Translations under genes and position numbers: made by a program | The notes under the pieces: generated by a model | Database searches by the model: none | Told to the model about the DNA's origin: nothing | The model's input: only the letters and a program-made list of their open reading frames with translations | DNA from: Candidatus Komeilibacteria bacterium S5_K13 | GTDB lineage: Bacteria; Patescibacteriota; Patescibacteriia; UBA1558; S5-K13 | Assembly (NCBI GenBank): GCA_019248485.1 | Contig: JAEHGL010000011.1 | Span: 1 to 36,559 of the forward strand | Length of the DNA stretch: 36,559 nucleotides | Reading direction: 5' to 3' | Part shown: positions 1 to 36,559 of the stretch, piece after piece | Position numbering within the stretch: position 1 is the first letter of the stretch | Layout: the number at the start of each line of letters is the position of its first letter

Positions 1-186
1 GTTTATGAGATCATAGAAAATGGACAAGTTTTGGCAGAAATAAAGATTAAGTCAGAGTTCATATCTATTAGCATGAATCAAGAAAAGTTCGATAAGCTAG
101 TAATAGACATAGATAGTGCAATAAATAAAATAGAAGAAAAGAATAATATAAAAAAGCTAAATAATGTCAAGAATCCATTTTATTGA
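1..186 (+). CDS. 3' end of an unrecognised gene (partial)
   Basis: Frame 1 is open from the first base to a TGA at 184-186, giving 61 C-terminal residues. The tail is rich in Lys, Asn and Ile, looks helical (AINKIEEKNNIKKLNN) and ends NPFY. There is no recognisable domain. The start lies outside the window, so length and function cannot be judged. It reads in the same direction as the MBL-fold gene 70 bp downstream. The TGA stop is consistent with the standard bacterial code. Confidence 0.6.
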   Translation, partial: VYEIIENGQVLAEIKIKSEFISISMNQEKFDKLVIDIDSAINKIEEKNNIKKLNNVKNPFY

Positions 187-256
187 TAAACTTCTCTAAA
201 TGTATTAGATTTAATAGGTAAGAATTAATTTATTCACGTTGTGGAACAAAAAAATT

Positions 257-895
257 ATGAAAATAAGTTGGTATGGACACTCATGTTTTAAAATTAAGTG
301 CAAAGAAACGGATCTTATAATAGATCCATATTCAGATTCAATAGGTATTAAAATGCCCAAAATAAAGGCGGACGCTGTTTTAATAACTCATAATCATGAT
401 GATCACAACAATATTAATGCCGTTAGCGGAGATCCTGTTATTATAAATGGCCCGGGAGAATATGAATTAAAAGGAGTTTTTATATATGGTAAGCGCGCAT
501 ATCATGACGATAAAAATGGAGAAGAAAAGGGTGCGATAACAATGTATTTAATAGAGGACGAAGGTGTTAAATTAGCTCATTTGGGAGATTTGGGTCAAAA
601 AAAATTGACAGATGATCAATTAGAATTCTTGGATGATGTTGATATACTACTAGTCCCTGTTGGCGGACCATATTCGCTTAAATCAGCTGACGCAATAAAT
701 GTTATAAATGAAATTGAGCCTCGCGTTGTTATACCAATGCATTACAAAATAGATGGTGTTAATATTGATTTAGAGAGTGTAGACAAATTTATTAAAGAAA
801 TAGGTTTGACTCCAGAAAAAATGGATGAATTTAAAGCTAGCAAGGATTCATTTTCAGCAGATGAGTTAAAATTGATTATTTTAAATAAGCAATAA
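257..895 (+). CDS. MBL-fold metal-dependent hydrolase (UlaG/COG2220-like)
   Basis: 212-residue metallo-beta-lactamase-fold protein. The N-terminus MKISWYGHSCFKI is typical of the UlaG-like branch. The metal-binding motif HNHDDH is at about residues 45-50. A later His-Leu-Gly-Asp (LAHLGDLG) and a C-terminal His in IPMHYK complete the expected ligand set. I chose the ATG at 257 rather than the TTG at 239 because family members begin with this motif. No Shine-Dalgarno is visible. Members of this branch are usually cytoplasmic hydrolases of unknown substrate. The next gene starts 1 bp after the stop, so the two are probably co-transcribed. The family is secure; the substrate is unknown. Confidence 0.88.
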   Translation: MKISWYGHSCFKIKCKETDLIIDPYSDSIGIKMPKIKADAVLITHNHDDHNNINAVSGDPVIINGPGEYELKGVFIYGKRAYHDDKNGEEKGAITMYLIEDEGVKLAHLGDLGQKKLTDDQLEFLDDVDILLVPVGGPYSLKSADAINVINEIEPRVVIPMHYKIDGVNIDLESVDKFIKEIGLTPEKMDEFKASKDSFSADELKLIILNKQ

Positions 896-896
896 T

Positions 897-1595
897 ATGC
901 AAAAGAATATTCAATTAAAGGCATTAGTATTTATATTTTTTGTGATAATTTTGGGATTGTGGTTTTATGTTAATGGAAAATTGGATAACTTTAATTTTTC
1001 ACTTGGCTCTGATATAACGAATATAAAAAGCCAAATAGGCAAATCTGTTTCTAGTATGGGGCCTGATTCAAAAGCACCACAGCTTAGTGAGAGCATAGAG
1101 GCTGTAAAAAATATTTTAAAACAAGAAGACCCAGCAACATCAACAGATAATGTTAGCGCTGATATAGCTAAGACAGTGATTGATAAAATAAATAATTCAA
1201 GCACAACGGAAGAGGTGTCTATTAATTATAGGTATGATCCGTGGAAAATAGATTTTACATATTTATCAGGCGCTAAAAAAATAATAGATGAGAAAAATCA
1301 AATTATATCTTTGATTTATGGAGATGAATCAAGTGCCTATGTTTATCGTAAAGAATTAAATGAAAAAAATTTTGGAGAGTGGCTTGCAAAGAATTTTGAT
1401 TTAGAAGAATTAGATAAGGAAAATATAGGCAATTTAGTTTTTTGGGTAAGGGCCTATGAGGGGTCTGGATATAAATCTAAAGCATATTATATAAATTATG
1501 AAACAAGCATATTTATAATAACTATAAATTACAAACAAGACGCTGACTCAAATAAATTAATGAATATTGTTAATTCTTTTAAAATAATTAAATAA
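897..1595 (+). CDS. Membrane-anchored protein of unknown function
   Basis: 232 residues. An N-terminal hydrophobic segment (about residues 8-24, LVFIFFVIILGLWFYV) after a short Lys-containing head suggests a signal anchor with the rest outside the membrane. Residues 40-110 are polar, Ser/Thr-rich and low in complexity. The C-terminal half (from YRYDPWKIDFTY) looks like a small alpha/beta domain. No known motif was recognised. It starts 1 bp after the MBL-fold gene and is followed 16 bp later by another small membrane protein, so these three are probably one operon. Confidence 0.65.
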   Translation: MQKNIQLKALVFIFFVIILGLWFYVNGKLDNFNFSLGSDITNIKSQIGKSVSSMGPDSKAPQLSESIEAVKNILKQEDPATSTDNVSADIAKTVIDKINNSSTTEEVSINYRYDPWKIDFTYLSGAKKIIDEKNQIISLIYGDESSAYVYRKELNEKNFGEWLAKNFDLEELDKENIGNLVFWVRAYEGSGYKSKAYYINYETSIFIITINYKQDADSNKLMNIVNSFKIIK

Positions 1596-1611
1596 ACCAT
1601 AAATTAAAATT

Positions 1612-1839
1612 ATGGAGAACGATTTTCAAAAAGATAAAATAGATGATGTCTTTTCTGATCTAGACAATAAAGAAGATGTGTCACATGGTGCAAAAATGAA
1701 TTATGAGTCAGAAATGATTCAGGGAGATCTTATTGTAGAAAAACAAGAAGATGCTAAGAAATCAAATGTAGGATTTTTTGTTATTCTAGGTATTATTATT
1801 GTTTTCGGGGCTTTAGCAATCTTTCTTATTTTAAAGTAG
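1612..1839 (+). CDS. Small protein with a C-terminal membrane segment
   Basis: 75 residues. The first 50 are acidic and polar (MENDFQKDKIDDVFSDLDNK). The last 22 are strongly hydrophobic (GFFVILGIIIVFGALAIFLI) followed by LK, which suggests a tail-anchored protein facing the cytoplasm. It follows the anchored unknown gene by 16 bp in the same direction. No family was recognised. Confidence rests on the clear membrane segment and the operon-like spacing. Confidence 0.55.
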   Translation: MENDFQKDKIDDVFSDLDNKEDVSHGAKMNYESEMIQGDLIVEKQEDAKKSNVGFFVILGIIIVFGALAIFLILK

Positions 1840-1889
1840 GATCAATAGAGCTTCAAGCTTCTCTTGGGAGTTATACATTTTTAGATTAT

Positions 1890-1912
1890 GAGACGGTATT
1901 TTCCGTTTCTTT
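1890..1912 (+). terminator. Weak candidate terminator
   Basis: GAGACGG (1890-1896) pairs with CCGTTTC (1903-1909), with one G-T wobble, over a 6-nt loop and followed by only three T. It lies between the small membrane protein and the rpmH promoter, where a terminator is expected. The short T-run makes it uncertain. Confidence 0.3.
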
Positions 1913-1917
1913 AATTC

Positions 1918-1946
1918 TTGACTAATGACAAAATAATTGTTATATT
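1918..1946 (+). promoter_or_regulatory. Sigma70-type promoter of rpmH-rnpA-yidD-yidC
   Basis: TTGACT (1918-1923) and TATATT (1941-1946) are separated by exactly 17 bp, 32 bp upstream of the rpmH start. The match to consensus is good and the position suits the ribosomal-protein cluster that follows. Confidence 0.75.
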
Positions 1947-1978
1947 AGAGCGTAGTTAATAAACATTTAGAAAAAGAT

Positions 1979-2116
1979 ATGCCAAAACGAACATTTCAAC
2001 CAAAAAAGATAAAGAGAGCAAAAAGACATGGTTTTATGCAAAGAATGTCTAGCGTTGGAGGTAAACGCGTGTTGTCTCAAAGACGTGCAAAAGGAAGAAA
2101 AAAAATTAGCGCTTAA
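1979..2116 (+). CDS. rpmH: 50S ribosomal protein L34
   Basis: 45 residues, the usual length for L34. Starts [19 protein letters not shown], continues with [19 protein letters not shown] and ends in a basic tail (KKISA). These are the conserved L34 signatures, and the protein is a small basic component of the large ribosomal subunit. It starts the canonical rpmH-rnpA-yidD-yidC order and is followed by rnpA after 4 bp. No Shine-Dalgarno is visible before the ATG. Confidence 0.97.
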
Positions 2117-2120
2117 ATTT

Positions 2121-2474
2121 ATGCTTGCTAAAGAATTTAGAATAAAATTCAAAAAGGATTTTGATAACATATTAAAGTCAAGAAATAAATTTTTTAGCAA
2201 TAATTTTAGCCTAAGATTTTCTCAAAACAATCAAGATGTAAGTAAATTTTCTATAGTCGTTTCTGCAAAGATTTCAAAAAAAGCAGTAATAAGAAATCAA
2301 CTTAGAAGAAGAATTTTTGAAATTTTAAGACTAGAAATGTCAAATATAAAGCCAGGATATAGTGTAATGATATTTCCAAAATTAGGTGCTCTTTTATTAG
2401 ATTATCAAACATTAGAACAAGAAATATTTTATCTATTAAATAAGTCTAGATTACTTAAAAATGAAACCCGCTAG
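2121..2474 (+). CDS. rnpA: Ribonuclease P protein component
   Basis: 117 residues starting MLAKEFRIKFKKDFDNILKS. The RNR-type signature is present as IRNQLRRRIFEILR. The protein assists RNase P RNA in removing 5' leaders from pre-tRNAs. I chose the ATG at 2121 because it lies just after rpmH; the frame is open further upstream (to 2028), but that stretch overlaps rpmH and does not resemble RnpA. The sequence is divergent and AT-rich, but gene order makes the call safe. Confidence 0.93.
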   Translation: MLAKEFRIKFKKDFDNILKSRNKFFSNNFSLRFSQNNQDVSKFSIVVSAKISKKAVIRNQLRRRIFEILRLEMSNIKPGYSVMIFPKLGALLLDYQTLEQEIFYLLNKSRLLKNETR

Positions 2475-2507
2475 ATAATATATTTAACGAGTTTAATAAG
2501 ATTTTAT

Positions 2508-2771
2508 ATGGTTAATAATAAAATAATATCTAACGGATTGAAAAAGATGCTTTTGAAAATAATAAGAATTTATCAAAAAACCATATCTCCTGATTATGGA
2601 TTTTTTGCATATAAGCATCCAGCAGGACATTGTAGGTATTATCCAAGTTGTTCAGAATATGGATATCAGGCAATATCAAAGTACGGCGCTATAAAAGGTT
2701 TGTTTATGATTCTTAAGCGAATTTTAAGGTGTAATCCATTCTCTAGGGGTGGATATGATCCGGTAAAATAA
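2508..2771 (+). CDS. yidD: Membrane protein insertion efficiency factor YidD
   Basis: 87 residues. The core from [15 protein letters not shown] carries the YidD signature [16 protein letters not shown] with its conserved Cys residues, and ends [13 protein letters not shown]. YidD is a small membrane-associated protein that helps YidC-dependent insertion. An internal ATG at 2547 would give the more usual N-terminus, so the first 13 residues are uncertain. It lies 33 bp after rnpA and about 110 bp before yidC. Confidence 0.95.
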
Positions 2772-2880
2772 TTTACAATTTTCAATTGATTTGCTATTTG
2801 TATATTTATGAACTTTAATAGTAAATTTATAAATAATAAATCAATAGTAAAATAAAAAATAATAAATAACAAATAAAAGT

Positions 2881-3636
2881 ATGGGTAATTTATTTCACGT
2901 AGTTTTGTATCAGCCATTATTTAATCTTTTAATATTTTTTTATAATCTTATTCCAGATATTGGAGTTTCTATTATAATTATTACTTTGATAGTAAAAATA
3001 ATCTTATTTCCACTTTCTAGAAAAGCTGCAAAGTCTCAAAGAGCCTTGCAACTTATGCAACCAAAAATAGAAGCACTTAAAGAAAAATATAAAGATGAAA
3101 AAGAAAAGTTAGCAAAAGAAACGATGCTTCTTTATAAAAATGAAAAGATAAATCCATTTGCATCATGCTTGCCACTTTTAATACAGTTTCCAATTATCAT
3201 TGCGGTCTATAAGGTCTTTATGAGTGGACTTAAGGTGAATGATTTTCAGGAGTTATATGGTTTTGTTGCAAATCCAGGAGCAATAAATACAACAATGTTT
3301 GGTATTGGCTGGCTTAATTTATCAGAACCATTAATATTTCTTGGAGTGCTTGCTGGTTTAGCACAGTTTTGGCAAAGCAGAATATTAATGTCAAAAACAA
3401 AATTACACAAAATAAACGATGTTAAAAAAGAACCTGGGATTCCAGAAATGATGAATAAGCAAATGATGTATATGATGCCTGTTATTACAATTGTAATTAG
3501 TGCGTCACTTCCTGGTGGATTAGCTCTATATTGGCTTGTAATGACTTTATTTAGCGTATTCGAGCAATATATAGCAAATAAGTCACTTGATAAGAAGAGT
3601 GTTAATATTGTGCCAGAGGTGATTGATATTAAATAG
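2881..3636 (+). CDS. yidC: Membrane protein insertase YidC/Oxa1 family
   Basis: 251 residues, the short Gram-positive/Oxa1-like form without the large periplasmic domain of proteobacterial YidC. Several hydrophobic segments are visible (VSIIIITLIVKIILFPL, ASCLPLLIQFPIIIAVYKVF, LPGGLALYWLVMTLFSVFEQ). The conserved sequence SRKAAKSQRALQLMQPKIEALK lies in the first cytoplasmic loop. It inserts proteins into the cytoplasmic membrane with YidD. The usual next gene, jag/khpB, is missing; the downstream gene is convergent. The 109 bp before it is AT-rich spacer with no clear promoter. Confidence 0.96.
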   Translation: MGNLFHVVLYQPLFNLLIFFYNLIPDIGVSIIIITLIVKIILFPLSRKAAKSQRALQLMQPKIEALKEKYKDEKEKLAKETMLLYKNEKINPFASCLPLLIQFPIIIAVYKVFMSGLKVNDFQELYGFVANPGAINTTMFGIGWLNLSEPLIFLGVLAGLAQFWQSRILMSKTKLHKINDVKKEPGIPEMMNKQMMYMMPVITIVISASLPGGLALYWLVMTLFSVFEQYIANKSLDKKSVNIVPEVIDIK

Positions 3637-3659
3637 TCTCATAAAATTTATTATTATGT

Positions 3660-3745
3660 GCGCATTTCTGTAGAGACGTAGCGATGCTACGTCTCTGTAT
3701 TTTTATGAATAAAAATTTGGATTTGATAATCCAACAGAAATGCGC
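3660..3745. repeat. Composite palindrome folding as a three-way junction
   Basis: A 12-bp outer inverted repeat (GCGCATTTCTGT at 3660-3671, its exact complement at 3734-3745) encloses two hairpins. The first is 11 bp (AGAGACGTAGC 3672-3682 with 3686-3696, loop GAT). The second is 7 bp (TTGGATT 3717-3723 with 3728-3734). It lies downstream of yidC in a convergent gap. The first hairpin could help terminate yidC, but the nested arrangement is more than a simple terminator. Confidence 0.75.
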
Positions 3746-3765
3746 TGTAAATATGGTTTTATTAT

Positions 3766-3787
3766 AAAAACTCCTTTAAATAAGGAG
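3766..3787 (-). terminator. Intrinsic terminator of the DAGK-like gene
   Basis: On the minus strand CTCCTT-ATTTA-AAGGAG (3787-3771) is followed directly by five T (3770-3766). It lies 41 bp after the stop of the gene ending at 3829. Confidence 0.7.
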
Positions 3788-3828
3788 CTTGCTTCTAAAA
3801 ACTAAATACTAATCACTAAATCCTATTT

Positions 3829-4569
3829 TTAGAACTTTCTATTTCCGCCAACTATTATGTTTAATTTATTTTTTGATAAGTCTATTTTGACAGGGGTATT
3901 TATTGTTTGGAAGTCATCAAAAACAATTGGAATTGAATCGTCTTCAGATGTAATACTTATTGTTTTGGATCTAAGTAGGCTGTGTTGAGATTTTTTAGAA
4001 AAAAGTTTCCCAGGCTTTTCTATGCAGATTTCAAGTTTTTCATCTTTTGGATCTGATATGCAAAGTGGATTATTGTTTTCTAGATTTATATTTTTTATAT
4101 TTATTTTATCTCCCTTTTCAATTATTACTTTAAAAGCGTCTATCTTAATTATTGTGTTTTTGTGACTTACAAAATTTAATTCGCGAATAAATATTCTTTG
4201 ATTTATTTCCCAAACATCTATTTGCTCTATTATTCTTCCACTTACAACATTGCAGGCAATCTCACCACTTGGGATACCAAAGTAATTTGCAAGCTCACTT
4301 TTGGAGTCTATTGGGATATATCCAAATGTGATGTTTTGATTTAGCGAGGATTCTATTACGTGACTAAGCGTTTTATCATTACCAACAATTACTGCGGTGT
4401 GGGCGCCTTTTTTTATTTCTTCTTTTATGAAATTGCCAACATTTTTGAGTAGGTTTAGTTGGTATATTTTTCCCTTGATATCAAGATCGGTTGTTCGATT
4501 TTCTATTGCGTTAAGAAGATTTTTATATTTTTTTTCTTTTAAACAAGAATCGTATATATATAAGTACAT
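3829..4569 (-). CDS. Degenerate diacylglycerol-kinase-like protein
   Basis: 246 residues with the layout of the DAGK catalytic/NAD-kinase-like superfamily. AVIVGNDKTLSHVIESSL sits where active members have a GGDGT motif followed by xNEV. FGYIPIDSKSELANYFGIP corresponds to the following glycine-rich segment (normally LGTGND, then a LGIP-like motif). A C-terminal beta-rich half ends in a basic tail (IIVGGNRKF). Lipid kinases of this family phosphorylate diacylglycerol or related lipids. Here the GGDGT glycines and acidic residue are mostly replaced, so catalysis may be lost or altered. The assignment rests on motif position only. It stands alone with its own terminator. Confidence 0.6.
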   Translation of the reverse strand: MYLYIYDSCLKEKKYKNLLNAIENRTTDLDIKGKIYQLNLLKNVGNFIKEEIKKGAHTAVIVGNDKTLSHVIESSLNQNITFGYIPIDSKSELANYFGIPSGEIACNVVSGRIIEQIDVWEINQRIFIRELNFVSHKNTIIKIDAFKVIIEKGDKINIKNINLENNNPLCISDPKDEKLEICIEKPGKLFSKKSQHSLLRSKTISITSEDDSIPIVFDDFQTINTPVKIDLSKNKLNIIVGGNRKF

Positions 4570-4658
4570 AGATTAAGTTATAAGCAGGTTATAAGGTTTT
4601 CGCTAGAAGCGCTTTGTCTTTGGCAGAAAAAACTGAAAAGTTAAAAGTATAGAAGTGG

Positions 4659-5069
4659 TTATTCTAACTCTTCCTTTTTTTCATTTCTTGCCTTTGTATT
4701 GATTTGCATTTGTTTGTCTCCTAGTCCGCCAATTTTTACATTTCCGTTTATTTCACATCCAGATTCAACAGCTATTGATTGAGCTTTAATATCGCCTTTT
4801 ATAAAAGCAGTTCTTGCTATATCAAGAGATTCTTCAACATTGATATTTCCAGATATTTTTCCAGATATAAATGCGCTTTTTGCAGTTATATTAGCGTTTA
4901 TTTCAGCATTTTCTCCCACTAATACATGACCGTCGGTTGAAAAAGATCCATTTAATTTACCTTCTACAACAACATTTCCGTGACCATTAAAATCCCCCTC
5001 TAATATTACAGATTCACCTATAATTGTTTCGGTATCTTTTATGTTATGCATATCTTCTTTTTTAAACAT
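4659..5069 (-). CDS. Bactofilin family cytoskeletal protein
   Basis: 136 residues. A central right-handed beta-helix-like repeat region alternates Gly, Asn, Ile and Val: GESVILEGDFNGHGNVVVEG, then AKSAFISGKISGNINVEESL, then GDIKAQSIAVESGCEINGNV. Short polar tails lie on both sides. Bactofilins polymerise without nucleotide into filaments that position cell-envelope machinery. A promoter with an overlapping inverted repeat lies upstream (5113-5151). No Shine-Dalgarno. The family is clear from the repeat pattern and length. Confidence 0.88.
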   Translation of the reverse strand: MFKKEDMHNIKDTETIIGESVILEGDFNGHGNVVVEGKLNGSFSTDGHVLVGENAEINANITAKSAFISGKISGNINVEESLDIARTAFIKGDIKAQSIAVESGCEINGNVKIGGLGDKQMQINTKARNEKKEELE

Positions 5070-5112
5070 AGTTTTTGGTGTTTAGTATTTAGCAAATTAG
5101 ATTACTACCATA

Positions 5113-5151
5113 ATTTTAAGGGTTAATTTGGGTCATGTCAACATTGACCCA
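5113..5151 (-). promoter_or_regulatory. Bactofilin promoter with an operator-like inverted repeat
   Basis: On the minus strand TTGACA (5141-5136) and TAAAAT (5118-5113) are 17 bp apart. The arms TGGGTCA (5129-5135) and TGACCCA (5145-5151) flank the -35 box exactly, so a protein bound there would block RNA polymerase. A further GGGTCAA half-site lies near 5187. Confidence 0.6.
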
Positions 5152-5203
5152 CCCACTCTTAAATTGTGTGATATATAATGATGTTTGGGTCAATTTAAAA
5201 TAA

Positions 5204-5235
5204 AAACAGAGATGATTTAAGGGGCATCTCTGTTT
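5204..5235 (-). terminator. Intrinsic terminator of nusA
   Basis: An 11-bp stem (5204-5214 with 5225-5235, arm CATCTCTGTTT) with a 10-nt loop is followed on the minus strand by a T-rich tract. It is 27 bp after the nusA stop. Confidence 0.8.
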
Positions 5236-5262
5236 AATATGGGTTGATCAATGTGGTTTAAG

Positions 5263-6480
5263 CTATTCTTCTGTTGTGTGATTTTCTGATTCTGTTGCTT
5301 CTTCAGTAACATTTTCATTTTCATCAAACTTTTCCTCAGAAGATTTATCAAAAAATCCCTCTGCGCCTTCGATATCTATTTTCCAGCCAGTAAGTTTTGC
5401 TGCAAGTTTTACATTTTGCCCTTCGCGACCTATTGCAAGGGATAACTGATCTTCTTCAACTTTTACAATTGCAGTTTGTTCTTCCTTGTTTAATTCAATA
5501 TTTATTACTTTTGCAGGAGAAAGAGCATTTTTGATAAATGTTGGAATGTCTTTGTTCCATTCTATGATGTCTATTTTTTCTCCTCCGAGCTCTCCAATAA
5601 TTGTTTGAACTCTAGATCCTTTTTGACCTACACAAGAACCAACAGGATCAATATTTTCTTGATTGCTTGATACAGCAATCTTTGTTCTAAATCCAGGGTC
5701 ACGGGCAATTGCCTTTATCTCAACAATTCCATTTGCAATTTCAGGAACTTCTAGACTAAATATTTTATTGATTATTTCAGGGTGCGCGCGTGAGACAACG
5801 ATTCTGGGGCCACGAGGAGTGAGTTCTGTTTTTAGAATCATTACTTTTAGCCTTGCGCCAACTGAATAATTATCAGTTCTTACCTGCTCTTCTGGTGGAA
5901 GTATTCCAACAGTTCTGTTTAAGTCAACTAATACATTTGGGCCTTCACGGCGCTGAACAGTAGTATTTATTACTTCGCCTTCTTTTTGTTTGAAGTCGCT
6001 TAAAATCATTTCTCGCTCCGCTTCTCTAATTTTTTGAATGATAACTTGTTTTGCTGTTTGAGCGGCTATTCTTCCAAAATCGCTAGGAATTTCAAGAGGG
6101 GTGATTAGCTCTTCTCCAAGTTTAATTTTTTTGTTAATAATTTTTGCATCAGATAACATTATTTCCGTTTTTGGATTAAATCTTTTTGCGTCTTCTGGCA
6201 TTTCTTCGCCCTCTTTTAGAGACTCTTTGATCGTGTTGTATTCTTCTAATTCCTTTTCTACATCGCGATCTTCTACGACAAGTTTTATATCATGAATTTC
6301 AACATCACCATTATCAATATTGAATTTAACTTTAAGATTCTGGTTTTTGTCACCAAAGTCTTTTCTGTATGCTGCTGCTAAAGCTGCTTCTATACCTTCA
6401 ATAACAGCTTCAATTGAAATATTTTTTTCTTCACAAATTGTTTGTATAGCCTGTTTTATTTCTTCGATATTTGGGAACAT
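5263..6480 (-). CDS. nusA: Transcription termination/antitermination protein NusA
   Basis: 405 residues. Approximate domains: RNA-polymerase-binding N-terminal domain 1-162; S1 domain 166-232; KH1 235-310 with GQKGSR; KH2 315-372 with GREGQNVKLAAKLTGW; acidic C-terminal tail (TEEATESENHTTEE). NusA binds RNA polymerase and nascent RNA and modulates pausing and termination. The N-terminal domain is longer than usual, with a charged insertion near residues 70-110 (DRDVEKELEEYNTIKESLKE). The common partners rimP and infB are not adjacent. Start ATG 6480; no Shine-Dalgarno. It diverges from the Smr gene across 6481-6653. Confidence 0.96.
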   Translation of the reverse strand: MFPNIEEIKQAIQTICEEKNISIEAVIEGIEAALAAAYRKDFGDKNQNLKVKFNIDNGDVEIHDIKLVVEDRDVEKELEEYNTIKESLKEGEEMPEDAKRFNPKTEIMLSDAKIINKKIKLGEELITPLEIPSDFGRIAAQTAKQVIIQKIREAEREMILSDFKQKEGEVINTTVQRREGPNVLVDLNRTVGILPPEEQVRTDNYSVGARLKVMILKTELTPRGPRIVVSRAHPEIINKIFSLEVPEIANGIVEIKAIARDPGFRTKIAVSSNQENIDPVGSCVGQKGSRVQTIIGELGGEKIDIIEWNKDIPTFIKNALSPAKVINIELNKEEQTAIVKVEEDQLSLAIGREGQNVKLAAKLTGWKIDIEGAEGFFDKSSEEKFDENENVTEEATESENHTTEE

Positions 6481-6583
6481 GGGGTTAGTGGGTTAATAGG
6501 ATTGGTGGGGTTAGCGAGTCGGGAGATTCCTAGCCTTCTAACCATCTATCTTTTTAACCATTAGTAATTAAAATTTAAAAAAA

Positions 6584-6621
6584 CTAGTATAATGATGTAT
6601 ACTAGGATAATATTATACTAG
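6584..6621. promoter_or_regulatory. Divergent control region with three TATACTAG octamers
   Basis: CTAGTATA (6584-6591) faces TATACTAG (6598-6605), and a third TATACTAG is at 6614-6621. TATAAT hexamers lie inside the array on both strands (6588-6593 plus, 6618-6613 minus). It is positioned between divergent nusA and the Smr gene and could be an operator controlling both. -35 boxes are not obvious. Confidence 0.45.
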
Positions 6622-6653
6622 CATAAATATTTTTATTAGTCAATAAATTTTCT

Positions 6654-6950
6654 ATGAAATCAATAAAAACCTCAAAAAACAAGTATTTATTGCCAATCGA
6701 ATCTGAAATAGATCTTCATGGAATGACAAGGTCAGAGGCTTTGCAAGAGGTTATGCACTTTTTAAAAGAATGTGTTTCAGACCATAATCACAAAGTAAGA
6801 ATTATTACTGGTCGTGGACTTCACTCAATAAACAATGAAGGGGTATTAAAAAGTTATATAGAAAATTATCTTAGTGATCATGGATATAAATTTTCAAATG
6901 CAAAGATAAATGAAGGTGGAGGGGGCGCTTTGATTGTTCTGTTAGATTAA
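6654..6950 (+). CDS. Stand-alone Smr-domain protein
   Basis: 98 residues, essentially a single Smr domain as found at the C-terminus of MutS2. The conserved DLHG is at residues 20-23, TGRG at 52-55 (RIITGRGLHS), and the Gly-rich end is EGGGGALIVLL. Smr domains are nucleic-acid-binding and often nick DNA or RNA. There is no MutS2 portion. Convergent with the M50-like gene (5 bp between stops). The start ATG at 6654 follows an A/T-rich leader without a Shine-Dalgarno. Confidence 0.9.
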   Translation: MKSIKTSKNKYLLPIESEIDLHGMTRSEALQEVMHFLKECVSDHNHKVRIITGRGLHSINNEGVLKSYIENYLSDHGYKFSNAKINEGGGGALIVLLD

Positions 6951-6955
6951 AATAA

Positions 6956-7585
6956 TTATCTAGATTTTTTAAAGCCCAAAGAAATAATTATTATAAATAT
7001 TTGAAGTAAAATATTTAAAGCTAGAATAGCGATTACACCAAGTAGAATTGCAGATAAAAACTGCGATTTAATAAAAAAAGATATTATTAGAATTGGCCAG
7101 ATATTTTTCAAGTCTTGAAAAGATGGCCCTATCATTGCGCCAGTATTTAGTATCAGAAGAATAAATATATATGTTTGCCAGTGTAAAAAATTTAAGCTTT
7201 TTATAATGTTTAAAAGATGGGTTGGAATTTCATAAATATTATTTATTGTTTGAAACGCAACAAAATCATTGAGTAAAAGATGATTTATCAAAATTATAAA
7301 CAATATTCCACCAGCAATAGGGGCGAGTGAAATAAGTGCTTGTCCTAGTATTGGAATTTTTGACTTTGTATGTGTAACATGAGGAGCTCTTGAAAAAACT
7401 GATATGTGTGTAACTTTTGCACCAGTTAAAACGCATAAAATGGCGTGCGAGAATTCATGAATAATTGCTCCAATATAATAAAGCCATCTGATAAAAAAAG
7501 AATTCAAAAATTTTCCATTTAGTAAATTGCTAAAATAGCCTAGCAATGTAATCGATATTATTAATATCCCAATGTTTATATTCAT
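6956..7585 (-). CDS. M50-like membrane metalloprotease
   Basis: 209 residues with about five hydrophobic segments. The zinc-binding HExxH motif is HEFSH at residues 43-47, inside a membrane segment (YIGAIIHEFSHAILCVLTGA), as in site-2-type proteases. A later NTGAMIGPSFQDLKN supplies an Asp that may be the third metal ligand, in place of the classical LDG motif. Expected role is intramembrane or membrane-proximal proteolysis; the substrate is unknown. Upstream (7586-7859) there is no gene, only a palindromic element and AT-rich spacer. Confidence 0.78.
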   Translation of the reverse strand: MNINIGILIISITLLGYFSNLLNGKFLNSFFIRWLYYIGAIIHEFSHAILCVLTGAKVTHISVFSRAPHVTHTKSKIPILGQALISLAPIAGGILFIILINHLLLNDFVAFQTINNIYEIPTHLLNIIKSLNFLHWQTYIFILLILNTGAMIGPSFQDLKNIWPILIISFFIKSQFLSAILLGVIAILALNILLQIFIIIISLGFKKSR

Positions 7586-7686
7586 TTTTTGATGCTTTAC
7601 TCTTAAAACTTAATTACTTCGCACTTAAATCTAAGTTGCTTGTTTTATAAGTAAATAATATAATGATATTAGTAAGTTAGCAAGTT

Positions 7687-7716
7687 TCCGCCAGAGGCGG
7701 ATCAGCCTTAGGCTGA
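7687..7716 (+). repeat. 30-bp double-hairpin element, family A (intergenic copy)
   Basis: TCCGCCAGAGGCGGA followed by TCAGCCTTAGGCTGA: two adjacent short hairpins. The same 30-bp unit occurs at 17036-17065 and 17387-17416 on the other strand, inside tRNA-Pro fragments. All three copies directly follow AGTT when read in element orientation. The surrounding 7586-7859 is otherwise a gene-free, TTAG-rich spacer. Confidence 0.8.
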
Positions 7717-7859
7717 AGTGGTTAGAAAGTTAGTGAATTAGTTACTTAGCTTCGTAGTTCCATAGTTAAATACGTGATAATTTTTTCTGCGCAACTAAGT
7801 AACTAATAAGCCAACCTTGACATAAGTTAAAAATTTTAATAACCTAAATATACAATTTT

Positions 7860-8420
7860 ATGTACGATAAACAGGCAGGAGGAAATCAACTTTTAAATCC
7901 TCAAGAAATACTTGAAAAAAAAGTTAAACTAGGCTATGGTTCTTACGTCGGAGCGCTTGGCTGTGGTCCAAAGGCATATTTTGCATTTCAGGCTGCAAGA
8001 ATGGCGGGAGACAAGGGCTTGGTTTATGCAGTTGATATCCAAAAAGATATTCTTTCATCCGTAGAAAGTCATGCAAAAGCAAATGCTTTTGATAATGTAA
8101 GAACTGTTTGGAGCAATTTGGAAATATACGGAGCAACAAAAATTCCTGAAAGCTCACTTGATCTAAGCATGCTTGTAAATGTATTATTTCAGTCAACAAA
8201 TATGCCTGAAATGATAAAAGAAGCCATTCGTCTTATCAAAAAAGGTGGAAAATTGCTTATCATTGACTGGAAAGATATTGGAACTCCAATAGGTCCAAGC
8301 GGTGAAAAAAGAGTAAATCCTGAAAAAATCAAAGAATATGCAGATATTTTTGGAATGAAATTGGAACAAGAATTTGAAGCAGGGCAATACCACTTTGGCC
8401 AAATATTTATAAAGAATTAA
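7860..8420 (+). CDS. Class I SAM-dependent methyltransferase
   Basis: 186 residues with a Rossmann-type fold. Motif I is GALGCGPKAYFAF (GCGP at 34-37). An acidic residue at the end of beta2 is in VYAVDIQKD. Motif IV is LDLSMLVNVLF and post-motif GGKLLIIDWKD. It resembles UbiE/methyltransferase-11 type enzymes. The substrate cannot be told. No Shine-Dalgarno. A three-TM protein follows after 16 bp, so these two may share a transcript. Confidence 0.8.
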   Translation: MYDKQAGGNQLLNPQEILEKKVKLGYGSYVGALGCGPKAYFAFQAARMAGDKGLVYAVDIQKDILSSVESHAKANAFDNVRTVWSNLEIYGATKIPESSLDLSMLVNVLFQSTNMPEMIKEAIRLIKKGGKLLIIDWKDIGTPIGPSGEKRVNPEKIKEYADIFGMKLEQEFEAGQYHFGQIFIKN

Positions 8421-8436
8421 AGAGTTAATAACAACA

Positions 8437-8847
8437 ATGAACGCACAAATAATTTTTCAGTATTTTTTTGACGCTTACCCACCAGCTATAAAGAGTGGAA
8501 CTTTTTATGGACTTATTGTTTTGTCTGTGCTTTTTATTGTGATTGGCACATTACTTAAAGACTATTTGATAAAGAAACCAGAGTTTAGAAAAAAGATTGA
8601 TAGATATCAGAAAGTATTAATTATAAAAATTTCAGATATCGTTGTAACTTTGGGCATAATAAACATTTTCTTTGTGTTTTTTAGAAAACTCAGAGTGCCA
8701 TATTTTCAAATGAGATTTATTTTGTTTTTGTGGTTTATATTTGTTGCTGTTTGGATAATAAATGCATTGCAACATTATATTGTTGATGTTCCAAAGCTTC
8801 GCGAACAAGATGAAAAGAGAAAGAAGTATGAGCAGTATATTAGTTAG
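8437..8847 (+). CDS. Integral membrane protein of unknown function
   Basis: 136 residues with three hydrophobic segments: FYGLIVLSVLFIVIGTLL, IVVTLGIINIFFVFF and FILFLWFIFVAVWIINAL. Basic loops and a charged tail (KLREQDEKRKKYEQYIS) suggest a cytoplasmic C-terminus. No family recognised. It follows the methyltransferase by 16 bp. The 308 bp after it hold no gene: a family B palindrome (8874-8889), a probable terminator (8946-8965) and a MITE-like element (9016-9136). Confidence 0.7.
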   Translation: MNAQIIFQYFFDAYPPAIKSGTFYGLIVLSVLFIVIGTLLKDYLIKKPEFRKKIDRYQKVLIIKISDIVVTLGIINIFFVFFRKLRVPYFQMRFILFLWFIFVAVWIINALQHYIVDVPKLREQDEKRKKYEQYIS

Positions 8848-8873
8848 TAGATTAGTAGGGTTAGGTGGTTAGC

Positions 8874-8889
8874 CGGGTCATACGACCCG
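8874..8889. repeat. Short hairpin element, family B (copy 1)
   Basis: CGGGTC-ATAC-GACCCG, a perfect 6-bp stem. The core GTCATACGAC is shared with copies at 16721, 25298 and 30119, while the outer arms differ but remain paired. It sits in a TTAG-rich spacer. Confidence 0.65.
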
Positions 8890-8945
8890 ATTAGCATGGT
8901 TAGAAAGGTGGTATTATTTGAGAAAAATTTTACAATAGAATAATA

Positions 8946-8965
8946 AAGGGCCGTGAGGCTTTTTT
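8946..8965 (+). terminator. Probable terminator after the membrane protein
   Basis: AAGGGCC-GTGA-GGCTTTT (8946-8963, with G-T pairs) runs into seven T. It lies about 100 bp after the membrane-protein gene. Confidence 0.5.
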
Positions 8966-9015
8966 TGTTGGGATGAATAGGGATAAAGAGCGTGGGATTT
9001 GGTGATGTAAAGAAT

Positions 9016-9136
9016 GGTTTTCTTGTCTTAATGATAAAAGTGATCCTCTGTGTCATTCCCGCGTAGGCGGGAATCCAGTTGCCCTGCAATTATCTTATTT
9101 ATAGATTCCCGTTTGCACGGGAATGACAAGAAAACC
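9016..9136. mobile_element. MITE-like element with dRS3-type palindromes
   Basis: Perfect 12-bp terminal inverted repeats (GGTTTTCTTGTC 9016-9027; GACAAGAAAACC 9125-9136) bound 121 bp. Inside are two units fitting ATTCCC-N8-GGGAAT, at 9055-9074 and 9105-9124, the pattern known as dRS3 in Neisseria. No open reading frame is credible inside. No clear target-site duplication. It ends 19 bp before the yraN start. Confidence 0.65.
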
Positions 9137-9155
9137 AAAGGTTAATTAAAATATT

Positions 9156-9503
9156 ATGAACAAGTATCAAATTGGAAAGTTTGGTCAGGACATTGTTGAG
9201 AAGAAATTTATCTCAGATGGTTTTGAAATTCTAGATAAAAACAAAAAATATAATATTGGAGAGCTAGATCTTGTTTGCAAATATGAGGATAAGATATTTT
9301 TCATTGAAGTAAAAACGAGGACAAACACTGTTTACGGTGAAATTGAAAATTCTATCTCAAATTACAAATTAAAAAGTCTTGAATCAGCAATAGCTAGATA
9401 TTTAGAAGAGAAAAATATTGATAATGATTATTCTCTTGTTTTCGCGTTCGTGTTTATTGATAGGGAAAATAAGAAAGCGAGGATAAAGTTATTGGAGTAT
9501 TAG
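9156..9503 (+). CDS. yraN: YraN family (UPF0102) endonuclease-like protein
   Basis: 115 residues, the normal length for the family. GELDLV (residues 35-40) and FFIEVKTRT (with EVK at 51-53) form the restriction-endonuclease-like catalytic core: Glu, Asp, then Glu-x-Lys. YraN proteins are predicted Holliday-junction-resolvase-like nucleases whose cellular role is poorly defined. The start ATG is 19 bp after the MITE-like element, so any promoter would lie inside or overlap the element. Convergent with the gene at 9586-10800. Confidence 0.9.
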   Translation: MNKYQIGKFGQDIVEKKFISDGFEILDKNKKYNIGELDLVCKYEDKIFFIEVKTRTNTVYGEIENSISNYKLKSLESAIARYLEEKNIDNDYSLVFAFVFIDRENKKARIKLLEY

Positions 9504-9514
9504 TTTATGAAAAA

Positions 9515-9545
9515 TAAAAAAGCCACTGTTTTTTCGCAGTGGCTT
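9515..9545 (-). terminator. Terminator of the helical-repeat operon
   Basis: A 9-bp stem AAGCCACTG (9520-9528) with CAGTGGCTT (9537-9545) and an 8-nt loop. On the minus strand it is followed by six T. It lies 40 bp after the stop at 9586. Confidence 0.75.
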
Positions 9546-9585
9546 AATAACCCTTTTCCGCACTGGATTGTACGGGCCGGTAACC

Positions 9586-10800
9586 TTATTTGTTTAGAAG
9601 AGTTATAAATTCTTTTGCTTTCTTTTTGAATATATCTTTGAATTCTTTTGGTGGAGATATTTTAACAATCAAAGATATAAAATCGCTAGAGTTCATGCCA
9701 GAAAAGATTTCAGAGATTCTGTTTTCCACCAGTTCAGGACTGCGACGTGAAGACTCTTCCCAGTATAGGATTAAAGTGGAGATATCATTTATCTCTTTCA
9801 GGTTATCGATTAGCAATTGAGTGATGAGCTCTTCAAATAATTCTGCATTGCAGTATTCCCACGTGTCTTTGTAAGAAATTAAATCTTCAAGATCTTGAAA
9901 AGCGAATTTCGTTTCTTTGATAATTTCAATTGCCCTTGATGAGATGTTGCAGTTCATTTGGTGGCAATAACGAAGATTGTCATACATTTTTTTGAGCAAC
10001 TTTAAATTCGACATACTAGAAAGAATTTGCCAAGCGTGATGGCTAGCAGCTTCTTCTACATAAGGAAAGTCCTGGAGATGTCTGGCTTCATCACAGATTT
10101 TTGCAAGAGTCTTGAGATCAGATACACTTGTCATATGTGAAAATAAGCACTCTACTTTTTCGTGAATCATTTTTCTTTGTTCAGAGTCGCGTGAAGAATT
10201 TACCCACAAGATTTCTATATCATTTATGTTAGAAATAGAAATATTGGATAATGTTTTTTTGATTAGCTCAGTCATCCTCTGTTCAGCTTCAGGAGAGCTG
10301 CGTACGATTTTCCTCCATTTTACGAGTTCATTCACATCAGCTTCTAAAATAATATTTGACTTGAGTTCGGATATTTTTCTTCTGATAAGAGTATCTACAG
10401 CCCCATATTGATATTCGCTTACAAGTTGAATTAGTTCTTCCGCATTAGTTTCCTGGCAAAGGATTTCGGTAGCCCTTCTCTTAAGAGCAGATTGTAATTT
10501 AGGAATTTTGTTTTCTCTATCGCGGTCGTATCTAAGAAGAGTATATAAGCTATCAGTTTTTTCAACAATGGCTAACATGCATTTTTTGATTCTTTCTGGC
10601 TCAGAAGAATTTTCGAACATATCATAGACCTTATGAAAATCCAAATCCTCAATGGGAGGATCTATTTTCCTCAAAAAGTTTTCAAGAATTTCTTGGTCTG
10701 TTATCAGCTTTTGTGAAATTGATTCTTCGGAAGTTACAGGCATTGCTTCTTCGAACTCTTCTTTTGCTTTTGGGAAAAGTCTTTTAAAAAACTTTTTCAT
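9586..10800 (-). CDS. Alpha-helical repeat protein of unknown function
   Basis: 404 residues, almost entirely predicted helix. A basic N-terminus (MKKFFKRLFPKAKEEFEE) precedes 40-50-residue helical units, visible in segments such as VSDLKTLAKICDEARHLQDF, NLKLLKKMYDNLRYCHQ and DLEDLISYKDTWEYCNAELF. The pattern resembles HEAT- or TPR-like solenoids but matches none clearly. No signal or membrane segment. The Shine-Dalgarno is strong (AAGGAGGATAAAATG). It follows the single-pass membrane gene by 10 bp, so the two are very likely co-translated and possibly partners. Confidence 0.7.
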   Translation of the reverse strand: MKKFFKRLFPKAKEEFEEAMPVTSEESISQKLITDQEILENFLRKIDPPIEDLDFHKVYDMFENSSEPERIKKCMLAIVEKTDSLYTLLRYDRDRENKIPKLQSALKRRATEILCQETNAEELIQLVSEYQYGAVDTLIRRKISELKSNIILEADVNELVKWRKIVRSSPEAEQRMTELIKKTLSNISISNINDIEILWVNSSRDSEQRKMIHEKVECLFSHMTSVSDLKTLAKICDEARHLQDFPYVEEAASHHAWQILSSMSNLKLLKKMYDNLRYCHQMNCNISSRAIEIIKETKFAFQDLEDLISYKDTWEYCNAELFEELITQLLIDNLKEINDISTLILYWEESSRRSPELVENRISEIFSGMNSSDFISLIVKISPPKEFKDIFKKKAKEFITLLNK

Positions 10801-10810
10801 TTTATCCTCC

Positions 10811-11323
10811 TTAAAGTTTCATCTTTGATAATTTTTCTTGAATTTGCTTTTGTATTGCAGAATCCAAAAATTGTTTGAATTCGGGTTCGCGCAATTTTTG
10901 CAACTCACTATATGTGCTTGCATATTGAAGCATTTTTTGGAAAGAGATTTTCATATTTGAAGAATCTCTTTCCGTTTTGCTCAGTTGGAATCCTTGCAGA
11001 GCTTCATCATAAGTCTTTGTAGATTCTATGACGCTTTTCAATAAGGTTTCATTTTTGGAATCATTGAACTGTTTTTTTAAATCTACGAAATTAGACGGAG
11101 TTTCCTTATTGCTTGCTTTGTTAAGTTGTTCAATCTGTTTAGATAGTTTTTGGATTTCTTCGGATTGTGTATTAAAGAGGCCGGTTATTCCAAAAATATA
11201 CATAAAGAATATCATGATTATTACCCCGAAAACTAATATACATAGATTCCAAAAAGTGGAGTCAATATTTTTCTTAGTCGCCACGAACCATTCGATTAAC
11301 TCATTGTATTGTTTTTCGTCCAT
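10811..11323 (-). CDS. Single-pass membrane protein with a coiled-coil-like domain
   Basis: 170 residues from ATG 11323, chosen because GGGAGGATAAAATG sits directly before it; the frame is open 19 codons further upstream. One membrane segment lies at about residues 23-46 (FWNLCILVFGVIIMIFFMYI). Heptad-rich helix follows (SEEIQKLSKQIEQLNK), then a long helical C-terminal domain. No family recognised. First gene of a two-gene operon with the 404-residue helical protein. A TTGAAT/TATGAT pair about 16 bp apart upstream may be the promoter, but it is weak. Confidence 0.68.
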   Translation of the reverse strand: MDEKQYNELIEWFVATKKNIDSTFWNLCILVFGVIIMIFFMYIFGITGLFNTQSEEIQKLSKQIEQLNKASNKETPSNFVDLKKQFNDSKNETLLKSVIESTKTYDEALQGFQLSKTERDSSNMKISFQKMLQYASTYSELQKLREPEFKQFLDSAIQKQIQEKLSKMKL

Positions 11324-11498
11324 TTTATCCTCCCAGATAAATTTATTTTTATTTGTTGTCAAAGAGCGTTTATCACTCACAACCTAATCATACACTATTG
11401 TCAAGTATATTCAACGAGTGTCAAATATAGGCATTAAGTAAATGTCTGTATTTATAATTTAAGTGCCATTATTACTTGATATAATGTATTATTTATGA

Positions 11499-11539
11499 TA
11501 TACTAAATAATAGTCGTATTATTACGACTATATACTAAA
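11499..11539. promoter_or_regulatory. Palindromic operator candidate upstream of the TrmB-type gene
   Basis: ATAGTCGTA (11510-11518) and TACGACTAT (11523-11531) form a perfect 9-bp inverted repeat. It is flanked by two direct TATACTAAA copies (11499-11507, 11531-11539). A TATAAT at 11480-11485 lies just upstream, so binding here would affect transcription of the regulator itself. Confidence 0.5.
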
Positions 11540-11554
11540 ATTAAGTATAAAAAT

Positions 11555-12313
11555 ATGAGTATTGGTATAAAAAATGTGCTTTTGAAACTTGGAATAGAAG
11601 ATAAAAAAGCAGAAATATATTTATCTTGCCTTGAAAAAGGGGGTGCAACTGCATATTCTATAGCAAAAAAAGTCGGATTAAAACGTCCAACAGCATATGA
11701 CATATTATATTCCCTTCAGAAAGAGGGACTTGTTTACATTGCTATAAAGGATAAAAAGAAGCTTTTTTACCCAGCTGATCCTGAGGTTTTGATGAGAAAA
11801 ATCAAAGAAAAAGAAAAAGATTTGAGTATCGCAATGCCAATGTTACAAAATTTATACAATTCTCCCAAGGCAAAGCCGAACATAATGTATTTTGAGGGTA
11901 TTGAGGGAATAAAACAAATGTATGAAGATGGTTTAAAAATTCTAAAAAAAGGAGATGAAATACTTTCTTATGGTGGTGAAGATATGGTTAAGTATTTACC
12001 AAAATATAGTGAGTATTATGTAGACGAAAGAGTTAGAAAAGGAATCTCCGTAAGGGGAATATATAAACAAGCTTCAGAGTATGAAAATTATGTAAAAAAA
12101 AGCAAAGAACAATTAAGAGAAATTCGTCTTGTTGATGAGAGACTATTTGACGTTCAAAATGAAGTTTTGATTTATAAAAACAAAGTTGCAATAACTAGCT
12201 TTGGAAAAGAAATGTTTGGAATGATTATTGAGTCACGTGAAATTTATAACTCACAAAAAGCAATATTTGAGCTTGCATGGCGTGGCGCAGAGGTGATTAA
12301 TAGACTGAAATAG
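11555..12313 (+). CDS. TrmB-family transcriptional regulator
   Basis: 252 residues. Residues 1-85 are a winged helix-turn-helix typical of TrmB: LLKLGIEDKKAEIYLSCLEK, then ATAYSIAKKVGLKRPTAYDI and LQKEGLVYIAIKDKKKLFYP. A helical linker leads to a C-terminal ligand-binding domain (KKGDEILSYGGEDMVKYLP onward). TrmB proteins are sugar-responsive regulators in archaea, and shorter relatives occur in bacteria. The ligand is unknown. The palindrome just upstream suggests autoregulation. The next gene, a surface protein, is a possible target. Confidence 0.82.
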   Translation: MSIGIKNVLLKLGIEDKKAEIYLSCLEKGGATAYSIAKKVGLKRPTAYDILYSLQKEGLVYIAIKDKKKLFYPADPEVLMRKIKEKEKDLSIAMPMLQNLYNSPKAKPNIMYFEGIEGIKQMYEDGLKILKKGDEILSYGGEDMVKYLPKYSEYYVDERVRKGISVRGIYKQASEYENYVKKSKEQLREIRLVDERLFDVQNEVLIYKNKVAITSFGKEMFGMIIESREIYNSQKAIFELAWRGAEVINRLK

Positions 12314-12469
12314 TTGATTAATTATTGGCCATAAAAACCCTATTTTGACTATATTGACTTTTATTCTAGATGTAATAAAGTAAACACACTGAATTTATAT
12401 TTGTTATATCCCATGAAATGTTATTTATCTCACGGGATGAAAATAAAACTAAAAATTAAAAGAATAACA

Positions 12470-13627
12470 ATGCTGAAAAAAACATTTTTGTTGATGTCAA
12501 TATTCACCATTTTTTTATTTGTGTCATCTCCAGTAAAAGCTCAATCGGTTGACATGAATGAGGAATATGGTAAAACTTGTACACTTCGAAAGTGCGAGGT
12601 GCCCATACCAACATTAATTGCCCCAGATAAGGCTAGCTTTAGTGGAAAAAAGGACATATATCTTACTGGGCTTACGTGGAATAATACAAAAATTCAAGTT
12701 TATTTAGATGCGCAGTATCAGGGCGAAGCGGTTGTTCAAAAAGACGATAGTGATATAGGAAATTTTTATTACAAATTAAATGCCAATACCGTTGATAAGG
12801 GTAGTCATAGGTGGTCTGTTATCGCAACAAGTGGGTATTCAAGAAGCTTTGTATCAAAAGAAAACACGTTTTATGTATCAAGTAATACGGTAAAACCAGT
12901 TTTACCAAAAAGTGAAGAAAAACACGTAGAATCTATTAAAAATAATATCAAAGTATTAGAAAATGCAAGCTCTACTACGTCAAGTACAGAGATTATTATA
13001 GAGCCAGTAAGTACAACAACAAATGATTTAGAAATTGGCAAAGAAGCAACAAGCACAGATCAAGCCTCAACAAGTACGGAAAGTATTCTTCAGCCAGAGA
13101 ACATAGCTACAACAACAGAGGTCATTATAGTAGAACCAGTTCAGGAGCTTATAAAAGAAAAGACTGAAAATGTTGTAAATATAGAAACAACAAAAGAAAC
13201 GCCAGAAACTCATGTAAATGGCGATAGCACAGAAAAAACAAGTGCTATTAAAGAAAATAAAGACGGTGTAGTTATTAGTAGTGTAGAGTCTCCTAGAGGG
13301 GTAAGTGTTTATGAGAAAAGCGAAAGCGATGTTGATATTAATGTCGCAAAGAATAGTGAAGGAAAAAGTCTTGTCGTGGATAACAATTATAAACCATCTG
13401 AAAGTCAACCAAGCATTGAATCAGAAAAAAAGGAAAGTGGTATTGCAGAAACATTACAAAATGCAAAAGTGAGCGGTTCATTTTTGGATAAAGTAAAAGA
13501 AGAGTTAGGATTTAATTCAGAAATAGAAAAACAAAAGAAAAATAGGATTATAGGAATCTCAATTTTGTCCTTTGTCGTAGTGCTTTATGTAATAGTATCT
13601 ATTGTAAGAAAAAAGGATAAAAAATAA
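12470..13627 (+). CDS. Secreted, C-terminally anchored surface protein
   Basis: 385 residues from ATG 12470. Signal peptide MLKKTFLLMSIFTIFLFVSS with a likely cut after PVKAQ. Residues of about 40-140 form an Ig-like or carbohydrate-binding-like beta domain (PTLIAPDKASFSGKKDIYLT, WSVIATSGYSRSF). A long Ser/Thr/Glu-rich linker contains imperfect repeats (ASTSTES, TTTEVIIVEPV). A C-terminal membrane segment (IIGISILSFVVVLYVIVSIV) is followed by RKKDKK. The frame opens earlier at a TTG (12401), but the signal peptide fixes the start. Probably displayed on the cell surface. Terminator at 13649. Confidence 0.75.
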   Translation: MLKKTFLLMSIFTIFLFVSSPVKAQSVDMNEEYGKTCTLRKCEVPIPTLIAPDKASFSGKKDIYLTGLTWNNTKIQVYLDAQYQGEAVVQKDDSDIGNFYYKLNANTVDKGSHRWSVIATSGYSRSFVSKENTFYVSSNTVKPVLPKSEEKHVESIKNNIKVLENASSTTSSTEIIIEPVSTTTNDLEIGKEATSTDQASTSTESILQPENIATTTEVIIVEPVQELIKEKTENVVNIETTKETPETHVNGDSTEKTSAIKENKDGVVISSVESPRGVSVYEKSESDVDINVAKNSEGKSLVVDNNYKPSESQPSIESEKKESGIAETLQNAKVSGSFLDKVKEELGFNSEIEKQKKNRIIGISILSFVVVLYVIVSIVRKKDKK

Positions 13628-13633
13628 GCAAGT

Positions 13634-14113
13634 TTATGAAGTTTTTAGATCAGTCCCGTTTATTGGGGCTGATTTTATTTCTAATAAAATATAAATTATT
13701 ATTGAAATAGTAATGTATGCATCAGCAAGATTGAAAACTGGAAAGTTCCATATTTTTATAAAATCTATTACCCCACCATATAGAAGCCTGTCTATCAGAT
13801 TACTCATTGCACCAATTATTATAAGTGAGAATAAAAAGCTTTTTATATATTCTTTTTGTTGTATTTTTTTAATGGCGATATATATAAGAAAAAATATTAT
13901 AATTAATGTTGTGCTTAGTATCATAAAATAAGGTATTTTTATGCTAAATGCAATCCCACTATTTATTTGATGCTCTAATCCAAAAAAATTAAAAAAATAA
14001 ACCCCCTTTTTAGAGAGTTCATTTAAAGATATGTATTTTGTAATTCTATCTATTATAAATAAAGCTAGACACGAAAAATATGTAATAAATATTTTGAATT
14101 TTTCTTTTTGCAT
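13634..14113 (-). CDS. lspA: Lipoprotein signal peptidase (SPase II)
   Basis: 159 residues from ATG 14113, four membrane segments. Conserved blocks: NSGIAF, GAMSNLIDRLLYGGVIDFI and FNLADAYI; the two Asp in NLIDR and FNLAD are the catalytic pair. It removes signal peptides from prolipoproteins, and a lipoprotein candidate is encoded at 26521-27165. I chose ATG 14113 because an earlier start (14146) would overlap the upstream zinc-finger gene, whose stop is at 14116. Confidence 0.93.
   Translation of the reverse strand: MQKEKFKIFITYFSCLALFIIDRITKYISLNELSKKGVYFFNFFGLEHQINSGIAFSIKIPYFMILSTTLIIIFFLIYIAIKKIQQKEYIKSFLFSLIIIGAMSNLIDRLLYGGVIDFIKIWNFPVFNLADAYITISIIIYILLEIKSAPINGTDLKTS
13649..13677 (+). 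terminator. Terminator of the surface-protein gene, inside the lspA 3' end
   Basis: ATCAGTCCC (13649-13657) pairs with GGGGCTGAT (13665-13673), one wobble, followed by TTTTATTT. It overlaps the last codons of the convergent lspA gene. Confidence 0.6.
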
Positions 14114-14115
14114 TA

Positions 14116-14478
14116 TTATAATGTTTTTCTTTTGCAATCCATGCATTTGTTTGCTGTAGGGAAAGCTAGTAGTCTTTCTTCTGGAATTGTTTTACCACAT
14201 TCTATACACTTTCCATAACTTCCCTTTTCAATTGCTTCAAGGGCCTCATTAATCTTTTCAAGAGACTTTTCAAGAGTTTTCTCTAAATAAAGATCACTTT
14301 CAAAGTCAGCTACTTCAGAAGCGTTCTCGTCTTCGTCGTCTCCGTAATCTGGAAATTGTGCATCATAATCATTTTCATGAGCAGAATTTTTGTTGGCAAA
14401 ACTGTCTAATTCTTTGAGTATATTTTCTTTCTCTTTGAGTAAGACCTGTTTTAATTGCTCAGCTGTTTTTTTATTCAT
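14116..14478 (-). CDS. TraR/DksA-type zinc-finger protein
   Basis: 120 residues. A helical N-terminal two-thirds (MNKKTAEQLKQVLLKEKENI; acidic middle YGDDEDENASEVADFESD) is followed by the four-Cys zinc finger CIECGKTI...CMDC. The acidic residues near the coiled-coil tip are compatible with a DksA-like role at the RNA polymerase secondary channel, but this is inference. It is immediately upstream of lspA (2 bp gap); this pairing also occurs in other bacteria, where the two are sometimes fused. Confidence 0.88.
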   Translation of the reverse strand: MNKKTAEQLKQVLLKEKENILKELDSFANKNSAHENDYDAQFPDYGDDEDENASEVADFESDLYLEKTLEKSLEKINEALEAIEKGSYGKCIECGKTIPEERLLAFPTANKCMDCKRKTL

Positions 14479-14531
14479 ATTAATTGAACTATTTAATATT
14501 AAAAATTGATAAACAAATTATATTGTGTATA

Positions 14532-15287
14532 TTAAATTATGTCAATAGGGCAATCCTGCTTTTTGAATTTTAGAAGTAGTATCAGTGGATATCTAAATGA
14601 TTGGTATTTTAAATCGAAATTAATTGAGTCTTCATGAGACTTTATCTCATTATAATCATTTATTATTAAACCACTATTTCTTGCCGTGTTTATATAGGTT
14701 TCTAGGGGATAAAAATTGGATTGTATTTTGCCATTAGCAAATTCTCTATTTATTGAAAGATGTTGGTTGTATGATTTTTTGATAAGCATTTTTGGTTTAA
14801 GTCTTAATATTTTTCCTACGATAGATCTTTTCCACTCAGCTATTGGATATGAGTAATATGGGTTTGGTATTGTAATTATTAATTCGCCATCTTTTTTTAG
14901 CATTTGAGATATATTTAGAAATACTTTTTCTAGATTATTGGTGTCTTGAACTACCATATTCATTATAATACAATCAAAAAAGTTTTTTTCATAAGGAAGA
15001 TTTTTTTCTAGATCCAATAGTCTTATGTCTATTTCTGAATTATTGTTTTTGGCAATTATTAGTAGTTCGCTAGAGTAATCACAGCCAAAAATTTCAGTTT
15101 CTGTGAGCTCGTTTTTTAATTTTTCAAGTAGCCAACCAGATCCACAACCAGCGTCTAGTATTTTTTTGGGTTTATTTAAAGTATTTTTTATATATTTAAA
15201 CAATAGGCCTGTTTGTATTTTGCCATTTTTTGAATTTAAAAAGTTTATGTAATTATCTACCGCAATTTTGTCTTTGTAGGTTGGCAT
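14532..15287 (-). CDS. Class I SAM-dependent methyltransferase
   Basis: 251 residues. Motif I is KKILDAGCGSGWLLEKL; acidic motif II is FGCDYSSELL; motif IV is FFDCIIMNMVVQD; then LKKDGELIITIPNPYYSYP. The C-terminal 100 residues are longer than a minimal methyltransferase and may bind substrate (SINREFANGKIQSNFYPLET). The IPNPYYSY motif is common in glycan- or small-molecule-modifying enzymes, but the substrate is unknown. It stands alone on the minus strand, without a Shine-Dalgarno. Confidence 0.85.
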   Translation of the reverse strand: MPTYKDKIAVDNYINFLNSKNGKIQTGLLFKYIKNTLNKPKKILDAGCGSGWLLEKLKNELTETEIFGCDYSSELLIIAKNNNSEIDIRLLDLEKNLPYEKNFFDCIIMNMVVQDTNNLEKVFLNISQMLKKDGELIITIPNPYYSYPIAEWKRSIVGKILRLKPKMLIKKSYNQHLSINREFANGKIQSNFYPLETYINTARNSGLIINDYNEIKSHEDSINFDLKYQSFRYPLILLLKFKKQDCPIDII

Positions 15288-15370
15288 TATATTTTTTGAA
15301 TATTTAAGTTAAGTATCATTTTATTATATTAACATTATAATTTTTGTGTGTAAATGATAAATTTTGAAAC

Positions 15371-15404
15371 TAAAAACCCCCATCCTTTGTAAGGGATGGG
15401 GGTT
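15371..15404 (-). terminator. Strong intrinsic terminator of the HU gene
   Basis: An 11-bp GC-rich stem (AACCCCCATCC 15375-15385 with 15394-15404) and 8-nt loop, followed on the minus strand by TTTTTA. It is 18 bp after the HU stop. Confidence 0.85.
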
Positions 15405-15421
15405 GTCTCAAATCTAAAAGA

Positions 15422-15703
15422 TTATAATACAGCTTCTTTTGCTGCTTTTGCTAATCTGAACTTTACAACTGTTTTTGCTGCAATTTTAATTTTTTCTCCA
15501 GTTGCTGGGTTAATTCCCATTCTTTCTTTTCTTTTTGCTTTTACCATTTTTCCGAATCCTGGAAGAACAAATTCTCCACTTGTTTTTACTTCTTTGTATG
15601 CTAGTTCAACAAGAGTGTCCATAAAGGATACTACATCCTTTTTGGATAGACCCGTTTTTTCTGCTAATACTGTCATTAGCTGTGACTTTGTCATCTTTGC
15701 CAT
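15422..15703 (-). CDS. HU-family DNA-binding protein
   Basis: 93 residues, typical HU/IHF length. Starts MAKMTKSQLMTVLAEKTGLS and carries the arm region with the conserved RMGINPATGEKIKIAAK followed by VKFRLAKAAKEAV. It binds and bends DNA as a dimer and compacts the nucleoid. The promoter at 15755-15782 and terminator at 15375-15404 make it a single-gene unit. A start three codons later (MTKSQ) is possible. Confidence 0.95.
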   Translation of the reverse strand: MAKMTKSQLMTVLAEKTGLSKKDVVSFMDTLVELAYKEVKTSGEFVLPGFGKMVKAKRKERMGINPATGEKIKIAAKTVVKFRLAKAAKEAVL

Positions 15704-15754
15704 CTTATTTTTTTAGTTAATTATTAACTTTGCCCAATGTTTATGAGCACTTTT

Positions 15755-15782
15755 ATTATACCACTTTCTAATTATATGATAA
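15755..15782 (-). promoter_or_regulatory. HU promoter with extended -10
   Basis: On the minus strand TTATCA (15782-15777), 16 bp, then TGG-TATAAT (-10 at 15760-15755). A consensus extended -10 about 50 bp upstream of the HU start. Confidence 0.6.
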
Positions 15783-15849
15783 ATAGGGGTCTTTGTTAAG
15801 CGCAGGAAATATAAATGTGATTATTAAAGGGGTTTTTTAAATAATTTTG

Positions 15850-16665
15850 CTATTTTTTATATTTTAGTAGAGTATTAAATCTTTTTTCAAGCAATATATT
15901 GATAAAAGGCGTGTTCATTTCTATTCTTTTCTTGTTTTTTTCTTGATCATTTTCCCAGAGTATTTTGAGTTTATCAGAATTTACATCTTCAATAAAAGGG
16001 TCTTCCCAAGCCAACCAATCAACTTTTTTAGTTTTTATTTTAATACTATATAAATGAGCTAATAAAATCCATTCCGTACAGATATCATAATAATTTGAAA
16101 CAGATTTATTCAATACATTTTTAGCTAGGTCAGATGATATTATAAACCCACAAGTTGCTAACTCTATTTCTCTGCCAAATAGTATTTTTCCTAATTTGTT
16201 GACCATTTGTTCTATTTTTTTATAATTTTTTGGATATGTTTTCCAAGCCTTTTCTGTTCTTTCATATAATGTTAAATTTCCGCTATCTTTAGTTATATCT
16301 TTTATGAATTGATTTTTTAGGCCTGTATTTAGAATAAATAATATTCTATCGATAAATCCGAAAAATATTTTATTGCAATTTTTAGAATTACTTGCTATGC
16401 GTAAGGCATTTCTGTAATGGTCACCTATGTTAGCATTTTTATTATTTTTATATACTATACATCCACTTTTTTCTAATATAGAGACAAAGGCTTTATTTTT
16501 AGAAATGGTCATTGGCGTAGCACTTATATATATCTTTGAAAATATTTGTTTTAATTCAGGGAGGGTTTTTTTAAAAAGGTCGTTGTATTTACCATCTGGA
16601 TCGTGATATGGAAATGCCAAAATAGGGAGTATATTTGAATTATTTTTGCAGGTTATTGTTTTCAT
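15850..16665 (-). CDS. Conserved-looking protein of unknown function
   Basis: 271 residues from ATG 16665 (MKTITCKNNSNILPILAFPY); an upstream ATG at 16698 gives 11 extra hydrophobic residues and is less likely. No membrane segment. The first half has alternating beta strands and helices (NILPILAFPYHDPDG, FSKIYISATPM, CNKIFFGFIDRILFILNTG). The second half has conserved-looking aromatic motifs (WKTYPKNYKKI, LATCGFIISSDL, VDWLAWEDPFIED). The layout recalls GT-A-like glycosyltransferase or nucleotidyltransferase folds, but no motif proves it. Confidence 0.6.
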   Translation of the reverse strand: MKTITCKNNSNILPILAFPYHDPDGKYNDLFKKTLPELKQIFSKIYISATPMTISKNKAFVSILEKSGCIVYKNNKNANIGDHYRNALRIASNSKNCNKIFFGFIDRILFILNTGLKNQFIKDITKDSGNLTLYERTEKAWKTYPKNYKKIEQMVNKLGKILFGREIELATCGFIISSDLAKNVLNKSVSNYYDICTEWILLAHLYSIKIKTKKVDWLAWEDPFIEDVNSDKLKILWENDQEKNKKRIEMNTPFINILLEKRFNTLLKYKK

Positions 16666-16720
16666 TGATTTTGCATTTAATATTAATAATATTAGCATTT
16701 TGAGATTTATGAGTAAATAA

Positions 16721-16740
16721 ATCCAGTCATGCGACTGGAT
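16721..16740. repeat. Short hairpin element, family B (copy 2)
   Basis: ATCCAGTC-ATGC-GACTGGAT, a perfect 8-bp stem around the family core GTCATGCGAC. It lies between the unknown gene and the tRNA-Pro terminator. Confidence 0.6.
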
Positions 16741-16753
16741 GTTATTTGTATCT

Positions 16754-16786
16754 TATAAAACAAAAAACAATCTATAAGAAGATTGT
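16754..16786 (-). terminator. Terminator of the tRNA-Pro transcript
   Basis: On the minus strand ACAATCT (16786-16780) pairs with AGATTGT (16773-16767) over a 6-nt loop, then TTTTTTGTTTT. About 110 bp after the tRNA-Pro 3' end. Confidence 0.75.
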
Positions 16787-16788
16787 CT

Positions 16789-16890
16789 TAGTGGTCTCTC
16801 GACTTCCGCTCGAGACCACTCGATTAACGTAGATATATTAACGTTCGGTCGAAGACCACGAGTGAGTTCGAATGAAATGAGAACGAATCG
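16789..16890. repeat. Nested palindromes directly downstream of tRNA-Pro
   Basis: AGTGGTCTC (from 16790) is mirrored by GAGACCACT (to about 16820), and GACCAC near 16854 faces GTGGTC at about 16892, close to the tRNA 3' end. The words TCGA, GAGTG and GGTC recur throughout. No gene is credible here. The composition resembles the TCGA-rich family E at 21.8 and 36.1 kb. Confidence 0.5.
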
Positions 16891-16892
16891 AG

Positions 16893-16969
16893 TGGTCGGG
16901 GTGACAGGATTCGAACCTGCGACCTCATGCTCCCAAAGCACGCGCGCTAGCCAACTGCGCCACACCCCG
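16893..16969 (-). tRNA. tRNA-Pro(TGG)
   Basis: 77 nt with encoded CCA (minus strand). Acceptor CGGGGTG pairs with CACCCCG. The anticodon loop TTTGGGA inside the stem CGTGC/GCATG reads UGG. T-loop GGTTCGAATCC is standard. Two truncated copies of its 5' end lie upstream at 17031-17082 and 17382-17433. A terminator follows at 16754-16786. Confidence 0.95.
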
Positions 16970-17030
16970 TTTATGTTATGTTATCACTATATGTGTTTTA
17001 AATAAACATTTTACGGAAAGTGTGCTTTTA

Positions 17031-17082
17031 TAGCCCCAGCCAGAGGCTGGTCCGCCTTTGGCGGAAACTGCGCCACACCCCG
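17031..17082 (-). pseudogene. tRNA-Pro 5' fragment split by a 30-bp family A palindrome
   Basis: Minus strand: 17 nt identical to the tRNA-Pro 5' end (CGGGGTGTGGCGCAGTT, 17082-17066), then the 30-bp element (17065-17036), then GGCTA (17035-17031), which is exactly the next five bases of the tRNA. The tRNA homology stops after that. So the element lies in the D-loop between AGTT and GGCTA without loss of tRNA bases. Confidence 0.85.
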
Positions 17083-17086
17083 TAAA

Positions 17087-17344
17087 TTATTTTTTTAATA
17101 GTTCATCTAAAAATTTTCTTCCTTGACCAGACTTTAGAAATTTCTCTCTTTTTATTGCTTCAGATTTAGTATAATATTTTTCAGAATAAATCATAGTAAA
17201 TGGTCCATTTTGTTTTGTCCATTTATTACATCCAGAGTTATGTTCTTTTAGTCTTAAAAAAGTAGCTTTTCCAGTATGTCCTATATATCTTTTGTTATTT
17301 TTAAGACTTTTTAATACATATACATAATATAAATCACTTTTCAT
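17087..17344 (-). CDS. GIY-YIG nuclease domain protein
   Basis: 85 residues, a minimal GIY-YIG domain. YYVYVLKSLKNNKRYIGHTG carries the GIY-like (YVY) and YIG motifs. LRLKEHNSG holds the catalytic Arg, and SEAIKREKFLKSGQGRKFLD the conserved Glu and the C-terminal basic motif. It belongs to the COG2827/YhbQ-like group, which is common in candidate-phyla genomes. It is bracketed by two tRNA-Pro 5' fragments that each carry a family A palindrome (17031-17082, 17382-17433), 4 bp and 37 bp away. That arrangement suggests a mobile or homing unit, but no activity is known. Confidence 0.88.
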   Translation of the reverse strand: MKSDLYYVYVLKSLKNNKRYIGHTGKATFLRLKEHNSGCNKWTKQNGPFTMIYSEKYYTKSEAIKREKFLKSGQGRKFLDELLKK

Positions 17345-17381
17345 TTGTTTATATTATAGATTTTAATGCAAGCGTTATTTT

Positions 17382-17433
17382 TAGCCTCAGCCAGAGGCTG
17401 ATCCGCCTTTGGCGGAAACTGCGCCACCCCCCG
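17382..17433 (-). pseudogene. Second tRNA-Pro 5' fragment split by a family A palindrome
   Basis: Minus strand: 17 nt of the tRNA-Pro 5' end with one mismatch (17433-17417), the 30-bp element (17416-17387), then GGCTA (17386-17382). The architecture is identical to the copy at 17031-17082, on the other side of the GIY-YIG gene. The element differs from that copy at two positions (TCAG versus CCAG, and CTGA versus CTGG), which keep the hairpin paired. Confidence 0.85.
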
Positions 17434-17451
17434 AATTTAATTTTGAATTAT

Positions 17452-17508
17452 GAATGATGAATTTTGAATAAATTAGTAATTAATTAATTCAAAATTTATT
17501 CATCATTC
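17452..17508. repeat. AT-rich near-palindrome of the spacer family
   Basis: A 23-nt arm at 17452-17474 (GAATGATGAATTTTGAATAA...) is nearly repeated in inverted form at 17486-17508. The same words (GAATGATG, GAATTATGAATTTTG) recur near 22860, 31410, 31460, 31510 and 31640, always next to tRNA genes or tRNA-derived sequence. Confidence 0.6.
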
Positions 17509-17534
17509 TAAACTCATCATTCGAAATTGTATAT

Positions 17535-17609
17535 TGGTGCCGAAGGGCAGAGTTGAACTGCCGACGCAAGGATTTTCAGTCCTTCGCTCTACCGCTGAGC
17601 TACTTCGGC
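17535..17609 (-). tRNA. tRNA-Phe(GAA)
   Basis: 75 nt with encoded CCA. Acceptor GCCGAAG pairs with CTTCGGC; D-arm GCTCAGCGGTAGAGC; anticodon loop CTGAAAA in stem AAGGA/TCCTT reads GAA; T-loop TTCAACT. It lies 66 bp downstream of tRNA-Ile. Confidence 0.96.
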
Positions 17610-17647
17610 GCGATAGTGATTTAACATAAAACATTTTAATTTATTGG

Positions 17648-17678
17648 CCCGCCAAGACGAAGCTTTAGCGAAGTCTGG
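17648..17678 (-). repeat. Family D palindromic element at the tRNA-Ile 3' end (copy D1)
   Basis: Minus strand CCAGACTTCGC (17678-17668) ... TCTTGGCGGG (17657-17648), with imperfectly paired arms. It resembles the 32-bp copies at 31421 and 31659 (shared CTTCGC and GGCGRG ends). Its first three bases are the CCA of tRNA-Ile. Confidence 0.6.
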
Positions 17679-17752
17679 TGGGCGTGCCAAGAATCGAACT
17701 TGGGACCTCAACATTATCAGTGTTGCGCTCTAACCAACTGAGCTACACGCCC
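17676..17752 (-). tRNA. tRNA-Ile(GAT)
   Basis: 77 nt with CCA. Acceptor GGGCGTG pairs with CACGCCC; anticodon loop CTGATAA in stem CAACA/TGTTG reads GAU; T-loop TTCGATT. tRNA-Ile often follows 16S in bacterial rRNA operons, but here a terminator (17907-17971) separates it from 16S. Confidence 0.96.
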
Positions 17753-17906
17753 AAACATTTTCAATTTGCTATTGGGCAATTTTGAAATTGATTTATTATT
17801 TATTATTGAGACACAGAAATTTATATATAAATAGATAACCAAATTGACAATAGTGGATCAATTGAAAATTGTAAATATCAAATTGAGAATTCACATGTAC
17901 CCTATT

Positions 17907-17971
17907 AAAAAAAACAACTCCATTTAACAATAAATATAATACATTATTATTATTGCAAAATCAATGGAGTT
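17907..17971 (-). terminator. Candidate terminator of the 16S transcript
   Basis: On the minus strand AACTCCATT (17971-17963) pairs with AATGGAGTT (17924-17916) across a 38-nt AT-rich loop. A G and eight T follow (17914-17907). The rest of the gene-free stretch 17753-18077 is AT-rich spacer plus the 3' arm of the pre-16S stem. Confidence 0.55.
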
Positions 17972-17980
17972 AAATGGTAC

Positions 17981-18015
17981 TGTCAGTAGTTGAACAATTA
18001 AATAGTGGTAGAAAC
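17981..18015 (-). other. 3' arm of the pre-16S processing stem
   Basis: Complementary over about 35 nt to 19619-19654 on the other side of 16S (shared core TTTCTACCACTATT), with few mismatches. Such stems flank 16S in bacteria and are cut by RNase III-like processing. Confidence 0.75.
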
Positions 18016-18077
18016 TTCATCAGGTCATAAAGACCTGATTCGATAGATTGATCTCCTAAGAGGTCAAATACTCCTTA

Positions 18078-19572
<1,495 letters not shown>

Positions 19573-19618
19573 ATGGAATGTTTTTAATAAAAAACATACA
19601 AAAAATGATAAGAAGAAA

Positions 19619-19654
19619 TTTCTACCACTATTCAATTGTCAAATTACTAACAGT
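19619..19654 (-). other. 5' arm of the pre-16S processing stem
   Basis: Pairs with 17981-18015 (see that entry). It lies about 50 nt upstream of the mature 16S 5' end and just downstream of the promoter. Confidence 0.75.
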
Positions 19655-19661
19655 GGTTATA

Positions 19662-19690
19662 ATGTTATATTATTTTAAAAAATATGTCAA
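19662..19690 (-). promoter_or_regulatory. 16S rRNA promoter
   Basis: Minus strand TTGACA (19690-19685), 17 bp, TAACAT (19667-19662), immediately before the processing stem. Perfect -35, fair -10. Confidence 0.7.
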
Positions 19691-19786
19691 GAGGAAAAAT
19701 AGACATCAACTATTAGTTATTGATGACGAGTTTTTTTGATAAAATTATTGATTTATTGAATCTTGTCTGAGCTATATATACTATAT

Positions 19787-19815
19787 TTGACATAGAAAAT
19801 TGCTCATGATATTTT
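19787..19815 (+). promoter_or_regulatory. Promoter of the pseudo-receiver-like gene
   Basis: TTGACA (19787-19792), 17 bp, TATTTT (19810-19815), about 38 bp before the start at 19853. Confidence 0.6.
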
Positions 19816-19852
19816 TTATTATAGAGAATAAAGATTATAATAGGGGGATAAA

Positions 19853-20422
19853 ATGAAAAAACAAAAAATCAAGATTCTTGTGATAGGAGATTTTCGCAAT
19901 CAAGAAGATTTGTTTTCAATAAACCTTCTTGATCTTGAAAAAACGCAACTTTTTAATGTTCTGGAATTAGACGAGGCTACAAAAATTATTTTTGACAATG
20001 TAGATATGGACATTATTATTATCTTGGAGTCAGCCTTTGAATATTTTGATGTTCCGTGGGATATTGAAGATTATGGTCATGAGAATTCGGAAAATGAGAT
20101 TGATAATAAAGATGCTGGTGAAGAGCATATTGAATCCGCGCAAGAAGATGTTTTTGAAATCTATGTTGAATGCAATCTAGATGCTTTTATGTCAGAAGAT
20201 GTGATTTTTAATGAACAAGAGATGAGGCATGTTTTGCCTAAATTTATAAACCTCATAAGATCTATTGGTTTTTCTGGTTTGATTTTAGCATCAACAAAAT
20301 CATCGGATATTGCAGGTAAATTTATAAAGGCAGGATGTTCTCACTATATAACTTCTATATATGGAGTGCATACTCTAATAGATAAAGTATATTCACAAAA
20401 GAATAAAACCTTACCAGTATAA
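19853..20422 (+). CDS. Receiver-like (CheY-fold) protein of unknown function
   Basis: 189 residues. A beta1 strand KIKILVIGDF is followed by MDIIIILESAFEY at the place of the phospho-Asp strand. An acidic insertion (residues 70-100, ENSENEIDNKDAGEEHIESA) interrupts the fold. It resumes with LPKFINLIRSIGFSGLILAS, then FIKAGCSHYITSIYGVHTLI, reminiscent of alpha4-beta5-alpha5 of response regulators. The usual acidic pocket is not obvious, so it may be a pseudo-receiver. No output domain. The start follows AGGGGGATAAAATG, a clear Shine-Dalgarno. It has its own promoter and terminator. Confidence 0.6.
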   Translation: MKKQKIKILVIGDFRNQEDLFSINLLDLEKTQLFNVLELDEATKIIFDNVDMDIIIILESAFEYFDVPWDIEDYGHENSENEIDNKDAGEEHIESAQEDVFEIYVECNLDAFMSEDVIFNEQEMRHVLPKFINLIRSIGFSGLILASTKSSDIAGKFIKAGCSHYITSIYGVHTLIDKVYSQKNKTLPV

Positions 20423-20440
20423 TGCTGGCGAGGTTTTTTT
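20405..20440 (+). terminator. Intrinsic terminator overlapping the end of the receiver-like gene
   Basis: Arm AAAACCTTACCAG (20405-20417) pairs with CTGGCGAGGTTTT (20425-20437), one mismatch, and runs into T. The stem includes the last codons of the gene. Confidence 0.8.
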
Positions 20441-20567
20441 AATTATCCTTTCCATTATACTCAACCCCGGGTTATGGTCTCAGATTGACAAATTTAACAG
20501 TTGTGATATACTTATTTTAAGGATTTTTGTATAAAATCCTCGTAATTTAACAAGTAACTGTAAAGAA

Positions 20568-20894
20568 ATGCAAGACAAAGAATTTTTAGAAACACTTGTG
20601 AAGTATCTTGTTGACAAACCAGAAAAGGTTTCTGCTACAAGAGCTGTTGATGAAATGGGAGTCCTTTTGACTCTTGATGTAGATCCAAGCGATATGGGTC
20701 AAATCATTGGCAGAAGTGGAAATACAGCTAGAGCAATAAGAACATTGCTAAGAGTTGTAGGTGCAAAGAACAATGCTAGAGTTAATTTGAAAATCAATCA
20801 ACCAGAAGGTACTGAAAGACCAGCTGGAAGAGAGAGAAGAGACGACCGTTTGAATGAAGAACACTCAAGCGACGTTGACGATTTGAAATTATAA
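20568..20894 (+). CDS. khpA: KH-domain RNA-binding protein KhpA
   Basis: 108 residues. An N-terminal KH domain (MQDKEFLETLVKYLVDKPEK; DPSDMGQIIGRSGNTARAIR with the GxxG loop IGRSG; LLRVVGAKNNARVNLKI) is followed by a charged tail (RPAGRERRDDRLNEEHSSDV). KhpA is a small global RNA-binding protein, often paired with KhpB/Jag, which is absent after yidC here. It usually lies between rpsP and rimM/trmD; here only trmD follows, 207 bp away and after a strong terminator. Confidence 0.92.
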   Translation: MQDKEFLETLVKYLVDKPEKVSATRAVDEMGVLLTLDVDPSDMGQIIGRSGNTARAIRTLLRVVGAKNNARVNLKINQPEGTERPAGRERRDDRLNEEHSSDVDDLKL

Positions 20895-20907
20895 TCTCAA
20901 TATAAAG

Positions 20908-20940
20908 ACAAAACTCCGCTTCTAGCGGAGTTTTGTTATT
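20908..20940 (+). terminator. Strong terminator after khpA
   Basis: A perfect 13-bp stem (ACAAAACTCCGCT 20908-20920 with 20924-20936), loop TCT, T-rich tail. It separates khpA from trmD. Confidence 0.85.
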
Positions 20941-21101
20941 TAGCTATTTATTATTTAGAAATTTTTTATTGATTTAATATTTGCTTATTTGCTATTTAAA
21001 TATAAAAATAATAGAATAACTAAATAGTAATGTATTTACAATTTATCATTTAGCAATTTTCAATTGATTTTCAATTTAAAATTTTAAATTAAAAGTAGAA
21101 A

Positions 21102-21758
21102 ATGATTTTTGATGTTATTACAATTTTTCCAAATATTCTAGACTCTTATTACAGCGAGAGTATTTTGGGTCGTGCAATAAAATCTGGGAAAATAAAAATT
21201 AATTATATTAATCTCCGTGATTTTACAAGCGATAAAAGAAAAACGGTTGATGATTGTCCCTATGGTGGAGGCGCTGGCATGATTTTGAAAATAGAGCCAA
21301 TTGTAAGGGCGATAAAAACTATAAAGAAGTCTAAAAAAACAAAGATTATTTTGTTAGATCCAAAAGGAACAACATACAATCAAAAAATCGCTGAAGAATT
21401 TTCAAAATTAGATAAACTTGTTTTGATAAATGGATATTATGAAGGAGTGGATTCTCGTATCGAAAACTTTATTGATGAGAAAATCTCCCTCGGGAATTTT
21501 GTTCTTACAAATAGTGAACTTGCTGGAGCTATAATAATAGACTCCGTATCTCGTCTTATTCCAGGTGTGTTAGGAAATGAGGAGTCTTTGAAAGATGAAT
21601 CACACAATGGTGATTGCCTTGAGTATCCACAATACACAAGACCCGAAATATTTAAGTATGGTAACAAAAAGTTTGAAGTGCCAAGCGTGCTATTGTCAGG
21701 AAATCATGGGGAGATAGAGAAATGGAAGAGCAATAACCAAGCTCCAAAAAACAAATAA
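21102..21758 (+). CDS. trmD: tRNA (guanine-N1)-methyltransferase TrmD
   Basis: 218 residues. SPOUT-fold signatures: MIFDVITIFPNILDSYYSES, DDCPYGGGAGMILKIEPI, LINGYYEGVDSRI, GNFVLTNSELA, and GVLGNEESLKDESH with LEYPQYTRPEIF. It methylates G37 of tRNAs, preventing frameshifts. The C-terminus ends NQAPKNK, shorter than most TrmD, and the last codons run into an AACAAATA-type spacer repeat, suggesting erosion of the 3' end. No Shine-Dalgarno. rimM and rplS, the usual neighbours, are missing. Confidence 0.95.
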   Translation: MIFDVITIFPNILDSYYSESILGRAIKSGKIKINYINLRDFTSDKRKTVDDCPYGGGAGMILKIEPIVRAIKTIKKSKKTKIILLDPKGTTYNQKIAEEFSKLDKLVLINGYYEGVDSRIENFIDEKISLGNFVLTNSELAGAIIIDSVSRLIPGVLGNEESLKDESHNGDCLEYPQYTRPEIFKYGNKKFEVPSVLLSGNHGEIEKWKSNNQAPKNK

Positions 21759-21832
21759 CAGATAACAGATAAGTTCCAAATAACAAATAACAAATAACAA
21801 ATAAATTCCAAATTTCCCCCTCAGCTATGAGG

Positions 21833-21895
21833 TCTTCTCCTCGAGTCTGAGCAATGCTGAGCGAACGTAGTGAGTCGAAGTAGAGTCGAAGACGT
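21833..21895. repeat. TCGA-rich palindromic element, family E (copy 1)
   Basis: Contains TCGAGTCTGAGC (from 21841), GCGAACGTAGTGAGTCGAAG and AGAGTCGAAGAC (to about 21893), flanked by GTCTTC at the left end. The same words in the same order recur at 36138-36187, which lacks a 10-bp internal stretch. A degenerate form is near 32308. Just upstream (21755-21818) is an AACAAATA/AACAGATA short-repeat spacer. Confidence 0.7.
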
Positions 21896-21924
21896 GGCCG
21901 AATGGAAAATCCTAATGTCAAAAT

Positions 21925-21952
21925 AAAAAATGCTCATTCGCGAGCATTTTTT
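21925..21952. terminator. Bidirectional terminator between trmD and the convergent gene
   Basis: AAAAAATGCTC (21925-21935), 6-nt loop, GAGCATTTTTT (21942-21952). T-runs appear on both strands, matching the convergent genes on either side. Confidence 0.85.
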
Positions 21953-21969
21953 GTATATTGCATAAATAT

Positions 21970-22758
21970 TTATTTGATAATTTCGATCGAAGAAAGAATT
22001 TTTTTAATAATATTTATTTCAGTAGAAGATATTCCAAGTTTCTGAATTGAAAATGTTGGATAAGTAGAAAATTTTGTCCAAATTATAACGCCAGTATAAT
22101 CATCTATCATACAACCCATATCATCATTACATGGAATGACCATTAAATAAGCAGTGCCCAATTCTGTTTTTATTTCTTTACATTTAGTATTTTGAGTATA
22201 AAAAGCATCATAATCAAAAAAATCATTACATGATTTTATTGGAGTTTCACGATAAAGATCGCGAGCAGAATAAACCTCAGACATACTTTCAGATCTACCA
22301 GCACTAAATCTATCACTTGTATATGTGATTAATGCCTTGTTCATATCAAAAATATTTGTAGGCGCCGCGTCGAATGCAATTACCCTTGTAACACCAACTT
22401 CCCCCGGGTGATCATAAATACTATAATTACCCCATTCAGAAGGGTATTTAAATGAGACATTTAAATCTGGCAATGTTGCCGTCATCCAAGTGCTTATATC
22501 GTCATTTATTGGAGTCGAGCTTACGGTTTTATCAATAGCTATATCTGTAAGTATATTAGATTTAGTATTTGTTATATTATTTATGTTCGAAATCTGGTTT
22601 TGTAATTCAGTGATTTTTGCATTTAAATTATGTTTTTCTGTTTCCGCATTATTGTTTATAAGAAGATATATCCCTATTGCATAAAAAACTGCAAAAATGA
22701 CTATAATCACAATTATAATTTCTTTTGACTTACAACACTTATTTATTATTTCTTTCAT
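21970..22758 (-). CDS. Membrane-anchored protein with a PsbP-like C-terminal domain
   Basis: 262 residues. Signal anchor at about 12-34 (EIIIVIIVIFAVFYAIGIYL), then a coiled coil (NLNAKITELQNQISNINN). An extracytoplasmic domain begins LPDLNVSFKYPSEWG, a phrase typical of small PsbP/Mog1-like domains in secreted bacterial proteins. Four Cys in NDFFDYDAFYTQNTKCKEI and VIPCNDDMGCMIDD could form disulfides. Function unknown. It diverges from nothing obvious; the upstream 247 bp contain the copied tRNA-Leu downstream region (22821-22898) and an unexplained stretch. Confidence 0.65.
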   Translation of the reverse strand: MKEIINKCCKSKEIIIVIIVIFAVFYAIGIYLLINNNAETEKHNLNAKITELQNQISNINNITNTKSNILTDIAIDKTVSSTPINDDISTWMTATLPDLNVSFKYPSEWGNYSIYDHPGEVGVTRVIAFDAAPTNIFDMNKALITYTSDRFSAGRSESMSEVYSARDLYRETPIKSCNDFFDYDAFYTQNTKCKEIKTELGTAYLMVIPCNDDMGCMIDDYTGVIIWTKFSTYPTFSIQKLGISSTEINIIKKILSSIEIIK

Positions 22759-22820
22759 AATATTTTATTATTTATTTATTAATTATTTTTATAATCTCAT
22801 ATTTTAAGTTAAAAATCAAC

Positions 22821-22898
22821 ATAATAAAAAAACGCTCATTTCTGAGCATTCTACTTCAAAATTCATAATTCAAAACTATAAATTAATTCTGGTACACT
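22821..22898 (-). repeat. Inverted copy of the tRNA-Leu(TAA) 3' flank, without the 32-bp insert
   Basis: On the minus strand it starts GTACCAGAATTAATTTATAG (22898-22879), identical to 31620-31639. It continues through GAATTATGAATTTTG, AAGTAGAATGCTCAGAAATG and a T-run. It matches 31620-31720 except that the 32-bp element there (31659-31690) is absent. The end is a terminator hairpin, AATGCTCA-GAAA-TGAGCGTT then T7, serving the minus-strand idi operon. Confidence 0.9.
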
Positions 22899-22990
22899 GG
22901 CGTGCTCTCGCAACTATGCAGGTGTGGTATCCATGGACTTTTCTAGGATATTTTTGGCATTATAAATTAGGCAGATCGGTCGGGGTTATA
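22899..22990 (-). other. Unexplained, less AT-rich stretch ending in ACCA-like sequence
   Basis: About 90 bp between idi and the tRNA-flank copy with no ORF. On the minus strand it runs from CCCCGACCGATCTGCC to GCGAGAGCACGCCAGT and joins the copied GTACCA. It does not fold as a tRNA (no T-arm consensus). It does not match SRP RNA or tmRNA landmarks I know. It could be a small RNA or a decayed tRNA. Confidence 0.3.
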
Positions 22991-23005
22991 ATATAAAATA
23001 AAACA

Positions 23006-23503
23006 TTAAAATTTAATTTTATTTAACAAAACTTTAAACCAGTATGTATATTTATCAGGGCAATTCTTTATATCCCTTTTTAAAGAGCGAACATTAATCC
23101 ATTTCCAATCTTCGACTTCTTTATTATTTATCATTGGTGAAAAATTATAATTACCAATTAAAATATGATCGTATTCATATTCTATAAGTTGATCAATATT
23201 TGTTTTGTAAATGAATTTATAAATTTCTTTTAATTCACAATCAAAACCCATTTCTTCAACTAATCTTCGGCGAGCTGCGTTAATCAATATCTCATTAGCT
23301 CTTGGATGACTGCAACAAGTATTTGACCATAATCCTGAAGAATGATATTTTGTTTTAGCTCTTTTTTGAATGAGAAGCTGTTGTTTATCATTGAAAATAA
23401 AAATCGAGAACGCTCTATGGAGTATACCCTCTTTATGAACTTTTAGTTTTTCTTCAATTCCAATTTCTTCATCATTCTCATTTACCAAAATAATTTTATC
23501 CAT
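23006..23503 (-). CDS. idi: Isopentenyl-diphosphate delta-isomerase, type I
   Basis: 165 residues. Nudix-fold Idi signatures: LLIQKRAKTKYHSSGLWSNT, then CCSHPRANE with the catalytic Cys and metal-binding His, RRLVEEMGFDC (Nudix-like helix) and YEYDHILIGNY with the catalytic Glu environment. It interconverts IPP and DMAPP in the cytoplasm, needing Mg2+/Mn2+. Its start overlaps the end of the prenyl synthase gene by 8 bp, so they are translationally coupled. No MEP or mevalonate genes lie in the window, so the IPP source is unknown. Confidence 0.95.
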   Translation of the reverse strand: MDKIILVNENDEEIGIEEKLKVHKEGILHRAFSIFIFNDKQQLLIQKRAKTKYHSSGLWSNTCCSHPRANEILINAARRRLVEEMGFDCELKEIYKFIYKTNIDQLIEYEYDHILIGNYNFSPMINNKEVEDWKWINVRSLKRDIKNCPDKYTYWFKVLLNKIKF

Positions 23504-24659
23504 TTTTGGCCTTTTTTAATTCTACTAAAAATTTATTTGATCTAATTATACTCGACATTGTGGAGAGAAGGTCACGAGATTCACTTTCGGGCAATTTATG
23601 AATTAATGTTTTTGCTTTATTTTCATACCTTCTAGATATTTTTTTACATAAATCATATGCACCTGAATCGAGAATAGCAAGAGCCGCCTCATTAAACTCT
23701 TCTTCTGTGCATTGTTGACCAGAAGAGATTTTATTAAATAAATTCTTTTGTTGTTCAGAGCCATGACGAAGAACATGAAAAATTGGTAAGGATAATCTTC
23801 CATTTCTAAGATCTGCAAATTGATCTTGGTAAACTTTAAATCCAGTTGATCCTTTTGTTAATGGTGCAAAGTCGCCAAAATCATTGTTTATATGTAAGCC
23901 TAAGCCAATTGTTTCACCTATTTCTCTAGCTAAATCGATACTGTCTTCGTTTGCATTTGCTAAAATCGCTCCAATTTCTGCTGATAATCCATAGAGGTAA
24001 CCACTTTGTAATTTAGATTTTCTTATATATTGTGATAGGTATTCTTGATCATTACCAATATTGTCTAATTTATCTATGGTTAACTCAATATCTAGCTCTT
24101 GTCCAATATAAGATTTAGTCATTGCTGAAGAGGTGGCTTTTAAGATTCTTAGTTTATGTTCCTCGCTACATGGTAAATCACAAATTGTTTTCTCAAAGAT
24201 TTCTCTAAAAATTCCAGAAGTGATCGTTATTGAAGTAATCTTCTCGACCATTTCAGAATGATTTGCGTTAAGAACTCTTTTTTTGTTGTCTAATAAAATA
24301 TTGTCTAAATAGGCGTTGATATTGTTTATTTCAGAAGATGCCAAAGCCGAAGATATGTCTAGTTCTTTACTGCCACCACAACAATCAAAGACTAATTGAG
24401 TTAATAAAGATCTCATTACCCCCTTTTCTTTTCGTGCCTCTGGTAGTATCATCATTTTTTCAAATAACGTTTTTAACCTATTTGATTCGTTCATGTGTTC
24501 AGTTTGTGAAATATACTCATTCACTTTTTTATGAACTATCTCCCCAGTAGATCTCAACATATCAAAATACTTAACTTTATTATCTGAAGGCGTCTGCTCA
24601 ATTATTTGAATATTTGATTCTGGATTCTCTTCTAATGGGGTAAATGATGTTTTTTCCAT
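23496..24659 (-). CDS. Polyprenyl synthetase family protein with altered Asp motifs
   Basis: 387 residues, all-alpha. The second motif region reads GLHINNDFGDF, where chain-elongating enzymes have a DDxxD. The conserved STGFKVYQD and DLRNGRLSLPIFHVL follow, the position of the usual K-G-R-x-T-L-P. The first motif is NAYLDNILLDNKKR, where DD-x(2,4)-D is expected. So one Asp of each pair is Asn. N-terminal and C-terminal extensions are larger than usual. It could still condense IPP onto an allylic substrate, or it could be a diverged terpenoid enzyme. Middle gene of yjbQ-prenyl synthase-idi. Confidence 0.75.
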   Translation of the reverse strand: MEKTSFTPLEENPESNIQIIEQTPSDNKVKYFDMLRSTGEIVHKKVNEYISQTEHMNESNRLKTLFEKMMILPEARKEKGVMRSLLTQLVFDCCGGSKELDISSALASSEINNINAYLDNILLDNKKRVLNANHSEMVEKITSITITSGIFREIFEKTICDLPCSEEHKLRILKATSSAMTKSYIGQELDIELTIDKLDNIGNDQEYLSQYIRKSKLQSGYLYGLSAEIGAILANANEDSIDLAREIGETIGLGLHINNDFGDFAPLTKGSTGFKVYQDQFADLRNGRLSLPIFHVLRHGSEQQKNLFNKISSGQQCTEEEFNEAALAILDSGAYDLCKKISRRYENKAKTLIHKLPESESRDLLSTMSSIIRSNKFLVELKKAKNG

Positions 24660-24687
24660 AAATATTTTTTAATAATTATAAAATATC

Positions 24688-25137
24688 TTAGTTCTCAACA
24701 ATCTTTATAAAAACTTTGCGATTTTTTCTTGGACCATCTAATTCTAATAAAGCAATGTCTTGCCATTGACCAATATTTAATTTACCACCACTAATATCCA
24801 ATATAATATTTTGATTTGTTAATGTTTGCCTTACGTGACTCGGACCATTAGAATTATCTACTCGACAAATATTACTAGGGTGTTTTGCACACGAATGTTC
24901 ATATTTACTGCCATCATTATCTACTATTTTTGTAAGTTGATTAATTATATCTTTACAAAGATTGGGTTCAATTGCCTCTTGAATGAACAGAGACAATGTG
25001 GTGTGTAATGAATAACCAAAAAGAGTGCCATTTTTAAAACCACTTTCTTCAATTACCTTTTTAATATCCTCTGTAATTGGAATGACCTCACTTTTATTAT
25101 TGGTGTCATAAGATAAAATCTTTTTAAAAGTATTCAT
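24688..25137 (-). CDS. YjbQ/UPF0047 family protein
   Basis: 149 residues. Family signatures: GYSLHTTLSLFIQEAIEPNL, then DGSKYEHSCAKHPSNICRVD, NSNGPSHVRQTL, GKLNIGQWQDIALLELDGPR. Members form trimers with a conserved His/Asp/Cys-containing pocket. Some have thiamine-phosphate-synthase activity in vitro, but the cellular role is open. First gene of the operon with prenyl synthase (28 bp gap) and idi; the connection with isoprenoids is not explained by known biology. No Shine-Dalgarno. Confidence 0.93.
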   Translation of the reverse strand: MNTFKKILSYDTNNKSEVIPITEDIKKVIEESGFKNGTLFGYSLHTTLSLFIQEAIEPNLCKDIINQLTKIVDNDGSKYEHSCAKHPSNICRVDNSNGPSHVRQTLTNQNIILDISGGKLNIGQWQDIALLELDGPRKNRKVFIKIVEN

Positions 25138-25204
25138 TTTGATTCAAGTTTATTATATGTATTAATTATTAATAATAATAACATTTTGTAAAATTATAGC
25201 AAAC

Positions 25205-25227
25205 AAAAAAATACCTCTTAAGGTATC
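25205..25227 (-). terminator. Terminator of the tRNA-Leu(TAG) transcript
   Basis: ATACC-TCTTAA-GGTAT (25211-25226), itself palindromic, followed on the minus strand by a run of T (25210-25205). It lies after the tRNA 3' fragment and before yjbQ. Confidence 0.7.
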
Positions 25228-25278
25228 TATAAATTCTTTCTACAACAAAGCATTATGGTCTCTCGAACTATCAAAGAA

Positions 25279-25336
25279 TGGTACCGGGAAGAGGACTTCC
25301 CGTCATACGACGGGATAAACTTCTCGTCCTCTTTTC
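25279..25336 (-). pseudogene. tRNA-Leu(TAG) 3' fragment carrying a family B hairpin
   Basis: 25279-25297 is a 19-nt exact copy of the tRNA-Leu 3' end including CCA (25395-25413). Upstream of it on the minus strand is TCCCGTC-GTAT-GACGGGA (25315-25298), the family B hairpin, where the tRNA would have its T-arm. GTCCTCTT (from 25329) pairs with AAGAGGAC of the fragment, so the whole forms a longer hairpin. Confidence 0.8.
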
Positions 25337-25394
25337 TAAATAAAAAAAGCACAAATTAAAATTTATACTTTTTACTTTAAACTTAGAACTTGAC

Positions 25395-25480
25395 TGGTAC
25401 CGGGAAGAGGACTCGAACCTCCACACCACTAGGGTACTTGCTCCTAAGGCAAGCGTGTCTACCAATTCCACCATCCCGGC
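25395..25480 (-). tRNA. tRNA-Leu(TAG)
   Basis: 86 nt with encoded CCA and a long variable arm (TACCCTAGTGGTGTGG). Acceptor GCCGGGA pairs with TCCCGGT (G-T at the first pair). The anticodon loop CTTAGGA in stem TTGC/GCAA reads UAG. D-arm contains TTGGTAGACAC. It is the intact member of a cluster with two 5' fragments upstream and one 3' fragment downstream. Confidence 0.95.
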
Positions 25481-25527
25481 ATAATATATTTTTTCTTTTC
25501 AATTTTGCAATTTTCAATTAGATATTT

Positions 25528-25621
25528 GTGTCTACCAATTCTCCGCCTCGGCTCGCTAGGCTCGCCGACGCCCGCTTCGCCATAGCGATAGCGAGGCGAG
25601 CGAGACAGGCACCATCCCGGC
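25528..25621 (-). pseudogene. tRNA-Leu 5' fragment split by a 68-bp palindrome (copy 1)
   Basis: Minus strand: GCCGGGATGGTG (25621-25610) is the tRNA 5' end. Then comes a GC-rich palindromic insert of 68 bp (25609-25542), then GAATTGGTAGACAC (25541-25528). Removing the insert restores the tRNA 5' 26 nt exactly. The 46-nt AT-rich spacer on each side is identical to that upstream of the intact tRNA. The start-to-start distance from the intact tRNA is 73 bp. Confidence 0.9.
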
Positions 25622-25668
25622 ATAATATATTTTTTCTTTTCAATTTTGCAATTTTCAATTAGATATTT

Positions 25669-25753
25669 GTGTCTACCAATTCTCCGCCTCGGCTCGCCGA
25701 CGCCCGCTTCGCCATAGCGATAGCGAGGCGAGCGAGACAGGCACCATCCCGGC
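25669..25753 (-). pseudogene. tRNA-Leu 5' fragment split by a 59-bp palindrome (copy 2)
   Basis: Same design as copy 1: tRNA 5' end (25753-25742), a 59-bp version of the palindrome (25741-25683), then GAATTGGTAGACAC (25682-25669). The insert lacks 9 bp (CTAGGCTCG on the plus strand) found in copy 1. Distance from copy 1 is 141 bp, that is 73 plus the 68-bp insert. Apart from these copies and the intact tRNA's leader, 25481-25901 holds no gene. Confidence 0.9.
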
Positions 25754-25782
25754 ACAAAGTATTGTTTATCTACTATTACAAT

Positions 25783-25810
25783 ATTATACATAATTGTATT
25801 TATTAATCAA
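25783..25810 (-). promoter_or_regulatory. Promoter of the tRNA-Leu fragment cluster
   Basis: Minus strand TTGATT (25810-25805), 16 bp, consensus TATAAT (25788-25783), about 30 bp before fragment copy 2. The predicted transcript would include both 5' fragments, the intact tRNA and the 3' fragment. Confidence 0.65.
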
Positions 25811-25850
25811 GGTTTAGACGTATGTTTAATAAATCTTAGCTCATTGATTT

Positions 25851-25885
25851 AAAAAAAATTCAGCCCGATCTTTCGAAAGGGCTGA
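25851..25885 (-). terminator. Terminator of the 149-residue membrane-protein gene
   Basis: TCAGCCC (25860-25866) pairs with GGGCTGA (25879-25885); an inner TTTCGAAA palindrome forms the loop. On the minus strand a run of T follows. It is 17 bp after the stop at 25902. Confidence 0.8.
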
Positions 25886-25901
25886 TAAGTGTTTTTATAG
25901 T

Positions 25902-26351
25902 TTACAATGCCTCAATGTATTCTCGAAGCATATTTTTTACTTCAGGCATTTGACTTAGAGGGCAAACAGCCTCTTTATTATGGCCATTAAGGATTCTTAT
26001 AGATTCTTTTTCAACGCTGATACTTATCTGATAGCAGTCAAGATTGGAGTTATCGTCTTTTATGACAAGGGTAAAAATTTCATCCCCACCGCATGCCTCG
26101 GGCATTTTATTATTAGGATAGCAGTTGACTACATATCGGACGTATCTGTCGTATTTTCTCCTACTAATTAAGTTTCGGAGATATTTTTCAAGATTTCTAC
26201 CGATTTTTTCTTGTTTGGCTAGATCTTTCTCTCTTTTGTTGTTGGAGATTTCTTTTTCGTGCTTTTTGTGAGGTCTTACAAAAAAGATAACGACGCAGGC
26301 AATAATTAATAAAATTATTGTACCAAAGAGCAGTTTTTCTATTAAGTCCAT
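25902..26351 (-). CDS. Single-pass membrane protein of unknown function
   Basis: 149 residues from ATG 26351, selected because ATAGGAGGATAAAAATG precedes it; the frame opens 11 codons earlier. Membrane segment at about 7-27 (LLFGTIILLIIACVVIFFVR), then a Lys/Glu-rich linker (HKKHEKEISNNKREKDLAKQ). A small domain follows with a Cys-containing stretch (YVVNCYPNNKMPEACGGDEI). No known family. Likely promoter TTGACA with TAATAT about 18 bp away near 26395-26420. A single-gene unit with a strong Shine-Dalgarno. Confidence 0.65.
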   Translation of the reverse strand: MDLIEKLLFGTIILLIIACVVIFFVRPHKKHEKEISNNKREKDLAKQEKIGRNLEKYLRNLISRRKYDRYVRYVVNCYPNNKMPEACGGDEIFTLVIKDDNSNLDCYQISISVEKESIRILNGHNKEAVCPLSQMPEVKNMLREYIEAL

Positions 26352-26426
26352 TTTTATCCTCCTATGGATATTTTTTTGTAACACTAAATATTATCATAAT
26401 ATATTATTGTGTGTCAATTTCAAATA

Positions 26427-26456
26427 AGGGCCAGGACCAATTTTGGTCCTGGCCCT
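26427..26456. terminator. Perfect 14-bp hairpin upstream of the membrane-protein gene
   Basis: AGGGCCAGGACCAA (26427-26440) faces its exact complement (26443-26456) with only TT between. No T-run follows, so it may be a second, back-up stop for the minus-strand lipoprotein transcript or a regulatory hairpin. Confidence 0.5.
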
Positions 26457-26460
26457 AGAA

Positions 26461-26495
26461 ATAAAAAGGACCCGCCAGGTATTTGGCGAGTCCTT
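26461..26495 (-). terminator. Intrinsic terminator of the lipoprotein gene
   Basis: A 12-bp stem (AAGGACTCGCCA on the minus strand, 26495-26484, with 26477-26466, one wobble) and 6-nt loop, followed by five T. It is 26 bp after the stop at 26521. Confidence 0.85.
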
Positions 26496-26520
26496 AGGAG
26501 ATTTACTTAGGAGGGAAAAT

Positions 26521-27165
26521 TTATCTTTGATAAAGCTTTGTGTACTCTTCCATAGATTCCTTTATTCCTAGGGTTGAATTTTCCTTTTGGAGCATCTTAT
26601 TAATGTCTTTTATAAAATAATTTTTAGCAATTTCTGAGCCAGAATAATTAAGACAAGCAAACTCTTCAATGGCTTGTTCAAGGGTTGTAATGATTGTGTA
26701 GTCTGCTTCACGGACTCTTCTATTCCAATATTCTGTGCCCCTAGGGTCTTTTACAAGATTATCAATAACAATATACTTTTCAATGCCTATTTCACCATCA
26801 ATAAAGTATTCTAAGAAAAATACTTTATTTCCATATTTGGTGCCTTTTATGTATCCGGCATTTCTTTGTATGGAGTCAGGCATATCCTTGTGATACATGA
26901 CAATAGAATCTTGAAGGGCATAGTCTTTAGCATACATTGCTATTACAGACCCACCTTTTATCCAGAAGTCTTCTGTTCTGGCAGGATCATACCCAATAGC
27001 ATCTTTTGATGGAATTGCTCGGGGTATTATTTTTTCCATATTAACAAGAACCTCTTGCTCTTCAATGGAAAATGGTGTTTTTGTCGGTTCTTGTTTTTTC
27101 TGACAGGCGCAGATTATAACACTGAGCAAGATCAGAATAACTCCAAGACCAATAATTTTTTTCAT
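26521..27165 (-). CDS. Predicted lipoprotein of unknown function
   Basis: 214 residues from ATG 27165; TAGGGAGGAACAAATG gives a strong Shine-Dalgarno there, while the frame opens 11 codons earlier. Signal peptide MKKIIGLGVILILLSVIICA ends at a lipobox-like ICAC, so the Cys at position 21 would be lipidated and the peptide cut by LspA (encoded at 13.6 kb). The mature part is mixed alpha/beta with no known motif (IVMYHKDMPDSIQRNAGYIK, WNRRVREADYTIITTLEQAI). Promoter at 27200-27228 with the G-rich motif; terminator at 26466. Confidence 0.72.
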   Translation of the reverse strand: MKKIIGLGVILILLSVIICACQKKQEPTKTPFSIEEQEVLVNMEKIIPRAIPSKDAIGYDPARTEDFWIKGGSVIAMYAKDYALQDSIVMYHKDMPDSIQRNAGYIKGTKYGNKVFFLEYFIDGEIGIEKYIVIDNLVKDPRGTEYWNRRVREADYTIITTLEQAIEEFACLNYSGSEIAKNYFIKDINKMLQKENSTLGIKESMEEYTKLYQR

Positions 27166-27199
27166 TTGTTCCTCCCTATTGTATAATTTCTTATTCAAT

Positions 27200-27240
27200 A
27201 TATTAGGATATCAATTGTTTTTTGTCAATCCCTCACCCTT
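27200..27240 (-). promoter_or_regulatory. Lipoprotein promoter with adjacent G-rich motif
   Basis: Minus strand: AAGGGTGAGGGA (27240-27229) directly abuts TTGACA (27228-27223), then 17 bp, then TAATAT (27205-27200). The G-rich word recurs at the promoters near 27365 and 27830. Confidence 0.7.
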
Positions 27241-27253
27241 AGGGTTAATGTGC

Positions 27254-27308
27254 CGTAGAGATGGGTTTAAAACCCATCTCTGAGTCGGGTTACAAACCCG
27301 ACTCTACG
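27254..27308. repeat. Double-hairpin palindromic element
   Basis: Outer CGTAG/CTACG arms (27254-27258, 27304-27308) enclose two adjacent hairpins: GAGATGGGTTT (27258-27268) with 27270-27280, and GAGTCGGGTT (27282-27291) with 27295-27304. The plan is like that of 3660-3745 and the words GTAGAGA and TCTC are shared. It lies between two divergent promoters. Confidence 0.7.
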
Positions 27309-27364
27309 TTGAACAATAAAAAATATTGGTTATATGATAATTATATTGTTTTATATTAAATTCT

Positions 27365-27405
27365 AAGGGTGGGGGATTGATTTCCCACATACTATGTTTT
27401 ATCAT
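27365..27405 (+). promoter_or_regulatory. Promoter of the Gly-rich small protein with G-rich motif
   Basis: AAGGGTGGGGGA (27365-27376) abuts TTGATT (27377-27382), then 17 bp, then TATCAT (27400-27405), 31 bp before the ATG at 27437. Confidence 0.65.
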
Positions 27406-27436
27406 TTATTTAGAATAAAATTTTTTTGGAGGAAAA

Positions 27437-27733
27437 ATGAAAGACGTATTAGAAAAAACACATGAAGAGATAAAAAAATCAGAGCATCTTCAGGATGGAT
27501 TTGTCTGCGGACAGTGGTCGTTTGATTGTGATATTATAAGTAATATCAATTTTCCAGCCGTCTTAATATCTGATTCTAAAAAACCATCAATTTTTCCATG
27601 GCAAAACGGAACTATTTTTGGTGATTGGTTTTTTAATCCAAACGATTGTTTCGTAAGAACAAATGATTACATTGGTCCTGTTGCAGGAATTATAGGTGGC
27701 CCTGGTCCAGGAGGTCCTGATAGACCATTTTGA
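27437..27733 (+). CDS. Small protein with Gly/Pro-rich tail, unknown function
   Basis: 98 residues. A charged helical start (MKDVLEKTHEEIKKSEHL) precedes an aromatic-rich middle with three Cys (FVCGQWSFDCDI, NDCFVRTND). The C-terminus is Gly/Pro-rich (VAGIIGGPGPGGPDRPF). No signal peptide or known domain. GGAGGAAAAATG is a strong Shine-Dalgarno. It has its own promoter (27365-27405) and terminator (27763-27797), and stops with TGA. A ribosomally made, modified peptide precursor is conceivable but nothing supports it nearby. Confidence 0.6.
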   Translation: MKDVLEKTHEEIKKSEHLQDGFVCGQWSFDCDIISNINFPAVLISDSKKPSIFPWQNGTIFGDWFFNPNDCFVRTNDYIGPVAGIIGGPGPGGPDRPF

Positions 27734-27762
27734 TTTCTCAGCTCTAGATTAACCTAAAATAG

Positions 27763-27797
27763 AAACACGGAATTAATACAAAGTCCGTGTTTTTTAT
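27763..27797 (+). terminator. Terminator of the Gly-rich small protein gene
   Basis: AAACACGGA (27763-27771) pairs with TCCGTGTTT (27784-27792), 12-nt loop, followed by T. Confidence 0.8.
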
Positions 27798-27829
27798 TAA
27801 GAACATCATATTTATAATATAAACAATCT

Positions 27830-27871
27830 AAGGCGGGGGATTTTGACACAATATTTTTATTAGGATATCAT
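27830..27871 (+). promoter_or_regulatory. Promoter of the first HAD gene with G-rich motif
   Basis: AAGGCGGGGGA (27830-27840), 2 bp, TTGACA (27843-27848), 17 bp, TATCAT (27866-27871). The start is at 27925. Confidence 0.65.
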
Positions 27872-27924
27872 TTTTATATTGCAAACTATTTTATTTGCCA
27901 AGGATCATTATTAACAATTTTTAT

Positions 27925-28599
27925 ATGAATCAAGAAAATAAATTTAATTTTAGCGCTGTGCTCTGGGATTTTGATGGAACAATTGCAGATACACAAATTA
28001 TTCATGCAAATACAGAAGTTGAAATAATGAAAAAATACGGTATAGATATATCAAGTGAAGAAATTACAAGAAGATTTTCTGGTGTTAAGTTAAAAGTGAT
28101 TTTTCAAACAATCTTTGACGAAAATAATGTGGTCGCTGATGTGCAAGAAGCCTGTGAGGCGAAGTGGCATCTTATGAATAAATTGTTAAGGCAAGAACTT
28201 CCAGAATTTATGCCAGGCGCAAAAGAATTATTAGATAAATTGTATAATGCTGATATAAAAATGGCTCTCGCAACCTCATCTATAAAAAGTTATGTAGATT
28301 TTATAGTAGATGCACTTTTAATAAGAAATAAATTTCAGCTTATTATCACGGGAGATGATGTAGAACGCGGAAAACCAGATCCAGAAATTTTTATTAAAGC
28401 TGCAAGTGCGATTGGTGTAGAAAATGAAAAATGTCTTGTAATAGAAGATGGAAATGCTGGAGTATTGGCTGCTCAAGCAGCGAATATGAAATGTATTGCA
28501 GCCGGAGATCATATTGATAAAAGCATATTAACTGAAAAAAGTATCTACGTTGATACTTTGGAAATTGTGGACTTTGATTTTTTGAGTAAACTAGTTTAG
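27925..28599 (+). CDS. HAD-superfamily hydrolase, beta-phosphoglucomutase-like
   Basis: 224 residues from ATG 27925 (the open frame begins at a TTG, 27895). Motif I is LWDFDGTIADT; motif II is MALATSS; motif III includes RGKPDPEIF; motif IV is CLVIEDGNAGVLAAQAA. The helical cap between motifs I and II matches the phosphoglucomutase/phosphatase branch. It dephosphorylates or isomerises a small phosphate ester in the cytoplasm; the substrate is unknown. No Shine-Dalgarno, unlike its upstream neighbour. It overlaps the convergent fusion gene by 4 bp. Confidence 0.88.
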   Translation: MNQENKFNFSAVLWDFDGTIADTQIIHANTEVEIMKKYGIDISSEEITRRFSGVKLKVIFQTIFDENNVVADVQEACEAKWHLMNKLLRQELPEFMPGAKELLDKLYNADIKMALATSSIKSYVDFIVDALLIRNKFQLIITGDDVERGKPDPEIFIKAASAIGVENEKCLVIEDGNAGVLAAQAANMKCIAAGDHIDKSILTEKSIYVDTLEIVDFDFLSKLV

Positions 28600-30587
28600 T
28601 TTTTAAGTCTATCTAAAATATCTAAAAAAGCATTTTGAGCAATTTCAAGAGAATTAAATTTCTGATCAGATAATTCATTTGTTATCTGATTTTTTAATAC
28701 CCCAAGTTTTTTCCCAGGAGCAATATTTAATTTTTTCATAATAATTTTTCCATCTACTATTTTTGATATATTTATTCCAAGTTCTTTTTCATATTCAAGT
28801 TCTTGATTTGCAATTTCAAAATAAGAAGCAATAAGATTCAAATATCTAATTGATCTCTTTCCATTGATGGGATTGGATATAGATGCAAGGCTATCAGCCC
28901 TTATAAGTGTTATGAAATTGAGTATTCGATTTCTTGAATAGGAATTTATTAATTTTTTTAAAAATTTTATACATTTTTCTTTTGCAATTTGTTCTTTGTT
29001 ATTTTTGATAATATCAAATAATTGCACGAATATTTTAATATGGTTTTCTATGAGCCAAGATATTTCTTCTATATCGTGTTTTGAAAACTTTAACTTTTTT
29101 AGTATTGTTTTTGTTTTCAATGTGCCAACTTTATCATGACCGATAAAACTTATTTCTTCCTTATTGTTTTTTAGCTTAATATTTTTTGTGTCTGGTTTTC
29201 CAATATCGTGAAATATTGCAGCCCACTTTAATACTGAATCGGCATTTTCGGGAAGATTTTTGCATACCATTTTTGTATGAGTTAGGACACTTTTCTCAGT
29301 GTGATATGGTGCACTTTGTTCGCAAATTTCAAGACTTTTTATCTCTGGAAAAATATTTTCAAGTAAATTTAGTTTGTCGAGAATTTCCAGAATAATTTTT
29401 GGATTTGCAATGTTTATGATTTTGTCGAGCTCTCTTTTTATAAGTTCTTTTGGAATGTTGTTTATGCTAGGGGCTTCTTTTTTCATTATTTCTATATCGC
29501 TTTCATCTGGAGAAAAATTTGTATAAAGTAAAAATCTTACATATCTAAGCATACGAGATTTGTCCTCACTAATTCTTTGGCGAGCATCTCCTACAAAGCG
29601 CAACTTTTTTTCTTGTAGGTCTTTTAATCCACCTACATAATCAATAACATCTCCGCCTATAGGATCATAAAAAAGAGCATTTATTGTAAAATCACGTCTT
29701 AAGGCATCTTCTTTGGCGCTATTTATAACTTCAATGTTGTCAGGATGAACTCCATCACTGTAGACGCCATCTTTTCTGAAGGTTGCTATTTCATAGATCT
29801 CATTATCATTCATTATAATTCTTATTACGCCAAAAGTTTTTCCTTGTAGTTCTATTTTTTTGTATTCGCCGGATAATTCTTTTTTTAATAATTTTTCTAT
29901 TTCATCAGGACTTATATTTGTAGCAAAATCAATGTCGTGTGGAATTTTTTCAAGCAGTATATCTCTTACAAATCCACCGGGAATAAGTATTATTGAGTTG
30001 TTTTTTTCAAAAATTTCAATAATGCGTTTTGCGTTTTGAGGTACGTTTAAATTGAGTTTTTTATATATTTGATCTAAATCTCCAATATGTAATGTTTTTT
30101 TATACATATGCTTACTTGTCCCGTCGTATGACGGGATTATTTTTTCCCAACTTTCTATTTTGCCTTTTATTGTTTTAAAAATTGGATTTGTTTTAATGTT
30201 TTTTTCAATTCTTTCTATTTCATATGGTGCACGACGCTCAATTTTTTTGAGTAGATGTTCTATTTCATATTTCAGTTGCCCACTCGTTATGTTAATTTTT
30301 TTGTATAGTTTGGTTTTTTCTCGCCTCGTTTTTGACGAGTCGAAGCGGGTGAATTTTTTAGGGTCAAATTTATAACCACGAGAAATTGCTTCTTTGTATA
30401 TTGATTCTAAGTATTTGTTTATGAATTCAATAGGATTATTACTTTGCTTAAATCTTTCAAGTTGTGGATGATTTTTATACCCTTTTGTTTTTCCTTCCAA
30501 AACTTTTTTTGCCAAAAGCGCCTCTCTCCATAGAGCGACAAGTCCGATTTTATCTAAATATTTTGGGTGTATTGACCAAAGTCTCAT
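28596..30587 (-). CDS. Fusion: pyrimidine-dimer DNA glycosylase + CCA-adding enzyme with HD domain
   Basis: 663 residues. Residues 1-140 match the pyrimidine-dimer glycosylase (Pyr_excise) family: MRLWSIHPKYLDKIGLVALW, then REALLAKKVLEGKTKGYKNH and ITSGQLKYEIEHLL. Residues from about 160 are a class II tRNA nucleotidyltransferase/poly(A) polymerase: GGFVRDILLEKIPHDIDFAT (metal-binding D-x-D), RRDFTINALFYDP, RISEDKSRMLRYVRF. An HD domain follows (HTKMVCKNL, AAIFHDIGKPDTK). Expected roles: excision of UV photoproducts, and addition of CCA to tRNA 3' ends, though the tRNAs here encode CCA. The linker contains a family B palindrome (30119-30136), and a 30-bp element lies in the first domain (30320-30349). 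A separate CCA enzyme could start at the ATG just after the palindrome. Confidence 0.82.
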   Translation of the reverse strand: MRLWSIHPKYLDKIGLVALWREALLAKKVLEGKTKGYKNHPQLERFKQSNNPIEFINKYLESIYKEAISRGYKFDPKKFTRFDSSKTRREKTKLYKKINITSGQLKYEIEHLLKKIERRAPYEIERIEKNIKTNPIFKTIKGKIESWEKIIPSYDGTSKHMYKKTLHIGDLDQIYKKLNLNVPQNAKRIIEIFEKNNSIILIPGGFVRDILLEKIPHDIDFATNISPDEIEKLLKKELSGEYKKIELQGKTFGVIRIIMNDNEIYEIATFRKDGVYSDGVHPDNIEVINSAKEDALRRDFTINALFYDPIGGDVIDYVGGLKDLQEKKLRFVGDARQRISEDKSRMLRYVRFLLYTNFSPDESDIEIMKKEAPSINNIPKELIKRELDKIINIANPKIILEILDKLNLLENIFPEIKSLEICEQSAPYHTEKSVLTHTKMVCKNLPENADSVLKWAAIFHDIGKPDTKNIKLKNNKEEISFIGHDKVGTLKTKTILKKLKFSKHDIEEISWLIENHIKIFVQLFDIIKNNKEQIAKEKCIKFLKKLINSYSRNRILNFITLIRADSLASISNPINGKRSIRYLNLIASYFEIANQELEYEKELGINISKIVDGKIIMKKLNIAPGKKLGVLKNQITNELSDQKFNSLEIAQNAFLDILDRLKN
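30119..30136 (-). repeat. Family B hairpin, in frame at the domain junction
   Basis: TCCCGTC-GTAT-GACGGGA (plus strand), identical as a palindrome to the copy in the tRNA-Leu 3' fragment (25298-25315). 18 bp, so it adds six codons (around IPSYDG, residues 151-157) between the glycosylase and the CCA-adding domain. Confidence 0.8.
30320..30349 (-). repeat. Putative 30-bp family C/D element inside the glycosylase domain
   Basis: Plus-strand ends CTCGCCT (30320-30326) and CGAAGC-GGG (30341-30349) match the ends of the 32-bp elements; the middle differs. On the minus strand it begins CCCGCTTCG and ends CGAGGCGAG, like the tRNA-Leu inserts. 30 bp equals ten codons (TRFDSSKTRR region). Confidence 0.5.
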
Positions 30588-30615
30588 ATTTTTATATTAC
30601 AAGTTATTGGATATT

Positions 30616-30644
30616 TTGACAAATTTACATTATTTTAGTAAGAT
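30616..30644 (+). promoter_or_regulatory. Promoter of the second HAD gene
   Basis: TTGACA (30616-30621), 17 bp, TAAGAT (30639-30644), 31 bp before the ATG at 30675. Confidence 0.7.
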
Positions 30645-30674
30645 TTTTGAAATATATACAATTGAGGAGGAAAG

Positions 30675-31337
30675 ATGTTGGACATAAAAATGGTCTTATT
30701 TGACTTTGATGGAACTCTTGATAATTCAACGAGGTCAACTATTAATTATATTATTGCTAAAATGAAACGTCTCCATTTACACCCGCCAAGCCATGATTTT
30801 ATAAGAAGGCTGTGGGGAAAACCCTATAAGGATGTAATGAGTGAGGTCCGGTGGCATTGTCATTGGTCAGAAGAGGGTTTGCAAAAATACTTTGATGATA
30901 TTAGTCCTGTCGAAGAAAAGATATCCCCGTTTCCAGGCATTGATAACTTAATATTTACTTTGTATGAAAAAGGTATTGTGCTTGGAATTATTTCAAATAG
31001 GGGAGATAGTTTATCTTCAATAATTGAAAGATGCAATATTAATCCTAGCTATTTTGCAGTGATTCAAAACTTAAAGGGTTGTGATTTTCATAAACCAGAC
31101 CCTAGAGTTTTTGAAAAAGCTATAGAATTAGGGAATATTCTGGAAATCAAAAAAGAACAAATTCTTTATGTGGGTGATACGCTTATAGATTATGAAGCAT
31201 CTATGAAGGCGGGTATCAGATTTGTTGGAATAACATCTGGCGCTACTACCAAAGAAGAGTTTATAAAAACTGGACTTTTCCAGGAGTATATTTTCAATAG
31301 CCCAGGTGAAATTACAAGTATTTTAAATCTAAATTAA
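30675..31337 (+). CDS. HAD-superfamily hydrolase, phosphoglycolate-phosphatase-like
   Basis: 220 residues. Motif I is MVLFDFDGTLDNSTRS; motif II is GIISNRGDSL; motif III is HKPDPRVF; motif IV is LYVGDTLIDYEASMKAG. The four-helix cap (residues 20-85) is Trp/His-rich (EVRWHCHWSEEG). It probably hydrolyses a small phosphate ester; the exact substrate is unknown. GAGGAGGAAAGATG is a strong Shine-Dalgarno. It has its own promoter and terminator. It is not close in sequence to the HAD protein at 27925, so this is unlikely to be a recent duplication. Confidence 0.88.
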   Translation: MLDIKMVLFDFDGTLDNSTRSTINYIIAKMKRLHLHPPSHDFIRRLWGKPYKDVMSEVRWHCHWSEEGLQKYFDDISPVEEKISPFPGIDNLIFTLYEKGIVLGIISNRGDSLSSIIERCNINPSYFAVIQNLKGCDFHKPDPRVFEKAIELGNILEIKKEQILYVGDTLIDYEASMKAGIRFVGITSGATTKEEFIKTGLFQEYIFNSPGEITSILNLN

Positions 31338-31367
31338 GGACGGTTAATACAACCGTTCTTTTTTTTG
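31337..31367 (+). terminator. Terminator of the second HAD gene
   Basis: AGGACGGTT (31337-31345) pairs with AACCGTTCT (31351-31359), loop AATAC, then a run of T. Confidence 0.85.
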
Positions 31368-31420
31368 CCTTGATTAATGCTTATAATTCTGTATAATACT
31401 AAATATAATTTTGAATGATG

Positions 31421-31452
31421 CTCGCCTTGGCATAGCCTCCGGCGAAGCCAGG
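31421..31452. repeat. 32-bp palindromic element, family D (copy D2)
   Basis: CTCGCCTTGGCATAGCC (31421-31437) then TCCGGCGAAGCCAGG (31438-31452). It has the same length and ends as the copy at 31659-31690. Removing it restores GAATGATG-AATTTC, the ordinary AT-rich spacer. It lies 85 bp upstream of tRNA-Leu(TAA). Confidence 0.75.
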
Positions 31453-31537
31453 AATTTCTAATGATGAATAAATTAAGAATTAATGAATTATGAAATTTCT
31501 TCAACATTCATCATTATTAATTCAAAAATTAGCTCAT

Positions 31538-31625
31538 GCCGTGGTGGCGGAATTGGTAGACGCGCTGGACTTAAAATCCAGTAAATGTATAATTTGTGAG
31601 GGTTCGATTCCCTCCCACGGTACCA
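31538..31625 (+). tRNA. tRNA-Leu(TAA)
   Basis: 88 nt with encoded CCA. Acceptor GCCGTGG pairs with CCACGGT (first pair G-T); the anticodon loop CTTAAAA in stem CTGGA/TCCAG reads UAA; a long variable arm; T-loop GGTTCGATTCC. Flanked on both sides by 32-bp family D elements. Its 3' flank has an inverted copy at 22821-22898. Confidence 0.96.
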
Positions 31626-31658
31626 GAATTAATTTATAGTTTTGAATTATGAATTTTG

Positions 31659-31690
31659 CTCGTCTTGACATGGTTTGCGGCGTAGTCAGG
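31659..31690. repeat. 32-bp palindromic element, family D (copy D3), insertion with known empty site
   Basis: CTCGTCTTGACATGG (31659-31673) then TTTGCGGCGTAGTCAGG (31674-31690). The flanks GAATTTTG and AAGTAGAATGC are contiguous in the copy at 22821-22898. The insertion point reads TG^AA, as for D2. Confidence 0.9.
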
Positions 31691-31721
31691 AAGTAGAATG
31701 CTCAGAAATGGGTGTTTTTTT
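31691..31721 (+). terminator. Terminator of tRNA-Leu(TAA)
   Basis: AATGCTCA-GAAA-TGGGTGTT (31697-31716, with G-T pairs) followed by T. Its duplicate at about 22830-22850 has better pairing. Confidence 0.6.
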
Positions 31722-31727
31722 ATTTTA

Positions 31728-31755
31728 TTGACAAAAATAAGCATTGGTATAAGAT
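31728..31755 (+). promoter_or_regulatory. Promoter of the 133-residue protein gene
   Basis: TTGACA (31728-31733), 16 bp, TAAGAT (31750-31755), 40 bp before the ATG at 31795. Confidence 0.6.
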
Positions 31756-31794
31756 GTTTTTAGAATAAAAAAATATAGACAGGAGGTAATTAAC

Positions 31795-32196
31795 ATGGCA
31801 AATGGACAAACGCTCCCTTTTCATGAGGCTATTATTGGAGTAATTGACTTCGCATCCCGCAGTGATCTAAAGCTCATTGCACGGCTTTTGAAGAAAACGT
31901 ATATACCGAAGGGTCACGATGAAATCATTGAAGCCTGGAATAAGCGTATAAAAGAAATGTACCAGAAAGATGTAGGTCTTGACATACCAGAATATCTTAT
32001 TGCTAAAAAACAGGAAATTGCTGACAATGCTAATGTCGAAGGAGAGGGTGTTGATCTCGAAAAACTCCAAGATACCGCAGAAAAGCTCGTCAATCTTCTT
32101 AAGCAAAATGAGAGTGGCTTGATGTCGTGGAACGATCTTTTAGATGGTCTATTGAAAGATCTCTTTAAGATGCTCTCAGCTGTTTATAATAAGTAG
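31795..32196 (+). CDS. Helical cytoplasmic protein of unknown function
   Basis: 133 residues, mostly predicted helix, no membrane segment. Segments: FHEAIIGVIDFASRSDLKLI, then ARLLKKTYIPKGHDEIIEAW and LEKLQDTAEKLVNLLKQNES. No family recognised. GACAGGAGGTAATTAACATG gives a strong Shine-Dalgarno. The gene has its own promoter and terminator, and its base composition is a little less AT-rich than its neighbours. Single-gene unit of the strong-Shine-Dalgarno class. Confidence 0.65.
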   Translation: MANGQTLPFHEAIIGVIDFASRSDLKLIARLLKKTYIPKGHDEIIEAWNKRIKEMYQKDVGLDIPEYLIAKKQEIADNANVEGEGVDLEKLQDTAEKLVNLLKQNESGLMSWNDLLDGLLKDLFKMLSAVYNK

Positions 32197-32214
32197 CTAA
32201 AAAGAGATTTTATT

Positions 32215-32247
32215 AGCGCACGACCCAATAGGTACGGCGCTTTTTTA
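32215..32247 (+). terminator. Terminator of the 133-residue protein gene
   Basis: AGCGC (32215-32219) pairs with GCGCT (32237-32241); inner CG and CC/GG pairs extend the stem; six T follow. Confidence 0.65.
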
Positions 32248-32301
32248 TTTCTCTTTTTATGTTATATAATATTATTAGTTATGTAATTGATTTTACCCGA
32301 C

Positions 32302-32400
32302 TGCCGGTCTTCGACTTTGATAGTTGAGCTTTCAGGTTCAGACTCCAATGAGTAGGCAGACTAATCAACTAACCCCACTAATCCACTAATCTTACTAACC
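32302..32400. repeat. Degenerate family E palindrome plus TTAG-type spacer
   Basis: GGTCTTCGACTTTGATAG and TTCAGACTC resemble, in inverted form, the GAGTCTGAGC and GTCGAAGAC words of family E. 32360-32400 is a run of CTAATC/CTAACC words related by inversion to spacers at 6484-6560, 7672-7760 and 8848-8920. Confidence 0.4.
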
Positions 32401-32402
32401 GC

Positions 32403-32816
32403 ATGAAAATTTACTTTGCAGGATCAATAAGGGGCGGACGTGACGATAAGGATATTTATCGTCAAATGATTGAGATTTTATCAAAGTATGGAACGGTGCT
32501 TACAGAACATATTGGAAGTTCTGATTTGGATTTATCAGGAGAAAAAAATAAAACAGATGAGTTTATATATAATAGAGACATGGACTGGGTAAAAGAGTCT
32601 GATGTAATTATTGCAGAAGTCTCAATGCCAAGTCTTGGTGTTGGCTATGAACTTGGAAGTGGCGAGGCAATGGGAAAAAATATATTATGTCTTTATCGTG
32701 AGCAAGAGGGAAAAAAGTTGTCAGCAATGATTTCGGGTAATGATAAAATGAAAGTAGAAAAGTATCAGACCATCGAGGATTTTGAAAATATAATAAAAAA
32801 GTTTTTTAATAAATAA
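32403..32816 (+). CDS. 2'-deoxynucleoside 5'-phosphate N-hydrolase (DNPH1/Rcl)-like protein
   Basis: 137 residues. Starts MKIYFAGSIRGGRDDKDIYR, the Rossmann-like start of nucleoside 2-deoxyribosyltransferase family enzymes. The catalytic region YNRDMDWVKESDVIIAEVSM and SLGVGYELGSGEAMGK contains the conserved Asp and Glu (GYELG). DNPH1-type enzymes cleave the glycosidic bond of deoxynucleoside monophosphates, a nucleotide-sanitising role. A nucleoside deaminase lies 300 bp downstream. No Shine-Dalgarno. Confidence 0.82.
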   Translation: MKIYFAGSIRGGRDDKDIYRQMIEILSKYGTVLTEHIGSSDLDLSGEKNKTDEFIYNRDMDWVKESDVIIAEVSMPSLGVGYELGSGEAMGKNILCLYREQEGKKLSAMISGNDKMKVEKYQTIEDFENIIKKFFNK

Positions 32817-32838
32817 TATTGTTATTTACAAAAATATT

Positions 32839-33039
32839 ATGCTAAATCAACAAGAATTAATAAAGTTTATAAGTGAAGCAAACAAAGCTGAATATGCATC
32901 TGGTAATGAAAGCTCACTGATAAATGAAAGCGATAATTCAAAAACAATCATCTATGAAAGAGGTGATTTCAAATTTCACGATAATTATTTTGGCGGTGAA
33001 CCATATGGAGGATATCAGTCTCTGGCTGATAAGTTATAA
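32839..33039 (+). pseudogene. Truncated DUF5680-like gene (copy 1)
   Basis: 66 residues: MLNQQELIKFISEANKAEYA ... YERGDFKFHDNYFGGEPYGG, then an unrelated end (YQSLADKL). Up to PYGG it parallels the damaged copy at 34528-35008, which continues into REVVFHDSKP as expected for the family. So this copy looks cut after about 170 bp. It could still be translated as a short protein. A terminator follows immediately. Confidence 0.6.
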
Positions 33040-33066
33040 AGTACTAAGTAGTTAGTGCTTTTTTGT
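33040..33066 (+). terminator. Terminator after DUF5680-like copy 1
   Basis: AGTACTAA (33040-33047) pairs with TTAGTGCT (33052-33059), loop GTAG, followed by six T. Confidence 0.75.
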
Positions 33067-33116
33067 TTTAAAGTTCATAAGTGATAATATTAATTATATT
33101 ATTAATTTCAAAATTT

Positions 33117-33578
33117 ATGACAGATTTAGATTATTTAAAACTAGCAATAGAGCAAGCTAAGAAGTCTGTAGCTTGTGGGGGGTTTCCTGCGGGAGCTATT
33201 TTGGTAAAAGATAATAAAATAATTTCTAGTGGAATAAGTATTGGTTTTAAATTAAATGACCCCACAAGTCATGCAGAAACATGTAGTATTAGAGAAGCTT
33301 GCAAAGAGTTAGAAACAATAGATTTATCTAGGACAATTATGTATTCATCCATGGAACCATGCCTTATGTGTTTTTCTGTCGCAAATTGGGTAGGAGTTTC
33401 TAAAGTGGTTTTTGCGTGTAAGAAAACGGAAAGTATGATAAAGAAAGGGTATTATGAGGGGGCTAACTCTTTGGACGATATAAATAAATTAAATAATAGG
33501 CAGATAGAGATTGTTTATATAAAAGATTTTGAAGGTGAGGTGTTGAATTTAATAAATGAATGGGAGAAATCTATTTAA
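33117..33578 (+). CDS. Nucleoside/nucleotide deaminase, CDA superfamily
   Basis: 153 residues from ATG 33117; the open frame begins earlier (33081) but those residues are hydrophobic and not family-like. Zinc-binding motifs: SHAETCSIRE (H52-A-E54) and SMEPCLMCFSVANW (P81-C-x-x-C85). FPAGAILVKDNKIISSG is the usual first strand pair. Resembles guanine/cytosine deaminases and tRNA adenosine deaminase relatives; the substrate is unclear. Its stop overlaps the start of the radical SAM gene (TAATG), so the two are translationally coupled. Confidence 0.88.
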   Translation: MTDLDYLKLAIEQAKKSVACGGFPAGAILVKDNKIISSGISIGFKLNDPTSHAETCSIREACKELETIDLSRTIMYSSMEPCLMCFSVANWVGVSKVVFACKKTESMIKKGYYEGANSLDDINKLNNRQIEIVYIKDFEGEVLNLINEWEKSI

Positions 33579-34390
33579 TGCTTTTGAAAGAAATACAATG
33601 CAAGTCTATAGTCACGAAATCTGGATTACCAGAGGCCGACTTTGTAATAAATCCATATATAGGGTGTTCTCATGGATGTAATTATTGCTATGCAAGGTTT
33701 GTGAAAAAATTTACCAATCATAATAGTGAAGAGTGGGGAGAGTTTGTTGACGTTAAGATAAATGCTCCAGAACTTGCTCAAAAAGAAATAAAAAAAATAA
33801 CAAGCGGAGTAATTGTCATTGGTTCTGTGACAGACCCATATCAAATAGTCGAAAAAGAATTTGAAGTTACAAGAAAAATTCTAGAAAATATTAGTAGCAC
33901 TAGCGCAAGGGTTAATATTCTTACTAAGTCGGATCTTATTTTAAGAGACATAGATCTATTGAAGCAATTTAAAAATCTTGAAATAGCAATTTCAATGTGT
34001 AGCCCCGATGAGAGTATTAAGGAATTGTTTGAAAAAGATTCTCCAGCTATAAAATCAAGGATTAATACACTTTGTGAACTTCATAAAAATAATATAAAAA
34101 CAGTTTTATTTGTATCGCCAATACTGCCAGAGATTACAGATTGGAAAGAAATAGTAAATATTACAAAAGATTTTGTTGATGAGTATTGGTTTGAAAATCT
34201 CAATTTATATTTATCAATAGAAAAAAATGTTTTTGGAGTATTAGAGTCAAAATTTCCACATCTTGTTTCTAAGTATAGAGAGATATATTTTAGTAAAAGT
34301 AGTTATTTCAATGATCTAGAAAATGATATAAAGTTATTTTGCAAAGAAAGTGATATAAAATATGAAATATATTTTCATCATGGAAAGTAA
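33578..34390 (+). CDS. Radical SAM protein, SPL/SplB-like (COG1533)
   Basis: 270 residues from ATG 33578, which overlaps the previous stop. The 4Fe-4S motif is CSHGCNYC (C30, C34, C37) in INPYIGCSHGCNYCYARFVK. VIVIGSVTDPYQIVEKEF and VNILTKSDLILRDIDLLKQF match the spore-photoproduct-lyase-like radical SAM branch. Substrate unknown; relatives without the full SPL C-terminus are widespread and mostly uncharacterised. Coupled with the deaminase, which suggests a shared role in nucleic-acid or nucleotide metabolism. Confidence 0.88.
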   Translation: MLLKEIQCKSIVTKSGLPEADFVINPYIGCSHGCNYCYARFVKKFTNHNSEEWGEFVDVKINAPELAQKEIKKITSGVIVIGSVTDPYQIVEKEFEVTRKILENISSTSARVNILTKSDLILRDIDLLKQFKNLEIAISMCSPDESIKELFEKDSPAIKSRINTLCELHKNNIKTVLFVSPILPEITDWKEIVNITKDFVDEYWFENLNLYLSIEKNVFGVLESKFPHLVSKYREIYFSKSSYFNDLENDIKLFCKESDIKYEIYFHHGK

Positions 34391-34527
34391 GGGGTTAGGG
34401 ATAATAGTTAATTGAATAATAGTTTAATTGGTTAATTGTAAATTTCAGGTTCTAGGTATGTTCGAACACTGAAATTTTTGAGTTCTAGCGTTTGTTAATA
34501 AGTTAATAAATAGAATAATAAAAATAT

Positions 34528-35008
34528 ATGCTAAATCAACAAGAATTAATAAAGTTTATAAGTGAGGCAAATAAGGCTGGATAGGCATCAGGAGATGAGA
34601 GCCCACTAATAAATGAAAATGATAACTCAAAAACAATTATTTATGAAAGAGGTGATTTCAAGTTTCATGATAATTATTTTGGCGGAGAACTATATGGGGG
34701 GGGGGCGAGAGGTGGTTTTTCACGATAGTAAGCCCATTTTTATAATGGTATATTATGGAAGGATAAGTGATAAGAATATTGATAAAAAAATAGTATATTC
34801 ATTTTTGCAAAATGCTTTGAAATTATTTCCTGAAGATAAGCCATTTCGTGGTCCAGAGAAATACGAAGAAATTATTGACGGTAAGAGATTAGAATACAAA
34901 AATAATTGGAATGGTGAGATAGACTATTTTAGTGGAAATGAGACTATATCAGTTGACGGAGTTGAGGTGTATGATGCGAAATATTCTGGAGGGTTGGTGG
35001 ATCAGTAG
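34528..35008 (+). pseudogene. DUF5680-like gene with a stop codon and a poly-G frameshift (copy 2)
   Basis: Starts MLNQQELIKFISEANKAG like copy 1, then an in-frame TAG at 34582-34584 where copy 1 has TAT. Homology continues (FKFHDNYFGGE) to a run of ten G (34696-34705); nine G would keep the frame. After the run the other frame reads REVVFHDSKPIFIMVYYGR, FLQNALKLFPEDKPFRGPEK and SGGLVDQ, the rest of the family domain. A frame from the ATG at 34613 covers this part. Two lesions make it a likely pseudogene; the G run alone could be a sequencing error or phase-variable tract. Confidence 0.75.
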
Positions 35009-35019
35009 AGAATCTGTAT

Positions 35020-35049
35020 TAAAATAAAAAGCTGGTCATCGACCAGCTT
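35020..35049 (-). terminator. Terminator of the phosphotransacylase gene
   Basis: AAGCTGGTC (35029-35037) pairs with GACCAGCTT (35041-35049), loop ATC. On the minus strand TTTTATTTTAAT follows. 22 bp after the stop at 35071. Confidence 0.85.
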
Positions 35050-35070
35050 GATTAAATATAAGAATAGTTT

Positions 35071-35970
35071 TTAGGCTATTAGTGCCGCAGCTATTAAGGA
35101 GTAATAGTCTGCATTATCTCCGTCACTTCGTGACGTCAAGATCACTGGCACCTGTAATCCAAGAAGAATGCCGGCTGGTGTTGCATTAGCAAAACCTACT
35201 AGCGTTTTGTATCTGATGTTTGCGGCATCAATGATTCCATAGATTTCTACGTCAACATTACCGCCTATTTGAGTTAATAGTTTTTTTGTTTCACAGTTCT
35301 TTAGAAAATCGACGCAGTCTATTGCCATCGGTCCCTCGACTATGCAGTTTGGAAATTTACCGGCTTTGTACATTTCAACCAGCTCTTGTGCATGAACTGT
35401 TGAAATTTGTTTTGGCCGGACCCTTTCTGTTGCACAAACAAGAGCAACCCCCGGTTTTTCGATTCCAAGCTTATGCGCGATTACAACCGAATTTTTGATC
35501 ATGGTTGCCTTTTGCAAAATAGTTGGATTTTCAACAACCCCACCATCACAGATAATGATTAGGCGTTCTTTCTGAGGCACTTCCACTATGGCTACGTGAT
35601 GCATAAGATTGCCTTCTGGTAACAGATTTTTGAGTAATGGACTTAAAAACACGTCCGAACTGATTATTCCCTTCATTATGGCGTCAGCTTTACTATTCTG
35701 AATCAGCTTAATGGCGGTAAAGATTGCTTCTTCATCATTTTGTGCATCGATTATTTCGATATCAGAGACATCAAATTTAATTTCATTTGCAATCTGGTGA
35801 ATCAATTCTTTCTTGCCGATAAGTATCGGAATGATAAAGCCGTCGCTGACAGCTCTTTGAGTTGCCAAAAGCGCTGGCTTGTGATGGGCGGAAACAAGAA
35901 CTATTCTCGTCTTTGTTTTTGCATTTTGTAATGCATTAACAATGCCACTCAATGAAGTAATTTTCTCCAT
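35071..35970 (-). CDS. Phosphate acetyl/butyryltransferase family protein
   Basis: 299 residues, the size of phosphotransbutyrylase rather than full Pta. Signatures: GFIIPILIGKKELI, ADAIMKGIISSDVFLSPLLK, VAIVEVPQKERLIIICDGGV, GIEKPGVALVCATERVRPKQ, CIVEGPMAIDCVDF, AGILLGLQVPVILTSRSD. It transfers an acyl group between CoA and phosphate, normally paired with a kinase to make ATP. No acetate or butyrate kinase lies in the window. AAAGGGAGGTATTACAATG gives a strong Shine-Dalgarno. Perfect promoter at 36000-36028. Less AT-rich than its neighbours, consistent with transfer. Confidence 0.88.
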   Translation of the reverse strand: MEKITSLSGIVNALQNAKTKTRIVLVSAHHKPALLATQRAVSDGFIIPILIGKKELIHQIANEIKFDVSDIEIIDAQNDEEAIFTAIKLIQNSKADAIMKGIISSDVFLSPLLKNLLPEGNLMHHVAIVEVPQKERLIIICDGGVVENPTILQKATMIKNSVVIAHKLGIEKPGVALVCATERVRPKQISTVHAQELVEMYKAGKFPNCIVEGPMAIDCVDFLKNCETKKLLTQIGGNVDVEIYGIIDAANIRYKTLVGFANATPAGILLGLQVPVILTSRSDGDNADYYSLIAAALIA

Positions 35971-35999
35971 TGTAATACCTCCCTTTTTTAAGTAACTCG

Positions 36000-36028
36000 A
36001 TTATAGTATAGTTAATTATGATTGTCAA
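36000..36028 (-). promoter_or_regulatory. Consensus sigma70 promoter of the phosphotransacylase gene
   Basis: Minus strand TTGACA (36028-36023), exactly 17 bp, TATAAT (36005-36000): a perfect match to consensus, 30 bp before the start. An AGGGCGG word lies just upstream, a weak form of the G-rich motif at 27.2-27.9 kb. Confidence 0.85.
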
Positions 36029-36137
36029 ATTACCGCCCTGCTTATTTGTAGGAACATAATATTGTATAATAGGAAAATAGAATTTGGAATTTAGAATATA
36101 AAATTTTAGATTCTCGACTTTGCCCTCTCGACGTTGC

Positions 36138-36187
36138 TCTTCTCGAGTCTGAGCGAACGTAGTGAGTCGAAGTAGAGTCGAAGACGA
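36138..36187. repeat. TCGA-rich palindromic element, family E (copy 2)
   Basis: CTCTTCTCGAGTCTGAGCG, AACGTAGTGAGTCGAAG and TAGAGTCGAAGACG in the same order as at 21833-21895, without the 10-bp internal AATGCTGAGC-type stretch. The gap 35971-36269 holds only the promoter above, this element and AT-rich spacer. Confidence 0.7.
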
Positions 36188-36269
36188 GGACTTCGTTCGA
36201 ACATTGAAATTTTTAAGCCTTTAAATTTTTTTGAAAGTGAATAAATAAAATATAATAATTAATAAAAAT

Positions 36270-36559
36270 ATGGAAAAATTTCAACAAAAAATAGAAAAAC
36301 AAGAGATAAATATAGAAAAAAGAGAAAAAGGTGACATTCTTATTATCAGTGGATTAGAAGAAGATCAATTATTAGATTTGGCATTAATAATGTGTAAAAA
36401 GTTAGACAGGAGTTATCCTATGGGAGCTAATGAAAAAGAATATTTGTTGAGTGGAAAAGAAACAAGACCTGGCGGGTGTTTTGCTATAAGATATGATAAG
36501 AGTAAGGGCGAGCTAGTTGTTGATAATAGAAATGCACGAGGAGATGAGTACATAAGAGA
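36270..36559 (+). CDS. 5' part of an unrecognised gene (partial)
   Basis: ATG at 36270 opens a frame that runs without a stop to the window end (96 codons). It begins MEKFQQKIEKQEINIEKREK, a charged helix, then GDILIISGLEEDQLLDLALI and LDRSYPMGANEKEYLLSGKE, ending in a Gly/Arg-rich stretch (RNARGDEYIR). No family recognised. No Shine-Dalgarno. The 3' end lies outside the window. Confidence 0.6.
   Translation, partial: MEKFQQKIEKQEINIEKREKGDILIISGLEEDQLLDLALIMCKKLDRSYPMGANEKEYLLSGKETRPGGCFAIRYDKSKGELVVDNRNARGDEYIR

Follow-up and report, generated by a model that had tools for sequence, protein, structure and literature searches.

Putative GIY-YIG homing elements within bacterial tRNA genes leave a stump on one side and a rebuilt tRNA on the other

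While tRNA genes are classic landing sites for mobile DNA, they usually receive large integrase-borne islands, and the finding of a gene for a tiny predicted DNA-cutting enzyme inside a tRNA gene of the uncultured Candidatus Komeilibacteria bacterium S5_K13 raises the question how such a gene came to lie there and how an intact tRNA was nevertheless retained. The window, i.e., the whole stretch of 36,559 nucleotides analysed here (GCA_019248485.1, JAEHGL010000011.1), is contig 13 of a 1.06-Mb draft genome, in the following called G000. A first-pass annotation, made from the sequence alone, described two 22-nt 5' fragments of tRNA-Pro (17+5 nt), each holding a 30-bp palindromic element at AGTT^GGCTA, which bracket an 85-residue GIY-YIG nuclease gene followed by the intact tRNA-Pro on the same strand, and it suggested a unit that enters a tRNA gene and leaves a restored tRNA beside it. 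Here, we report that this description is exact. The suggested interpretation is supported by an empty site in a relative and by a strong statistical linkage in other genomes, although cleavage of the tRNA gene by the nuclease is inferred only.

The tRNA-Pro locus and its empty counterpart

On the minus strand the genes for tRNA-Ile, tRNA-Phe and tRNA-Pro follow the 16S rRNA gene, and the 565 bp between tRNA-Phe and tRNA-Pro contain most of the features of interest. In the window the relevant features, all on the minus strand, are as follows:
17434-17534 (-), original upstream flank of tRNA-Pro, between tRNA-Phe and the outer stump
16953-17416 (-), whole insertion of 464 bp between nt 17 (17417) and nt 18 (16952) of the original tRNA-Pro gene, read as two stacked units of 351 and 113 bp
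17417-17433 (-), outer stump, original tRNA-Pro nt 1-17, one change from the intact gene: CGGGGGGTGGCGCAGTT
17387-17416 (-), double palindrome (family A) of 30 bp at D-loop position 17/18, left end of unit 1
17382-17386 (-), tRNA-Pro nt 18-22 (GGCTA) copied into unit 1
17087-17344 (-), 85-aa GIY-YIG nuclease gene (UPF0213/Slx1-like single domain)
17066-17082 (-), inner stump, copy of tRNA-Pro nt 1-17 identical to the gene, right end of unit 1
17036-17065 (-), double palindrome (family A) at D-loop position 17/18, left end of unit 2
16970-17035 (-), remainder of unit 2, GGCTA (17031-17035) plus 61-bp spacer without ORF (nuclease gene absent, inferred lost)
16893-16969 (-), intact tRNA-Pro(tgg), in which nt 1-17 (16953-16969) is the right end of unit 2 and nt 18-77 is the original gene
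25530-25753 (-), two tandem 5' stumps of tRNA-Leu(tag) (nt 1-12, palindromic insert of about 60-70 bp at 12/13, nt 13-26), no nuclease gene
25279-25315 (-), 3' stump of tRNA-Leu(tag) (nt 68-86) with palindrome TCCCGTCGTATGACGGGA at the T-loop

The two palindromes at tRNA-Pro differ at 2 of 30 bases, and the TCCGCCNNNGGCGGA half gives 4 matches in the window against 0.06 expected in shuffles. A search of the window against Rfam returned only tRNA and rRNA matches and no intron match at the gathering threshold, arguing against a group I/II intron, and the 464-bp insert contains a single ORF, the GIY-YIG gene, and no tyrosine recombinase gene, so that an integrase-type tRNA island was rejected as well.

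To find out which of the copies of nt 1-17 is the original one, tRNA-Pro loci of relatives were compared. In G002, a genome of the same family, the spacer between tRNA-Phe and tRNA-Pro is 96 bp long and runs straight into an intact tRNA-Pro. The same spacer is found in the window (86 identical columns in the alignment; score 69, largest of 500 shuffles 30), where it runs into the outer stump. Hence, nt 1-17 of the outer stump are the original 5' end of the gene in place, 464 bp were inserted after nt 17, and the insert ends with a new nt 1-17 that completes the old nt 18-77. Occupied and empty alleles of one locus are thereby found, although this argument rests on one clear locus and one close relative; the corresponding gaps of 27, 6 and 83 bp in three further genomes (G006, G011 and G014) agree with it. 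The restored end, which is only 17 nt long, equals the sequence of the relative. In G009 a stump with two palindromes and no gene is present. The first-pass interpretation is refined in that the inner stump is best read as an earlier restored tRNA end that was itself entered at the same site.

The clearest unit is found at tRNA-Ser(gga) of G003 (locus L179, 501-1240), in which two identical 323-bp repeats of palindrome, GTGGCT (nt 15-20), GIY-YIG gene and tRNA nt 1-14 are stacked at position 14/15 before the intact remainder of the gene, which looks like recent stacking or like an amplification similar to that caused by phage SegB. The window has the same design, with units of 351 bp (with gene) and 113 bp (without). 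The layout of stump, gene, stump and tRNA seen in the window recurs at tRNA-Pro(ggg) of G007, which belongs to another family (L177/L271), and at tRNA-Ser(gct) of G001 (L085). Moreover, a mirror-image form exists, consisting of intact tRNA, nuclease gene and 3' stump (L175/L116), as in tRNA-Pro(cgg) of G015, whose dead 3' copy has palindromes in both D-loop and T-loop. At tRNA-Arg(tcg) (L056:9554-9630) both flanks hold dead copies with the same long palindromic insert in the anticodon loop, and the upstream one is followed by a GIY-YIG gene. In L158, L179 and L197 the GIY-YIG reading frames run into the tRNA gene and stop on a TAG codon inside it, so that the last few residues are encoded by the tRNA 5' end.

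Such arrangements might alternatively arise by segmental amplification without homing, in which the nuclease would cut tRNA genes in its own genome and faulty repair would create local tandem duplications of leader plus tRNA 5' end, the extra copies decaying and collecting palindromes, while the gene is kept next to tRNAs because that is where it cuts. This is in line with the tandem stumps (Leu in the window, Asn in L113, Arg(tct) in L061), with the identical tandem units in L179, with the tandem amplification of a tRNA segment driven by the GIY-YIG enzyme SegB of phage T6, which cuts inside tRNA genes (PMC13096335), and with at least two cases (Lys in G000, Pro(ggg) in G015) in which about 20 nt of the tRNA leader is duplicated too. 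However, it does not explain why the outer stump lies at the ancestral flank with the gene always between stump and intact tRNA in the same orientation, nor the occurrence of the same isotype in unrelated families. We therefore consider amplification alone unlikely, although repair-driven duplication may also take part.

Recurrence of small GIY-YIG genes and stumps at tRNA genes

In G000, 5 of 8 GIY-YIG hits lie within 300 bp of a tRNA gene and a sixth, in a 283-aa frame, at 332 bp. Reading the flanks of 35 tRNA genes of this genome revealed stumps at Pro, Leu, Glu, Lys, Arg, Ser, Asp, Val, Ile and others, with several palindrome families at recurring tRNA positions (8/9, 12/13, 17/18, anticodon loop, T-loop). 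Automated counting gave 14 of 35 tRNAs with a fragment of their own sequence within 400 bp, while the per-side control rate for other tRNAs is 1.2%. A recurring palindromic tail (ttcgactcatcccgc..gcgggattcgctcatggtcttcgacc and ctcgattcgttctcatt..) follows many tRNA 3' ends in G000, downstream of the CCA ends in L054, L055, L060 and L073, and possibly represents decayed 3' stumps.

The absence of a statistical link between GIY-YIG genes and tRNA fragments or palindromes in other genomes had been named beforehand as a result that would refute the interpretation, and the outcome was strongly in favor of the link. In 17 genomes of the order, 48 of 85 small GIY-YIG genes lie within 300 bp of a tRNA gene, against an upper-bound expectation of 3.1 (P=4e-46), while this is true for 0 of 19 large ones (UvrC-size frames and others; P=3e-6). 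All 49 small genes within 400 bp are on the strand of the tRNA, 31 upstream and 18 downstream. The far side of the gene holds a fragment of that same tRNA in 24 of 49 cases, against 1.3% for other tRNAs; chance is rejected by shuffles and non-cognate tRNA controls. About half of the tRNA-adjacent genes, however, lack a detectable stump. In an independent set of 29 relatives of the window protein from 145 genomes of the phylum, 21 lie within 400 bp of a tRNA, all 21 on its strand and 13 with far-side stumps. A search with the window protein found relatives in named genomes at 37-70% identity in several Patescibacteria, including Yanofsky-, Nealson- and Nomurabacteria, in Omnitrophota and in Bacteroidota, most of them beside a tRNA with palindrome-bearing stumps, including the isolate Muriicola marianensis (L243) and Maribacter (L248). 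A scan of viral contigs returned one weak hit of 34% identity (IMG/VR 3300037400_003551, L253) with no tRNA on the contig.

A spliced alignment over 229 tRNAs gave 93 partial copies. Of 80 inserts with at least 60% predicted pairing, 23 lie in the D-loop, 16 in the 5' D-stem (mostly 12/13), 9 in the anticodon loop and 8 in the T-loop, with a false rate of 4% at the threshold used, so that individual weak rows should not be relied on. A natural experiment is provided by G010, a one-contig genome of the same order that has no small GIY-YIG gene and only a hit in a 578-aa frame: none of its 40 tRNAs has a stump, compared to 23 of 82 in G000 plus G014 (P=4e-5), and it has few palindromes (0.03 per kb against 0.24 and 0.18). 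As this is one genome, it represents support rather than proof.

These data also bear on the possibility that the palindromes are independent miniature elements, similar to Rickettsia palindromic elements, that land in already dead tRNA copies, with the GIY-YIG gene being a separate passenger of tRNA loci. Family A palindromes also lie in plain intergenic DNA, usually after TT, e.g., at 7687-7716 of the window and at many sites of G000 (23 exact copies, 27 allowing one mismatch, most not in tRNA stumps), and these may be independent miniature elements; furthermore, the palindrome sequence differs among genomes and several families share the same loops. However, the palindrome position is conserved within nuclease clades across families with different palindrome sequences (Pro 17/18 in G000, G007, G015, G131 and G092; Asn 12/13 in L233 and L234; Bacteroidota Ser 21/22 in three genomes), and G010 lacks small GIY-YIG genes, stumps and nearly all palindromes together. 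This explanation appears doubtful to us.

The nuclease lineage and its predicted fold

The window protein matches the Pfam GIY-YIG domain PF01541 (E=1.8e-15; 57.5 bits against a curated cut-off of 22.6), and profile searches gave UPF0213 (1zg2, E=2.8e-17), Slx1 and then I-TevI as the closest solved structures, while a search against NCBIfam gave no named family. The AlphaFold model (pLDDT 95.5) matches UPF0213 and Slx1 best. Residues Y9, Y20, G22, H35 and E67 are invariant in 18 tRNA-linked relatives and R31 is kept in at least 90%, i.e., the catalytic Tyr, Tyr, Arg and Glu are retained. The protein ends after the catalytic domain and has no separate DNA-binding domain, unlike I-TevI, which counts against a homing enzyme in so far as the means by which it would pick one tRNA isotype is not apparent.

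In a tree of 82 small GIY-YIG proteins the tRNA isotypes cluster (36 changes against 46.7 in shuffles, 0 of 200 as low), so that protein lineages are tied to one insertion site across hosts. The three Pro-linked proteins from two families form one clade (99/88), and Glu, Trp, Lys, Tyr and Ser/Leu groups also appear. As a second refinement of the first-pass interpretation, a separate COG2827-like clade of 20 proteins ('..NPxWxDLY') was considered part of the system but dropped, as 19 of 20 are not near tRNAs. Pairs with unsaturated dS give dN/dS of 0.03-0.25, showing purifying selection.

The kinship with Slx1 suggests that the nuclease might be structure-specific and act on hairpins or cruciforms extruded by tRNA genes and palindromes, the hairpin-bearing stumps being its products or its preferred substrate. 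The closest relatives by sequence and fold and the position of inserts in the loops of the three tRNA arms fit this view, but a purely structure-specific enzyme would not need isotype-specific clades, and this reading, for which cruciform data are lacking, is unlikely. Even less probable is an RNA-level device in which the protein cuts one tRNA isotype and the stump RNA is a decoy or leader that controls it. While isotype matching and strict co-orientation with the tRNA would be in agreement, many stumps are 22-30 nt 5' pieces that cannot fold as tRNA, the mirror-form stumps lie downstream, the empty site shows DNA insertion, and nuclease relatives act on DNA.

A proposed tRNA-specialised homing element and its closest known counterparts

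Our preferred explanation, to which we assign a probability of roughly 0.74, is that the locus holds two stacked copies of a small, self-contained homing element specialised for tRNA-Pro genes. In this view a unit consists of a hairpin-forming palindrome pair, a few tRNA bases, a GIY-YIG endonuclease gene and a short leader, and it ends with a copy of tRNA nt 1-17. It inserts after nt 17 in the D-loop, the old 5' end is left behind as a dead stump capped by the palindrome, and the unit's own nt 1-17 joins the old nt 18-77 to rebuild a working tRNA. The likely drive would be homing: the nuclease would cut tRNA-Pro genes lacking the element, and repair from a copy that has it would insert the unit, while an occupied gene would no longer be cut because the left half of the site is followed by a palindrome and the right half is preceded by a new leader. 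A second unit would have entered the restored tRNA at the same site and later lost its gene, and sister elements, each matched to its own tRNA isotype, would use other loops and the mirror-image form. The sequences themselves show the insertion at 17/18, the restored tRNA, the isotype matching, the selection on the protein and the wide recurrence at most kinds of tRNA gene, whereas cutting, homing, the immunity of occupied sites and the function of the palindromes are inferred, the role of the nuclease from linkage, isotype matching, selection and the action of SegB. Many stumps, such as those of Leu in the window, have no nuclease gene today, so that the gene is not needed to keep a stump and its loss is assumed. 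Moreover, some stumps carry palindromes in two or three loops, so that a palindrome is not simply one end of one insertion; on present evidence it may block re-cutting of the stump, may be captured at breaks, or may be a hairpin end.

A more far-reaching view, which remains tentative, is that these loci represent a widespread, previously undescribed class of minimal mobile elements of about 350 bp in which a single-domain GIY-YIG nuclease and hairpin palindromes work as one system, each lineage being matched to one tRNA isotype and one tRNA loop, inserting there, carrying the replacement tRNA end, and having spread across Patescibacteria and Bacteroidota. The palindrome would then be a functional element end, for example a cruciform handled by the Slx1-like nuclease. 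If confirmed, units of about 350 bp with one 85-aa protein, which appear to enter tRNA genes in the D-, anticodon- or T-loop and to rebuild the tRNA repeatedly and across phyla, would be among the smallest self-mobile protein-coding elements, would give cells a counterpart of phage SegB and of fungal mORFs, would explain tRNA fragments and hairpin repeats around tRNA genes in reduced Patescibacteria genomes, and would supply a family of small nucleases with tRNA-gene specificity. Free-standing homing endonucleases and gene-end replacement are both known, and it is their combination at tRNA genes for which no description was found in the open-access literature searched, so that its novelty is provisional.

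Rickettsia palindromic elements and other bacterial MITEs are likewise short palindromes inserted in genes, and a nuclease partner or a restored tRNA is not known for them. In CPR bacteria, the same bacterial radiation, LAGLIDADG insertion sequences were described in another type of structural RNA gene, but they lie inside rRNA genes, largely as introns, and in that study, which does not mention tRNA, the few GIY-YIG cases were judged to be outside homing (PMC11270868). UPF0213/COG2827 and prokaryotic Slx1-like GIY-YIG proteins share fold and domain with the window protein, but no tRNA-gene linkage was found reported for them (PMC1564403), and the COG2827-like clade found here is itself not tRNA-linked. 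SegB, a free-standing GIY-YIG homing endonuclease of T4/T6 phages, is encoded next to tRNA genes, was shown to cut inside tRNA genes, where its motif RAWTSGAAC is the reverse complement of the T-arm GTTCSAWTY, and causes tandem amplification of a tRNA segment (PMC13096335). It belongs to phages instead of a cell chromosome, no tRNA stumps, palindromes, restored tRNA ends or isotype-matched clades were found described for it, and the proteins reported here are single-domain and closer to UPF0213/Slx1. The closest match in logic is given by the mobile endonuclease ORFs (mORFs) of fungal mitochondria, e.g., in atp6 of Allomyces and in atp6, atp9, cox2 and nad3 of Glomus (PMC3630166). These concern protein-coding genes and 3' ends, are mostly LAGLIDADG and have no link to tRNA genes; palindromes (double-hairpin elements) occur in the same fungi. 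As at the tRNA-Pro locus, an endonuclease gene is inserted in an essential gene and carries a replacement gene end, while the native end is left behind as a displaced copy.

Follow-up and report, generated by a model that had tools for sequence, protein, structure and literature searches.

Free-standing and intronic GIY-YIG homing endonucleases include elements that rebuild the gene they have invaded, as in atp6 of Allomyces. The double-hairpin elements of Allomyces belong to the mobile hairpins of mitochondria. Yeast GC clusters (PMC4478555) and sponge RHEs (PMC2800124) are further mitochondrial hairpins of this kind. REP/RAYT and CGTC-tagged repeats are palindromic, non-coding and dispersed sequences of 20-40 bp that are thought to be non-autonomous mobile DNA, and the CGTC class has no dedicated transposase (PMC3733652, PMC2817692).

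Here, we have analyzed a 32-bp unit at positions 31659-31690 of a 36,559-nucleotide stretch of Candidatus Komeilibacteria DNA (the window), together with similar units elsewhere in the source genome (G000, 1.06 Mb, 133 contigs) and in other bacteria. Like the REP and CGTC repeats, these units are short, palindromic, non-coding and dispersed; however, they carry no GTAG or CGTC tag, are low in copy number, are concentrated in tRNA fragments and are independent of a Y1 gene. With the mitochondrial hairpins they share the insertion of GC-rich hairpin units in AT-rich genomes, fast diversification and double-hairpin forms, but they are bacterial, lie in tRNA fragments beside a GIY-YIG gene and are not accompanied by target duplication. 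The adjoining genes are comparable to those of GIY-YIG homing endonucleases in that a small gene is located beside its presumed target, the end of the host gene is duplicated so that this gene remains intact, and no intron is needed, whereas here many tRNA types appear to be targeted, the protein consists of only the catalytic domain (~80 aa) and a hairpin is present in the leftover fragment. Integrative elements at tRNA attB sites likewise leave an intact tRNA and a partial tRNA copy at the far end; in contrast, the present elements are ~300 bp in size, have no integrase, use 5' halves and the anticodon loop, and contain a different nuclease fold. Similar to the palindromic elements of Rickettsia (CGTC class, PMC3733652), the units are short palindromes inside genes of a reduced genome, but the Rickettsia elements sit in protein genes and intergenic DNA, and those described here in redundant tRNA copies.

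Filled and empty copies of the tRNA-Leu(TAA) spacer

The features of the two related loci are as follows:

31421-31452 (+), sister unit CTCGCCTTGGCATAGCCTCCGGCGAAGCCAGG, 85 bp upstream of tRNA-Leu(TAA), with the same ends and TG-AA flanks
31538-31625 (+), tRNA-Leu(TAA), intact (ARAGORN; Rfam)
31659-31690 (+), 32-bp unit CTCGTCTTGACATGGTTTGCGGCGTAGTCAGG, filled site between TG and AA, absent from the copy at 22816-22895
31691-31731 (+), remainder of the tRNA-Leu 3' flank with an intrinsic terminator (z -2.9)
22816-22895 (-), second copy, lacking the unit (junction at 22856/22857): last 6 nt of tRNA-Leu(TAA), 3' flank and terminator
22890-22986 (-), 97-nt conserved non-coding sequence ending in GTACCA, with another copy at C69

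The unit lies 33 bp from tRNA-Leu(TAA), in the 3' flank of this tRNA. By direct comparison, 31615-31658 (+) and 22900-22857 (-) are identical at 42 of 44 bases (39/39 from GTACCA on), and on the right side 31691-31731 (+) and 22856-22816 (-) agree at 37 of 41. Exactly 32 extra bp are present at 31659-31690 between the two matching arms and absent near 22.86 kb, in agreement with what the sequence-only reading had claimed, and its statement that no base is lost or duplicated at the site also holds, as neither loss nor gain is seen in the comparison. The empty junction, which it had placed at 22859/22860, is actually at 22857/22856, three bases away, and the boundary is ambiguous by one base, a G ending both the unit and the left flank. 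Both copies comprise the last bases of tRNA-Leu(TAA), an AT-rich flank and a terminator; the tRNA-Leu 3' end is thus common to both loci, as had been noted, but the empty copy contains only its last 6 nt (GTACCA). The terminators of the two copies have good folds (z -4.5 and, for 31691-31731, -2.9), so that the similarity between the filled and empty copies is more than that of an AT-rich repeat. When the 73-base empty copy was used as a BLAST query against the whole genome, only these two loci were detected (E 2e-14 and 2e-9), and no third copy of comparable strength was found (next match 4e-4).

The proposed search for empty spacers in relatives gave a partial answer: in three genomes of the same family (G001-G003) the syntenic tRNA-Leu(TAA) is followed by a terminator without such a unit, but these spacers could not be aligned with the 31659 spacer, and no orthologous empty site at strain level was found. 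By itself, the 31659 pair cannot separate insertion from deletion. Insertion is favored because the unit occurs elsewhere and because the orthologous tRNA-Leu(TAA) genes of G001-G003 have no unit downstream.

A family of units with constant ends

At least five copies of CTCG(C/T)CT(T/C)G(A/G)C...G(C/T)CAGG are present in the source genome (31421 and 31659 in the window, C2:19043-19074, C48:1661-1702 and C24:34527-34568), two of which are 42 bp long with a longer inner stem. All begin with CTCG and end with G(C/T)CAGG, and the flanks close to TG-AA in 5/5, as had been anticipated for copies across the genome. Random ends, which would have spoken against a discrete piece that inserts or excises, were looked for, and the five copies were found to share exact ends; the 32 bp at 31659 are therefore a discrete unit. 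The constant TG-AA may partly reflect the AT-rich context, the flanks of all five copies being AT-rich words of the GAATTTTGAAT kind. The description of the unit as palindromic suits its sisters better than the 31659 copy itself, whose folding energy as DNA is no better than that of shuffled sequences (z -0.08, compared with -0.98 for 31421 and -1.98 for a 42-nt sister). However, the 6-bp outer stem shows a compensatory change, from CTTGGC/GCCAGG at 31421 to CTTGAC/GTCAGG at 31659.

Three of the five copies are remote from tRNA genes, and no GIY-YIG gene was found beside 31659. The 31659 unit resembles a pool of GC-rich hairpins of ~20-80 bp, mostly C/TCCGCC...C(A/G)GG, which is concentrated at tRNA genes, and it is tied to the hairpins of the tRNA fragments described below by the general motif CGCCTTGGC...CAGG only. 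On the basis of this resemblance and of the 33-bp distance to a tRNA, it is tentatively placed in the tRNA-fragment/GIY-YIG system, and its link to the nuclease is putative. Among 23 TCCGCC-N3-GGCGGA sites, nine are within 350 bp of a tRNA (0.5 expected, p 7e-10) and 14 are far from tRNAs. A palindromic stretch within an open reading frame at L032:1049-1082, tccgccgacgccaaggctttggcgga, recalls the Rickettsia palindromic elements.

Hairpins in split tRNA copies

Two further tRNA loci of the window carry hairpin units within partial copies of the neighboring tRNA:

16893-16969 (-), tRNA-Pro(TGG), intact
17036-17065 (-), double-hairpin unit of 30 bp that follows nt 17 of an incomplete tRNA-Pro(TGG), whose nt 1-17 are at 17066-17082
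17087-17344 (-), small GIY-YIG gene (85 aa; Pfam PF01541, E 1.8e-15) between two tRNA-Pro fragments, on the strand of the tRNA
17387-17416 (-), unit of the same type in a second tRNA-Pro fragment, on the opposite side of the GIY-YIG gene
25395-25480 (-), tRNA-Leu(TAG), intact (ARAGORN), built-in empty site for both fragments below
25542-25609 (-), 68-bp hairpin unit that separates nt 12 from nt 13 in an incomplete tRNA-Leu(TAG)
25610-25621 and 25528-25541 (-), nt 1-12 and nt 13-26, respectively, of that partial tRNA-Leu(TAG)
25683-25741 (-), 59-bp hairpin unit at the same nt 12/13 position of a second, tandem tRNA-Leu(TAG) fragment

For each of these hairpin-bearing copies, the intact neighboring tRNA provides a built-in empty site, and the filled/empty pairs at 17.0, 17.4, 25.6 and 25.7 kb are much stronger than the 31659 pair. 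In the tRNA fragments the polarity of the change is clear: the tRNA represents the older state, and the hairpins were therefore inserted. Apart from tRNA, an Rfam scan of the window revealed no known RNA and no intron, including no group I intron ribozyme.

Among the 35 tRNAs of the source genome, 13 have a same-strand self-fragment (at least 12 identical nt) no more than 1 kb away. The expected number, derived from 1138 comparisons with flanks from other contigs, is 0.43, and the opposite strand yielded one. Most of these fragments start with nt 1 and contain a hairpin of 30-81 bp, after which the tRNA sequence resumes. The hairpin is located at nt 12/13 in Arg(TCT) (twice), Leu(TAG) (twice), Leu(CAA), Lys (twice) and Arg(GCG), at 15/16 in Glu, at 17/18 in Val(GAC) and Pro, and, by reading, at 7/8 and 8/9. 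In relatives, self-fragments are also present, at 11/33 tRNAs in G002 (0.6 expected), 19/39 in G006 (2.05) and 7/42 in G014 (1.7). The hairpin-bearing fragments need no Y1 transposase in the same genome.

Several other loci have more complex structures. An old copy of tRNA-Leu(CAA) in G006 (L158:680-1070) has inserts at 12/13, 23/24, 31/32 and 66/67 and has kept its own acceptor stem, with an intact tRNA-Leu between its halves. At C69 (L030 rev 1350-2025), an old tRNA-Arg(TCG) is split at 37/38, its halves flanking a GIY-YIG gene plus a different intact tRNA-Arg; a ~65-bp hairpin is present on both sides, and the replacement tRNA thus lies inside the gene replaced. In addition, tRNA-Trp, Tyr, Gly(TCC) and Thr(TGT/GGT) were not found in the source assembly, perhaps due to repeats at tRNA loci that break contigs.

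Small GIY-YIG genes beside tRNAs

In five genomes, 17 of 25 small GIY-YIG ORFs are no more than 251 bp from a tRNA, all 17 on the strand of the tRNA. An independent scan of species genomes with one small GIY-YIG protein as the query yielded 36 loci, 24 of which are tRNA-adjacent and again on the tRNA's strand (24/24); these loci are from Patescibacteria, Bacteroidota (Chryseobacterium, Epilithonimonas, Marixanthotalea and Cyclobacteriaceae) and Ignavibacteria. Partial tRNA copies flank a same-strand small GIY-YIG gene in at least three phyla. The recurring layout is a tRNA 5' fragment with a hairpin, the GIY-YIG gene and an intact tRNA, or the mirror arrangement with a 3' fragment. In total, 41 small GIY-YIG loci adjoin a tRNA, in keeping with a gene placed at its presumed target beside a restored host gene. 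On the far side of the ORF, a tRNA fragment split by an insert is present in 25 of the 41 (0.99 expected when a wrong tRNA is used for comparison). Across the insert, the tRNA sequence continues exactly or with microhomology in 21/25 and with the loss of 1-2 bases in 4/25; microhomology of 1-3 nt occurs at 11/25 junctions. Almost all inserts (23/24) have folds with z values of -2 or below. The distance of the insert from the ORF-side junction is 4-14 nt in the 5' type, with a median of 7. In the loci read, nothing but the GIY-YIG ORF separates the fragment from the tRNA, and no integrase is present. The catalytic residues (Y, YxG, R, H and E) are invariant in nine tRNA-adjacent proteins.

In G010, which lacks small GIY-YIG genes, 0/34 tRNAs have fragments. 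The count of such genes agrees in rank with fragment frequency, over only six genomes, and G014 lies off the line. Clades specific for particular tRNAs were considered and found to be unsupported (28 changes on the tree vs 29.9 when shuffled, 21/200 shuffles being as low), so that homing specific to isoacceptors is not supported. Since the GIY-YIG tree is not sorted by tRNA type, any target recognition should be broad or easily changed. Two arrangements of another kind were observed: a GIY-YIG frame between ~130-bp direct repeats away from tRNAs (C54, L034 rev 1340-1890), and, in Ignavibacteria (L235:1276-2111), a tandem duplication of the GIY-YIG gene together with a tRNA-Asp 3' fragment and its hairpin, a recent copy event.

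Rearranged 3' flanks and the 22.86-kb locus

The empty copy is neither a plain empty target nor a second tRNA gene, but consists of the 3' flank of tRNA-Leu(TAA) joined to the repeated 97-bp sequence. Among the loci read, the other copy of this sequence is at C69 ~33936-34021 (-) (L043:431-516; 86 bp at 89.5%). There too, GTACCA is the point of fusion with the 3' flank of a tRNA, in this case tRNA-Lys(CTT); 235 bp of this flank occur twice, at 99.6% identity, and the two duplicates enclose a 204-codon open frame. The same GTACCA fusion at C69 suggests that the empty copy arose by a recurrent type of rearrangement at tRNA 3' ends. With regard to the 97-bp sequence itself, Rfam detected no known RNA, its folding is no better than that of shuffles, and a tRNA-like nature was rejected, with 66/100 shuffles scoring as well. 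Exact scans of viral contigs gave 0 matches for 20 nt of this sequence and 8 matches with unrelated flanks for 15 nt.

Several other tRNAs of different type also share sequence after CCA, for example Pro and Val(TAC) 77 bp at 96%, Pro and Thr 49 bp at 100%, and Glu and Arg(GCG) 48 bp at 96%. At C13:16893, C49:3341, C43:5975, C57:4229 and C35:25815, 45-77 bp directly after CCA are common; this stretch contains a TTCGACTC...GGTCTTCGACC module resembling a hairpin, which looks as though a repeat had been inserted immediately after CCA. A 181-nt direct repeat (32831-33011 and 34520-34700, 87%) covers the starts of two short reading frames.

Proposed origin of the units and alternative explanations

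At a probability of about 0.58, we consider the 31659 unit to be a short non-coding insertion unit belonging to a pool of hairpins at tRNAs that is tied to small GIY-YIG elements. The 32 bp would have entered the 3' flank of tRNA-Leu(TAA) as one piece between TG and AA, with no target duplication or loss. Small GIY-YIG elements may break into tRNA genes at the D-arm, anticodon loop or T-arm and supply a replacement for the displaced tRNA end, such that the tRNA stays intact, while the leftover fragment, which is redundant and perhaps still a cleavage site, would receive the interrupting hairpin. We propose that this fragment, as it keeps the native flank and tRNA end, would still be cut unless interrupted. 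Solo fragments, and units near tRNAs such as that at 31659, would be remnants or side-products of GIY-YIG traffic, and the 22.86-kb copy may be a tRNA 3' flank relocated by a similar rearrangement, either prior to entry of the unit or from a unit-free lineage. The insertion mechanism proposed here for the hairpin units is likewise putative. A more far-reaching version, in which minimal mobile elements (small GIY-YIG gene, hairpin and tRNA piece) invade tRNA genes in many bacteria, substitute for the displaced end and, as an obligatory step of their cycle, put a hairpin into the leftover fragment at its second cleavage position, with the 32-bp unit as a member of their hairpin pool, is possible, but we would sooner expect it to fail than to hold.

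An alternative that needs no dedicated mobilization is that the hairpins are filler DNA, a break in a tRNA copy (e.g., by the GIY-YIG nuclease) being repaired by template-switch copying of a palindrome from another place. The variation of inserts between loci, the short microhomologies at 11/25 junctions and the spacing of 5'-type inserts from the element junction, always 4-14 nt, are consistent with this possibility, which we nevertheless regard as unlikely, considering that the CTCG family has constant ends in five unrelated places and that 21/25 tRNA splits without base loss are tidier than most end-joining repair. It is somewhat more improbable that the units are REP-like, non-autonomous elements which a Y1/HUH transposase (RAYT or IS200-like TnpA) moves in trans in the form of single-stranded hairpins, and that they are frequent at tRNAs because they survive in redundant sequence. 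Clean insertion without target duplication would fit single-strand transposition, units also occur away from tRNAs, and the source genome has two Y1 genes, one of which (207 aa, at C101) is RAYT-like. However, G006 (estimated 100% complete) has no PF01797 match and yet the most hairpin-bearing tRNA fragments, and G010 has a Y1 gene and no such fragments. No CTCG...GYCAGG unit directly flanks the C101 RAYT gene, around which (L110) only a diverged relative ~600 bp upstream was found. Instead of GTAG/CGTC tags, the unit ends are CTCG/CAGG or TCCGCC/C(A/G)GG; only five exact-type copies were found, a minimum, and with the 23 TCCGCC-N3-GGCGGA sites this is not the high copy number of REP/RAYT repeats. 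With regard to the fixed 4-5-base target beside the left end of IS200/IS605-derived MITEs, the picture is mixed: the flanks are always TG-AA in the CTCG type, but no common tetranucleotide is seen at the tRNA insertions.

Simple loss of 32 bp from the 22.86-kb copy, with a unit that is not mobile, appears very unlikely. Two sequences cannot polarize a change and deletions between short repeats are common; on the other hand, the 32 bp share exact ends with four other copies, no repeat beyond one G flanks the stretch supposed to be deleted, and relatives have no unit downstream of the orthologous tRNA. Finally, the hairpin-bearing copies might be real genes whose hairpins are spliced from the RNA in an intron-like manner, as position 37/38 is used once, in Arg(TCG), and the old tRNA-Leu of G006 is otherwise complete despite several inserts. 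This idea is hardly credible and was rejected, since an intact copy of the same tRNA adjoins every case read; besides, most copies are truncated, the positions are mainly in the D-arm, and no tRNA splicing endonuclease is known from bacteria.

Implications

Mobile palindromes and homing endonucleases that restore the invaded gene are each already known, but the open-access literature searched contained no description of the two combined at tRNA genes and of a leftover fragment that carries a hairpin. For small bacterial palindromes, proof of movement is usually missing because the empty site is hard to recognize. The intact tRNA beside each broken copy is an empty site known to the base, available at dozens of loci in several phyla, which makes the insertion mode of palindromic repeats directly testable. 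These loci also suggest that tiny nuclease elements target tRNA genes and exchange their ends, a process that, if confirmed, would affect the evolution and annotation of tRNA genes in Patescibacteria and Bacteroidota.
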